47,691 bases of DNA. It comes from Planctomycetota bacterium (GTDB lineage Bacteria; Planctomycetota; Phycisphaerae; UBA1845; UTPLA1). The notes below the pieces were generated by a model. The model was not told the DNA's origin, searched no databases, and was given only the letters and a program-made list of their open reading frames with translations. The translations under genes were made by a program, and so were the position numbers. The stretch is from positions 1-47,691 of the forward strand of contig JACRIM010000033.1 in NCBI GenBank assembly GCA_016235815.1, given 5' to 3'. Positions 1-47,691 of the stretch are shown one piece after another. Position 1 is the first letter of the stretch. The number at the start of each line of letters is the position of its first letter.

Positions 1-1
1 G

Positions 2-1600
2 CAGTGCGGCACAACCACGGCGACCGCCGAGGTTTGCGCGGGGTGGGTTTATCTGGTGGTCGCGCCGGCCAACGACTTTGGCGTGCCGTGCGGCAGTTTG
101 TATTACGCCACGCTCACCTGCAACACCACCGCCGCCGGCGATTGCTGCAAGGGCGACATGAACAACGACGGCGTTGTCGATGGACGCGACATTCGACCGT
201 GGATCGAGCAAGTGCTGCCCATCGTTGCCGGCGGTCTGCCGGCGACCGAAGTTGATCGTTCGCTCGGCTGCTTTGACCCGTTCACCTGTCGCGGTGATGT
301 TGACAACGACTTCGCCGTGACGTTTGCCGACCTGCCCGCCTTCGTCGTAACACTGTTGAACGGTGAAACCTGTCCGGTGACGGACTGCGATGACTCGGCC
401 GCCTGCCACGTCCCGTCGACCAGTGACTCCGGATTGGTGAGCAACCCTTCGGCGACGGCCCCTGGCATCGGCTCGCGCTGTGCCGACGACTTCAGAGTCA
501 CTGCCGGCACGAGTCTTTCGTCGCTCTGCTGGTACGGCTTCTACTTTGATTACACCATCGTAACGCGCTGCGGTGTGCCATCCGGCGACTCGGTCGATCA
601 ATTCGTCGTCACGATTTATAGCGACGCCTCCGGTCTGCCCGGCAACGCGATCTCGGGCCCGACAACGCTTTCATCCGTGATCAAGACAGACACCGGTGTT
701 GACCTGAACTATCTGCAATACCCGGTGCGCCGCTTCAAGTACGAAGCGACGCTGCCGGCACCGGTCGCGGTAACTCCGGGAACGTGTTACTGGCTCGAAA
801 TTGTCAATCAGACCTCGGGTCAATGCCTGTGGCTGTGGGAGACCTCGGCCCTTTCCGGCAACGGCGTCTGTGTGCAAAAGTCCAACGGCCCCGCCGGCGC
901 GATGAACTGGTATTCGTTCGACCTGGTTCCCGACGACCTGTCGTTCTGCCTGCCCGGTCTGCGCATCGACAGCCAGGACTGCGGTCTGCCGATCGGGCGA
1001 TGCTGTGTCTATCCGCCCATGCAGGCGATTGGGACGTGCAGCTTGCAAACTCAACCCACGTGCGAACGGGTCTTGGGCGGGACTTGGCAATCGAATCCTA
1101 ATTGCACGACGAACTGTCCGGCCTTGCCTTTGAATGACGTGTGCTCAAACGCTTATTTGATTACCAGTGGTCCGATTTACAGCGGCTCGACAGTCGATGC
1201 CACAACCGACGGCCCGGTGATAGGGTGCGAATCAAATTGCGGCGTTTACTGCAACAGTGCCAACGATGTCTGGTACAAGTGGGTCGCTCCCTTTAGTGGA
1301 ACTGCATTCATCACGATGTGCGATGCATGGACACCGGGTACAACCATCAATGGAGTACCCATAGGCATTGACGATTTCACCTACGATGCAATTATGATCG
1401 TCTACGACAATTGCCCGAATGCCGGCGGCGTTCAGGTTTCTGGCGCTTGCAATGACGACGGGTGTTCTCAGGAAGGAGGGACTAGTACAGTCTCGTGGAT
1501 CAAAGCAATGCCCACTGTTGCCGGAAGGACTTACTGGATCCGTATCTCCGGATGGAGAGGCACGAACGGCCAATTCGTCCTCCGCGTGAATCAGCCTTAA
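2..1600 (+). CDS. Secreted dockerin-like repeat protein, 5' end outside window
   Basis: The reading frame is already open at base 2, so the N-terminus, and any signal peptide, lie upstream of the window; 532 residues are visible, ending at TAA. Two dockerin-like calcium-loop segments are visible: GDMNNDGVVDGRD at about residue 51 and GDVDNDFAVTFAD at about residue 98, each followed by a short hydrophobic helix, the usual two-repeat layout. The rest is Cys-, Gly- and Thr-rich with many aromatic residues, as in extracellular beta-sandwich domains. The last ~155 residues, from LPLNDVCSNAY, look like a separate beta domain. Planctomycetes encode many such large secreted proteins and their dockerin-like modules usually do not imply a cellulosome. 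The substrate or partner is unknown. The gene converges with the peptidase gene downstream. Confidence 0.75.
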   Translation, partial: QCGTTTATAEVCAGWVYLVVAPANDFGVPCGSLYYATLTCNTTAAGDCCKGDMNNDGVVDGRDIRPWIEQVLPIVAGGLPATEVDRSLGCFDPFTCRGDVDNDFAVTFADLPAFVVTLLNGETCPVTDCDDSAACHVPSTSDSGLVSNPSATAPGIGSRCADDFRVTAGTSLSSLCWYGFYFDYTIVTRCGVPSGDSVDQFVVTIYSDASGLPGNAISGPTTLSSVIKTDTGVDLNYLQYPVRRFKYEATLPAPVAVTPGTCYWLEIVNQTSGQCLWLWETSALSGNGVCVQKSNGPAGAMNWYSFDLVPDDLSFCLPGLRIDSQDCGLPIGRCCVYPPMQAIGTCSLQTQPTCERVLGGTWQSNPNCTTNCPALPLNDVCSNAYLITSGPIYSGSTVDATTDGPVIGCESNCGVYCNSANDVWYKWVAPFSGTAFITMCDAWTPGTTINGVPIGIDDFTYDAIMIVYDNCPNAGGVQVSGACNDDGCSQEGGTSTVSWIKAMPTVAGRTYWIRISGWRGTNGQFVLRVNQP

Positions 1601-1624
1601 CCACGAAGTGTGCGTTTGAGCATT

Positions 1625-1668
1625 AAAAAAAGGCCCGACGGTGCTAAACCGCCGGGCCTTTATGCGTT
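1625..1668. terminator. Bidirectional hairpin terminator
   Basis: Arms 1629-1642 and 1648-1661 pair over 14 bp with one mismatch around a 5-base loop. An A-run precedes the stem and a T-rich tail follows, so it can act on both strands. It lies between the convergent dockerin-like and S9 peptidase genes. Confidence 0.85.
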
Positions 1669-1691
1669 TTTCACGACCGAAACAACGTCGA

Positions 1692-3734
1692 TCAGTTCGA
1701 CGTCGATTCGTTCTTTGGCAGCACATCCGTCAGGCCCGGGATTTGATCCGCGCCTTCGGGGACCGTCACACTCGAACCCTTGAGGTCGTTGCCAATTGGT
1801 TCAGCGCGGCCGCCGAGGTGCTTCGCGAGGAAGCCTTCGGTCAGGGCGTTGAACGACGTGCGATTCTCCGGGCGGGCAAAGCCGTGGCCCTCGTCGGGAT
1901 AAAGCACATACGCAACGGGGATGTTCTTGTCCTTCATCGCCTTGACGATCTGATCGGCCTCGGCCTGCTTCACGCGCGGGTCATTCGCGCCCTGCCCGAT
2001 GAGCAGCGGCTTTTTGATCAGATCCACCTTGGTCAGCGGGCTGCACGAGTCGAGGAACTTCTTGCCCTCGTCGGTCGTGTTGTCACCGACGCGCGTGCGG
2101 AACATGTCGATCATCGGTTTCCAATACGGCGGGATCGTTGAGAGCAGCGTGTTGATGTTTGACGGACCGACGATGTCGACGCCACAGGCAAACGTGTCCG
2201 GCGTGAACGTCAGGCCGACCAGGGTCGCATAGCCGCCGTAGCTGCCGCCCATGATGGCGACTTTCTTCGGGTCGGCGATCTTCTTGTCGACGGCCCACTT
2301 CACGGCGTCGATCAGGTCGTTGTGCATGTTCTTCGACCACTGCATGTTCGCGGCGTTGATGAAATCCTTGCCGAAGCCGGTCGAGCCGCGATAGTTCACG
2401 CTGAGCACGGCATAACCGCGATTGGCGAGCCACTGGTGGCTGCCATTGAAGCCCCATTGATCGCGCGCCCACGGACCGCCGTGAACGAACAGCACCATCG
2501 GCAAAGCCTTGTCCGGCGTGCCGCTGTTCTTCGCGTCCGAGTCTTTCGGCAGGGTGAGGTAGCTGACCAGATTCAGACCGTCGCGGGCCTTGATGACGAC
2601 CGGGTGCATCTTCGCCAGAGGCAGGCCTTCGAGCTTGCTGCGATTGCTGAAGAGGAACTTGGCCTTCTTTGCAGCGCGGTCGTAGTGGTAGTACTTGACC
2701 GGCCCGTCATCGGTTACAAACGTGGCAATCCAATGCTTGTCGTCCAACGTTCGGCTCGTGACATTGAGTTCGCCGGAGCAAACCTTTTCCAGATACTCGA
2801 GGTCGCCCTTGATGGACGCATCGAGAATCTGCCATCGCGTGCGGTCGTAATTGAACGCGACCGCCTCGACGGTGTTCTCGGTCGGATGAGTCATCACACC
2901 GGAGACGTCGGCCTTCGGATCCTCGGCGATTTGCTTCTTCTCGCCGGTCCCCATGTTTACGGCGAACAGGGCCGACGTGTTTCGGCCGCGGCTGTCGCCC
3001 ATGTAGAGCGTCTTGCCGGACTTGTCGAATCCCTCTGGGGAGGTCGTCAGGTTGTCGTCGGACGGAATCGTGGTGAACAGCGTCCAGGCTCCGCCTTCGT
3101 TCTTGTGCATTTCCTGCGAGCCGTCCGGCATCATCTTCAAGGCGATGCGAACGTTGAAATCGTCATCGGTGACGTGGCCGACGTAGCCCGTGTTTTTCTC
3201 GATCAGCTTGCGCTCGGCCGTGCGGATGTTCACACGGTAGATGTCGTGCAGGGTCTTATCGCGGTCGTTCGCCGCGATGAGCACTTCATCCGGAAATCGA
3301 TGGCTGACCTGTTGAATTTGGGCGGCGATGCCGTCCATCGGGGTCAGGTCAATTGTCTTGGCGTCTTTGATGGACGTGGCATACACGTGCCAGTTCTCAT
3401 CGCCGCCCTTGTCTTGGATGTAGAGAATCGTATTGCTGTTGTAGGCCCAGAAGTACTGTCGTATGCCGCGCTTGGTGTCTTCGGTTACGGCCTTGGCCAT
3501 TTCCGGCTTATCCACGGGGCCGACCCAGACGTTCATCACGCCATTGACCTCCGCAAGATAGGCAAGATGCTTCCCATCCGGGCTTAGCTGCGGCCCGGCC
3601 TTGTCGGGATTGCCGAACAGGACACTTCGCGGAATGAGCGGCGTGGCTTTCGGTTCGGCAACGGCCTGGCGAACCGAAGCCAGAATGGCAAGGCCCGCGA
3701 CCAGGCAAACGGCGATGATCTTTCGATGCAACAT
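1692..3734 (-). CDS. Exported S9 family prolyl-oligopeptidase-type serine peptidase
   Basis: A 680-residue protein with a Sec signal peptide (MLHRKIIAVCLVAGLAILAS..., likely cleaved after AVA near residue 26), a WD40/TolB-like beta-propeller region (about 30-420) and a C-terminal alpha/beta-hydrolase domain. The catalytic triad is visible: Ser498 in GGSYGGY, Asp585 in GANDPRV and His617 in DEGHGF; the HGGPW oxyanion segment precedes it. This layout matches dipeptidyl/acylaminoacyl peptidases of family S9, which cleave short peptides in the periplasm. The ATG at 3734 was chosen because GAGGA lies six bases upstream. An ATG four codons earlier (3746) lacks a ribosome site, and the longer open frame to 3986 adds sequence without a signal-like start. 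Substrate specificity cannot be read from the sequence. Confidence 0.9.
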   Translation of the reverse strand: MLHRKIIAVCLVAGLAILASVRQAVAEPKATPLIPRSVLFGNPDKAGPQLSPDGKHLAYLAEVNGVMNVWVGPVDKPEMAKAVTEDTKRGIRQYFWAYNSNTILYIQDKGGDENWHVYATSIKDAKTIDLTPMDGIAAQIQQVSHRFPDEVLIAANDRDKTLHDIYRVNIRTAERKLIEKNTGYVGHVTDDDFNVRIALKMMPDGSQEMHKNEGGAWTLFTTIPSDDNLTTSPEGFDKSGKTLYMGDSRGRNTSALFAVNMGTGEKKQIAEDPKADVSGVMTHPTENTVEAVAFNYDRTRWQILDASIKGDLEYLEKVCSGELNVTSRTLDDKHWIATFVTDDGPVKYYHYDRAAKKAKFLFSNRSKLEGLPLAKMHPVVIKARDGLNLVSYLTLPKDSDAKNSGTPDKALPMVLFVHGGPWARDQWGFNGSHQWLANRGYAVLSVNYRGSTGFGKDFINAANMQWSKNMHNDLIDAVKWAVDKKIADPKKVAIMGGSYGGYATLVGLTFTPDTFACGVDIVGPSNINTLLSTIPPYWKPMIDMFRTRVGDNTTDEGKKFLDSCSPLTKVDLIKKPLLIGQGANDPRVKQAEADQIVKAMKDKNIPVAYVLYPDEGHGFARPENRTSFNALTEGFLAKHLGGRAEPIGNDLKGSSVTVPEGADQIPGLTDVLPKNESTSN

Positions 3735-4000
3735 GGTGTTCCTCATAAAAGATGGGTTGAAAGGGGTGGCCGATTGTCGGCAGCGTGCGGACACGGCGTC
3801 CAGATTCATACTAACGCAAAAGCGGTCCATGCCTTTCTGCGTTTGCAATAGGCATTGCCGGCGGACTCCGGAATATTCGCGGTTCCCAAGGGGAATCCCA
3901 TGACAGCGAACCGCGTTAAGTCCTGGCTTGACGCGGCGTTGAATACGCACGACGATATTCGTCTCAATCGGATGTCGTCGGCCCATTGGGTGGTCGGCGA

Positions 4001-4017
4001 CCCCGGATAGTCCGGGG
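4001..4017 (+). other. Perfect hairpin overlapping the 5' end of tRNA-Val
   Basis: CCCCGGA (4001-4007) and TCCGGGG (4011-4017) are perfect reverse complements around a 3-base loop. The right arm includes the first three bases of the tRNA acceptor stem, so leader hairpin and mature acceptor stem are mutually exclusive. It could influence 5' processing by RNase P. Confidence 0.5.
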
Positions 4018-4088
4018 CGTTTAGCTCAGTTGGCTAGAGCACCTGCTCGACATGCAGGGGGTCACAGGTTCAAGTCCTGTAACGCCCA
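4015..4088 (+). tRNA. tRNA-Val (anticodon GAC)
   Basis: The cloverleaf folds fully: acceptor GGGCGTT/AACGCCC, D stem GCTC/GAGC, anticodon stem CCTGC/GCAGG around loop TCGACAT, variable segment GGGTC, T stem ACAGG/CCTGT with loop TTCAAGT, and discriminator A. The anticodon GAC reads GTC/GTT valine codons. The 3' CCA is not encoded and must be added. Position 33 is C instead of the near-universal U. Confidence 0.95.
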
Positions 4089-4357
4089 TTCCGGAGCGAT
4101 CCGTCGCTTTTTGGTTGGCGAGGTTCGCAGAGTCGCTATGATTCCATGGCCTAGGTCGTCAGCGCGGCACGACTGGGTTCGCGGGTTTAATGCCCCGCAC
4201 ATGTGTCGCTGCGCGGTCGAATGGAATTCGACACGAGTCGAATCACTCGGTGGTGTGCGGTGCAGGAAGCCCTTCGTCACATGAACCGGTTCCTCGTTCG
4301 CCTTTCGGCCACGCGACGTCGTGTTGCCAACCCCTTGCCATCTTCCCTGGAGCTTAT

Positions 4358-5017
4358 GTGAGCAGAGAATCTTCGAACGCCAACGTCGCGCCGTCGGAAA
4401 TGGTTGAATCGACCTTTGGAGAACGGCGTGCCCGCGTCGCAGACGTCGGCCTTTTCTTCAAAAAGTTTCTCGCCAAGGGGCGGCAGATTTCGTCCGCCGT
4501 GCCATCGAGTCCGGCAATGGTCAACAGCATGTTGCGCCATATCGACTTCTCCAAGCCTGCGACGATTGTCGAACTTGGCGCGGGCACCGGCCCCGTGACT
4601 GAGCAGGTCATGGAACTTCTCCGGCCGCATCATCGATTTGTCGCCGTCGAGAACGACCCCGACTTTTGCGAAATCCTCCGCCGTCGCTTTCCGGACACGA
4701 CACTCCTTCAGGCCGATGCCGGGCGCATCGCCGAGCCGTTGGCCAATCTTGGCATTCAGAAGGTCGATTACGTGCTGAGCGGTCTGCCGACGCCGAATTT
4801 GCCGCGCCGGGCGCAAGCCGGCATCCTGCGGTGGCTTCGCAAGTCGCTGGCTCCGGATGGCCTCTTTATTCAGATTACGGTCGCGCCATTGATTTATCGC
4901 TCGTTCTACCGCCGGATTTTCGGCGCTGTGAACTATCGAATGGTGTGGCTGAATTTGCCGCCCGGCGGTGTCTATTGCTGCGGTCGCCCGAAGGGAGTTT
5001 TTCAAACTGTCGGTTGA
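4358..5017 (+). CDS. SAM-dependent methyltransferase (phospholipid N-methyltransferase / rRNA dimethylase-like fold)
   Basis: A 219-residue class I Rossmann methyltransferase. Motif I is VELGAGTGPVT (about residue 70), an acidic residue follows the second strand (FVAVENDPDF), then LLQADAG and the motif-IV segment VLSGLPTPNLP. A SGLP at that point is typical of PmtA-type phosphatidylethanolamine N-methyltransferases and KsgA relatives rather than DNA methylases. An amphipathic N-terminal stretch (FFKKFLAKGRQIS) would suit membrane association. The GTG start at 4358 has GGAG five bases upstream; the frame stays open further 5' without a better start. Lipid methylation is the favoured role but is inferred from the fold only. 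The gene lies between tRNA-Val and a small membrane-peptide gene, both on the same strand. Confidence 0.8.
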   Translation: MSRESSNANVAPSEMVESTFGERRARVADVGLFFKKFLAKGRQISSAVPSSPAMVNSMLRHIDFSKPATIVELGAGTGPVTEQVMELLRPHHRFVAVENDPDFCEILRRRFPDTTLLQADAGRIAEPLANLGIQKVDYVLSGLPTPNLPRRAQAGILRWLRKSLAPDGLFIQITVAPLIYRSFYRRIFGAVNYRMVWLNLPPGGVYCCGRPKGVFQTVG

Positions 5018-5048
5018 TCGTCGTCCGCTTCCGTTTGCCGGAATCGGC

Positions 5049-5078
5049 TTGACAGGCCTTATCATCCGCTGTTAGAAA
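5049..5078 (+). promoter_or_regulatory. Sigma70-type promoter for the 32-residue peptide gene
   Basis: TTGACA (5049-5054), an 18-base spacer and TAGAAA (5073-5078) lie just after the methyltransferase stop and about 80 bases before the small ORF. The -35 box is a perfect match. Confidence 0.55.
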
Positions 5079-5155
5079 ATACGGATACATTGGGTCGACA
5101 CGCCGCGTGGCGAGGTCGGGCCCACTTCGAAAACTCTATTCGGAGGACGTTCATC

Positions 5156-5254
5156 ATGGATCTCCTGCCTTGGTATAGCTGGGCGTCAATCGGCCTTCTG
5201 ATCGTTGTCATCATCGCGTACAAGATGTATCAGAAGAAGATGATGGACAGCTAA
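5156..5254 (+). CDS. 32-residue single-pass membrane peptide
   Basis: The ORF encodes MDLLPWYSWASIGLLIVVII followed by a basic tail (AYKMYQKKMMDS). It has one hydrophobic segment at about residues 9-21 and positive charges after it, suggesting a small inner-membrane peptide with a cytoplasmic C-terminus. GGAGG at 5142-5146 gives a strong ribosome site nine bases before the ATG. A promoter lies upstream and a large hairpin begins directly after the stop, so this looks like a self-contained transcription unit. I recognise no family. Such peptides often act as regulatory or stabilising subunits of membrane complexes, but nothing nearby identifies a partner. Confidence 0.65.
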   Translation: MDLLPWYSWASIGLLIVVIIAYKMYQKKMMDS

Positions 5255-5301
5255 GCCGGCGCCGTTAATTGCGTCGTGCGTCGTTGGCAATTCGCGCCGG
5301 C
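5255..5301. terminator. Hairpin between convergent genes
   Basis: GCCGGCGC (5255-5262) pairs with GCGCCGGC (5294-5301), and AATTGC (5267-5272) with GCAATT (5287-5292), with a small internal loop. It starts immediately after the peptide stop codon. There is no T-run, so it may be a transcript-end stabiliser rather than an intrinsic terminator. Confidence 0.45.
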
Positions 5302-5352
5302 ATTTGCACGCTCCGGTGTTTCGGGGCGGCGATGCGGTTTGAGTGGGTGCAT

Positions 5353-6015
5353 TCACGTTGCCTGGTGTTCAAACCGCTCCAGCGGGCAGCCGTCGCATTT
5401 CGCTGTCGGTCCGCAATGTCGTTTTCCGACGGCCACGATGAGCGCGTGGTACTCGTTGTACGCGGCAACGTCGCACGGCGTGTGCTTCTCAAATAATTCC
5501 TTTAGCTCCTCATAGCTGCAATCGTCCGCCGCCAACCCGTGACGAATCGCCACGCGCCGCGTGTAGGCATCGATTACAAACGTCGGCTTCCCAAGCGCAT
5601 AGAGCAGGATCGAATCCGCCGTCTCGGGTCCAATGCCGTTTATGGCGAGCAGCTCGGCGCGGAGCCTTTCCAACGGAAGGCCGCGCAGGTCTTCCAGGTT
5701 TCCGTCGCATCTCGCCCAGAGCCACGCGGTGAACGACTTAAGCCGTTTCGCTTTGATGTTGAAATACCCGGACGGTCGGATCCGATCGGCCAATTCGGCC
5801 ATTGGCACGTCCCGCAGCGCCGCCCAGTCGAGCATCTTCGCCGCGCGGAGCTGCTCAATCGCCTTTTCGACGTTTTTCCAGTTGGTGTTTTGCGTCAGAA
5901 TTGCCCCAATCACGATCTCGGTCGGCGTTTCTCCGGGCCACCACCCCTGCGGGCCATAGGCGGCCAGCAACGCGTCGTAGAACTCGCGGATGCGTCGGCG
6001 GTTGGTCGATGACAT
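5353..6015 (-). CDS. EndoIII-like HhH-GPD DNA glycosylase
   Basis: A 220-residue HhH-GPD protein resembling the EndoIII-related family COG2231 and MagIII-type 3-methyladenine glycosylases (ILTQNTNWKNVEKAI is characteristic). The helix-hairpin-helix is INGIGPETADSIL (125-137) and the catalytic Asp is D149 in FVIDAYTRR. Where bifunctional EndoIII has the Schiff-base Lys (GxGxKTA), this protein has Glu131, so it should be a monofunctional glycosylase without AP-lyase activity. The C-terminal cluster motif keeps only three cysteines (C201, C207, C210), so a normal 4Fe-4S cluster is doubtful. It probably removes damaged or alkylated bases in base-excision repair. It is transcribed divergently from the CPBP protease gene, 58 bp away. 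Confidence 0.85.
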   Translation of the reverse strand: MSSTNRRRIREFYDALLAAYGPQGWWPGETPTEIVIGAILTQNTNWKNVEKAIEQLRAAKMLDWAALRDVPMAELADRIRPSGYFNIKAKRLKSFTAWLWARCDGNLEDLRGLPLERLRAELLAINGIGPETADSILLYALGKPTFVIDAYTRRVAIRHGLAADDCSYEELKELFEKHTPCDVAAYNEYHALIVAVGKRHCGPTAKCDGCPLERFEHQAT

Positions 6016-6054
6016 GGCGATGGCGGCATCCGGAGCATTGCGTACAAAAAAGCG

Positions 6055-6074
6055 TGGTGGTAATCATACCACCA
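6055..6074. promoter_or_regulatory. Perfect inverted repeat overlapping a start codon
   Basis: TGGTGGTA (6055-6062) and TACCACCA (6067-6074) are exact reverse complements around ATCA. The right arm includes the A of the CPBP start codon. As DNA it could be an operator in the divergent intergenic region; as RNA it would sequester the start codon. No clear Shine-Dalgarno is present. Confidence 0.45.
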
Positions 6075-6868
6075 TGGCCAAACGCAGCGGCAAGCGCAGA
6101 CCGCCCGCAACCCAGGTTCGGCGCACCGGCACCAAGGCGGCGGCGCTTTCCAATCGCTATTGGGATATCACCCATCGCCCGCTGCAGTGTCTTGTCTTTC
6201 TGCTGCCGATGATCTTTGCCTACGAAGTCGGCATGATTCTCATTCACGGTCGACTGCCGGAGAATGAATGGCCGACACTGGCGGCGCAGCAGATTCTCAA
6301 GTGGTTCTTCAGTTTGTTCGGTGCGACGGGCTACTTTTTGCCGGGTGCTGCGCTGATTGCCGTGTTGCTTGCGTGGCACCTTGCCTCGCGCCAGCCGTGG
6401 AAGTTTTCCGGACAGTCGCTCATCGGCATGGCCGGCGAGAGCATTGCGTTGGCGATCCCGCTACTGTTCTTGAATCATTGGCTGCCGGCGCTTCGCAGCA
6501 TGGCGCCGCTGCAGGGCGCCGCGCCCGTGGGATTGACGGGCCAGGTGGATAATCTGCTGCTCAGTGTCGGCGCGGGGCTGTATGAAGAGCTGGTCTTTCG
6601 CCTCATCGTCATCTCGCTGCTCATGATGCTCTTTATTGATGTGCTGCGCATTCGCGAAGTCTGGGCCGTTGCGGTGGCGGTCATCCTGTCGTCGCTGCTC
6701 TTCTCGGCGCATCACTATCAGCCCATTGGTGCTGATGCGTGGTCGGCCCCTGAATTCGCCTTTCGCACGGCGGCGGGGGCGTACTTGGCGGCGGTCTTCG
6801 TGCTCCGCGGGTTCGGGTTGGCGGTGGGGTGCCATGTGATCTATGACGTGATGGCGTTTTTGATGTAG
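6074..6868 (+). CDS. CPBP-family intramembrane metalloprotease (CAAX/bacteriocin-processing type)
   Basis: A 264-residue polytopic membrane protein. The family motifs are present in order: E171-E172-x3-R176 (EELVFR), F210-x2-H213 (FSAHHY) and H254-x3-D258 (HVIYD), which form the membrane-embedded glutamate/zinc site of Rce1-like proteases. The N-terminus is basic (about residues 1-25) and at least six hydrophobic segments follow. The ATG at 6074 was chosen because upstream codons in the open frame would run back into the divergent glycosylase gene. Bacterial members process membrane-anchored peptides or act in self-immunity; the substrate here is unknown. Confidence 0.85.
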   Translation: MAKRSGKRRPPATQVRRTGTKAAALSNRYWDITHRPLQCLVFLLPMIFAYEVGMILIHGRLPENEWPTLAAQQILKWFFSLFGATGYFLPGAALIAVLLAWHLASRQPWKFSGQSLIGMAGESIALAIPLLFLNHWLPALRSMAPLQGAAPVGLTGQVDNLLLSVGAGLYEELVFRLIVISLLMMLFIDVLRIREVWAVAVAVILSSLLFSAHHYQPIGADAWSAPEFAFRTAAGAYLAAVFVLRGFGLAVGCHVIYDVMAFLM

Positions 6869-6932
6869 TAGGCAAGCTTGGCGGATCGTACTCTTGCTGC
6901 CTGTCCAACGATCAAACCGTTAGAATCACAAA

Positions 6933-7364
6933 ATGGGCGTTGTTGTCTGGTATCTCATTCTTGCAGCGCCCTTCGTTGTCGCGTTTGCGGGCGGGTATTT
7001 CTTGATCTTACTCATCGCAGAACGGAAAACGGGCCGAGTAATGTTACATGGCTCAGATGTGCTGGTGTCGGTTGTGGGCACCAGCGGGATCGCGTTGGCA
7101 TTGGTCTTCGATGGCACAACCAGTTTTGATCGATTCTCCTTTGTCAGTCCGTTCGTTGCATCGCTATGGCAACGAGCGGGCTATGTACTCGAATTAGGTG
7201 GAGTCTTGTTTGCAGGGCTTCTCAGTTCTTCCATTTCAGCCTTAATACTCGACCGGACTGGCAGGGCAAGGCCTTGTCCTTGCGTAATGCGCGCAGTTGC
7301 CTCGGCAGTATTGTCATTCATGGTTTTTCTGTGGTTGCCCAAACTTCTCTCGTTATTTATGTGA
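6933..7364 (+). CDS. Small polytopic membrane protein, unknown function
   Basis: A 143-residue ORF with four hydrophobic segments (roughly residues 4-27, 43-59, 82-105 and 120-141) separated by short charged loops (AERKTGR, DRTGRARPC). No catalytic motif and no recognised family. The start codon lacks an obvious ribosome site, and base composition is less GC-rich than the neighbouring genes, so it may be acquired or poorly expressed. It sits downstream of the CPBP protease on the same strand and converges with the acyltransferase gene. Confidence 0.55.
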   Translation: MGVVVWYLILAAPFVVAFAGGYFLILLIAERKTGRVMLHGSDVLVSVVGTSGIALALVFDGTTSFDRFSFVSPFVASLWQRAGYVLELGGVLFAGLLSSSISALILDRTGRARPCPCVMRAVASAVLSFMVFLWLPKLLSLFM

Positions 7365-7405
7365 CGTACATCACTGGAGAAGCCGGATTCGGGATTGCTG
7401 GCACT

Positions 7406-8440
7406 CTAAGAAGCTGTCGCAGCCTCAAGCTCATCCTTTGGCCGACTTTTCCACCTTCGATGGATCCATAGGTATTGCTCGGGCGCTTTGCGCACGAAAT
7501 CCTCCATCGCACGCGAGAACTCTTGCGTGATCCAGAGCAGTTCATCCTCGCGGCCTTCCCATTCCTCGGGCTGGATCACGCGGTCGACACAAATTTCGTA
7601 TTCGAACTTGTTCAGCGACAGACGCCGGGCGCAACCGACGACGATGGGGACGCGATGCTCCATGGCCAAGAGGCCGATCGACTTGTAGGTCGATGCTTTT
7701 CTTCCGAAGAAATCGACGAACAGGCCCTTGCTGCCGGCGTTCTGGTCGGCGATGAAGCAGAGTGCGCCGCCCGACTCGATCACGTCGCCCGCGGCCCGTG
7801 TCGCACCCTTCTTGTACAGCAGCTTTAGTCCGCTTCGCTCACGTCGGTCGAGTAGGAAGCGATTGAGATACTCATTATCCAGCGGCCGCATGACTGCCAC
7901 GATGTCGAACCCCAGTACGGCGAGGGCATAGCCAAGCAGTTCCCAATTGCCGTAGTGGCCGGTGAGCATGATGCAACCCTTGCGGCGGAGCAGCACGCGG
8001 ATTGCGTCGTCCAGCTTGCGCAGTTGGATGTAATTCGCCCATGTCCACTGGGTAATGAGCTTCGGGCCGAAGAGCACTTCGATGGCCAGCATGGCGAGCT
8101 GCTGCATGGAGGCCTTGGCAGTGGCCGAAACCTGTTCGGGGGGCATCTCGGGAAAGGCCATTCGAATGTGGCCCTCGGCGCGATTTCGGTGTTCGCGGAA
8201 TCGGCCGAGGAGTTTGTTGCCGGAATTACTGAGCTTCACCAGCCAGCGCATGAAACCGAGCCGGGCAATCCAACCGGGGATGCGCGTTTCCGGGATCGCA
8301 TGCGGTAGGGAGAACCACACTCCTCCCAGCCAGCGCATCAGTCGCAGATTCGACTCTACCGGGAAGATGCTTAGGCCCGTGGCGAGAAAGCGCACCGCGA
8401 CGTAGACGAGGTAATCCAGCCAGGCGATGCGTCGCTTCAT
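7406..8440 (-). CDS. LpxL/HtrB-family lipid A acyltransferase
   Basis: A 344-residue member of the lysophospholipid acyltransferase superfamily related to LpxL/HtrB, which adds secondary acyl chains to lipid A at the inner membrane. The H-x4-E catalytic dyad is H162/E167 in TGHYGNWE, the second block is DQNAGSKGLFVDFFG and the C-terminal signature is PEQYLWIHRRWK. An N-terminal hydrophobic segment (about 10-26) would anchor the protein. Length is close to the ~300-residue family norm with a slightly longer N-terminal half. Together with LpxD and HldD in this window it supports an LPS-bearing outer membrane. Which acyl position it modifies cannot be told; related enzymes also acylate other glycolipids. 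It is divergent from the MreC-like gene. Confidence 0.88.
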   Translation of the reverse strand: MKRRIAWLDYLVYVAVRFLATGLSIFPVESNLRLMRWLGGVWFSLPHAIPETRIPGWIARLGFMRWLVKLSNSGNKLLGRFREHRNRAEGHIRMAFPEMPPEQVSATAKASMQQLAMLAIEVLFGPKLITQWTWANYIQLRKLDDAIRVLLRRKGCIMLTGHYGNWELLGYALAVLGFDIVAVMRPLDNEYLNRFLLDRRERSGLKLLYKKGATRAAGDVIESGGALCFIADQNAGSKGLFVDFFGRKASTYKSIGLLAMEHRVPIVVGCARRLSLNKFEYEICVDRVIQPEEWEGREDELLWITQEFSRAMEDFVRKAPEQYLWIHRRWKSRPKDELEAATAS

Positions 8441-8489
8441 TCGCGGCGATTCTATCCACCTTCGTGTCGTCCGGCAGTATCATCCCGGC

Positions 8490-9446
8490 ATGACCTATGG
8501 CGGCGCGAAAATCTCCCGGCCGGCCTTGTTCGGGATCCTCATGGCCGCGTCGGCCGTGGCGGTGCTGTTGCCGCCGAAGTGGACGACGCCGCTGAAGGGG
8601 GTCGCCCAGCTTTTGGTGCCTGCGCAGGACGTGGCCCGGTCTGCCGCGCACCTTGCGAGCCAGTCGGTCGAGCGCGTGGGTCGGACCGACGATGGGGCGG
8701 GGCAAACCGTTGATTCACTGACAATGGAGCTTGCATCGGTCGCGGCTGCATTGGAACAGGCCCGGGCAGAGAACGAGCGGCTTCGGGCCATGCGAAATGG
8801 GCAACTGCCCCAGGCGGTTCCCGTGCTGCCGGCGCGGATTGTGGCCCGCGATGTGGTGGCGGAGCGTGACTCGGCCTTGATCGCCCGCGGCTCGGCGCGC
8901 GGCGTGAACTCCGGTGATTGGGTGACGGCGCGGTTTTTCATCGACGCCGGCACTCGCGCGGGCGTGGAAGAGGGTCAGGCTGTCTTGACGGAGCATTGCC
9001 TGCTGGGCCGCGTGGAGCAGGTCAGCCCCTACATGGCCCGCGTGCAACTTTTCTCAGATTTGGACAGTCCGCGCGTGGAAGTGCGCGTCGGTGCGATGGA
9101 GGGTAAGTCACTGAAATTCGTGGATTACCCTTGCAGCTTGCGCGGTGCGGGCAAACAACGCATGGTGATCGACGGCGTGGATTATCGCATTGTGAATGTG
9201 GGCGAGGATGAAGGTCGTGGCGCGAAACGGCGGATTGGGGTTGGCGATCTGGTGTTCAGTGCACCGGGGCAACTGGGCCTGCCGCAGCCGATCCTGATCG
9301 GTCGTGTCGCGGCGATGTCGGAGGACGCCCGCAAGCGACTGGTGTACAACATCGAGGTGGAGCCGATTAAGGCGGTCGACGAGACGCGTGATGTATTTGT
9401 CATTCCGCTCGTGCCGACGATGCCGATTCCGATACGAGACCGATAG
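8490..9446 (+). CDS. mreC: MreC-like rod-shape protein
   Basis: A 318-residue protein with an N-terminal transmembrane segment (about residues 12-30), a coiled coil rich in Ala/Glu (about 75-102) and two beta-barrel-like domains, the MreC order. The segment ARIVARDVVAERDSALIARG followed by GVNSGDWV and LLGRVEQVSPYMARVQLFSD matches the MreC periplasmic core. MreC links cytoplasmic MreB filaments to the peptidoglycan elongation machinery. Neither mreB nor mreD is adjacent, which is unusual for the family, so it may be a paralogue used for another envelope task. The ATG at 8490 was chosen because upstream codons would run toward the divergent acyltransferase promoter region. Confidence 0.72.
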   Translation: MTYGGAKISRPALFGILMAASAVAVLLPPKWTTPLKGVAQLLVPAQDVARSAAHLASQSVERVGRTDDGAGQTVDSLTMELASVAAALEQARAENERLRAMRNGQLPQAVPVLPARIVARDVVAERDSALIARGSARGVNSGDWVTARFFIDAGTRAGVEEGQAVLTEHCLLGRVEQVSPYMARVQLFSDLDSPRVEVRVGAMEGKSLKFVDYPCSLRGAGKQRMVIDGVDYRIVNVGEDEGRGAKRRIGVGDLVFSAPGQLGLPQPILIGRVAAMSEDARKRLVYNIEVEPIKAVDETRDVFVIPLVPTMPIPIRDR

Positions 9447-9464
9447 CAAACCCGGTGAACGAAG

Positions 9465-10292
9465 ATGGCGCGAAACGAGATAGAAGACGAATACGAGGAA
9501 CTTGACGAGGAAATTGTCGAGCCGGCGGTGGATGCGCGACGGCCGAAGCGCCAGCGCATCGAGGTGCTGCATCAGGATGACGACATTGTCGTGCTCTCCA
9601 AACCACCAGGGTTGTGGATGGATGTTTCGCCGGGTGAGGATACGAGCGTCGCGGAGCAATTGATTCAAGCGGGATTGCTTGAAGATGGACCCGATCCGGT
9701 CTACGCGTATTCGCTCGACCCGCCTGTCAGCGGGATCGCGATCTTGTCGCGGTCGGAGTCGGCAGCGTCGGCACTGGCGTCGCAGGTCACCGATGGATCG
9801 CTCAAGCAGATGATCCGAACCATTGTGCGTGGGCCGGTGATGAAGGACTCAGGAACGATTAACTTCAAACTTTCCGGTATCGTCGCCGGGATGACCGGGC
9901 GAATGAAGGTCGACGCGATTCGCGGGAGTGACGCCGCTACGACGTGGACCGTTCGCGATCATTTCGTTGGCTTCGCGGTGCTGGAGTGCCACACGAAGCC
10001 GGCCGTGCCGCATCAGATTCGCGTGCACCTGGAGGCGGCGGGAATTCCGCTCGCCGTCGATCCGATCTACAGTGGTTCCACCAAGCTGATGCTTTCGTCG
10101 TTCAAGGCCGGGTATCGGCGCAGTCATCGTCGGCCGGAGAAACCGCTGATCGACCGGGTCAGCCTTCACGTTGCGTCGGTTGAATTTCGTCATCCGCGGA
10201 CCGGCGAGCCGTGCCGCTTTGAATGTGCCCCGCCCAAGGATTTCCGGGCAACGCTGCACCAACTCGAGCGGTTCGGGCGCAAACCGCGGTAA
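9465..10292 (+). CDS. RluA-family pseudouridine synthase
   Basis: A 275-residue RNA pseudouridine synthase fold. The first ~30 residues are very acidic. The core starts at IEVLHQDDDIVVLSKPPGL, the usual RluA opening. The catalytic motif reads YSLDPPVSG: the catalytic Asp and following SG are kept, but the normal HRLDxxTSG arginine is replaced by Ser. HQIRVHLEAAGIPLAVDPIY is the conserved substrate-binding block. It would isomerise uridine in rRNA or tRNA, but the altered motif suggests a divergent specificity or weakened activity. It starts 18 bp after the MreC-like stop, so the two are likely co-transcribed. Confidence 0.82.
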   Translation: MARNEIEDEYEELDEEIVEPAVDARRPKRQRIEVLHQDDDIVVLSKPPGLWMDVSPGEDTSVAEQLIQAGLLEDGPDPVYAYSLDPPVSGIAILSRSESAASALASQVTDGSLKQMIRTIVRGPVMKDSGTINFKLSGIVAGMTGRMKVDAIRGSDAATTWTVRDHFVGFAVLECHTKPAVPHQIRVHLEAAGIPLAVDPIYSGSTKLMLSSFKAGYRRSHRRPEKPLIDRVSLHVASVEFRHPRTGEPCRFECAPPKDFRATLHQLERFGRKPR

Positions 10293-10311
10293 AGGCTTAC
10301 GGGCCGTGGAC

Positions 10312-10340
10312 TTGACGGATGCTCGTTTCGACACTATAAA
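10312..10340 (+). promoter_or_regulatory. Sigma70 promoter of tRNA-Lys
   Basis: TTGACG (10312-10317), an exact 17-base spacer and TATAAA (10335-10340) place the transcription start near 10347, about 17 bases before the tRNA. Both boxes match consensus at 5 of 6 bases. Confidence 0.8.
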
Positions 10341-10363
10341 AAATGCTCGCGAAGGAGGCATTC

Positions 10364-10436
<73 letters not shown>

Positions 10437-10524
10437 GTCTGTGACACGTCCAAGCAAACGAGTTCGGCGAGGCCGGTCCTCGGTACGTCGCCGCGTTGCC
10501 GAAACATCCACTCCAACGATTCGC

Positions 10525-11694
10525 ATGACCCCGATTCGGCGCGATCGTCGCATCGGACTGTGGCTCATTGGCGCAAGCGGAAACGTTGCGGCAACCGTGG
10601 CGATTGGTCTGTCTGCGCTTCGACGAAAGCTTATTCGACCGGTTGGATTGCTTACGGAGGAGCTACCGGTCTCCAGTCTGCCACTCGCTGCTTTGTCACG
10701 CATCGTGGTGGGGGGGCATGAGATTGACCGGAGGCAGGTTCGACAGACCATTGCGGAATTGCATGAACGCAGCGGGTTGTTTAGCGAACGAGTGATTCGC
10801 GCGACGGCGGCCGATGTTCGTGCGGTGGAGCGAAATACACGGCGCGGCATCGCGTTGAGGGAGAACGCGGCGTTGGCTGTCGCTCGCGTTCGCCGCGATC
10901 TTCGCGAGTTCGCCCGGCGGAATCGATTGGAGCGCGTCGCCGTTATCAACGTGGCGTCGACGGAGCCGCCACTGCGAATCACGCCTGTTCATCAATCATG
11001 GGACCGCCTTGCCACCGCGCTAAAAGCGAATCGGGCCGCTTTGCCTGCGAGCAGCCTTTACGCGATCGCGGCGATTGAGGAACGAATGCCGTATGTGAAC
11101 TTCACGCCGTCCGCCGGGGCGGATGTGCCGGCCATTCGTGAGCGAGCCGCCGCGCTTGGCGCGTGCATCATGGGGGCCGACGGCAAGACGGGGGAGACGC
11201 TGCTGAAGAGTGTGCTTGCTCCCATGTTTCGGGATCGTGGTCTGCGCGTGCTTAGTTGGGCCGGGCACAACATCCTCGGTAATCGCGATGGGCAAGTGCT
11301 GAACTCGCCGGCCGCCAAGGCGTCGAAGCTGCGGACCAAGGACGGCATCGTGAAAAGCGTGCTCGGGCCGGGAACGCAGACGCACACGGCGATCGAGTTT
11401 ATTGAGTCGCTCGACGACTGGAAGACGGCTTGGGATCACATTCACTTCGAGGGCTTCCTCGGCACGCGGATGGCGATGCAGTTCATCTGGCAGGGGTGCG
11501 ATTCGGCGCTCGCTGCACCGTTGGTGATCGATCTGGCCCGGCTTGCGGAGTATCACGCGGCGACCGGGGGCACGGGCGTGATGACGCATCTTGCCTGCTA
11601 CTTCAAAGCTCCGATGGACGTTCGCGAGCATCAATTCTCCCGGCAGATCGACGCGCTTCGCCGTTACGCATTGGATCGGACGAGGGCGCGGTAA
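10525..11694 (+). CDS. ino1: Inositol-3-phosphate synthase (myo-inositol-1-phosphate synthase)
   Basis: A 389-residue enzyme converting glucose 6-phosphate to inositol 3-phosphate with bound NAD. The NAD-binding loop is LIGASGNVAAT (about 14-24). Family blocks NFTPSAGADVP, MGADGKTGETLLKSVLAPMF (with the catalytic lysines) and LSWAGHNILGNRDGQVL are clear. HIHFEGFLG and the C-terminal LACYFKAPMD complete the match to the short prokaryotic form. The ATG at 10525 was chosen because the Arg-rich upstream extension begins directly at the tRNA end and lies outside the fold. Its TAA overlaps the next ATG by one base, so it is translationally coupled to the TIM-barrel gene. The product probably feeds a lipid or small-molecule pathway with the two partners. 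Confidence 0.88.
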   Translation: MTPIRRDRRIGLWLIGASGNVAATVAIGLSALRRKLIRPVGLLTEELPVSSLPLAALSRIVVGGHEIDRRQVRQTIAELHERSGLFSERVIRATAADVRAVERNTRRGIALRENAALAVARVRRDLREFARRNRLERVAVINVASTEPPLRITPVHQSWDRLATALKANRAALPASSLYAIAAIEERMPYVNFTPSAGADVPAIRERAAALGACIMGADGKTGETLLKSVLAPMFRDRGLRVLSWAGHNILGNRDGQVLNSPAAKASKLRTKDGIVKSVLGPGTQTHTAIEFIESLDDWKTAWDHIHFEGFLGTRMAMQFIWQGCDSALAAPLVIDLARLAEYHAATGGTGVMTHLACYFKAPMDVREHQFSRQIDALRRYALDRTRAR

Positions 11695-12554
11695 TGGATC
11701 TGCGGCTCGCCTACAGCACGAATGCGTATATGCGCGTTGATGTGTTTGAGGCGATTCGGCGCGTCGCGGCGCTGGGCTATCGCGGCATCGAGTTGATGGC
11801 GGATGCACCGCACCTGTGGCCGCAGGAGACGACACGGGAGACGCTGGAGGCTGTTCGGGCGTTGGTTGGCGATCTCGGATTGACCATTTCCAACATCAAC
11901 GCATTCATGATGAATCGCATCGGGGATAAACGGCAGCCATACTGGCATCCGAGTTGGATCGAGGCGGACTCGGCCTATCGGCAGATTCGGATCGATCACA
12001 CGATGGCGGCGTTGACGATGGCGAAGCACCTTGGTGCGACGTGTATCACCACCGAGCCGGGTGGGCCGATTATGAGCGGCGATACTTATGCCGCGGCGAT
12101 GGATCGATTCGTGGGGGTGCTGAAACCCGTGGTGGCACACGCGGAGCGGGAGGGCGTGCGGTTGTTGATCGAGCCGGAGCCGGAGCTGCTCGTCGAGCGA
12201 TTCGAACAGTATTTAGAGCTACGCGGGCGGATTGACTCGCCGTACATGGGGCTTAATTTCGACATTGGCCATGCCTATTGCGTCGGCGAGGAGCCTCAAG
12301 AGTGGATTCCGCGAATGCGTGATCACACCCTTCATTATCACATCGAGGACATCGCCGCGACGCGGGTGCATCGACATCTTGTCCCCGGCGAGGGCGCGAT
12401 CGATTTCGCATCAACGCTTCGGGCGATTGGCGATGAATACTTCCGAGATGCGCGCGGGTGGGTTACGGTTGAGTTGTATCCCTACGTTGATGACCCGGAC
12501 GGCGCCGGGCGGGCGGCCAAGCTGTATTTAGAGTCCATCGCTGCAACATTATGA
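11694..12554 (+). CDS. Sugar isomerase/epimerase-like TIM barrel (xylose-isomerase/AP-endonuclease-2 fold)
   Basis: A 286-residue TIM-barrel protein of the xylose-isomerase-like superfamily. The opening LAYSTNAYMRVDVFEAIRR and GYRGIELMADAPHLWP are typical first strands. The expected metal ligands appear as Glu in LLIEPEPEL, Asp in NFDIGHAY, His/Glu in HYHIEDI and Glu in TVELYPYVDD. Members isomerise or epimerise sugars, inosose or related polyols, usually with a divalent metal. The start overlaps the stop of the synthase gene (TAATG) and its stop overlaps the prenyltransferase start (ATGA), so the three genes are one translational unit. A role on an inositol- or inosose-derived intermediate is inferred from that coupling. 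Confidence 0.82.
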   Translation: MDLRLAYSTNAYMRVDVFEAIRRVAALGYRGIELMADAPHLWPQETTRETLEAVRALVGDLGLTISNINAFMMNRIGDKRQPYWHPSWIEADSAYRQIRIDHTMAALTMAKHLGATCITTEPGGPIMSGDTYAAAMDRFVGVLKPVVAHAEREGVRLLIEPEPELLVERFEQYLELRGRIDSPYMGLNFDIGHAYCVGEEPQEWIPRMRDHTLHYHIEDIAATRVHRHLVPGEGAIDFASTLRAIGDEYFRDARGWVTVELYPYVDDPDGAGRAAKLYLESIAATL

Positions 12555-13462
12555 ACCGAGTCCGTGCCTGGTTGGAATTGGTGCGAGCGCCGAACCTGTT
12601 CACGGCGGCGGCGGATTCTCTTGCGGGATACTGGCTTTGCAGCGCGACGATCGATTTTCCGTGGCAGGCGGGTCTGATGATCGCGACGTCGGTTTGTCTC
12701 TATGCCGGCGGGATCGTGTTGAATGATCTCAGGGACATCGAGACGGATCGGCGCGAGCGACCGGCCCGTCCGCTTCCCTCGGGGCGCATTTTAGTTGTTT
12801 CGGCGAGCGTTCTCTATGTGGCGTCGCTTGGTATTGCGTTGATTGCATCGGTGGGAGCGGGGCTAGTCCCGGATGGCTCGGATGTGATCACCATTCGAGC
12901 GACGGGGTTTGTTGTTGCATGTGCGATCGCCGTTGTTGTTGCTTTGTACGACTGTGTTCTGAAAGAGACGGCGTTTGGTCCAGTCGCCATGGGGGCCTGT
13001 CGCGCGTTAAACGTGCTGCTCGGTATGTCAGTGGCCGGGCCGTTGAACTGGGATATTCGAATGGCAGCGCCGCTGGCGATGTTTGTTTATGTGGCGTCGT
13101 TCACTGCATTCGGTCGAAAGGAAGTCGGCATTAGCTCGCGAACTCGATTGACCGGCGGTGGCATCGGAGTACTCTTGAGCATCATTATCCTGGGCGTACT
13201 TGCGGCCAAGTCATTAGCCGACGATCCCGCCACGCTCGTGCTTTGGTTCGCCCTTGCGATCCACCTTGGCCGTGTGACTCTTCGTGCCGTTCGTCACCCG
13301 CAGCCCCTTCAGGTCGGCTATGCGATGAAAACGTTCATCCTCGCGGTCATCGCTTTCGACGCTGTCATAGCATCGGCGGCTCATGGGTGGCCCGCCGCGG
13401 CTGTCGTGATGATGCTATTGGTTCCTGCCATTGTGATCGGACGCTGGGTTTATTCGACATAG
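12551..13462 (+). CDS. UbiA-family prenyltransferase (EboC-like)
   Basis: A 303-residue membrane protein with about eight hydrophobic helices. The first Mg-prenyl-diphosphate motif is N58-D-x2-D62-x3-D66 (NDLRDIETD) followed by RPARPLPSGRI. The second motif region reads LYDCVLKETAFGPVAMGACRALN, where a YDxxLK segment is typical of the EboC-like branch rather than of quinone-pathway UbiA. Such enzymes transfer a prenyl chain to an aromatic or polar acceptor in the membrane. The ATGA overlap with the TIM-barrel gene suggests coupled expression. The acceptor is unknown; an inositol-derived polyol head group is an attractive inference. Confidence 0.85.
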   Translation: MNRVRAWLELVRAPNLFTAAADSLAGYWLCSATIDFPWQAGLMIATSVCLYAGGIVLNDLRDIETDRRERPARPLPSGRILVVSASVLYVASLGIALIASVGAGLVPDGSDVITIRATGFVVACAIAVVVALYDCVLKETAFGPVAMGACRALNVLLGMSVAGPLNWDIRMAAPLAMFVYVASFTAFGRKEVGISSRTRLTGGGIGVLLSIIILGVLAAKSLADDPATLVLWFALAIHLGRVTLRAVRHPQPLQVGYAMKTFILAVIAFDAVIASAAHGWPAAAVVMMLLVPAIVIGRWVYST

Positions 13463-13609
13463 GCTCGCTCTTTGAGTCGTCATGGCGGCCGGTAATCAGA
13501 GTACTTAACCCGTTGATCTGCCACGTGTTGGGAATGAACGGCTTCCAAATTACCCAAATTAACAATTGATGACGGTGACAAATTACTTGGTGTTTGTGTC
13601 CCTACGCTA

Positions 13610-13646
13610 TTGAATGTGGGGGTATGGGTCTAGTAAAATGTTTTAC
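13610..13646 (+). promoter_or_regulatory. Promoter with overlapping palindrome for the PEP-CTERM gene
   Basis: TTGAAT (13610-13615), an 18-base spacer and TAAAAT (13634-13639). A perfect palindrome GTAAAA-TG-TTTTAC (13633-13646) covers the -10 box and the expected start site, where a repressor could block transcription. The transcript would have a ~110-base leader before the gene. Confidence 0.55.
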
Positions 13647-13754
13647 CGGAGGGAGAAGTCGTCTCCCAGGCAAAGAATAGAAGAGCCAAGCCCGGTGTGC
13701 GCGTCTCGCATCTCGCGCCTTGCTCAACTGAGTTGGACATTCAAGGAGAGAGAA

Positions 13755-14441
13755 ATGAAGAAGGTACTAGCAGCTTTAGTTTTGGTGTGCGCGGCACAGG
13801 CTGCCTACGCACGACCGATCATTAACGATTCCGCTGGTGACGTTTTCACTGGCGCGGGCGGAGGCATCCTGGACATTCTCAGTCTTGAGGTAAGCGACGA
13901 CGGCAGCGCGCTTTCATTCAAGTTCACACTGGCGGGCGATGTCGTGGCCACCGACTGGGGAAAGTACATGGTCATGATTGACACTGTTCCGGGTGGCGAC
14001 AACGGCGGAAATGGTTGGGCTCGCCCAATCAGCTGGGGTCAGCCAGGTATCGGAGCGGGTGCTGATTACTGGATTGGTTCATGGGTTGACAGTGGCAATG
14101 GGGCGGAGAACTACAACTACTCCGGCTCGTGGGCGCTGCAGGATGCAACCTACACCAATGGCCTGATCAGCATTTCCAAGGCCGGCAGCACTGTGACGAT
14201 TTCCACGGCCCTGAGTCGAATGGGACTCGGTGCTAATCAACAGTTTTGCTTCGACGCATTCACCAGTGGTGGTGGCGGCGGCGATGGCGCGATCGATTCA
14301 CTGGGTGACCCCGGTGTTCATGTTGGTGATTGGGGACAGCCTTCCAACGCGTTCCCGGTCTGCTACACGACGACACCAGAGCCCGGATCACTGGCTCTGC
14401 TGTGCATCGGTGGCTTGGCGTTGATCCGCCGCCGACGCTAA
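13755..14441 (+). CDS. PEP-CTERM sorting-domain protein
   Basis: A 228-residue secreted protein. The N-terminal signal peptide is MKKVLAALVLVCAAQAAYA (cleavage after AYA, residue 19). The C-terminus carries the tripartite sorting tail: PEP in TTTPEPGSLALL, a hydrophobic stretch (LCIGGLALI) and a final Arg cluster (RRRR), which is recognised and cut by an exosortase. The body is Gly/Asn-rich and beta-predicted. GGAGAG lies directly upstream of the ATG at 13755; an open extension upstream has no such site. No exosortase gene is in the window. In other bacteria these proteins accompany exopolysaccharide production. Confidence 0.85.
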   Translation: MKKVLAALVLVCAAQAAYARPIINDSAGDVFTGAGGGILDILSLEVSDDGSALSFKFTLAGDVVATDWGKYMVMIDTVPGGDNGGNGWARPISWGQPGIGAGADYWIGSWVDSGNGAENYNYSGSWALQDATYTNGLISISKAGSTVTISTALSRMGLGANQQFCFDAFTSGGGGGDGAIDSLGDPGVHVGDWGQPSNAFPVCYTTTPEPGSLALLCIGGLALIRRRR

Positions 14442-14466
14442 GGTAGCTTTACCATTGATAGCTAGT

Positions 14467-14506
14467 GCCGGCCCGCGCTCGTATGAGTGCGGGCCGGCTT
14501 TTTTTT
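14467..14506 (+). terminator. Rho-independent terminator
   Basis: Arms 14467-14480 and 14485-14498 pair over 14 bp with one mismatch around GTAT, followed by eight T residues (14499-14506). It ends the PEP-CTERM transcript. Confidence 0.93.
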
Positions 14507-14569
14507 GGCGTGGACAATTTGCGCCGACTGACATACACAGTCACGGTACAGCGGCTGACGCGTTACATC

Positions 14570-16675
14570 ATGTTGTCACGATCTCAACAAACTGCGCCCA
14601 AGGCACCCGTTCGAGCAATCAGCCCACGACGGCGTCTGATTTACATCGGGGTATGCGTGCTCAGCCCGATTTTGCTGTTGGGAATGCTGGAGCTGATTCT
14701 GCGTTGCATTGGGTTGGGCGGATACCCCGGCGTATTGCGATCGGTGGGGACGATTGACAATGCTTCCCTTTACATTACGGAAACCAAGGCGGCCAGCAGC
14801 TATTTCATCGCGAACAAGAGCCGCCCGGGCACGATGCATGAAAACGATTTCTTCATTCCCAAGCCGCCCGGCACCCTGCGAATTCTCTTTTGCGGCGAAT
14901 CGGCGGCCAAAGGATTTCCTCAACCCCGTGCCTTCGCTGCATCGGCTTTCCTTGAGTTGATGCTGACCGATCTGCTGCCGGGGCGAAAAGTCGAAGTCAT
15001 CAACATCGCGACAACCGCCGTGGCGAGCTTTCCGATTCTGGGCTTGCTCAGGGATGCGCTGCCCTGTCAGCCGGACGTGGTTGTCATTTATTGCGGAAAC
15101 AACGAATTCTTTGGCGCCTATGGGGTGGCGTCCATGCACAGCGCGGGTCGTTCGCCGGTAGGCATGCGAATTCAGCGCGCGTTTCGTTCCACCGCGGTGG
15201 CACAGTTCATCGAGCAATTCACCCAGGGTACAGCCCCGGCCGACAACAGAACGCTCATGGAAACAGTGATGGGAAAGGCTGCCATCGCCCCCAACGATCC
15301 GCTCAGGCTGGATGCGGCCCGCAATCTGCATGAAAACATCGCGGAGATGATCAAATTGTGCCGCAGCACCAGGGTTCCCTGCATCGTATGCACGCCACCT
15401 TGCAACGAGCGCGACATGGCCCCGCTGGGGCAGGACGATCTGAGCGTGCTTAGCGCCGACTCCCGTGCTGAATTCAACAACGCGTTCAAAGAGGGAATCA
15501 AAAAGGGAACGCCGGTCGAACAGCGCGCCGCGTTGCTCGCCTCTGCAATCAAGACCCATCCGACCAGCGCCCTTGCTCACTATCAACTCGGCCGGCTGAT
15601 GCACGCGCAGCAAAAATACACGGAGGCGCTGCGGGAATTTCAGCAGGCCGTCGACTTCGATTCGATGCCATGGAGACCTCCTGCTGCAAATGTCGAAGCC
15701 ATTCGCACTGCTGCAACGGAAAACGCCGCGATATTGTGCGATCTGGCAGGGGCCTTCCGGGCTGCCAGCGAGGGCGGCTGCTGCGGCATAGACCTCATGG
15801 ACGACCATGTCCATCCGTCGCTTCGTGGTCAGGCAATCGTGGCTCGCTCGCTGGTCAAACGTATTATTGAACTGAGCGACGTAGCGAAAATCGCTCCCGG
15901 GGCCGAATCGAAGCTGGGGAACTGGGAGGATTATGCGAAGCGACTTGGTGACAACCCTTATGAGCGATACGGTGTCGCACATACGCTTCGCGTGCTTTGT
16001 AACGTGCCGTTTATCCGCTCCACCAATCCGGATTTCTTTGACAGATTTGATAAGTACTGCAAAGACTTTGAGGCCACCCTGTCTCCGCAAATGCTGGAGC
16101 AGGCCAGGCGTTGGCAGGATCCCAAGACGCATACCGGAAACATCCAGCGGCCCATCAGCGCCCTGATGGCCAATGTACTGGTGACCGAAGGCAAGCATGC
16201 GCTCGCCGAACCGTTGTACGCCTGCGCCATTCGCAATGTTCCGCCCTATTCATCGCTAAACCTGGACTACACCTATTTTCGGCTCGCCGCCCTGGAACGG
16301 GCAAGCGGCACGCTCGATGAAAATGCGCGGCAGGAGGCATTACGGGCGATCGAGCGCGGCACGTTTCTGCTCTCACATGGCTTCGCCGGGAGCGGAATAA
16401 CCGAGCGCTTTGTCGGGCGACTCCATCAACTGCGCCATGAGTTCAATGAGGCAATACCATTTCTACTGGAGGCCCATTCCAAGTTGAAGGGCAAAGATCG
16501 GCTTGCAGCGGATCAGGCGCTGGTGGTCTCTTACGTGCAGACAAAGCAAACAGCCAGGGCGCGTCAGTTTCTAAAGGACATGATCTCCTCAAACGATCCC
16601 ATGGCAGAAATATATGGGCAACTGCTTCGCAATCTGGACGAACATTCGGACAGGCAAACCACGATAAATCCATAG
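14570..16675 (+). CDS. Membrane-anchored SGNH-hydrolase/TPR protein
   Basis: A 701-residue protein with one N-terminal transmembrane helix (about 25-46) and an SGNH/GDSL hydrolase domain. The catalytic elements are Ser111 (CGES), Asn178 (CGNNEFF) and Asp412/His415 (DDHVHPS). Between the Asn block and the Asp-His block lies a helical tetratricopeptide-like insert (about 340-385, HPTSALAHYQLGRLMHAQQKYTEALREF). A second all-helical repeat region fills the last ~250 residues. SGNH enzymes of this membrane type often add or remove acyl groups on envelope glycans; the helical repeats suggest a scaffold. The ATG at 14570 is used because the open frame upstream runs into the preceding terminator. Ribosome binding is weak, so the start is moderately certain. 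Confidence 0.78.
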   Translation: MLSRSQQTAPKAPVRAISPRRRLIYIGVCVLSPILLLGMLELILRCIGLGGYPGVLRSVGTIDNASLYITETKAASSYFIANKSRPGTMHENDFFIPKPPGTLRILFCGESAAKGFPQPRAFAASAFLELMLTDLLPGRKVEVINIATTAVASFPILGLLRDALPCQPDVVVIYCGNNEFFGAYGVASMHSAGRSPVGMRIQRAFRSTAVAQFIEQFTQGTAPADNRTLMETVMGKAAIAPNDPLRLDAARNLHENIAEMIKLCRSTRVPCIVCTPPCNERDMAPLGQDDLSVLSADSRAEFNNAFKEGIKKGTPVEQRAALLASAIKTHPTSALAHYQLGRLMHAQQKYTEALREFQQAVDFDSMPWRPPAANVEAIRTAATENAAILCDLAGAFRAASEGGCCGIDLMDDHVHPSLRGQAIVARSLVKRIIELSDVAKIAPGAESKLGNWEDYAKRLGDNPYERYGVAHTLRVLCNVPFIRSTNPDFFDRFDKYCKDFEATLSPQMLEQARRWQDPKTHTGNIQRPISALMANVLVTEGKHALAEPLYACAIRNVPPYSSLNLDYTYFRLAALERASGTLDENARQEALRAIERGTFLLSHGFAGSGITERFVGRLHQLRHEFNEAIPFLLEAHSKLKGKDRLAADQALVVSYVQTKQTARARQFLKDMISSNDPMAEIYGQLLRNLDEHSDRQTTINP

Positions 16676-16735
16676 CGCGATGGCGCCGATTCGCCGCGGG
16701 CGATAAACAGTCGGTCAAGAAAGTTAGAGAAACCA

Positions 16736-16778
16736 AAACGGGCGGATGCGGCGTGAGTCTCATCCGCCCGTTTCTTTT
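16736..16778. terminator. Bidirectional hairpin terminator
   Basis: Perfect 13-bp stem 16736-16748 / 16761-16773 around a 12-base loop, flanked by A-rich and T-rich runs (AAACGGG ... CCCGTTTC). It separates the convergent SGNH and mla genes. Confidence 0.88.
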
Positions 16779-16800
16779 ACTGGCGGGGCGTGAGCCGTGC

Positions 16801-17814
16801 TTACAATGCCACGCGGATCTTTCCCTTTTTCCACAACTGGGCGACTTCCTGAAAATCCTTTGCGAGGGCCTGCATCCGCTGCATGGTCAGGACCATCTCC
16901 TCGTAAAGGCGATTGTCGTTGAGCAGCATGCCCATGGTGCCTTTGGTTGTGTTCATGGCCGCCGCGGCGTTGTCCAGGCGCTTCAGGACGCTGGACATAT
17001 CATCGGAAAGGGCGACGAGTCGACGCATGAGGGCGGACATGTCTTTGGCGAGCGTTTTGCCGTCGCCGCTCATCTCAGCGAGGTTGCCCATCGCCGTCGC
17101 GCCCGATTCGGTCATTCGCTTTCCATTGGCGAGCATGTCGCCGAGATTCTTCTGGTTCTCGGCGTTTCCGATGACGTCATTGAAGGACTTCAGGGTGGTA
17201 TCGAGCCGCTGAATCATGGTCGCCATCGTGGCGCTCAGGCCTTTGGCATCGACATCCTTGGGATCGCGCTGTTCAAGGAGCATCGTGAGGTTCTTCGCGG
17301 CCGGTGTGAGGGCCGCGGCGAGTTCTCCGATGTGGGTGGCGGCGTTCACGAGTGAGTATTGCATGTCCTTCGGGACGAGTTGATCAATCGCGGGGAGCGT
17401 TCGGCCGCGAATGGTGGCGGTCCCGTCCATGGGCAGTTTTTTTGTGTCGTTGGGATCCAGCACGTTGATCTGAATGAGCGGTTTCCCGAGTCCCATGGTC
17501 GGCGGGGAGACAATCATCTCGCTTGCGACCGGAATTTCAAATTCCTCGATGGTCACCAGGACTCTGACGCCTTTTTCCAGGCGGGTGTTATCCACAAAGA
17601 CGATGTCCGTCGTTTCGCCAACGCGCTTGCCATTGAGCGTGACCGCCTGTCCGCCCTGAACGCCGGTGACACCGCCGGCGAATTCGACATTGAGGGGGTA
17701 GGTTTTCGTCATCAGGGTTCGCCCGCCGCCATAGACGACGATGAGGCCGCCGAGGACGGCCATACCGAGAATGACGAACGAACCGACGATCATGTTTTGG
17801 TGCCGAGTGGGCAT
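16801..17814 (-). CDS. mlaD: MCE/MlaD-family lipid-binding protein
   Basis: A 337-residue protein with one N-terminal transmembrane helix (about 8-29), a single MCE domain (about 37-135, with VTGVQGGQAVTLNGKRVGETTDI and PPTMGLGKPLIQI) and a long helical tail rich in Met, Ala and Leu. MCE domains form hexameric rings that shuttle phospholipid between the inner and outer membranes. It is longer than the ~180-residue E. coli MlaD, the extra part being the helical tail that may form a needle or tunnel. AGGAG lies seven bases before the ATG at 17814. It is the third gene of the mlaE-mlaF-mlaD order, ten bases after the ATPase stop. Confidence 0.85.
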   Translation of the reverse strand: MPTRHQNMIVGSFVILGMAVLGGLIVVYGGGRTLMTKTYPLNVEFAGGVTGVQGGQAVTLNGKRVGETTDIVFVDNTRLEKGVRVLVTIEEFEIPVASEMIVSPPTMGLGKPLIQINVLDPNDTKKLPMDGTATIRGRTLPAIDQLVPKDMQYSLVNAATHIGELAAALTPAAKNLTMLLEQRDPKDVDAKGLSATMATMIQRLDTTLKSFNDVIGNAENQKNLGDMLANGKRMTESGATAMGNLAEMSGDGKTLAKDMSALMRRLVALSDDMSSVLKRLDNAAAAMNTTKGTMGMLLNDNRLYEEMVLTMQRMQALAKDFQEVAQLWKKGKIRVAL

Positions 17815-17824
17815 GTGAAGTCTC

Positions 17825-18616
17825 CTAATTCTCAACGTCATCGAGCGCCGCGAGATCGCGGGCGTCTGCTTTTCCATCCACGAAGCGCCTCACGCGCGGG
17901 TCGTCGCTGGTTTTGTAAAATTCAGGTGTGCCGTCGGCAATGATCTTGCCATGGTGCAGCATCACGATTCGGTCACCAACCTTAAACGCACTGGTCATGT
18001 CGTGCGTCACGACGACACTCGACACGTCCAGTTCGTGCTTGAGCTTCAGGATCAGCTCGTTGATGACATCGGATCGCACCGGGTCCAGCCCCGTTGTCGG
18101 CTCGTCATACAACACGACTTCGGGATTTAGCGCGATGGCCCGGGCCAACGCGACTCGTTTTTTCTGCCCACCGGAGATTTCGCCGGGGTGGCGGTGTTGC
18201 AATCCATCAAGTCCGACGAGCTTGAGTTTTTGAGCGGCGATATCCTTGATCTCCTCGGGCGTGTAGTCCGAGTGCTCGGTCAGCGGGAAGCCCACGTTTT
18301 CCTCGACGGTCATCGAGTCGAACAGCGCGCCCAATTGAAAGAGCATGCCGAATCGTCGGCGAACGTCCACCAGCTCCCGCTCTCCGAGGTTGTCGATTCT
18401 CCTGCCGTGAAAATACACTTCGCCGCCGTCCGGCCGCAGGAGCGCCACGAGATGTTTGAGCAGGACGCTTTTCCCCGTGCCCGATTCGCCGATCACCACC
18501 GTGGTCATCCCTTTTTGCAGGGCGAGATCGAGCTTGTCCAGCACAACGAGTGAGCCAAAGCGTTTCGACAGCTGCCGAAGCTCGATGATGATGTCGTTGT
18601 CGGTTTGTCCGCCCAC
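17825..18616 (-). CDS. mlaF: MlaF-like ABC transporter ATPase
   Basis: A 263-residue ABC ATPase. Walker A is GESGTGKS (43-50), the signature is ISGGQKKRVALARAIAL, Walker B with catalytic Glu is EVVLYDEPTTGLDP, and the switch His is in VVVTHDM. The sequence is of the MlaF/MKL type that powers phospholipid transport with the MlaE permease and MCE protein. It starts at GTG 18616, eight bases after the permease stop, with a moderate AGGGA ribosome site. Confidence 0.92.
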   Translation of the reverse strand: MGGQTDNDIIIELRQLSKRFGSLVVLDKLDLALQKGMTTVVIGESGTGKSVLLKHLVALLRPDGGEVYFHGRRIDNLGERELVDVRRRFGMLFQLGALFDSMTVEENVGFPLTEHSDYTPEEIKDIAAQKLKLVGLDGLQHRHPGEISGGQKKRVALARAIALNPEVVLYDEPTTGLDPVRSDVINELILKLKHELDVSSVVVTHDMTSAFKVGDRIVMLHHGKIIADGTPEFYKTSDDPRVRRFVDGKADARDLAALDDVEN

Positions 18617-18624
18617 GCAAATCC

Positions 18625-19455
18625 CTAGAGAAATGACCGGAATCCATAAAGCTTGATGCTGACCGTCTGCAACAATTCAGCGAGGAAGTAATCCAACGCG
18701 AGGATGGCGATGAAGCTGGCGACAAACGCCTCGGTGCAGGCCCGGCCCACACCTTCGGCCCCGGCTCGACAGTAGAACCCCTTGTAGCATGAGATGAGGC
18801 CAAGGGCCGCGCCAAAAAAATAGGCCTTGAGGACGCCGCTAAAGAGATCGTAATTTCCAACGACTTGTTCGGTGAACTCCCAATACGGACCGTTGTCCAC
18901 GCCACGCTGGACAACGGCGATGAACCAACCGCCGAACGAGCCTGTCATGTTGGCATAGAGCGTGAGAATCGGCGTCAGCAGGAAACACGCGAGAAAACGC
19001 GGCACCGCCAGATATCGAATCGGATCGACCCCCATGCAGCGCAACGCATCGATCTGCTCGGTGACGTGCATAGTGCCAAGCTCGGCGGTCAAGGCCCCGC
19101 CAACGCGGCCAGCGAGCATGATGCCGGCAAGCACCGGCCCCAGTTCACGCACGACGGAAATGTTTACCACGGCACCGAGACGGTCTTCAAGCCCGATCGC
19201 GCGGAACTGCTCAATGGCCTGCACGGCGAGCACCATGCCGACAAAGGCGCCCGTGATCAAAATGACCGGCAGTGAACGAAAACCGACTTCGTAAAGCTGG
19301 GGGATCAGTAGCCGCCACATACGGCGGTTGAGAAGGGTGCGGGCCGTCCAGGCCACGGTCATCCAGGCAAAGACGCAGAAGTCGCCAAAGTCATTCACGG
19401 CGTCAAAGACGGAAGCGCCGATTCTCTGGACTGTCCCTGACTTCGCGTTGGTCAT
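18625..19455 (-). CDS. mlaE: MlaE-like lipid ABC transporter permease
   Basis: A 276-residue permease of the MlaE/YrbE family with about five membrane segments. Conserved blocks are FRSLPVILITGAFVGMVLAVQ, VVRELGPVLAGIMLAGRVGGALTAELGTM, EQIDALRCMGVDPIRYL and CYKGFYCRAGAEGVGRACTEA. It forms the membrane channel for the lipid transporter. First gene of the operon; GGGAGG precedes its ATG. Confidence 0.93.
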   Translation of the reverse strand: MTNAKSGTVQRIGASVFDAVNDFGDFCVFAWMTVAWTARTLLNRRMWRLLIPQLYEVGFRSLPVILITGAFVGMVLAVQAIEQFRAIGLEDRLGAVVNISVVRELGPVLAGIMLAGRVGGALTAELGTMHVTEQIDALRCMGVDPIRYLAVPRFLACFLLTPILTLYANMTGSFGGWFIAVVQRGVDNGPYWEFTEQVVGNYDLFSGVLKAYFFGAALGLISCYKGFYCRAGAEGVGRACTEAFVASFIAILALDYFLAELLQTVSIKLYGFRSFL

Positions 19456-19485
19456 TCATCGCCTCCCTGCGATGGTAGTCACAGG

Positions 19486-19514
19486 GTTCTAAACAGCCAA
19501 TTAGAACGTGTCAA
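19486..19514 (-). promoter_or_regulatory. mla operon promoter with overlapping inverted repeat
   Basis: On the minus strand a perfect TTGACA (19509-19514), a 17-base spacer and TAGAAC (19486-19491) lie ~35 bases before the mlaE start. The exact inverted repeat GTTCTAA-N8-TTAGAAC (19486-19507) fills the region from the -10 through the spacer, an ideal repressor site. Confidence 0.68.
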
Positions 19515-19659
19515 CTCTCTGGCCTGTACGGACTTATACACGATCCGGCGGTCGTGATTGCACGATCATCGGGCCATACCCGAGGTTGCCGAGACGGACC
19601 GCAGCCGCGATACTGCTATTGAAATCGGCAGCCTTTCGTCCCCTACCCAAGGAACCCTC

Positions 19660-22482
19660 ATGAATCGCCTCGTCCAATCCGCATGTTTGGTGCTTTTCTT
19701 CGTCGTTTCGGCGAGTGCTTCGGACCGCCGATACGCATTCGAGCAGATCGAACTCTCCAACGGGCTGAGGGTCCTCTCGTTGGAAGACCATTCCTGCCCC
19801 ATCGTGGCCGTTCAGCTTTGGTATCACGTCGGGTCCAAGAATGAGGAACCGCGACGACAAGGCTTCGCTCACATGTTTGAGCACATGATGTTTCGCGGGA
19901 CGGACCGTCTGAACGAGACGGCGCACTTTGACAACGTCCGGCGCTGCGGCGGAGATTGCAACGCGTACACCTCGTTCGACAACACGACCTATATCCAGGA
20001 GGTGCCGAGCAACCAACTCGAGCTGGTGTTCTGGCTGGAGTCGGAGCGGATGGCGTTTCTGAAGATCGATCAGAAGGGTTTCGATACCGAGCGCCGCGTC
20101 GTGGAAGAAGAGCTTCGTCAGGGGCACAACCGTCCGTATGGCCGCGTACCGGAAAAGTTGCTCGCGGAGATCTATGGCGACCAATGCTACGGCTGGACGC
20201 CGGGCGGACAAATCGCCGATTTGCGTGCCGCCAAGATAGAGGAACTTGCGGCGTTCTGGAATAAGTACTACGTGCCAAACAATGCGACGCTGATCGTTGT
20301 CGGCGATGTGAAACATGCCGATGTGCAGGCGCTTGCCAAGAGGTACTTTGAGTGGATTCCTCGCTGCCCCGATGTTGGCCATCCCGCATTCGATTTGCCG
20401 CCGCAGGAGAAGTCGCGCTCGATCACGCTCAAAGAGGACAAAGGGCCGCTGCCGATCGTCGGGGCGATGTACCGCGTGGTGCCCGATTCGCATCCGGATT
20501 ATCTGCCGCTCCAAGTGCTGATGGGTGTGTTGGGTGGCGGTGAGTCGAGCCGCCTCTATGTCGATGCGGTGAAGGATCAGAAAATCGCACAGGTCGCCCT
20601 TGGGGCGGCATTCAGTTTGGAAAAGGAAGGCTTGGCCGGCGCGGGCGGTGTGTTGCTCCCGTTCGGGAAGAAAAAAGAGCTGATGCAGACCGTCAAGAAG
20701 CACATCAAGCAGTTGCGCGAGGAGAAGATTTCCGACGCCGAACTCGACAAGATGAAGAATCAAATGCGCCGGCAGGAGGTGGAGGGGGCTTTGTCCGTGG
20801 AAAGCAAGGCGCGACTCCTCGGTCAATACGCGGTGCTTCGTGGCGACGCGGAGAAGATCAACCATCAGCTTGCGGAGATTGAAGCGGTGAGTGCCGACGA
20901 TGTTTTGCGCGTGGCGAAGAAATATCTCACCGATGAGCGGCGCGTAAGCATTCTCGTGGAGCCGAATGCGGCCGGGATGATCACTTCGCTGCTTTCGAAG
21001 GAAGACAAAGACGCCCAGGCTGATCAACCCATTGTGAGTGACAAAGACAATCGGGTGATGGAGCGGAGCGGCGCGAAATCGAATGCCGTTCGCCCGAAGG
21101 ACTTTCCTTCGTCGCCGCCCGCGTCGTCGCCGCTCGATGCAATGGCCAAGGCGGAGTCATCGACCAAGAAGCTCGCGAACGGCCTCACAGTGGTCGTGGT
21201 GCCCAATCATGAAGTGCCGATGGTCACGATGGTGCTCGGCATCAAGAGCGGATCGTGGTCGGAGAGCAAGCCCGGCGTGGCCAACTTCGCCATGGAGATG
21301 CTGACGAAGGGAACCAAGACTCGCGATGCGAAGAAACTGGCGGAGGTTTTGGAATCGAACGCCGTCAATCTGGCCGGCTCGACCTCGCTCGATACGGCCC
21401 GCGTCACCGCGTCGGCCGTTGTGCCACAGATGGACCTCGCGGCTGAGCTGCTTCGCGATGTGATAGAGAATCCCACGTTTCCGCAGGAAGAGTTTGACAT
21501 ACTCTCCAAGCAGACCAAGATGGGGCTTTTGATTTCAAGCAAGACCCCGGAATACCTTGCCGATCGCGAGCTTCGACGTCGCATCTACGGCGAGCATCCT
21601 TATTCCCGCACGGAGACGGGCGAACTTTCCGATCTCGACAAAGTCAAGGTTGACGACCTTCGGGCATGGTGGGGCGAGCATCTGCGGCCGGAGAATTGCG
21701 TGTTTTACCTTGCCGGCGATATCAAGCCGGACGATGGTGTGAAACTGGCGACCAAGTACCTCAGTTCGTGGAAGGTCGATCGGCCGTTCAACCCGACGAA
21801 GATGCCGGAGCTTCCGTCGACGAAGGGCACACAGATATTCCTTGTCGACAGGCCGGGGTCGGTGCAGAGCCAGATCCGCATTGGCTTGCACGGGATTACG
21901 CGGCGCGATGCCGAGTATCCGGTTTCGCGGGTGATGGCGACGATATTTGGCGGCGGATTTAACAGCCGGTTGAATAAGGCCATTCGCGTTGACAAGGGCC
22001 TGACCTACGGTGCTCGCGGCGGCATTACGGCACAACGCTTCGCGGGCGACGTCCGCATCAGCACCTTTACCAAGACGCCAAAGACCGGTGAGACGCTGCA
22101 GACGATCCTCGCCGAGGTCGAGAAGATGCGCACCACACTGCCGACGCCGGAGGAACTGGCCGACACGCAGTCGTACATCGTGGGATCGTTCCCCGGGGCG
22201 CGGGAGACGCCCGAGGCGACCGTTGGAGATTTGTGGACCATTGAGACGGAGAGCTTGCCCAAAGATTATTTCGAGAAGTACCTCGAAGGCGTGAAGAATG
22301 CGACGCCGGAGGCCGTACTAGAGGCGGCCAGAAAGCTGATCGACCCGAAGAAGCTTTCGATTGTCGTGGTGGGGGAGGCCAAGTCCATTCAGGCGGACCT
22401 TGAAAAAATCGCCTCGGTCACAGTGGTCAATCAGGTGACACCGCCAACGGAGAAGGAAGAACCGACCACGGCGGATAATTGA
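19660..22482 (+). CDS. M16-family zinc peptidase, two-domain fusion
   Basis: A 940-residue protein with a signal peptide (MNRLVQSACLVLFFVVSASA, cut near residue 21) and two M16 halves. The N-terminal half has the inverted zinc motif H71-x2-E74-H75 (FAHMFEH) and a distal glutamate in RRVVEEE (149-151), so it should be an active metallopeptidase. The second half, from about residue 510 (SSTKKLANGLTVVVVPNHEVP), has ANFAMEM at the equivalent position and no zinc ligands, as in the inactive partner of mitochondrial-processing-peptidase-like dimers. It thus encodes both subunits in one chain, likely in the periplasm. The ATG at 19660 has a weak GGAA site. It probably degrades peptides; specificity is unknown. 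Confidence 0.9.
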   Translation: MNRLVQSACLVLFFVVSASASDRRYAFEQIELSNGLRVLSLEDHSCPIVAVQLWYHVGSKNEEPRRQGFAHMFEHMMFRGTDRLNETAHFDNVRRCGGDCNAYTSFDNTTYIQEVPSNQLELVFWLESERMAFLKIDQKGFDTERRVVEEELRQGHNRPYGRVPEKLLAEIYGDQCYGWTPGGQIADLRAAKIEELAAFWNKYYVPNNATLIVVGDVKHADVQALAKRYFEWIPRCPDVGHPAFDLPPQEKSRSITLKEDKGPLPIVGAMYRVVPDSHPDYLPLQVLMGVLGGGESSRLYVDAVKDQKIAQVALGAAFSLEKEGLAGAGGVLLPFGKKKELMQTVKKHIKQLREEKISDAELDKMKNQMRRQEVEGALSVESKARLLGQYAVLRGDAEKINHQLAEIEAVSADDVLRVAKKYLTDERRVSILVEPNAAGMITSLLSKEDKDAQADQPIVSDKDNRVMERSGAKSNAVRPKDFPSSPPASSPLDAMAKAESSTKKLANGLTVVVVPNHEVPMVTMVLGIKSGSWSESKPGVANFAMEMLTKGTKTRDAKKLAEVLESNAVNLAGSTSLDTARVTASAVVPQMDLAAELLRDVIENPTFPQEEFDILSKQTKMGLLISSKTPEYLADRELRRRIYGEHPYSRTETGELSDLDKVKVDDLRAWWGEHLRPENCVFYLAGDIKPDDGVKLATKYLSSWKVDRPFNPTKMPELPSTKGTQIFLVDRPGSVQSQIRIGLHGITRRDAEYPVSRVMATIFGGGFNSRLNKAIRVDKGLTYGARGGITAQRFAGDVRISTFTKTPKTGETLQTILAEVEKMRTTLPTPEELADTQSYIVGSFPGARETPEATVGDLWTIETESLPKDYFEKYLEGVKNATPEAVLEAARKLIDPKKLSIVVVGEAKSIQADLEKIASVTVVNQVTPPTEKEEPTTADN

Positions 22483-22565
22483 CCTGGCGGCTCGTCACGC
22501 ATTGGGAGAGCGGCTAAACTACCCGGCTCGCAACACGGTGTTTTCCGGGGGAGACAGGAGTCAAC

Positions 22566-23621
22566 ATGGCGACGAAGAAAGAACTGCTTACCAACCCCAT
22601 TCAGCACATCGACATTTCGAAGATCGACTATGCCAAGCAGGTCGACGCGATGGAGCACATGGCGTATAGCAGCCGCGACTTGAATCGGGCTGCAAAGATC
22701 TACGACATGATGCTCAATGATGCGGATTGCGGCATCATCCTGTGCATGGCCGGCTCGCTGATTTCGGCGGGGTTGAAGAAGGTTTTCGCCGACATGGTTC
22801 GCAATCGCATGGTTGATTGCATCGTCAGCACAGGCGCGAACCTGATCGACCAGGATTTCTTCGAGGGTCTGGGCTTCCGGCATTACATCGCCCCCGAGCG
22901 ATACAAGTCCGGCATGGAGGACGATGCCCTTCGCGACCTGCACATCGACCGCATCTATGACACGTTTATTGACGAAGACGAGCTTCGCATCTGCGACGAC
23001 GTGACCAAGCAGATTTTCGACAGCCTCGAACCGAGGCCGTACTCCTCGCGGGAAATGCTTCGCGAGTTCGGCCGTTATCTCGACCGCAACGGCAAGAACA
23101 AGGAGTCCATACTTCACGCGGCGTATGAGATGGATGTGCCGGTGTTCGCTCCGGCGTTTTCCGATTGTTCAGCGGGCTTCGGACTCGTGGCGCATATCGC
23201 CGGTCGCAACGGCGAGAACCACGTTATCTGGGACGGCGGGCGCGACTTCTACGAGTTGACGCAGTTGAAAATCCAGAACCCGCGCACCGGCATCTTCATG
23301 GTCGGCGGCGGCGTGCCGAAGAACTTTACACAGGACATCGTCGTAGCGGCGGAAATCCTTGGGCAGGATGTCGAGATGCACCGTTACGCCGTGCAAGTGA
23401 CCGTCGCGGATGTGCGTGATGGGGCGTTGTCCAGCAGCACGCTTAAGGAAGCTTCGAGCTGGGGCAAGGTTGACACGGCATTTGAGCAAATGGTTTACAG
23501 CGAGGCGACATTGGCGGTGCCGGCGATTGTCGGTTACGGCTATCACAAGGGCGCGTGGAAGAAGCGCGAGGCCCGCCGCTGGAATCGCTTCTTCGAAAAA
23601 ACGCCGCAGCCGGTGGCATAA
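22566..23621 (+). CDS. Deoxyhypusine-synthase-like enzyme
   Basis: A 351-residue protein of the deoxyhypusine synthase superfamily. NAD-binding and fold blocks are GIILCMAGSLISAGLKKVFADMV, DCIVSTGANLIDQD, FAPAFSDCSAGFG, and GGGVPKNF. The catalytic Lys is Lys301 in ASSWGKVD, matching the SWGK lysine that forms the enzyme-butylamine intermediate. Archaea and eukaryotes use the enzyme to modify translation factor 5A; bacterial homologues act on polyamines instead (for example homospermidine-type synthesis) because no such target exists. No polyamine gene is beside it. A GGGGGAGACAGGAG ribosome site precedes the ATG. It likely transfers an aminobutyl group between amines, but the acceptor is unknown. 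Confidence 0.86.
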   Translation: MATKKELLTNPIQHIDISKIDYAKQVDAMEHMAYSSRDLNRAAKIYDMMLNDADCGIILCMAGSLISAGLKKVFADMVRNRMVDCIVSTGANLIDQDFFEGLGFRHYIAPERYKSGMEDDALRDLHIDRIYDTFIDEDELRICDDVTKQIFDSLEPRPYSSREMLREFGRYLDRNGKNKESILHAAYEMDVPVFAPAFSDCSAGFGLVAHIAGRNGENHVIWDGGRDFYELTQLKIQNPRTGIFMVGGGVPKNFTQDIVVAAEILGQDVEMHRYAVQVTVADVRDGALSSSTLKEASSWGKVDTAFEQMVYSEATLAVPAIVGYGYHKGAWKKREARRWNRFFEKTPQPVA

Positions 23622-23716
23622 TACGGAACTAGGATTTCACCACGAGAGGAGTGCGCTGCGCCCCACGACGTTGAGCGGCTCGCTCGTCCTCCACGATGGA
23701 ATGAGGGTCTTGATCT

Positions 23717-24817
23717 TTGGCATCGACAGGCAATTCGACGGTTTCCGCGCTTCCGCTTCCGGCGGATGAATCACCCAAGACCTACATGGTCACCGGCGGC
23801 GCGGGCTTCCTTGGCATCAATCTGATTCGTTATCTCCTGGCCCGCGGCCACAAGGTCACGTCGCTCGACATGGCGCCGTTTGATTATGAGGACTGCCGGG
23901 AGAAGATTCGCGAAGTGCGCGGCGATATTCGCGATAGAAAGGCCGTGCGCGAGGCCGTAACGGGTGCGCAGATCGTCGTGCATTGTGCGGCGGCGCTGCC
24001 GCTCTATTCGCCCGAGGACATTCGTTCAACTGATTTGGATGGGACACGCAATGTGCTGGAGGCGGCACATGAGGCGGGATGCGAACGGGCCGTGCATATT
24101 TCGTCGACTGCGGTTTATGGCATCCCCGATCATCACCCGTTGCTGGAAGATGACCGCCTGCACGGCGTCGGCCCGTATGGTCAGGCCAAGGTTGATGCCG
24201 AAGCCGTGTGTTTGGAGCTTCGCAGAAAGCACAACATGTGCATCCCGATCATCCGACCCAAGAGTTTCGTCGGTCCGGAGCGACTCGGCGTCTTTGCACT
24301 GTTTTACGATTGGGCCAAGGATGGGCACGGTTTTCCGATGATCGGGTCGGGGCGCAATCGGTACCAACTGCTCGACGTGGAAGACCTGTGCGACGCGATC
24401 TACCTGTGCTGCACGCTGGAGCGCGACCGCGTGAACAGCATTTTTAACATCGGCGCGAAAGATTACCTCACCATGCGTGAGGACTATCAGGCGGTGCTGG
24501 ATCGCGCCGGGTTTGGCAAGAAGATCAAGGGCTTCCCCGCTGCGCCGATGATCTGGACGTTGCGGTTTCTTGAATTGCTGAAGCTCAGCCCGTTGTACAA
24601 ATGGGTCTATGAGACCGCGTCAAAAGATTCGTTTGTGTCCATCGAGCGTGCGGAAAAGGTGCTGGGCTACAAGCCGAAGTTCAGCAACCGGGATGCCCTC
24701 GTGCGGAATTATGAGTGGTATTTGGCGAATCTCCACAAGTTCAGCAATGCCAGCGGCGTGTCGCACCGGGTGCCGTGGAAGCAGGGCGTGCTTCGGTTCG
24801 CAAAGGTGTTCTTCTGA
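23717..24817 (+). CDS. NAD-dependent epimerase/dehydratase (extended SDR)
   Basis: A 366-residue extended short-chain dehydrogenase. The Rossmann glycine motif is VTGGAGFLG, the active-site Ser is in HISSTAVYG and the Tyr-x3-Lys pair is in GPYGQAKVD. VIRPKSFVGPERLG-like blocks follow. These enzymes epimerise, reduce or dehydrate nucleotide sugars or related steroids. The start is uncertain: the longest form uses TTG at 23717, while an ATG at 23786 begins exactly at MVTGGAGFLG. It lies 23 bp before hldD on the same strand, which suggests a shared role in surface-sugar supply. Confidence 0.82.
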   Translation: MASTGNSTVSALPLPADESPKTYMVTGGAGFLGINLIRYLLARGHKVTSLDMAPFDYEDCREKIREVRGDIRDRKAVREAVTGAQIVVHCAAALPLYSPEDIRSTDLDGTRNVLEAAHEAGCERAVHISSTAVYGIPDHHPLLEDDRLHGVGPYGQAKVDAEAVCLELRRKHNMCIPIIRPKSFVGPERLGVFALFYDWAKDGHGFPMIGSGRNRYQLLDVEDLCDAIYLCCTLERDRVNSIFNIGAKDYLTMREDYQAVLDRAGFGKKIKGFPAAPMIWTLRFLELLKLSPLYKWVYETASKDSFVSIERAEKVLGYKPKFSNRDALVRNYEWYLANLHKFSNASGVSHRVPWKQGVLRFAKVFF

Positions 24818-24840
24818 CGCGGCGAGGTTGAGGGCCTGAC

Positions 24841-25794
24841 ATGATTGCCATCACCGGCGCCGCGGGGTTCATCGGTTCCAACCTTGCACACGCGCTCGCG
24901 CGCGATGGTCACGACCTGCTGCTCGTTGATCGCGAACCGACCGCTGAAAAGTCGCCAAACCTCGCGGGGCTGAAGAATTCAAACGTCCTTCGGCACGATG
25001 CGTTTGTCGAACAGCTTGAAGGCCATCGCATCGCGCCGGACGCCATCTTTCATCTCGGCGCGTGCAGCAGCACGACCGAAACGAACTGGGATTTCCTCAC
25101 CGATGTGAACATTCGATACTCGCAGCGGCTGTGGTCGTGGTGCGCCGCCGTTGGCCGGCCGTTCATTTACGCCTCCAGTGCCGCTACTTATGGCGACGGC
25201 AAGATGGGCTTCAACGATCGAACGCCGCCCGAGAAGCTTCGCCCGCTGAACCTTTACGGCAGGAGCAAGAACGATTTCGACGCGTGGGTCCTGGGGCAGG
25301 TTGCGGCCGGAAAGCACGCGCCGCCGAAATGGGCCGGCCTGAAGTTTTTCAACGTGTACGGACCGCGCGAGGCGCATAAGCACCGAATGGCGAGCGTGGT
25401 TTGGCATGCGAGGCGGCAGATTCTGGAGACCGGTGAGATGCGGCTGTTCCGCTCCAACGATCCGGCCATTGCTGACGGCGAACAGCGGCGTGATTTCGTT
25501 TTCGTAGGCGATTGTGTCGATCACATGACGTGGTTGTGGACGAGTGCGGCCGCCAATGCCATTTACAATTCTGGAACCGGTACGGCTCGAACGTTCCTGG
25601 ATTTGACGCGAGCCGTCTTTACCGCGCTCCATCGTGAGCCGCGCATTGTGTACATTGACATGCCTCCCGATGTCGCGGGGCAGTATCAGAATTACACGCA
25701 GGCGGATATGTCACGATTGCGCGAAGCAGGATACACGCGGCCTCCAACGGCATTGGAAGCGGGCGTCGCACGAACACTGAGCGGCACAATGTGA
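24841..25794 (+). CDS. hldD: ADP-L-glycero-D-manno-heptose 6-epimerase
   Basis: A 317-residue extended SDR. HldD-specific blocks are HLGACSSTTE (71-80), SSAATYGDG (112-120), LNLYGRSK with catalytic Tyr139 and Lys143, YGPRE followed by HKHRMASV, RDFVFVGDC, and the C-terminal YQNYTQADMSRLREAGY. It inverts C6 of ADP-D-glycero-D-manno-heptose to give the L-glycero sugar used in the LPS inner core, in the cytoplasm. The glycine motif ITGAAGFIGSN begins four residues after the ATG. It follows the other epimerase by 23 bp. With LpxD and the LpxL-like gene it indicates LPS synthesis. Confidence 0.92.
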   Translation: MIAITGAAGFIGSNLAHALARDGHDLLLVDREPTAEKSPNLAGLKNSNVLRHDAFVEQLEGHRIAPDAIFHLGACSSTTETNWDFLTDVNIRYSQRLWSWCAAVGRPFIYASSAATYGDGKMGFNDRTPPEKLRPLNLYGRSKNDFDAWVLGQVAAGKHAPPKWAGLKFFNVYGPREAHKHRMASVVWHARRQILETGEMRLFRSNDPAIADGEQRRDFVFVGDCVDHMTWLWTSAAANAIYNSGTGTARTFLDLTRAVFTALHREPRIVYIDMPPDVAGQYQNYTQADMSRLREAGYTRPPTALEAGVARTLSGTM

Positions 25795-25802
25795 TCGCTG
25801 CG

Positions 25803-25937
25803 TTATTGGCAGCCGAACAACGGAAACCCCAGCACGGAATTAATGATGAACGCGTAGAAACCGCCTATCACCGGGATGTTTCCCAAATTCGTGGCCAGTT
25901 CCGAGAGGAATGAACACAGTCCTGCAAACAACCCCAT
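25803..25937 (-). CDS. 44-residue hydrophobic peptide
   Basis: The ORF encodes MGLFAGLCSFLSELATNLG then IPVIGGFYAFIINSVLGFPL, ending GCQ. It has two hydrophobic or amphipathic stretches, Gly-rich, with cysteines at both ends (C8 and C43). GGAG lies eight bases before the ATG. The stop is only nine bases from the hldD stop, so it is convergent with it. It sits 20 bp after the CTP synthase stop on the same strand and may be the tail of that transcript. No family recognised; membrane insertion or a bacteriocin-like peptide are both possible. Confidence 0.45.
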   Translation of the reverse strand: MGLFAGLCSFLSELATNLGNIPVIGGFYAFIINSVLGFPLFGCQ

Positions 25938-25957
25938 GACCGATCTCCGTTCTTGAT

Positions 25958-27751
25958 TTAACTTGATGCTCCGGCTCCCCCGGCCGGACTCCACACTGAT
26001 TGCCCCACGGTCGGCATTTTACCCGGACCGCCCACGCCTGCCACGGTCATCGCTGCTCGCACCAGCCCGAGGAAAAACGGATCGGGCCGAAGCGGTCGGC
26101 TGGTCAATTCCGGGTGAGCCTGAGTGCCAATGAAATACGGGTGCACGCTGGTCGGAAGCTCCAACACCTGCATGATCGGGAAGTGGGGAGCTCGGCCGCT
26201 GAATACAAGACCTGATGCCTCCAACTGCGGAATATATCGCGGGTCGACCTCATAGCGATGCCGGAACCGCAGTCGGACCTCCAACGCGCCGTTATAAAGT
26301 CGCGAGGCAAGTGAGCCTGGTGTGAGCATCACATCCTGCCCGCCAAGACGCATGTTCCCGCCGAGTCCTTCGATCTGCTTTTGCTCTGGGAGGATGCTGA
26401 TGATCGGCTCGCGTGTTTCCGGGTCAAACTCGGTTGAGTTGCCCTCCGAAATGCCGCAGACGTTTCGAGCGTATTCAATGACGGCCATTTGGAAGCCAAG
26501 GCAGATGCCGAGGTACGGCAAGCCCGTGGTTCGGGCATAGCGAATGCTGGCGATTTTTCCCTCGCCGCCCCGCGCGCCGAACCCGGCCGGGACAATGATG
26601 CCGTGCAGCGGTGCGAGGCGTGACACGACGTCGCCCTCTTTGAGTTCGGTTACATCGATCCAGTCGATATCGACCTTTACACCGCACCGGGTTCCGCTGT
26701 GCTCCAATGCTTTAATGACGGAGGCGTAGCTATCGCGCACCGACGTGTATTTGCCGGCGATGCCGATTCGCACGCTTTCACGTGACGTGCGAAGCGATGC
26801 GAGGTATTCAGCCCAGACGGTGCGATTTTTTTCTTCCAATTCGGGATGCACGCGATCCTGCAGGCCGAGGATTTCGACCACGGCCTGGTCCAGCCCCGCG
26901 CTGCGCACCATCTCGGGAACGACGTAGATCGATTCACTGTCGTGCATCGAGAAGACACGTTCGAACGGTACGCTCGAATACATTGCAATCTTTTCGCGCA
27001 CTTTCGAAGTGACCGGCAGGATGGCCCGACACGCGATGATGTGCGGCTGGATGCCGCATTCGAGGAGCTGCTTGATTCCAAGCTGTGCAGCTTTTGATTT
27101 CTGCTCGCCCAGCGCGGGCGGTTGCAGGACATACGTCAGGGCGACGAAGCACACGCCGCCGGGTCCTTCTTCAAAGGCAAGTTGCCGCAGGGCTTCGATG
27201 TAGTAGGCGTTTTCCACGTCGCCGACCGTGCCGCCGATCTCGATGAAGATGACGTCGGCGTCGGATTGCACCGCGAGGTGGCGCAGTTTGGATTTCACCT
27301 CACCGGTGACGTGGGGAATCATCTGCACGTCGCGACCCAGGTAGCCGCCGCGGCGTTCCTTCTCCAAGACCGTGGAAAAAATCTGCCCGCTGGTGGAAAA
27401 ATTTGCGCGGGCCATGTCCTGGTCGAGCATTCGCTCATAGGTGCCCAGGTCCATGTCGCATTCCATGCCGTCGTCGAGAACGAAGACCTCGCCATGGCGG
27501 TAGGGGTTCAGCGTGCCGGAGTCGAGGTTGAGATAGCCTTCCAGCTTGATCGGGGCGACGGTCAGCCCCTTGTCCTTCAGGACCTTTGCCAGGCTACTCG
27601 CGAAGATGCCCTTGCCGAGGCCGGACATCACGGTTCCGAACACGCCGACGTATTTGGTTTTCCCCGGTTTGTAGCCGGGCGGCATCGGCGTGTAGAACTC
27701 GGTGTCGTCCGAGACGTGTGAAAGCGTGGAAAGCAGATTCTGCGGGTTCAT
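25958..27751 (-). CDS. pyrG: CTP synthase (divergent type)
   Basis: A 597-residue CTP synthase, converting UTP to CTP with ATP and glutamine. The synthetase domain has SGLGKGI near residue 40, a KLEGYLNLDSGTLNPYRHGE block and ECDMDLGTYERML; the glutaminase domain has Cys417 in LGICLGFQMA and the His-Glu pair in GTQAHPELTSRP. Compared with the usual KLDPY(I/L)NVDPGTM and TDLDLGHYERF, several normally invariant positions differ (Asp to Glu, Pro to Gly, His to Thr), so this is a divergent branch. It is also longer than the ~545-residue norm, with an extra N-terminal ~25 residues and a C-terminal Gly/Pro tail. The ATG at 27751 has GGGAG seven bases upstream. Confidence 0.9.
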   Translation of the reverse strand: MNPQNLLSTLSHVSDDTEFYTPMPPGYKPGKTKYVGVFGTVMSGLGKGIFASSLAKVLKDKGLTVAPIKLEGYLNLDSGTLNPYRHGEVFVLDDGMECDMDLGTYERMLDQDMARANFSTSGQIFSTVLEKERRGGYLGRDVQMIPHVTGEVKSKLRHLAVQSDADVIFIEIGGTVGDVENAYYIEALRQLAFEEGPGGVCFVALTYVLQPPALGEQKSKAAQLGIKQLLECGIQPHIIACRAILPVTSKVREKIAMYSSVPFERVFSMHDSESIYVVPEMVRSAGLDQAVVEILGLQDRVHPELEEKNRTVWAEYLASLRTSRESVRIGIAGKYTSVRDSYASVIKALEHSGTRCGVKVDIDWIDVTELKEGDVVSRLAPLHGIIVPAGFGARGGEGKIASIRYARTTGLPYLGICLGFQMAVIEYARNVCGISEGNSTEFDPETREPIISILPEQKQIEGLGGNMRLGGQDVMLTPGSLASRLYNGALEVRLRFRHRYEVDPRYIPQLEASGLVFSGRAPHFPIMQVLELPTSVHPYFIGTQAHPELTSRPLRPDPFFLGLVRAAMTVAGVGGPGKMPTVGQSVWSPAGGAGASS

Positions 27752-27972
27752 GGTCGGCTCCCGTTGGCGTCCTTGCCGGATCCCTGCCGTGGCGATGCTC
27801 CACTGTAACCGCTCCGTCAAGGCCTTGGGGAAATGCCCAATATGCGGGTCCGGGTTCCGACGCCCGGCCCGGGCCGACCGATACCTTTCCTAGCGATTTT
27901 CATGTCCTGCGTGGACGTGTCGGCCAATGGGCCGCCCGGCACACAGGGCCGATGCGCACTCGGTAGGTTTGC

Positions 27973-29655
27973 ATGGACGACATCCTCCTTGCGATACGAC
28001 TAGGCACGAACGGCACGCCGACGCTCCATCAGCGCCGCGCCCCCACGGATTGGAACGCCGGGGGTGTGCGACGGAGCCTCTCCACGAGAATGGACCGCTG
28101 TGTCGATGAGCCGCTTCGGCGATTCGGGCTGGATACTCTTTCTCAAATGCTCGGCATTCCATTCGTAGTCACGAATGCATCTCGGCCGGACCTCTATTAT
28201 GGGTTCGACCCGCTCATCGGTCGCTCGGCGCGCGTTTGGATTCGCGCGGAGCGTTCGTCGGATTGGTCGCATCGACCACCCGCAATCACGATGCTGTCGG
28301 GCGTTCCCGTGGTTTTCAGTGAGGACGTTCCGCGTACGTTGGTAGACCGGAATCGGATCGAATTCGATCTTATTCTCGCGACTGCGTACTGGGTTTCGCT
28401 CACCAGTGAGCGTCACAGCTCACATCGAGATGCCCACGGCCGTGTTCCGGCGTTGGCGAGTGTTCTCGGGCAACATGATTTAACGCATCGGCCGCCGGTC
28501 CATGCGTATGCAGCACTCGTCTCGCGGATGTTTGGACTTTCGGCCGAGTCCACGAATGTCCTGCCGCGTTGGCCCGACGGGAAACAGTGGGCCGCCTTGC
28601 TCACACACGACGTCGACCTGCCGGAGCGGGCGCCGCTGGCTCGGTCCTTCGTGAAGGAATTCCTTCGCCCACGCAACATCCGTCGCCGCGATGCGCTCTA
28701 TGCGCTTCGCGCCGAGGTTGCACGCTTTGGCCTGCGCGAGAGCCTCATCAACGGGCCCACGCGACGCAAGGAATGGGACTTCGCCCGTCTGTGTGATTTG
28801 CAACGCGAGGCGAATCTGAGGTCTGCGTTCTACTTCGCCACCATCAACCGGCGCGACGGCCACCCCTGCGACGTTGATTACGACATCGATCAAACCCGCT
28901 ATGGCAACCTCATTCGTTCGCTTTCGTCTGATGGATTCGAGATCGGTCTGCACGCTTCCTATTGCACGGTTTCCGAGGGGCCGGATGTGTCCGTGCAATT
29001 GGCGAAGATGCCCCCCGCAGCCCTGCCCATTACCGGCGTCCGGCACCACTATCTGCAATTGAACCATGCCGACCCGATGTCCACGCTCATCGATCATTCC
29101 GACGCACGGCTTCGCTACGATTCGTCCATCGGTTTCAACGATGCTCCGGGATTTCGCGCCGGACTGGCAATGCCGTTTCACCCGTTCGATGCGACGTGCA
29201 GCGTGCGGCGCGACTTCGTTGAGCTTCCCATGACGCTGGCCGACATGCACCTGCCAACGCATGACGCCGCCGCAGGCATTCAGATTGTGCGAAAGCACCT
29301 TGAATGCGTGCGGGGGGTCGGAGGGCTCGCCGTTCTCAACTGGCATGTCGGCCACTCCATGACACATCCCGGCTGGCGGGCCGGTTTGATCGAGGCCATC
29401 GAACTACTCAGACAAGACTCGTCCGTCTGGACTCCGACACCGTCGGAAATGGCGGAGTGGTGGATTGAGCGCACGGCGGCGATGGATCGCGCGGCTGAGC
29501 GTTTCGATCCGTTGGATGCCTCAAGCGATGTGCTTGAATGGCCACAGGCGGCGAAGTCGACATCAAGAGTACCGCCTTCGACCCTGGCAGCCGGACGTGT
29601 TCCGGTGGATCGCAGACGAGAATATGACCTGATGCCGCTTGCGGAGAGCGCCTGA
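27973..29655 (+). CDS. Polysaccharide-deacetylase-like (NodB-fold) protein
   Basis: A 560-residue protein whose central ~350 residues resemble CE4/NodB deacetylases: LLTHDVDLPE (T211-H-D213-V-D215, matching the TFDD metal motif), then FYFATINRRDG and GFEIGLHASYCT with a metal-type His. Later parts have SIGFNDAPGFRAG and LNWHVGHSMTHPGW. The N-terminal ~200 residues are a separate domain without recognised motifs. CE4 enzymes remove N- or O-acetyl groups from glycans; the fold is clear but the second His motif is not canonical, so activity is not certain. The start is uncertain, as an ATG at 28090 is also possible. First gene of the 28.0-34.6 kb cluster. Confidence 0.7.
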   Translation: MDDILLAIRLGTNGTPTLHQRRAPTDWNAGGVRRSLSTRMDRCVDEPLRRFGLDTLSQMLGIPFVVTNASRPDLYYGFDPLIGRSARVWIRAERSSDWSHRPPAITMLSGVPVVFSEDVPRTLVDRNRIEFDLILATAYWVSLTSERHSSHRDAHGRVPALASVLGQHDLTHRPPVHAYAALVSRMFGLSAESTNVLPRWPDGKQWAALLTHDVDLPERAPLARSFVKEFLRPRNIRRRDALYALRAEVARFGLRESLINGPTRRKEWDFARLCDLQREANLRSAFYFATINRRDGHPCDVDYDIDQTRYGNLIRSLSSDGFEIGLHASYCTVSEGPDVSVQLAKMPPAALPITGVRHHYLQLNHADPMSTLIDHSDARLRYDSSIGFNDAPGFRAGLAMPFHPFDATCSVRRDFVELPMTLADMHLPTHDAAAGIQIVRKHLECVRGVGGLAVLNWHVGHSMTHPGWRAGLIEAIELLRQDSSVWTPTPSEMAEWWIERTAAMDRAAERFDPLDASSDVLEWPQAAKSTSRVPPSTLAAGRVPVDRRREYDLMPLAESA

Positions 29656-29685
29656 TGGTGTGTGCGGGAGAGTAGGCGAATCGAA

Positions 29686-30921
29686 ATGCCGGAATCATCC
29701 ATTCGAATTCAGAGTGTGTCCAAGCAGTTTTGTCGCGGCGAGCACAAAGATTCGCTGCGCGATCTCGTCGCATCCTGGATGCGCGGTCGACCTAAACCGG
29801 AGTCGATTCAGGAGTTCTACGCCCTGTCGGACGTGTCCTTTGACGTTGCGCCGGGCGAGGCGTTCGGAATTGTCGGTCCAAACGGCGCCGGCAAGAGCAC
29901 CATGCTCAAGCTTCTCGCCGGGATCATGCGACCCACGACCGGCACGATTCAGGTCAACGGCCGAGTCTCGGCGTTGATCGAACTCGGTGCCGGGTTTCAC
30001 GGCGACCTCACGGGGCGCGAAAACATTTATCTGAATGCGAGCATCCTTGGCATTCCGCGGCAGGAGGTGCGGCGCAAATTTCACGAAATCGCCGAATTCG
30101 CGGACATCGGCGATTTTCTCGATACGCCGCTCAAACGGTACAGCAGCGGCATGCACGCGCGACTGGGCTTTGCCATTGCCGCGCACGCCGATCCGCATGT
30201 GTTACTCGTCGATGAGGTGCTCTCAGTCGGCGATCGGGTTTTCCGCGCGAAATGCTTCGACAAGATGCAGTGCTTTCTCAAACAGGGCGCTGCTGTCGTC
30301 TTTGTGTCGCATGATCTGGGAACCGTGAATCGATTTTGCGATCGTGCCATGGTGCTTCAGCGCGGCAAGTCGCTCTTCGTCGGTCCATCGTCGAACGCCA
30401 TTGGGCTTTACTACGACGCCTGCCTCCAGTCGCTTATTCAGAAGAAGGATGACGGCTCGGCACTGGTGGAAGTTTCAAATATTCGCCTGACGGATCGCAA
30501 AGGGCGGATGCTGCGCACCATTCGATCCGGCGAACGCGTCCGGTTTCAATTCGACGTTCACTATCGAGCGCCACTGCGATCGCCCTCGTTTGGACTTTCG
30601 CTCATTCGCTCGGATGATTTTCTTACGCTGTTTGAATCCAGCAGCACACGACTTGGCTGGGATGCCGAAAGTGTCACCATCGGCGATCGCCAGCGCGTGG
30701 CGTATGAGTTCGATTGCAATGTTGCCCCGGGGCAATACGCCATCGGCCTGCACGTGCGCGATCGCGACTCCCTGAAGTACGCCGCGGAAATAACGCAGGC
30801 TACGCAGATTCTTGTGGACAGTGCGGCGCCGACCGGCGGCATCGTTCACGTGAATCCATCGTTTGAAGTGGCGTCTCTCGAAAATTCGCCGCGGGACAAT
30901 CTCGTCGCCGGCGCTGTCTGA
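29686..30921 (+). CDS. Wzt/TagH-like polysaccharide ABC transporter ATPase
   Basis: A 411-residue ATPase of the O-antigen/teichoic-acid export class. Walker A is GPNGAGKST (64-72), the QVNGRVSALIELGAGFH block precedes a YSSGMHARLGFAIA signature, and Walker B is VLLVDEVLSVGD. A C-terminal domain (about 265-395) has the beta-rich character of the Wzt carbohydrate-binding tail (VRFQFDVHYRAP, LFESSSTRLGW, YAIGLHVRDRD). Wzt reads the terminal modification of the glycan chain before export. The usual membrane partner Wzm is not in the window, which is odd. The ATG at 29686 was chosen over one eight codons earlier. It is followed by the acyltransferase gene 18 bp on. Confidence 0.86.
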   Translation: MPESSIRIQSVSKQFCRGEHKDSLRDLVASWMRGRPKPESIQEFYALSDVSFDVAPGEAFGIVGPNGAGKSTMLKLLAGIMRPTTGTIQVNGRVSALIELGAGFHGDLTGRENIYLNASILGIPRQEVRRKFHEIAEFADIGDFLDTPLKRYSSGMHARLGFAIAAHADPHVLLVDEVLSVGDRVFRAKCFDKMQCFLKQGAAVVFVSHDLGTVNRFCDRAMVLQRGKSLFVGPSSNAIGLYYDACLQSLIQKKDDGSALVEVSNIRLTDRKGRMLRTIRSGERVRFQFDVHYRAPLRSPSFGLSLIRSDDFLTLFESSSTRLGWDAESVTIGDRQRVAYEFDCNVAPGQYAIGLHVRDRDSLKYAAEITQATQILVDSAAPTGGIVHVNPSFEVASLENSPRDNLVAGAV

Positions 30922-30939
30922 ACGAGGTCAAATTCGCAA

Positions 30940-31992
30940 ATGCTCGAGGCACTCGTTAATTATGCAGTCCGTCGGTCGCGCGCTGCGATCCCCTCACCCG
31001 CCTCAATTCGCTTTGCGACGACGCGCGACGCCGACGCAATCAATGCGCTTTATAACGATGCGTCGGCTCGCCCCGATGCCGCCGCTGTTCCGCCGCGCAC
31101 CGCAGCTCAATGGCGATGGGAGTACATTCAGTCTTCGTCCGATTCACCGCCGTATGTCCTCGCGGAACACGATGGGTACGTCGTCGGCACGCAGGCCTAT
31201 ATTCCGATTGAGTTTGTTTGCGACGGACGAATCATCAGGACCGGCAAGGATGAAGACACGCTGGTTCACCCCGTTCACCGGGGGCGCGGACTGCTTGACG
31301 CCATGTACAAACACCTCTCGGCGCGCGCGCTCAGTGACGGCGTCGAGCTTCTGTGGGGACTGACAAGTACCGCCGTCAAACCGCTCATTCGCAATGGGTT
31401 CATGGGTGTCGGCGTCAACGACGCGATGGCCGCTACGCAGTGGACGGTGGCGCCGGTTTCCATTTCGGGACTAATTGTCTCGGAGATTAACGAGCCGGGC
31501 GCGGATAGTGATCTGTTTTCGCTCGAACTTTCCCGACACCTCGGCGGAATCATGCCTCACCTGACGGCATCATTCCTCAAGTGGCGAGTCTTTGAGAATC
31601 CCTTCCGACGGTACCAAATGGTTGAAGCCAGGCTCAACGGCCGCCTCGTCGGGCTGGCCATCTTCAAACTCGACGAGCGAAAGCAAGTGGGCTTTATCTC
31701 CGATCTTGTGGCGATTCCGGCCGAACGAATCAGCGAGGCAGACATTCTTTCCGCGCTTCTTGATCCTGGCTTACGGCATTTTGCACGAGAGGGTTATCGT
31801 CGAGTTGAGGCCCGCCCCTCCGGAACGCATCCGTTCAACCGTCGTGTGCAAGCGTTGCTTTCCACGATTGGGTTCATCCGCCAATCGCCCGACCAAGCCG
31901 CGACCTTTCTGGTTCGGCCGATGCTGCCGTCGGCCCGGTCCTTCCTTGCGCTCGATCAGTGGCGAATCTCCGAACTGATGCGGGAGTATTAA
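30940..31992 (+). CDS. GNAT-family N-acyltransferase (double-domain size)
   Basis: A 350-residue protein. The first half is a GNAT domain with acetyl-CoA motif VHPVHRGRGLLDAMYKHL (about 108-125) and a preceding beta strand (AYIPIEFVCDGRIIRTGKDEDTL). The second half, from about residue 200, resembles a second, degenerate GNAT or FemAB-like fold (FRRYQMVEARLNGRLVGLAIF). It would acetylate or acylate an amino group. It lies between the Wzt ATPase and the CapK-like ligase, so its substrate may be an amino sugar or a beta-amino acid in the same pathway. Confidence 0.78.
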   Translation: MLEALVNYAVRRSRAAIPSPASIRFATTRDADAINALYNDASARPDAAAVPPRTAAQWRWEYIQSSSDSPPYVLAEHDGYVVGTQAYIPIEFVCDGRIIRTGKDEDTLVHPVHRGRGLLDAMYKHLSARALSDGVELLWGLTSTAVKPLIRNGFMGVGVNDAMAATQWTVAPVSISGLIVSEINEPGADSDLFSLELSRHLGGIMPHLTASFLKWRVFENPFRRYQMVEARLNGRLVGLAIFKLDERKQVGFISDLVAIPAERISEADILSALLDPGLRHFAREGYRRVEARPSGTHPFNRRVQALLSTIGFIRQSPDQAATFLVRPMLPSARSFLALDQWRISELMREY

Positions 31993-32013
31993 CCGACCCG
32001 CCGATAGCAACGT

Positions 32014-33342
32014 ATGCCCCGAGTACTAGACGGCCGCATCCCACGGATTTCGAAAACCCTCCACGCTGCGCCCCGACTCGCCCAGTTGAGGTCTGCCGAC
32101 GAGTTGAATCGCCAATTGGCGTACGTCTGCGCATCGAGCGGTTTCTATCGGGAGCGCTTCCGCATGGCCGGTCGTACCCGTGTGCTTTCGGTTGACGACC
32201 TTCCGTTTCTTCCGTTCACGACGCGCGCTGATCTGCAGGCCGATCAGGAAGCGCATCCGCCGTTTGGCAACTACCTCGCCGCGCCGACCGATCGCGTGGC
32301 TCGCGTTCACCGTACCTCCGGATCGACCGGGCCTGCATTATTGATTGCGCTGTCCATGAGCGACATCGAACGAAGCGTGGTCGCCGGTGCCGAGTGCTTT
32401 CGGGCTGCAGGCGTCGGATCGGGCGATCTCATTGTTCATTGTCTGAACTACTGCATGTGGTCCGGCGGATTAACCGACCATCAGGCGTTGGAGCGCAGCG
32501 GGGCCGGGGTCATTCCGTATGGCGTTGGAAAATCCAGCGAACTCATTGAGATGATCCGTCGCATTCGCCCGACCGGTCTTCACTGCACGCCTTCGTATCT
32601 TGGTCGGCTGGAGGAACGACTGGCGGCGGACTTCGGCCTTGCCCCGCGCGATCTGGGCCTGCGCATTGGGCTTTTCGGCGGAGAAGGGGGCTTGCAGGAG
32701 CCGGCCTTTCGAAATCGCATCGAGCAGACATGGGGGATCCGGGCCATGGATGCGAATTACGGAATGTCCGAAGTGCTGAGCATGTTCGGTGCCGAGTGCG
32801 AGGCCCGCTGCGGGCTTCATTTTTTCGGCGATGAATCGCTTTTTGCTGAATTGAAGGCGCTTGATTCGGACGAAACGTCCCCAATGGAAAACGGCGCATC
32901 GGGCGAATTGGTGCTAACGCATCGAGGGCGCGAGTGCCAACCGCTGGTGCGCTATCGCACGTCGGACATCATCGAAGTCACTGCCACGGAACCGTGCTCA
33001 TGTGGCCGGACCAGTCCGCGGTTTCGGGTCATCGGCCGCGTCGATGATATGTTGGTGATTCGCGGCATCAATGTTTTTCCGGGTCGCGTCGTTGATGCGA
33101 TTCACCGCTTTTCCGATCGATTGACCGGGGAGTATCGCGTGCAGGTGAGTCGCGAGGCGCCGATACAGGAGTTTCGCGTCGTGGTCGAGGAACGCTCGCC
33201 GGGGGCGTCACCACGGTTGGCGGCAGAGTTGGCCGATGCATTGGAGAAATCACTTTCAATTCGGCCGACGATCCAGCTTGTGGCCGCTGGGACATTTCCG
33301 CGCACCTCCGGCAAGACTTGCCGGGTGGAGCGTACTCTCTAG
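32014..33342 (+). CDS. PaaK/CapK-like adenylate-forming ligase
   Basis: A 442-residue member of the phenylacetate-CoA ligase family, which also contains capsule-locus CapK proteins. The ATP phosphate loop is VHRTSGSTGPALL, the adenine block is ANYGMSE, and the hinge/C-terminal lobe has CSCGRTSPRFRVIGRVDDMLVIRGINVFP. It activates a carboxylic acid as an acyl adenylate and may pass it to CoA or another thiol. The conserved C-terminal catalytic Lys seems to be in GTFPRTSGKTCRVER. The acid is not identifiable. The neighbouring aminomutase-like gene might supply an amino acid. Confidence 0.82.
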   Translation: MPRVLDGRIPRISKTLHAAPRLAQLRSADELNRQLAYVCASSGFYRERFRMAGRTRVLSVDDLPFLPFTTRADLQADQEAHPPFGNYLAAPTDRVARVHRTSGSTGPALLIALSMSDIERSVVAGAECFRAAGVGSGDLIVHCLNYCMWSGGLTDHQALERSGAGVIPYGVGKSSELIEMIRRIRPTGLHCTPSYLGRLEERLAADFGLAPRDLGLRIGLFGGEGGLQEPAFRNRIEQTWGIRAMDANYGMSEVLSMFGAECEARCGLHFFGDESLFAELKALDSDETSPMENGASGELVLTHRGRECQPLVRYRTSDIIEVTATEPCSCGRTSPRFRVIGRVDDMLVIRGINVFPGRVVDAIHRFSDRLTGEYRVQVSREAPIQEFRVVVEERSPGASPRLAAELADALEKSLSIRPTIQLVAAGTFPRTSGKTCRVERTL

Positions 33343-33437
33343 TTGCTGGTTTTCGCACGTTGAGTGCCATCGGGTTGAATCCTGCCAGCGGGCTTCGGGC
33401 CTGACCGATATTTCTCCGGGAAGTCAGGGTCTGCCGG

Positions 33438-34610
33438 ATGTCGAAGCCGTTGTTTCGAGAGTTGATTACACCGTTCCTGCGATCGCGCATGGACACCCTT
33501 CGTCTGCGCCATGGGGCCGCGTCGCCGGAGTATCAGGCCCTTTCCCGCCAGTATCACTACACCGACGACGAACAGGCGCCGGCCGTGGAGGCGAACCTGC
33601 GCCACTACGAGGCCGACATCGGGTTGTCCATCGATGGCGAGTCGCTCCCCGGCGTCGAGCGGCTGTACCGTCGGACACTGGTCATTGAGCCGACCCTGGC
33701 GTGCGCTGCACATTGTCGGTATTGCATCCGGGCGAACTATCCACGAAGCAATCTCACCGAAGACCAACTGACGCGTATTGCGAAATATTGTGGGAACGAG
33801 GCCAATCGTGGCGACCTGCGCGAGATCCTCGTCACGGGTGGAGATGTGTTGCTCGTGCCCGATCGCGTGAATCACCTTCTCAACGCGATCCGTGAGCATG
33901 CGCCAAACATTCGAACCGCGCGCATTGCGACACGTATTCCCGTGCAGGATCCTCGCCGCATCACGGGCGATGTGCTTCGCATCTTTGAAGCAAAATCACC
34001 GCTGCGTGTGGAGCTTGCAACGCAAATCAATCACCGCGTCGAGCTTTGCACCGAATCGGTTGCGGCCTATCAGGCCGTTATGGATCGCGGCGCGCGAGTC
34101 TACGCACAAAACGTTTTGCTTCGCGGCGTCAACGACCGAATTGACGCACTTGTGGATCTGTACGATGCACTTCGAGAACTTGGCATCGAATCTCACTACC
34201 TCTTCCACTGCGTCCCGCTTCGCGGCATGGCCCACTTGCGAACCGGCCTCGAAGAAGCCGTCGCGCTGGGCCGAGCGCTGACCTGTTCCGGGGGAATTTC
34301 CGGACGGGCCAAGCCGATGGTCGCCGCGATGACGGACATTGGGAAGATTGTGCTTTATGACGGCACGATTCTTCGACGGGAGGCGCGGCACATTCTCCTT
34401 CAGAGCGATTACACGCTGGAGGAGCGGCGGCGGTGGAACCCCAACTGGCGGCTGCCGGAATCGGCCGAGGTGGACAGTGCCGGGCGCCTTCGCGTCTGGT
34501 ATCTGGACGGCGCGGAGTTGGATGTTGAGCGTGAGGCCCCGATTCTCAATCCAACAGTGGATGCAAGCCGTCGAGCGGTGTCGCTGCCCATCCTTCGCGT
34601 TGCGAGCTGA
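33438..34610 (+). CDS. Lysine-2,3-aminomutase-like radical SAM enzyme
   Basis: A 390-residue radical SAM protein of the KamA/EpmB group. The 4Fe-4S cysteines are C89-x3-C93-x2-C96 (CAAHCRYC), with GVERLYRRTLVIEPTLAC before it and ILVTGGDVLLVPD after it. Relatives use SAM and pyridoxal phosphate to move an alpha-amino group to the beta carbon. The PLP-lysine block PGGGGK of classic aminomutases is not evident; instead GISGRAKPMVAAMTDIGK lies at that position, so the chemistry could differ. It ends the five-gene cluster and converges with the methyltransferase-like gene 11 bp on. A product such as a beta-amino acid for the upstream ligase is an inference. Confidence 0.82.
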   Translation: MSKPLFRELITPFLRSRMDTLRLRHGAASPEYQALSRQYHYTDDEQAPAVEANLRHYEADIGLSIDGESLPGVERLYRRTLVIEPTLACAAHCRYCIRANYPRSNLTEDQLTRIAKYCGNEANRGDLREILVTGGDVLLVPDRVNHLLNAIREHAPNIRTARIATRIPVQDPRRITGDVLRIFEAKSPLRVELATQINHRVELCTESVAAYQAVMDRGARVYAQNVLLRGVNDRIDALVDLYDALRELGIESHYLFHCVPLRGMAHLRTGLEEAVALGRALTCSGGISGRAKPMVAAMTDIGKIVLYDGTILRREARHILLQSDYTLEERRRWNPNWRLPESAEVDSAGRLRVWYLDGAELDVEREAPILNPTVDASRRAVSLPILRVAS

Positions 34611-34621
34611 TGCAACCAAGC

Positions 34622-35413
34622 TCATATGAACCAGAACGTCTTCTTCTTGTAGTCGCGATAGACGTCGCCGAAGGCTCGTTCGAGCACGCCCTCCTCGATT
34701 CGCGCCCGCACCAGTTGCAACGAGACGAACGCGGCCCAGAACGCGATCCAGACGATGTTAGTGTTTGCGTAAAAGAGCCACATTCCCGCCTGCGCGAGCA
34801 TCTGCCCAAGATAGATTGGGTGACGGGCGATGCGATAGGGGCCGTGCACTTTCAGCACGCGCGCTTCGGCGACAATGCTGAGTGATCGAAGAAGTGTCGC
34901 GTAACCCCAAACGTCAATTGCGTTTCCGAGGATGATCAATCCGCTGCCGATGGCGAAGCGGTTCATTGTCCACTTGCTGCCGTCCTGCATGAATACCGAA
35001 TAGGTATCAGCCCAGGGAAGGTGAAACTGCCGAGCGAAGGCCAGAATCCACCAGGGCACAAACGGCCAGAATGCCGCGATGATCGGCAGCACGATTTCAC
35101 GAGATCGCGCGGCCCGCGTACGCGGCGGAAGGCGAATGATGAATGCGAGCATGATCAATAGATAGGTGAGGTCAACGAGCAGCGTGCCCCAGGGGAGATG
35201 GATTTTTTTCGCTCCGGCCGGCTGAAACCACGACCCGACCGACCAAAAATCCGTGAAGTACATCGGTACGCGCGGGGCGACGAAACTAACGAATACGGCG
35301 ACGCCGAGCACGCGAAAGGCCCAATCCGGAACCCAAAGCCAGAGCCGCATCAGCCACGAACGCGGCGGGTCAGCGGCGTACTCAGGTGTCGTTGGGGTGG
35401 ATGACTTACTCAT
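34622..35413 (-). CDS. Isoprenylcysteine-methyltransferase/PEMT-like membrane protein
   Basis: A 263-residue membrane protein with about five hydrophobic segments. The C-terminal third carries the phospholipid/isoprenylcysteine methyltransferase motif: KVHGPYRIARHPIYLGQMLAQ followed by an ERAFGDVYRDYKKKTFWF tail, which forms the SAM site in this family. It probably methylates a lipid or a prenylated compound in the inner membrane. The ATG at 35413 was chosen because the longer open frame to 35497 adds a Cys- and Arg-rich stretch without hydrophobic character. It is divergent from lpxD. Confidence 0.75.
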   Translation of the reverse strand: MSKSSTPTTPEYAADPPRSWLMRLWLWVPDWAFRVLGVAVFVSFVAPRVPMYFTDFWSVGSWFQPAGAKKIHLPWGTLLVDLTYLLIMLAFIIRLPPRTRAARSREIVLPIIAAFWPFVPWWILAFARQFHLPWADTYSVFMQDGSKWTMNRFAIGSGLIILGNAIDVWGYATLLRSLSIVAEARVLKVHGPYRIARHPIYLGQMLAQAGMWLFYANTNIVWIAFWAAFVSLQLVRARIEEGVLERAFGDVYRDYKKKTFWFI

Positions 35414-35543
35414 GCACTCGCTCCGCGCGGGTCGCGCAACTCTCCATCCTACCAACGCATACGGAGTTTGACAGCATTCTCCGTCAACCCCTACCATCGA
35501 GCCTCAACGCTCCGGCGGAGGCCGATTTCGAGCGCCAACGAGG

Positions 35544-36593
35544 ATGGCCGTGCGACTGCGCGAACTCATTGAGCCGCTGGCTCGCTTCAAGTTCTCCTGC
35601 ACCATCGAGGGCGATGCCGACAGGGATGTCATCGGCGTGGCCACGCTGGAGGATGCGGGGCCGAACGAACTGAGCTTTCTTTCCAACGCAAAATACGAAA
35701 AAGCCCTGACCACGACCAAGGCCGGCGCGGTGATTGTTTCGCAATCGCAGGCCGTACCGCCGGGGCTGACGGTCCTTCGCGTGCCTGACCCGTATGCCGC
35801 GTTGACCGTACTCATGGTACACATGCACGGCTACCGAAAGCACCCGGGGACCGGCCGGGATTCCCGCGCTGTGATTCATCCGTCGGCCAAAATTGGCGAC
35901 AACGCCAACATCCAGCATGGCGTCACCATCTGCGAAGATGTTGTCATCGGCAAAAATGCTTCCATCTACCCCGGCTGCTATATCGCTTCGGGATGTCGGA
36001 TTGGCGATGACGCGGCGCTCTTTGCAAACGTTGTGCTTTATGAGGGCTGCGTGCTTGGACACCGCGTGACGATTCATGCCAACAGCACCATTGGCGAGGA
36101 TGGACTCGGCTACGCTCCGGTGGGGGAGAAGTGGCACAAGATTCCGCAGATCGGAATTGTCGAGATTGGCGATGATGTGGAGATCGGCGCCAACTGCAGC
36201 ATCGACCGCGCCACGCTTGGCCGCACGCTCATCGGCGCGGGGACCAAGTTTAGCAATCAGATCGCCATCGGCCACGGCACCAAGATCGGTCGCGATTGCA
36301 TGTTCGTCGCCCAGGTCGGCATCGCGGGCAGTGTGACCGTGGGCAATCACGTGACCATGGCCGGGAAGGTCGGTGTCGCGGGTCACTTGACCATCGGCGA
36401 CAATGCCCAACTCGCGGCGATGTCGGGCGTGATGAACGATATTGAGGCCGATGCAGCGATGGCCGGCGCGCCGGCGCTTCCGATCAAGGATGCGATGCGA
36501 TCATTCGCATTTGTTGCCCGGTTGCCGGAAATGAATAAACGGATCAAGGAGCTTGAAAACCAGATTGAAGCACTAACGAAAAAGCGCCCCTGA
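35544..36593 (+). CDS. lpxD: UDP-3-O-acyl-glucosamine N-acyltransferase
   Basis: A 349-residue LpxD, third enzyme of lipid A synthesis, which N-acylates UDP-3-O-acyl-glucosamine. The N-terminal uridine-binding domain has NELSFLSNAKY. A left-handed beta-helix of hexapeptide repeats fills about 105-300 (IHPSAKIGDNANIQHGVTI, GKNASIYPGCYI). The catalytic base is His244 in IAIGHGTKIG and the C-terminal helices (MNKRIKELENQIEAL) trimerise. It stands alone, without fabZ, lpxA or bamA next to it. Confidence 0.95.
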   Translation: MAVRLRELIEPLARFKFSCTIEGDADRDVIGVATLEDAGPNELSFLSNAKYEKALTTTKAGAVIVSQSQAVPPGLTVLRVPDPYAALTVLMVHMHGYRKHPGTGRDSRAVIHPSAKIGDNANIQHGVTICEDVVIGKNASIYPGCYIASGCRIGDDAALFANVVLYEGCVLGHRVTIHANSTIGEDGLGYAPVGEKWHKIPQIGIVEIGDDVEIGANCSIDRATLGRTLIGAGTKFSNQIAIGHGTKIGRDCMFVAQVGIAGSVTVGNHVTMAGKVGVAGHLTIGDNAQLAAMSGVMNDIEADAAMAGAPALPIKDAMRSFAFVARLPEMNKRIKELENQIEALTKKRP

Positions 36594-36634
36594 CATGCGT
36601 GGCGTGTCGGAAGGGATGCCTCAATCGGTGAGCA

Positions 36635-38335
36635 TCACGAGCCGATTATCTCAAGTACGAACCCGGCAATATCCAGGGTTGTCACGTTGCAATCGCCGCT
36701 AACGTCCGCGGTTGGACGACCGAACCGATCCACCGGAGTCCCAGAGGGTGTATTGGGGCAGACGTCCTGTGCATCGGGAACGCCATCGACATCAGCATCC
36801 ACAAGATTGAAAAGGTAAGCCGCGCCAGAATCGATCGGGATCGGGGGCGGATTGTCAAACAGGCCGGCCACCAACACGTCGCCGCGGCCGTCTCCTGAAG
36901 CGTCGGGCACACCGGCGACGGCGAATCCGAATGAGCCACCGACATCCTCGTTTGGAGACATCAATTCCTGAATAAGTGAACCCGTGGCGCCGGAGAAGAC
37001 ATAGGCGCGGCCCGCAGAATCGGGGCTGTTGCCGGGATTTTCGTTGCTTGCGCCCACAACGATATCGCCGTAACCGTCGCCATCGATGTCCGGGACTCCC
37101 GCCACCGAGTTTCCAAAGGCGCCGATCTCCTCTTTGTGGGGAGAATTGAGTGTTTTGATGTGGCTCCCCGTAGCCCCCGACATGAGGTACACGCGACCAG
37201 AGAAATCCGGGCCGCCGCCTGTGCTTTCCTGCGATCCTCCAATTACAATGTCACCGCTTCCATCGCCATCCACATCGTCCACGCCACCGACGGAAATCCC
37301 GAAATTGCCCAGCGCCTGCTTATTCACGGAGGAATAGGTCTGAATCAGCGCGCCACTTTGCCCCGAAAAAATGTAGGCGCGACCCGCGGCGATCGGGCCG
37401 CCGGCCGATTCTCCGGGTGCCCCGACGGCGATTTCGGGAATGGTATCACCATTGCAGTCCGGAACGGCGGCGACGGATAAGCCGAAGTATCCTGCCACTG
37501 TTTGATTGGGCGATACTAGGGCGTGGATTACCGTGCCGGTTGCACCGGAAAAAACATAGACGCGACCAGCATCACCAGGGTTTCCGACAGCGCTTTCGTG
37601 CCAGGCTCCGACGATGACGTCTCCGTGTCCATCGCCGTCGATATCGTCCATGCCTGCGACGCTAAATCCAAATAACGAGCCTTGCTTGGGGTTTGGAGAA
37701 ATCAGTGTTTGCAGAAGCACTCCGGTTGCCCCGGAGAAGATGTAAGCGCGGCCGGAGTCCGGCGGCGCGCCGGCCGGATCTTCGAGGGGCGCACCGACGA
37801 TAATGTCTCCGCGCCCGTCTCCGTTCACATCCGGAACTGCGCCGACGCCCCATCCAAATCGTCCATCGGCTTGTGGGTTTGGCGAACTGAAGCCGCGAAG
37901 CAATGTTCCGGTTTTCCCTGAATACAAGTACGCACGACCGGAGTCGTTCGGCGTTCCCGGAGGGTTTTCGAGTTTTGCCCCAACGAGAAGATCGCCGAAC
38001 CCATCCCCATCGGTGTCGGGCACTCCGGCGACGGAGATTCCAAAATAGCCGGATGATTCGCTCGTCGGGGAGAGCAGTTGATGCATCGTCGGCGCCGCGC
38101 CGCCCGGAACCCCGACGAGCTGCTGGATGAAACCCGCAATGTCTGCGCCGTTTGCGGCGCAATCGTGATTGAAGTCGATGGCCGGTCGGCCCTTGCCGTC
38201 CACTCGAGTGCCCGACGGTGTTCCGGGACAGACGTCGACGGTATCCGGGACACCGTCGCCGTCGGCGTCCGTCGCGATTGCCGTTGAGCCGAACAGGAGC
38301 CCCACCGACGCGATGCTCACCATGAAATAGCGCAT
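36635..38335 (-). CDS. Secreted FG-GAP seven-bladed propeller protein with duplicated end modules
   Basis: A 566-residue protein with a signal peptide (MRYFMVSIASVGLLFGSTAIA) and seven FG-GAP/integrin-type repeats of ~62 residues. Each has a phenylalanine-glycine start (YFGISVAGVP, RFGWGVGAVP, LFGFSVAGMD ...), a calcium loop such as DTDGDGFGDLLVGA and an AYIFSG end, so it should fold as a seven-bladed beta-propeller. At both ends there is a DxCPxTPSG(T/P)xVD module followed by a dockerin-like ADIAGF(I/V) helix, in the same order. GGAGGGG lies upstream of the ATG. It is probably a surface or matrix protein binding Ca2+; the ligand is unknown. Confidence 0.9.
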   Translation of the reverse strand: MRYFMVSIASVGLLFGSTAIATDADGDGVPDTVDVCPGTPSGTRVDGKGRPAIDFNHDCAANGADIAGFIQQLVGVPGGAAPTMHQLLSPTSESSGYFGISVAGVPDTDGDGFGDLLVGAKLENPPGTPNDSGRAYLYSGKTGTLLRGFSSPNPQADGRFGWGVGAVPDVNGDGRGDIIVGAPLEDPAGAPPDSGRAYIFSGATGVLLQTLISPNPKQGSLFGFSVAGMDDIDGDGHGDVIVGAWHESAVGNPGDAGRVYVFSGATGTVIHALVSPNQTVAGYFGLSVAAVPDCNGDTIPEIAVGAPGESAGGPIAAGRAYIFSGQSGALIQTYSSVNKQALGNFGISVGGVDDVDGDGSGDIVIGGSQESTGGGPDFSGRVYLMSGATGSHIKTLNSPHKEEIGAFGNSVAGVPDIDGDGYGDIVVGASNENPGNSPDSAGRAYVFSGATGSLIQELMSPNEDVGGSFGFAVAGVPDASGDGRGDVLVAGLFDNPPPIPIDSGAAYLFNLVDADVDGVPDAQDVCPNTPSGTPVDRFGRPTADVSGDCNVTTLDIAGFVLEIIGS

Positions 38336-38637
38336 GACAACCCCTCCATCGAACCTGCATCGAACGTGAACGCAGCGTCAAAAATGGATACTGAAATCAT
38401 ATCATTTACGGGGTATGCGATGCAAGTCGGACGAGGTTTTGACGGCGCATGCCAAGAAGCGATGTTTCAACACGCCTAATCGCTCATTCGAAACGGCATC
38501 TGGCATAAGGCACGGGCCGTCAGCCCAATTCCCCATGCGTGCCGATTCGTTTTTCTTGGAGGCGAGCGCGTCGGGCGAAACGGTGCGTAGCGAGTCAAAA
38601 AACGGGAAAACATGTGCGTTATGACCCGCTTACAACG
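38336..38637. other. Intergenic region between divergent genes
   Basis: About 300 bases with no gene. A candidate minus-strand -10 box TATGAT lies at 38396-38401 with a weak -35 18 bases upstream, suitable for the FG-GAP gene. No other structure was recognised; the promoter for the plus-strand gene starts immediately after. Confidence 0.4.
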
Positions 38638-38666
38638 TTGTATTGACCGCTCGGATTTGGTATTAT
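38638..38666 (+). promoter_or_regulatory. Sigma70-type promoter of the haloperoxidase gene
   Basis: TTGTAT (38638-38643), a 17-base spacer and TATTAT (38661-38666) lie ~35 bases before the ATG. -10 matches 5 of 6 and -35 matches 3 of 6 consensus bases. Confidence 0.55.
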
Positions 38667-38700
38667 TTTGTTGGGTTCCAGAATCAGGGGTGGTGAGAAC

Positions 38701-40515
38701 ATGGGTCGCACAAGGAACGAGAAAACGACGTCCGATCGAACGAAACCTTCTGCCGATGACGCCTCGGGCCACGAACCAGTCGCGCCGCAGGCCGATGGTC
38801 GCGAGCGAGTGTCTCGCCGCCGGTTCTTGGCAACGACGGCTGTCGCGGTTGTTTCGACCACGATCGACTCAACAGGATTGACCGAAGCCGCCCCGGGAAT
38901 TGAAACGGATCGACTCAGCGCCGACCTCACGGAGACTCCCGCATCATTCGAAGGCGCGCGTGTTACTCCTGAACAACGCGCCGATAAGGCGCTCACGATT
39001 CGTCTCAAGGCAGCAACAGAACAGCGCGAATTCCCAATTCCCTCTCATGTGGCCAACGGTGACGAATTACTCTACCCCAATCGGATTGCCAATTACTCCA
39101 AGGGACTGCCGCACAATGCTCGTGGCGAGGTGTCGGCCGCCGCCTATAACGCGTTTCTCACGGCGATTGAGTCGGGAAAGGCGTCGGATTTTGACGCGAT
39201 ACCTCTTGGGTGTTCAACGCCTAGTTTTCGCCGGAAACTTGTAAATCCACAGGGGGGGCTTGCCTTCGATCTGCAGGGGACGGATTCGCATCAATTGACG
39301 CAGCCGCCGGCCCCGGCTTTTGCGAGCGCCGAACAGGCGGCGGAGATCGTAGAGAATTATTGGATGGCGCTGTGTCGCGATGTGCCGTTCAGCCAATACG
39401 ACAGTCACCCGCTTACCCTTCAGGCGTGCGCCGAATTGTCGACCCTGAGCGATTTTCGCGGGCCCAAGATCGGCGGGCAGGTAACACCGGAGTGTCTGTT
39501 CCGCGGCGTGATGCCAGGTGACCTGACAGGACCCTACATTTCCCAATTCCTGTACAAGCCTTGCCCGTTTGGCGCGAATTATGTCGAACAGCGGATGCGC
39601 ACGCACGTGGCCGGCCTGAAGTTCATGACGCAGTACGTCCAGTGGCTCAGCGTTCAGAATGGATGCGTGCCGTCGCAGGCCGAGCCGTTCGAAACCGTGC
39701 GTCGGTTCATGCATAACGGTCGCGACCTTGGCCAGTGGGTTCATATCGATGTTCTGTTTCAGGCCTACTTTCATGCCTGTCTGATTCTTGGAACTCCCGT
39801 AGGCACCGGAGTGGACGCGAATTCAAGCGGGATCGGTGCGCCGATCAATCCGGGAAATCCGTATCTGGTGTCGCAGAATCAGGAGGGCTTCGCCACGTTC
39901 GGACCGCCATACTTCAAGACGCTGATGTGCGAAATCTCCACTCGGGCGTTGAAAACCGTGTGGCATCAGAAGTGGTTTGTGCATCGCCGATTGCGGCCGG
40001 AAGCGTTTGCCGGGCGCATCCACAATCACATAACCGGACTTGCGACCTACCCCATCCATCCGGAGGCGCTCAACTCACAGGCCGTACAACAAGTCTTCAA
40101 TCAGAACGGCAGCTATCTCCTTCCCATGGAATATCCGGAGGGTTCACCGCTTCATCCTTCCTATGGTGCCGGTCATGCGACGGTTGCCGGCGCTTGCGTC
40201 ACCATGCTGAAGGCGATGTTCGATGAGAATTACATCATTCCGAATCCGGTAATGCCGAACCCGAGCGACCCGACGCAGTTGGTTCCTTACAACGGCCCTC
40301 CACTGACGGTCGGCGGTGAGCTGAACAAACTCGCGAGCAATATCGCGGTCGGTCGCAACATCGCCGGCGTCCACTGGCGTTCGGATGCCACCGAATCCAT
40401 GAAACTGGGCGAGCTCTGTGCGATTCGCGTCCTGCTTGATCAGCGAGGGTGCTATAACGAGCGGTTCGAAGGATATCGTTTCACGAAATTTGACGGCGCA
40501 TTGATAACCGCGTGA
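38701..40515 (+). CDS. Tat-exported vanadium-dependent haloperoxidase-like protein
   Basis: A 604-residue protein of the vanadium haloperoxidase/PAP2 superfamily. The Tat signal is VSRRRFLATTAVAVV (twin Arg at about 49-51). Vanadate- or phosphate-site residues are visible: Lys424 and Arg432 (KWFVHRRLRP), Ser487, Gly489-Gly491 and His492 (SYGAGHA), and Arg552 and His558 (GRNIAGVHWRSD). His492 would be the acid/base residue and His558 the vanadate ligand. Such enzymes oxidise halides with H2O2 or act as phosphatases; the two cannot be told apart here. A promoter lies directly upstream. Confidence 0.88.
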   Translation: MGRTRNEKTTSDRTKPSADDASGHEPVAPQADGRERVSRRRFLATTAVAVVSTTIDSTGLTEAAPGIETDRLSADLTETPASFEGARVTPEQRADKALTIRLKAATEQREFPIPSHVANGDELLYPNRIANYSKGLPHNARGEVSAAAYNAFLTAIESGKASDFDAIPLGCSTPSFRRKLVNPQGGLAFDLQGTDSHQLTQPPAPAFASAEQAAEIVENYWMALCRDVPFSQYDSHPLTLQACAELSTLSDFRGPKIGGQVTPECLFRGVMPGDLTGPYISQFLYKPCPFGANYVEQRMRTHVAGLKFMTQYVQWLSVQNGCVPSQAEPFETVRRFMHNGRDLGQWVHIDVLFQAYFHACLILGTPVGTGVDANSSGIGAPINPGNPYLVSQNQEGFATFGPPYFKTLMCEISTRALKTVWHQKWFVHRRLRPEAFAGRIHNHITGLATYPIHPEALNSQAVQQVFNQNGSYLLPMEYPEGSPLHPSYGAGHATVAGACVTMLKAMFDENYIIPNPVMPNPSDPTQLVPYNGPPLTVGGELNKLASNIAVGRNIAGVHWRSDATESMKLGELCAIRVLLDQRGCYNERFEGYRFTKFDGALITA

Positions 40516-40704
40516 TCCGTGCGCCACAATTCATCTGCGTTTCGCTCATGGTTGGGACTGGGGATTTTCGCTTGATGATCACGCTCGGAATGCGGAGTGC
40601 CAATTGCCAGGCATCGTAATCAGGGTGCCGGTGGGGACGCCGCCGTTGATGACGCCGCCCTCTCGTCGATTCACTATCTCATGAGAAACGGCCTTGAGTG
40701 GTTG

Positions 40705-41043
40705 TCAGGTCTGAGCCGCCTCATCGATTGCCGCATTGATGCGGTGCATCAGTTCCATGTAGTCAGCCTGCAGCCGCATCATCGCCTTGATCTTCTCATT
40801 TCCGGCGGCAGCGCGTTCGGCATCGGCCGCTTTCCGCTTGTCGTCTGGCTCAATGGGCTTTCCCTGCGCCTCGAGCGTCCGCAGTTTTGTCACGGCCTCC
40901 TGGTAGGCCCGCATCGCGGCCTGAGCATCCTTGTCTTCGGCGACTGCCTTGGCCGCGGCGAAAAACTCGCACGACCTGGGGTGCTCAGAGATCTTCTTGC
41001 CCAGTTCGCGAGCCTGCGTGAGGATGGGATCCAGGTCGTCCAT
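40705..41043 (-). CDS. YlbF/YmcA-family protein
   Basis: A 112-residue all-helical protein resembling YlbF/YmcA (opening DPILTQARELGKKISEHP, then DKDAQAAMRAYQEAVTKL). In Bacillus YlbF, YmcA and YaaT form a complex that adjusts RNase Y activity and development. AAGGA lies six bases before the ATG. It is divergent from RNase R with ~195 bp between, which may link both to RNA turnover. Confidence 0.8.
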   Translation of the reverse strand: MDDLDPILTQARELGKKISEHPRSCEFFAAAKAVAEDKDAQAAMRAYQEAVTKLRTLEAQGKPIEPDDKRKAADAERAAAGNEKIKAMMRLQADYMELMHRINAAIDEAAQT

Positions 41044-41238
41044 TTTTGTTCCTTTTCGGGATTGGGGGTTGGGCGTATCTTCCGGGCGTGGGAGACTTGT
41101 GGCAAGTCACTGATCAGTAAGCCACCGCAGGTGCGCGAGTCTGGACCCCACGCCAACCGTCTCCTTATCAAAACAAGGGGACTGACAAGCCAATTCACAT
41201 CCACTTGGCATTGTTGCTGAAGGGATCTGGCGAACCGA

Positions 41239-43566
41239 ATGTCAAAACACTACTCAGAACGAATACTCGATTTTCTGCGGCAACCGGCGTATCGGCCGGT
41301 GAAGGCCCGGAAGCTGGCCAAGGCCATGGGGATCGGCGACGGGGAATGGGGCGATTTTCACGACGCGGTGGATTCGCTTCGGCGAGTCGGGCGCGTGGTA
41401 ATTGGGACGGACAATGCGGTCACACTGCCGCGCACACCCCCCACGGTGGTCGGGGTTTTTCGAGGGAACCCGCGCGGGTTTGGATTCGTTGTTCCGGACA
41501 GTGCGACGGAACACGGCGATTTGTTCATTGCCCCCGGTGACACGTTGGACGCGGTGACAGGCGACCGCGTGAAATGCACGGTGCAGAGTCGAGGCAAGCG
41601 CGAGGGCAAGGCGGCGTTCGGCGGGCGCGTCGTAGAGATCGTCGAGCGGGGAAACAACAAGTTTGTCGGAAAGCTGGAGTTGGAGGGCGGCATCTGGTTT
41701 GTGCAGCCGGATGGGAATGCACTGCATGTGCCGATCCTGATCGGCGACCCCACGGCGAAGGGGGCGAAGTCGGGGGATCAGGTTGTCATTGAGATTGTGA
41801 AATACCCGAGCGAAGGGAGGCCGGCGCGCGGCGTTATCGTCGAGCGGCTCGGCAAGGCGGGGCAGCCGGGTGTGGATGTGCTGTCGATTATTCGGCAGTT
41901 TCATTTGCCGCATGAGTTTCCTGAAGAGGTTCTTGAGGAGGTTCGCGCGAAGGCCAAGGTGTTTGACGCAGAGGCAGAGCTTCGTCATCGCGAGGATCTG
42001 ACGGGCGTGATGACAATCACGATCGACCCGGACGACGCTAAAGACTACGACGACGCAATTACGCTGACGAAGTTGGACGGGGCAGGACACGGCAAGCGCG
42101 GGTCAGGCGGCGCGGCGTGGGAGTTGGGCGTCCATATCGCGGATGTAAGCCATTTCGTCACGGTGGGCGGGGCGACCGACACCGAGGCGCGGTTGCGTGG
42201 GACAAGCGTGTATCTGCCGCGGCATGTGATTCCGATGTTGCCGGAGATTCTCTCGAATGGGTTGTGCAGCCTGCAAGAGGCGGAGGCGCGGCTCTGCAAG
42301 AGCGCGTTTATCAAGTATGACGCCGGCGGAAATGTCGTCGGGGCGCGTTTCGCAAACACGGTGATCCGATCGTCGAAACGCCTGACCTATCGACAGGCGC
42401 AGGCGGTGATTGACGGCAATCGCGGAAGTGTCGAGCAGGAGGTGGCCGATCTGGTGATGCGGATGGATCAGCTGGCGCGGGTGATTCAGAAGCGACGCAT
42501 CGCGGATGGCATGATCAGCCTGGAATTGCCCGAGGTGTCGCTGGTACTCGATGAGGGCGGGCGCGTGATTGATGCGCAGCCGGAGGACACGAGCTTCACT
42601 CACACAATCATTGAGATGTTCATGGTGGAGGCGAACGAGGCGGTCGCGCGGCTGTTGCATGGGCAGGGCGTGCCGTTCATTCGACGCATTCACCCGGAGC
42701 CGGATGAATCGGCGATGGAGTCGATGGCGCGATTCATGCGGGCGGCCGGGTTCAATGTGCCAAAAAAGGTGACGCCGGGGGATGTGCAAGCGCTGCTCGC
42801 GCCGCTGAAGGGAAAACCGGAGTCGTATGCGGTCAATCTGGCGGTGCTCAAGAGCATGGAAACCGCGGAATATTCACCGAAGCAGATCGGCCACTTCGCA
42901 TTGGCGAGTAAGTGCTACGGGCATTTTACGAGTCCGATTCGGCGGTATGCGGATCTGACGGTGCATCGATTGCTGGATATGTATCTGAAGCACGGCGCGC
43001 CGGACGGCGGCGCGCGAGGCAAACGGGGTGTGCGGGTCGATTTCTCTGACGCACCGAGCTATGAAGAGTTGGAGGAGCTGGGCAAGAGCCTGTCGTACCT
43101 TTCGCGACGCGCGGAGAGCGCCGAGGATGAGTTAAAAACTCTGAAGGTGCTGGAGTTGTTGGCCCGGGAGCATCTGGGCGATGAGTTCGACGGGGTGGTG
43201 ACGGGAGTCACAAACTTCGGAATGTTCGTTCAGCATCCGAAATATTTGATTGATGGTTTGCTGCGGCTGGAGGATTTGGGTGACGACTGGTGGGAGGTGG
43301 ATTTGCGGGCCGGTCGCGTAGTCGGAGAGCGGACGCGACAGACGTTTATGATGGGATCGCTGGTTACCGTGAAGATCGCCGATGTCGATATCGCGGCGCG
43401 GCAGATGAAACTGATGCTGTTGCGACGAAAGCCGGGCAGCGGAAAAACGCGCTTGGTAGAGGGCGGGGAAGGAAAACGAAAAAAGCCGCAAATGGGTGGG
43501 CGACGCGGTCGGTCGGATGGACGTCGGGCGAAGAGTTTTCGCAAACGAGGCGGCGGGCGCAGATAA
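41239..43566 (+). CDS. rnr: Ribonuclease R
   Basis: A 775-residue 3'-5' exoribonuclease. It has an N-terminal helix-turn-helix (about 1-60), cold-shock domains (GVFRGNPRGFGFVVPD and KFVGKLELEGGIWFVQPD), the RNB catalytic domain with the magnesium motif DPDDAKDYDD (263-272), and an S1 domain (DEFDGVVTGVTNFGMFVQ), ending in a Lys/Arg-rich tail. It degrades structured RNA, rRNA precursors and tagged mRNA. It is slightly shorter than E. coli RNase R. Confidence 0.95.
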   Translation: MSKHYSERILDFLRQPAYRPVKARKLAKAMGIGDGEWGDFHDAVDSLRRVGRVVIGTDNAVTLPRTPPTVVGVFRGNPRGFGFVVPDSATEHGDLFIAPGDTLDAVTGDRVKCTVQSRGKREGKAAFGGRVVEIVERGNNKFVGKLELEGGIWFVQPDGNALHVPILIGDPTAKGAKSGDQVVIEIVKYPSEGRPARGVIVERLGKAGQPGVDVLSIIRQFHLPHEFPEEVLEEVRAKAKVFDAEAELRHREDLTGVMTITIDPDDAKDYDDAITLTKLDGAGHGKRGSGGAAWELGVHIADVSHFVTVGGATDTEARLRGTSVYLPRHVIPMLPEILSNGLCSLQEAEARLCKSAFIKYDAGGNVVGARFANTVIRSSKRLTYRQAQAVIDGNRGSVEQEVADLVMRMDQLARVIQKRRIADGMISLELPEVSLVLDEGGRVIDAQPEDTSFTHTIIEMFMVEANEAVARLLHGQGVPFIRRIHPEPDESAMESMARFMRAAGFNVPKKVTPGDVQALLAPLKGKPESYAVNLAVLKSMETAEYSPKQIGHFALASKCYGHFTSPIRRYADLTVHRLLDMYLKHGAPDGGARGKRGVRVDFSDAPSYEELEELGKSLSYLSRRAESAEDELKTLKVLELLAREHLGDEFDGVVTGVTNFGMFVQHPKYLIDGLLRLEDLGDDWWEVDLRAGRVVGERTRQTFMMGSLVTVKIADVDIAARQMKLMLLRRKPGSGKTRLVEGGEGKRKKPQMGGRRGRSDGRRAKSFRKRGGGRR

Positions 43567-43580
43567 GAGGAGATTGAATC

Positions 43581-44837
43581 GTGACTGCGATGCTGGTCTG
43601 TGCGATGTCGGTCTTGGTCTCGGGGCAGGCGCGCCAAGCGTTGGGAATGGACGACCGATTTGCGTCTGGTCTCTATCGCGCGGTCGTCCGTAGCCCGGGC
43701 GGCGAACTGCCGTTTCTCCTCCAGCTTTCAGACGCCGGCGGAAAACAACAGGGTTGGATCATCAACGGCGCACAGAAGATCGAGATTCCCAGCGTCAAGC
43801 GGACGTTCAACCACTTCACGCTGGATATTTCGCATTATGACGCGGTGATTGAGCTCACGGTTGCGTTGTCCAGCCGGCAGATCATGAATGGGAAGTGGAA
43901 GAAGCGAACCGGCCCGGATGAATTTACCGAAATGGATGTCTCGGTCGAGCAGAACGAGGGTTGGCTATTCAAGCCGAATTTGAAGATCGAGACGGACGTG
44001 GTCGTGTACCCGAAGCTGGAGGGTCGCTGGGAGGCCCGCTTTGGGAAGGACAAGGAGATCGCAGTCGCCGTGTTCAAGGAGGGCGCGGGAAAGGGCGTGG
44101 AAGGGACCTTTCTCACGCCGTCGGGGGATTATGGATATCTCACGGGCAGTTATGAATACGGGCTGCTTCGCCTGTCGAATTTTGACGGGGCGCACGCATT
44201 TCTGTTTGTCGCGACGATTCAGCCCGACGGTACGTTGAAGGGTGATTTCTGGTCAGGGGCGAAGTGGCATGAGACGTGGACGGCCGCGCGTAATGACAAG
44301 GCTTCGCTTCCGGATGGATTCGCGGCGACAAAGGTCAACCCGTCGAATTCGTCGGTACGGGAGCTGAGCTTTCGTGATCTGGATGGAAGCACGGTGTCAC
44401 TCGGTGTGCCGGGTATACTTGGGAAGGTGACGATCATTGATGTGTTCGGGACCTGGTGCCCGAACTGCCATGACGCGGCGGATACGTTGGCAGCGCTTGA
44501 AAAGAAATATGGCGCAAAGGGGTTGAAGGTGATCGGGTTGGCGTTCGAGCTGACGCCCGACTTCGAGCGAAGCGTCAAGCAGATTAAGGCGTTTCAGGCG
44601 AGGCACCACGCGGATTATCGCGTGCTTTTTGGCGGGATGAAGGAAAAGTCGGTGGTACCACGAGCGTTGCCGGTGTTGGAAGGGCTTAAGGGGTATCCGA
44701 CCTTTCTGTTCGTGGACGGTAGTGGAAACGTCAAAAGCGTCTACACGGGTTTCTCCGGGCCGGCGACGGGGGAGGAGCATGAGCGGCTGCGGGAGAGTTT
44801 TGAGCGCGTCATCGAGAAGCTCCTTGCGGCCGGTTGA
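43581..44837 (+). CDS. TlpA-like thioredoxin-fold exported protein
   Basis: A 418-residue protein. The N-terminal ~20 residues form a probable signal peptide from a GTG start with AGGAG upstream. Residues ~25-250 form an uncharacterised beta-rich domain; residues ~260-418 form a TlpA/ResA redoxin domain with the active pair C293-P-N-C296 (WCPNC) and a cis-Pro in KGYPTFLF. It would reduce or exchange disulphides outside the cytoplasm. It starts 14 bp after rnr and precedes the kinase gene, but their roles look unrelated. Confidence 0.85.
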   Translation: MTAMLVCAMSVLVSGQARQALGMDDRFASGLYRAVVRSPGGELPFLLQLSDAGGKQQGWIINGAQKIEIPSVKRTFNHFTLDISHYDAVIELTVALSSRQIMNGKWKKRTGPDEFTEMDVSVEQNEGWLFKPNLKIETDVVVYPKLEGRWEARFGKDKEIAVAVFKEGAGKGVEGTFLTPSGDYGYLTGSYEYGLLRLSNFDGAHAFLFVATIQPDGTLKGDFWSGAKWHETWTAARNDKASLPDGFAATKVNPSNSSVRELSFRDLDGSTVSLGVPGILGKVTIIDVFGTWCPNCHDAADTLAALEKKYGAKGLKVIGLAFELTPDFERSVKQIKAFQARHHADYRVLFGGMKEKSVVPRALPVLEGLKGYPTFLFVDGSGNVKSVYTGFSGPATGEEHERLRESFERVIEKLLAAG

Positions 44838-44864
44838 TCGCATCAATGTCGGAGTTCGCATGGC

Positions 44865-46148
44865 GTGAGCGGCGAGTCTTCCCCTACCTCCAATCAGTCC
44901 GCAGGAAAGCCATTGGTCTGCCCGCAGTGCCGCGCGCGGTATCAGACGGATAAGCCGACGTTCGGCCGGCGCGTGCGTTGCCGGCATTGCGGCCATGTGT
45001 GGCGTGATGAGACGCGCGTGGTGGGGCAGGTCGCGGATGCGCTCGGTGCTGCGGCGGCAAGTTTTGGTCAGGCCGGTTCAACGCTGCTTGCAACGACCGA
45101 ACATGGATCTACGCTGGCGCGGCTCGTTGCGGGGGCCGAGTCGGCAAAGCCGCCGGCGGCAAGCGAGTGGGTGGGGCGGACGCTGGGGCGCTATCAAATC
45201 AAGTCCGTGCTTGGACAGGGGGCCATGGGCTATGTGTTTGAAGCGTTCGACACGGATTTGAAGCGCGAGGTGGCGCTCAAGATGTTGCCGCGGTCGTATG
45301 AGCCGGATCGCGAGCCGGTCGGCGTGCGGATGTTCGTGCAGGAGGCACGGGTGGCCGCGAAGTTGCAACATCCCAACATCGTGACGGTGCATGAGATCGG
45401 CTCAGACGCGGGGCATTATTTCTTTGCAATGGAACGCGTGCGCGGAATCACGCTGGCGGCGCTGGTCGAACAGCGCGGCCCGCTGCCGGCGAATCAGGCC
45501 TGTTTTGTTATTGCCCATGCGGCGCGGGCGCTCGCTGCAGCGCACAAGGCGGGCGTGGTGCATCGGGATGTAAAGCCGTCGAACATCATGGTGGACAGCG
45601 CAGGGCATGTGAAGGTGACGGACTTTGGACTGGCCGACGTCGAAGGATTGGAGGGGATTGAGGAAGTGCGGAATCGGCCGGTGGGGACGCCGGGATGGCT
45701 TGCGCCGGAAGTGGCCCGGGGAGAAGGGGCGAAGCCGGCGAGTGACATCTTCAGCCTGGGGCTTGTGCTGTTCGCGGTGCTGACCGGGCGGCGCATGATT
45801 CAGGCGCAAAGCAAGGAAGAGATGATTCGGATGGCGGCTGAGGCGCGGAGTGTGACGCGCGAGGAGTTGCCGCCGTCGTGGCCGCCGCGACTTCGGGACA
45901 TCGTCGTACAGTGCTTGCAGGCCGACCCGAAACATCGTTATCAATCGGCGGAGATGCTGGCGATGGATTTGCTGGGCGCGCTGGCCCCGCATCGGGCCGA
46001 CGCGACGATGAACCTGAGCGATGCGTCGATGCCGCAGCCGGGGATGGTGAAGGCGGTGCGGCCGATTTGGAGTTGGCTGGCGCTGAGCGTGCTGGGTGGG
46101 TTGGTTGTTCTGTATGCCGTGTGGTGGTGGTTTGTGCGCGGGCGGTGA
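44865..46148 (+). CDS. Membrane-anchored Ser/Thr protein kinase with zinc-finger N-terminus
   Basis: A 427-residue protein. An MJ0042-type zinc ribbon is formed by C19, C22, C39 and C42 (CPQC ... CRHC). The Hanks kinase domain has LGQGAMGYV, Lys139 in VALKML, HRDVKPSN with Asp235, DFGLAD with Asp253, and GTPGWLAPEV. A single transmembrane helix (about 400-422) closes it, leaving almost nothing outside. It starts at GTG 44865. Its last ~110 bases recur at 47121-47239. Confidence 0.92.
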   Translation: MSGESSPTSNQSAGKPLVCPQCRARYQTDKPTFGRRVRCRHCGHVWRDETRVVGQVADALGAAAASFGQAGSTLLATTEHGSTLARLVAGAESAKPPAASEWVGRTLGRYQIKSVLGQGAMGYVFEAFDTDLKREVALKMLPRSYEPDREPVGVRMFVQEARVAAKLQHPNIVTVHEIGSDAGHYFFAMERVRGITLAALVEQRGPLPANQACFVIAHAARALAAAHKAGVVHRDVKPSNIMVDSAGHVKVTDFGLADVEGLEGIEEVRNRPVGTPGWLAPEVARGEGAKPASDIFSLGLVLFAVLTGRRMIQAQSKEEMIRMAAEARSVTREELPPSWPPRLRDIVVQCLQADPKHRYQSAEMLAMDLLGALAPHRADATMNLSDASMPQPGMVKAVRPIWSWLALSVLGGLVVLYAVWWWFVRGR

Positions 46149-46330
46149 TGACAAGTATTCCCCCCACGCGCGCACCCACCCACCCCCGCTTTCCTCTTCG
46201 CGTTTCCCGCCCATCGGGCGCACGATGGTCGACAGTGCCTGCCCGCCGCGGCAGGGGCGGAGCGCAGGTTGCCCCACTTCAGTCCTTCCCCGCGTTTTTG
46301 CGTTGATATGGGCATGAACGGCGCGGCTTG

Positions 46331-46339
46331 TGGTATAAT
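46331..46339 (+). promoter_or_regulatory. Extended -10 promoter for the PIN module
   Basis: TGG followed directly by a perfect TATAAT (46334-46339) forms an extended -10 element; no good -35 is spaced correctly. A small hairpin (GGCGG-CTGAAT-CCGCC) follows in the ~75-base leader. Confidence 0.55.
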
Positions 46340-46416
46340 GGAATTGTTCACCTTGGCGGCTGAATCCGCCTTTGTATTCCGAGCAGCCGAGAACATAATC
46401 CGTTCAATAGAGCATC

Positions 46417-46890
46417 ATGAAGAAACTCCGTATCAATGTGGACACGTCGGTTTTCGGCGGGTGCTTCGATCCGGAGTTCGCCGACGTCAGCCGTGAGCTG
46501 GTCGCCGAGATTCAGGCTGGCCGGTTCACACTGGTTCTCTCCACGACCGTGCTGCGAGAGCTTGCTGGGGCACCGGAACACGTTCGCAAGTTGCTCGCCG
46601 ATTTGCCGGCGGAACACTTGGAACGCATCGAATTGTCAGAGGAGATCGAGACCCTTCGAGACGCCTATGTGGCCCACGGAGTCGTCGGGCCTGCCAGCGT
46701 GGGTGATGCCGAACACATTGCCGCCGCATCGGTCGCCGGCGCCGACGTGATCGTCAGTTGGAATTTCAAGCACATCGTGCACTATGATAAGATACGTGGG
46801 TATCATGCTGTGAACGCGATGAACGGCTACCCGTCCATTCCGATTCACAGCCCCCAAGAGGTGATTCGCCGTGAAGACGAAACCGTTTGA
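46417..46890 (+). CDS. PIN-domain protein, probable toxin RNase
   Basis: A 157-residue PIN nuclease fold. The acidic Mg2+ site is D9 (NVDTSVFGG), E48 (LRELAG), D97 (VGDAEHIA) and D110 (GADVIVSWNF). Type II toxins of this family (VapC-like) cleave tRNA or rRNA. The downstream 66-residue ORF overlaps its end by 20 bases, a typical toxin-partner layout but with the partner second. Single-gene status is also possible. Confidence 0.82.
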   Translation: MKKLRINVDTSVFGGCFDPEFADVSRELVAEIQAGRFTLVLSTTVLRELAGAPEHVRKLLADLPAEHLERIELSEEIETLRDAYVAHGVVGPASVGDAEHIAAASVAGADVIVSWNFKHIVHYDKIRGYHAVNAMNGYPSIPIHSPQEVIRREDETV

Positions 46891-47071
46891 TTGCGTGGAA
46901 ATGAAGCGGCAGATTCAGGAGCGGCTCCTGAAGGAAGACGCCGCGTTGTCCGCGAGCCAGCGGCGCGCGCGCGCCGACGAGCGCATAGAGGCCGACCCGA
47001 TCCTGGGGCCCGTGTGGCGCAGCGCCCGGCCGGTCCCCCGGGCGGCGGTCAAGCCGAAACCTCGCGGTTAG
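46871..47071 (+). CDS. Probable antitoxin partner of the PIN protein
   Basis: A 66-residue charged protein (MKTKPFDCVEMKRQIQERLL, then many Arg/Lys). It begins at GTG within the end of the PIN gene (20-base overlap), so it is translationally coupled. The N-terminal half is helical; the C-terminal tail is Pro/Arg-rich. It fits a small antitoxin that wraps the toxin, but no DNA-binding fold is obvious. Confidence 0.62.
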   Translation: MKTKPFDCVEMKRQIQERLLKEDAALSASQRRARADERIEADPILGPVWRSARPVPRAAVKPKPRG

Positions 47072-47120
47072 ACTTCCGCCGTGTCCTGCTGTGCCGAGTA
47101 TCCAGCTCGCCCTTGACAAC

Positions 47121-47239
47121 CGCCGCCGGGGATGGTGAAAGCGGTGCGGCCGATCTGGAGTTGGCTGGCGCTGGGAGCACTGGGGGCGTTGGTAACTGGG
47201 TATGCGGCGTGGTGGTGGTTCGTGCGCGGGCGAGGCTAA
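47121..47239 (+). pseudogene. Decayed second copy of the kinase gene 3' end
   Basis: In frame from about 47127, codons give GMVKAVRPIWSWLALGALGA... WWWFVRGRG ending at TAA (47237-47239). They align with the kinase C-terminus GMVKAVRPIWSWLALSVLGG... WWWFVRGR (46043-46148), with clear similarity also at the base level (about 80-85% by eye). No start or kinase domain precedes it; the PIN module lies between the two copies. Confidence 0.85.
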
Positions 47240-47322
47240 GCTGCTTCGATGTCTGATGTCCGTGGCGTTCGCATAGTGTATGATATTCGAAGGTGCAGAG
47301 TGCCGACGGCTTTTGGGAAACA

Positions 47323-47343
47323 ATTGCTATCTCAGGTAGCAAT
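47323..47343. promoter_or_regulatory. Perfect inverted repeat upstream of a small membrane peptide
   Basis: ATTGCTA (47323-47329) and TAGCAAT (47337-47343) around TCTCAGG. It could be an operator or leader hairpin for the gene at 47388. Confidence 0.45.
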
Positions 47344-47387
47344 AATTTCAAGTCCCTAAATTGCCCTGTACAAGGACTTTGAAGATC

Positions 47388-47558
47388 ATGATTAAAGGGT
47401 TTGTCGATAGCGTAAAACAACACCATGCAGCCTATCGTGTTTCACGCGTTGCCAGCTATTTCGCTCTGCTTACCGCTGTACTGTCTATCGTAATGTCGCT
47501 GTACATCGGGGGAGAACATGCGGCGACTCTAGTCGGTCGAGTTCCAGAATCTAAGTAG
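47388..47558 (+). CDS. 56-residue single-pass membrane peptide
   Basis: An ORF starting MIKGFVDSVKQHHAAYRVSR with one hydrophobic helix (about 21-39, ASYFALLTAVLSIVMSLYI) and a short polar tail ending in VPESK. Base composition is less GC-rich than neighbours. A hairpin upstream and a terminator directly after the stop support a real unit. No family is recognised. Confidence 0.55.
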   Translation: MIKGFVDSVKQHHAAYRVSRVASYFALLTAVLSIVMSLYIGGEHAATLVGRVPESK

Positions 47559-47587
47559 AGCCGCAGAATCTTTCATGCGGCTTTTTT
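47559..47587 (+). terminator. Rho-independent terminator
   Basis: AGCCGCA (47559-47565) pairs with TGCGGCT (47576-47582) and is followed by a T-run to 47587. It ends the small membrane-peptide transcript. Confidence 0.85.
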
Positions 47588-47691
47588 CTGGACATCGTCA
47601 TGGTCAAACATGAATCCCATTTGGTTTCGATGGCCGTTGATTCGGCCGACGCCGCGACGAAAGGCATCAATCAGGTCCTCGATGGCCACGA
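47573..47691 (-). CDS. Partial gene running in from beyond the window end
   Basis: On the minus strand the frame is open from the last base to a TGA at 47573-47575. The visible 39 codons read VAIEDLIDAFRRGVGRINGH ... FDHDDVQKKAA. Codon usage is plausible and the stop lies in the terminator region. No family recognised; only the C-terminus is visible. Confidence 0.4.
   Translation of the reverse strand, partial: VAIEDLIDAFRRGVGRINGHRNQMGFMFDHDDVQKKAA

Follow-up and report, generated by a model that had tools for sequence, protein, structure and literature searches.

The three overlapping genes at the centre of this analysis raise the question of which pathway brings together an inositol-phosphate synthase (MIPS), a xylose-isomerase-like TIM barrel (designated TIM1) and a membrane prenyltransferase of the UbiA superfamily. 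They lie in a window of 47,691 nucleotides from a planctomycete, here designated contig C14. The original prediction likened them to the ebo cluster, with MIPS as the cyclase. The coordinates of the three genes, and of three further genes on a second contig of the same genome, are listed in Table 1.

Table 1. Genes of the proposed pathway in the genome analysed (positions without a contig name refer to the window).
Feature	Position	Strand	Length	Domain, motif or match
MIPS (inositol-phosphate synthase)	10525..11694	+	389 aa	PF07994, PF01658
TIM1, xylose-isomerase-like TIM barrel, ketose 3-epimerase type	11694..12554	+	286 aa	PF01261
UbiA-superfamily membrane prenyltransferase, EboC-like	12551..13462	+	303 aa	NDxxDxxxD motif; NF035940
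TIM2, second TIM barrel	C35:71019-71855			adjoins phosphodiesterase gene
EboF-like phosphodiesterase	C35:71860-73167			PF01663 175.3 bits; 288 bits to Maribacter EboF
EboB homologue	C35:56775-57584 (start also placed at 56760)			331 bits to L144 EboB homologue; 234.9 bits to Maribacter EboB

The three-gene operon and its products

The final A of the MIPS stop codon TAA (11692-11694) is also the first base of the TIM1 ATG, and the junction of TIM1 with the UbiA gene is the ATGA at 12551-12554, in which stop and start overlap by four bases. The predicted overlaps of 1 and 4 bases can therefore be read directly from the sequence. They support an operon, but the stoichiometric expression which had been concluded from them is overstated, since one and four bases are the most usual overlap lengths in bacterial operons. 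The mechanical open reading frame of MIPS opens at GTG 10441; ATG 10525 fits the MIPS of Archaeoglobus fulgidus (PDB 1u1i), with an alignment from its residue 12. A tRNA-Lys is located at 10364-10436, just upstream of the mechanical start, and scans for promoters, terminators and Rfam families returned only this tRNA and sites at chance level.

For MIPS, both Pfam domains scored over their cut-offs (PF07994, 156.8 bits; PF01658, 112.7 bits), and the match to A. fulgidus MIPS was near full-length at 222.8 bits. The positions N249, K268, K272, K300 and K361 are conserved in 34 of 34 aligned MIPS proteins, and these four lysines and one asparagine are presumably the catalytic residues. By domains and active-site residues together, the protein is assigned to the MIPS family. 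In a tree of MIPS proteins, the group of pathway MIPS was recovered with a support of only 83/93, and the Gemmatirosa MIPS was placed outside this group.

The UbiA protein was identified by PF01040 (40.6 bits, cut-off 34.2) and carries the residues N58, D59, D62 and D66 of the NDxxDxxxD motif, which are invariant across 25 alignment rows. Its predicted model (pLDDT 93.5) is nearest, among solved folds, to digeranylgeranylglyceryl-phosphate (DGGGP) synthase 6m31 (Z 25.7, rmsd 4.2, 265 aligned residues). Pfam match, motif and predicted fold together place it in the UbiA superfamily. The best NCBIfam model was EboC NF035940 with 179.2 bits, below the cut-off of 250, a value that no genome attained among the 195 surveyed in the phylum; the SCO3242 family NF045897 followed with 136.8 bits, below its cut-off of 260, and models for archaeal-type prenyltransferases gave 63 and 48 bits. 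The ubiquinone, homogentisate and chlorophyll models gave at most 24.5 bits, and no heme model was among the matches listed. The predicted EboC-like character is thus borne out by the profile ranking, and a placement with quinone or heme enzymes was not seen in the profile scores. A role as a quinone enzyme was accordingly rejected (at most 24.5 against 179.2 bits). The assignment rests on these scores, since a tree with other UbiA proteins from the same and related genomes neither supports nor excludes it: the end branches of the outgroups measure 1.5-5.7 changes per column, long branches meet, and one EboC-like clade gave p 0.25 in the AU test. The rows L002, L025 and L026, for which no open reading frame met the filter, were left out of this tree, and L024 and L032 were additionally omitted from its second version.

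For TIM1, PF01261 was matched with 135.4 bits, and the predicted model (pLDDT 93.7) is nearest to the solved structure 3wqo (Z 32.3, rmsd 1.9, 258 aligned residues). The fold names no substrate, because it is common to many sugar isomerases and epimerases; Z was at least 8 for 959 of 1000 chains. EboE was ruled out as the identity of TIM1, with 27.1 bits to the model NF035939 (cut-off 250).

Conserved linkage and further ebo genes

The linkage of the three genes was followed in 18 other loci with at least 142 bits to the EboC model, found among 61 genomes and in part on short contigs. TIM1 adjoins the UbiA gene in 16 of these loci and MIPS in 12, with all three genes present in 11; the four-base overlap of TIM1 and UbiA recurs in 11 of the 16 loci having TIM1 as neighbour. 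The linkage is more than chance, and the conservation in relatives on which the original prediction had been made to depend is present. A second TIM-barrel reading frame follows 3' of the three genes in 7 of the 18 loci, and in two of them (L039 and L051) a gene for an EboF-like phosphodiesterase comes next. MIPS adjacency was also identified in actinomycetes, Gemmatirosa and one Deltaproteobacteria MAG. The wider survey covered the best 80 of 274 relatives, with patterns drawn from planctomycete UbiA, and its counts lean to planctomycetes because the best matches to these patterns were chosen; many of its contigs stop close to the UbiA gene.

In the genome analysed, the ebo genes do not form one cluster, since MIPS, TIM1 and UbiA are located on C14 and TIM2, the phosphodiesterase and the EboB homologue on C35. 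The proposed search for EboB and EboF thus yielded both homologues. No match was found in this genome for EboD (NF004852, E <= 1e-60) or EboE (NF035939, E <= 1e-30), nor for EboA (NF035938), a search which was blank in all 14 control genomes too. From the sequence evidence, the comparison to ebo clusters appears largely right, with MIPS as the cyclase, a relative of EboC, and EboB and EboF encoded elsewhere; the part which did not stand is the TIM barrel as a counterpart of EboE by sequence, TIM1 never occurring with EboE among the 195 genomes.

Largely exclusive occurrence of the two cyclases, and the proposed pathway

The 195 genomes of the phylum were surveyed by searches for EboC, MIPS, EboD, EboE, TIM1 and TIM2, with thresholds chosen by the analyst, of which only that for EboC was varied. 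EboE or TIM1 was identified in 153 genomes, of which 102 contained MIPS without EboD, 41 EboD without MIPS, three both and seven neither (Fisher 2.7e-26 for the exclusion); here, 30 of the 74 genomes with EboD-model matches had none above the curated threshold, their best reaching 207-233 bits, and entered the count as lacking EboD. Among the 42 genomes with neither EboE nor TIM1, MIPS was present in three and EboD in none. In the three genomes with both cyclases, the MIPS are of other subtypes, with 29, 188 and 130 (partial) bits compared to 251-488. TIM2 was found in 96 of 108 MIPS genomes, 12 having no match, and in none of the 44 EboD genomes; this count kept 97 of 98 genomes, G117 being dropped because its match of 131.7 bits coincided in position with its TIM1 match. 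TIM1 occurred in 15 genomes and EboE in 138, with no co-occurrence, TIM1 being counted at E <= 1e-55 only, which leaves weaker TIM1 relatives in EboE genomes outside the count. Counting against the pathway reading, match coordinates put MIPS no more than 5 kb from the EboC-like gene in only 10 of 64 genomes with both, and EboD in 10 of 30.

These distributions bear on three other explanations. MIPS could serve in housekeeping, feeding phosphatidylinositol or other inositol lipids, with its position beside TIM1 and UbiA due to incidental co-transcription. It is the sole PF01658 match (E <= 1e-8) in this genome, it has the active site of an ordinary MIPS, and its distance from the EboC-like gene is large in many genomes, G224 and G149 among them. 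However, MIPS is present in 105 of the 153 genomes with EboE or TIM1 compared to three of the 42 without, it follows TIM2 and avoids EboD, and the adjacency is repeated outside the phylum, which makes a housekeeping role unlikely. An early split into MIPS and EboD lineages, so that the exclusion reflects few independent events, is considered improbable: both types occur inside the families f33 (11 MIPS and 9 EboD genomes) and f61 (4 and 1), ebo clusters of other phyla also carry MIPS, and with one genome drawn per family (51 families, 500 draws) the median p was 5e-8 and the highest 1.5e-6. For such a split speak the uneven spread of the genome sample and the uniformity of many families, 29 of the 51 having MIPS only and 13 EboD only.

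The third explanation concerns the acceptor of the prenyl chain, which might be glycerol phosphate or another non-cyclitol, as for an ether lipid or an aromatic compound, with MIPS and the TIM barrels belonging to a different branch. DGGGP synthase is the nearest solved relative of the UbiA protein in sequence and fold. In addition, a Maribacter EboC-type enzyme is reported to farnesylate quinoline derivatives in vitro, with 8-hydroxyquinoline-2-carboxylic acid as a substrate of flavobacterial EboC-type enzymes (PMC9235831), which counts against a cyclitol. A generic DGGGP role, however, leaves unexplained why EboD or MIPS is present in 146 of the 153 genomes with EboE or TIM1. This requirement for a cyclase indicates a cyclitol acceptor, and a non-cyclitol is regarded as unlikely.

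The preferred reading, held to be probable, is a variant ebo pathway in which a MIPS subfamily together with TIM2 replaces EboD, TIM1 stands in for EboE, and a prenylated cyclitol would be the product. Within it, the replacements themselves are well supported by the genome comparison. The three genes would represent half of this pathway, the UbiA protein holding the place of EboC. For the chemistry, we infer cyclisation, isomerisation, prenylation and trimming. MIPS would cyclise glucose 6-phosphate to inositol phosphate, and TIM1 and TIM2, both predicted to be metal-dependent, would act as isomerases or epimerases on an intermediate that is a sugar or an inosose. In the membrane, the UbiA protein, which resembles DGGGP synthase most closely in structure, would link a prenyl chain to one of the hydroxyls on the cyclitol or cyclitol phosphate, and removal of phosphate or other groups may fall to the phosphodiesterase and EboB. 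In what order these steps run is uncertain, since a barrel of the ketose-epimerase type needs a ketose or inosose, and finished inositol phosphate is neither. Should the rings made by MIPS and EboD be interchangeable, a C6 cyclitol derived from glucose 6-phosphate would be a likelier EboD product than a C7 ring derived from sedoheptulose 7-phosphate. More tentatively, ebo pathways of several phyla might use either EboD or a dedicated MIPS subfamily with TIM2 as its partner, and either EboE or TIM1, for a common prenylated C6 cyclitol lipid; the EboD product could then be read from inositol-phosphate chemistry.

Comparison with known systems

The ebo cluster is reported to be needed for export of the scytonemin monomer in Nostoc and has been linked to nematode deterrence in Pseudomonas (PMC6282210), and the prenylated cyclitol lipid might be a carrier or cofactor behind this export role. 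No product is named in the parts of the cited ebo papers available, and the word inositol appears nowhere in the main text of PMC5133447, PMC6282210 or PMC9235831. A paper joining inositol-phosphate synthase to ebo genes was not among the matches listed, the search leaving subscription papers and preprints outside. In 2016, two of three Planctomycetes were given as lacking eboD, next to a comment about draft assemblies (PMC5133447); MIPS in place of EboD offers an explanation for this oddity. The ebo cluster is widespread but poorly understood, and an enzyme of familiar chemistry in this place offers a direct route towards its product.

A. fulgidus MIPS shares the active-site lysine and asparagine positions, but the MIPS described here sits in an operon with a prenyltransferase and a TIM barrel. 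To DGGGP synthase 6m31, the profile match of the UbiA protein is 82 bits over the first half and ends at position 143, whereas the second half has diverged and contains T185...E191, common to flavobacterial EboC. With the ebo cluster (eboABCDEF; Yurchenko 2016, PMC5133447; Klicki 2018, PMC6282210), the genome shares an EboC-type UbiA, xylose-isomerase-fold proteins, an EboF-type phosphodiesterase, an EboB-type hydrolase and a cyclase gene beside the prenyltransferase gene. It differs in having MIPS, of a family unrelated to the dehydroquinate-synthase-like EboD, TIM1 rather than EboE, an additional TIM2, and genes spread over two contigs.

Four actinomycete records contain ebo clusters in which MIPS occurs alongside a TIM2-type protein, with no EboD in the stretches examined. 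The Streptomyces plasmid NZ_CP024990 is annotated with MIPS, an SCO3242-type UbiA, a sugar isomerase (TIM2-type by search), an EboA domain, TatD, EboE and a phosphodiesterase; for three more actinomycete records and Gemmatirosa, searches identified MIPS, UbiA, a TIM2-type protein, EboB, EboE and a phosphodiesterase. Among plasmid records, the surroundings were examined for 6 of 16 matched, picked by hand. The SCO3242-type actinomycete cluster (NZ_CP024990; SCO3242/SCO3243 of S. coelicolor) keeps EboE and the EboA domain, unlike the genome analysed here, no TIM1 was seen in it, and its UbiA gave 82 bits to the present one. As here, MIPS adjoins UbiA, and the TIM2-type protein, EboB and the phosphodiesterase are common to both.

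The three-gene operon and its products

As originally predicted, the genes for an inositol-phosphate synthase (MIPS), a first TIM barrel (TIM1) and an EboC-like prenyltransferase (UbiA) overlap in the window, and their classes agree with Pfam and NCBIfam matches. The MIPS stop codon TAA ends at 11694, its last A being the first base of TIM1, and the TIM1 stop and UbiA start share ATGA at 12551-12554. A link of the PEP-CTERM, GDSL/TPR, RluA-type or MreC-like neighbours to the operon is not apparent.

Operon genes and surrounding features in the window
Feature	Position	Strand	Remark
RluA-type pseudouridine synthase			upstream of operon; Pfam/NCBIfam
MreC-like protein			upstream of operon; Pfam/NCBIfam
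tRNA-Lys (CTT)	10364-10436		directly upstream of MIPS
MIPS	10525-11694	+	
TIM1	11694-12554	+	
UbiA	12551-13462	+	
PEP-CTERM protein	13752-14441		directly downstream of operon
GDSL-hydrolase/TPR protein	14465-16675		after PEP-CTERM protein

MIPS aligns nearly over its full length with Archaeoglobus fulgidus MIPS (1u1i; 222.8 bits) and is the only PF01658 match in the genome at E <= 1e-8. Four lysines and one asparagine are identical in 34/34 aligned MIPS proteins, which we take to be the catalytic K274, K278, K306, K367 and N255; for three of these positions, a structure-chain search matched otherwise near-identical chains with single alanine substitutions.

For UbiA, the best NCBIfam models were EboC (179 bits; cut-off 250) and SCO3242 (137; cut-off 260), followed by two models for prenyltransferases of archaeal type (63 and 48 bits); in the same scan, quinone- and chlorophyll-type models reached at most 24.5 bits and no heme model was among the matches. 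The NDxxDxxxD motif is invariant across 25 aligned UbiA sequences, and T185...E191 in the second half is common to the window protein and flavobacterial EboC. For the predicted model (pLDDT 93.5), the closest structure is 6m31 (Z 25.7, rmsd 4.2, 265 aligned), a digeranylgeranylglyceryl-phosphate synthase, which transfers a prenyl chain onto a hydroxyl of a glycerol-phosphate lipid; an Aeropyrum UbiA homologue ranks next (Z 24.2).

TIM1 had been likened to the EboE-type TIM barrel of ebo clusters, but the EboE model gave 27 bits versus the 250 required. Its predicted model (pLDDT 93.7) is closest to ketose 3-epimerase-like proteins (3wqo; Z 32.3, rmsd 1.9, 258 aligned); Art22, UlaE and further proteins score at most about 3 Z lower. 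E160, D190, H216 and E260 are unchanged in 22/22 TIM1 proteins, consistent with the metal site of this superfamily.

Gene linkage in relatives and in the window genome

The EboC model was run on the window genome and 60 relatives (61 in all; E <= 1e-10) and matched in 30, including 9 of 17 in the window's family, the window genome among them. Around the 18 other loci scoring at least 142 bits, TIM1 was identified at 16, MIPS at 12 and all three genes at 11, so that the predicted linkage is kept in relatives. At two weaker loci (L053, L054), neither TIM1 nor MIPS was found. Directly behind UbiA, seven of the 18 loci carry a second TIM barrel (TIM2), a PF01261 protein in the relative's locus L039; in L039 and L051 a PF01663 phosphodiesterase is next. 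The proposed search for EboB- and EboF-type genes elsewhere in the window genome was successful: on another contig, C35, a TIM2 gene whose product is 58% identical to its L039 counterpart adjoins a phosphodiesterase gene, and an EboB homologue lies roughly 13 kb from them. The ebo-type gene set is thus divided between two contigs.

Distribution of cyclases and TIM barrels in the phylum

Among 195 genomes from the window's phylum, Planctomycetota (completeness >= 90%), EboC-like proteins were identified in 97 (E <= 1e-25; none above the EboC cut-off), MIPS in 108 (E <= 1e-8), EboE in 138 (E <= 1e-30; 133 above cut-off), TIM1 in 15 (E <= 1e-55) and TIM2 in 97 (E <= 1e-36; 1 of 98 matches dropped). 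EboD exceeded its cut-off in 44, 30 further genomes with only sub-cut-off matches (207-233 bits) being scored EboD-free. Since a 2016 survey gave three species of the phylum (PMC5133447), the EboE count makes ebo-type genes far commoner there than it suggested.

The two cyclases largely exclude each other. EboE or TIM1 is present in 153 genomes; in these, MIPS occurs alone in 102, EboD alone in 41, both in 3 and neither in 7. The 42 remaining genomes hold MIPS in 3, EboD in none, and TIM2 and EboC-like proteins in 2 each. With an EboC-like score of at least 125 (52 genomes), MIPS alone, EboD alone, both and neither number 27, 19, 2 and 4. TIM2 follows MIPS (both 96, MIPS alone 12, TIM2 alone 1, neither 86) and accompanies EboD in 0/195 genomes; TIM1 and EboE likewise never co-occur (0/195; about 10.6 expected). 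The genomes with EboE or TIM1 fall into 51 families, of which 29 contain only MIPS and 13 only EboD; both types occur within f33 (11 MIPS and 9 EboD genomes) and f61 (4 and 1). Relatedness was controlled by sampling families: with one genome per family, 500 draws gave a median p of 5e-8 (highest 1.5e-6). Linkage in this sample is loose, with MIPS within 5 kb of an EboC-like gene in 10/64 genomes having both and EboD in 10/30.

In the two-cyclase genomes G069, G139 and G169, TIM2 is missing and MIPS belongs to distant subtypes, scoring 29, 188 and (a partial protein) 130 bits in the compared set, with the better of window MIPS or its actinomycete counterpart taken as query. The remaining MIPS compared score at least 251 bits, apart from that of G185 and, in G120 and G076, one of the two copies each. 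These exceptions, the two-cyclase MIPS and that of Gemmatirosa fall outside a 27-member group in the 34-protein tree (support 83/93, below the star threshold), comprising the phylum's pathway-type MIPS, four actinomycetes and a Deltaproteobacteria MAG; a 28-member clade including Gemmatirosa was not rejected (p-AU 0.185). A distinct MIPS subtype was observed within family f45, in G139, G169 and G185 (L154-L156), alongside EboD in two of them.

Possible function and comparison to known systems

What is established here is the content, order and conservation of the genes, the intactness of the active-site positions and the exclusion patterns; beyond this, a mechanism can be proposed in which MIPS and TIM2 would do the work of EboD, TIM1 would do that of EboE, and UbiA would prenylate the cyclitol. 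TIM2 is the weakest link: a finished inositol phosphate offers a ketose-type epimerase no obvious substrate, and TIM2 may therefore act ahead of cyclisation or on an inosose. Speaking against a cyclitol acceptor for UbiA, flavobacterial EboC-type enzymes are reported to farnesylate quinolines in vitro (PMC9235831). In the proposal of Yurchenko et al., which has an isoprenoid-cyclitol product, EboD would use sedoheptulose 7-phosphate (PMC5133447); were MIPS and EboD interchangeable, glucose 6-phosphate would be likelier for EboD too. In ebo mutants, export of the scytonemin monomer is blocked (Klicki et al., PMC6282210).

In a wider sample, the best 80 of 274 relatives' loci from named genomes, all 10 Bacteroidota loci carry EboD and none MIPS, and the other 70 hold MIPS in 21, TIM1 in 49 and EboD in none within the stretch examined. 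The Deltaproteobacteria MAG contains MIPS, two TIM1-like genes, UbiA, EboB and a partial phosphodiesterase. On a MAG contig labelled as the archaeon Nitrososphaera (L121, 3-2259), an EboC-like UbiA is followed by a phosphodiesterase, representing either a genuine archaeal cluster or a mis-binned contig.

Six of 16 matched plasmid records, picked by hand, were examined around the ebo genes. On a Deinococcus plasmid, EboD is present and MIPS was not found nearby; in this record (Deinococcus sp. QL22, L148, 4394-10289), EboD, a short hypothetical gene (perhaps EboG), TatD, EboE, UbiA and a phosphodiesterase form one cluster. A Streptomyces plasmid is annotated with inositol-3-phosphate synthase, SCO3242 family prenyltransferase, sugar phosphate isomerase, EboA domain, TatD, EboE and nucleotide pyrophosphatase, the isomerase being TIM2-type (232 bits versus 85 for TIM1). 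By sequence search, Nonomuraea, a second Streptomyces and Embleya have the same set, EboA being recognised separately in Embleya only; Gemmatirosa lacks EboA but has the rest, its EboE lying on the opposite strand. On a Streptomyces plasmid (L145, 1-8050), the MIPS-type ebo cluster adjoins genes of a type II polyketide cluster (ketosynthase, chain-length factor, acyl carrier protein and aromatase); this would suit an accessory function towards some other metabolite.

SCO3241 presumably groups with SCO3242 and SCO3243. The CDA-region genes of S. coelicolor include SCO3242, a putative transferase, and SCO3243, a myo-inositol phosphate synthase (PMC3610822). A literature search, covering neither subscription papers nor preprints, did not find MIPS linked with ebo genes. 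NCBI annotation already names the individual parts in Streptomyces, and the replacement pattern of MIPS and EboD may be new.
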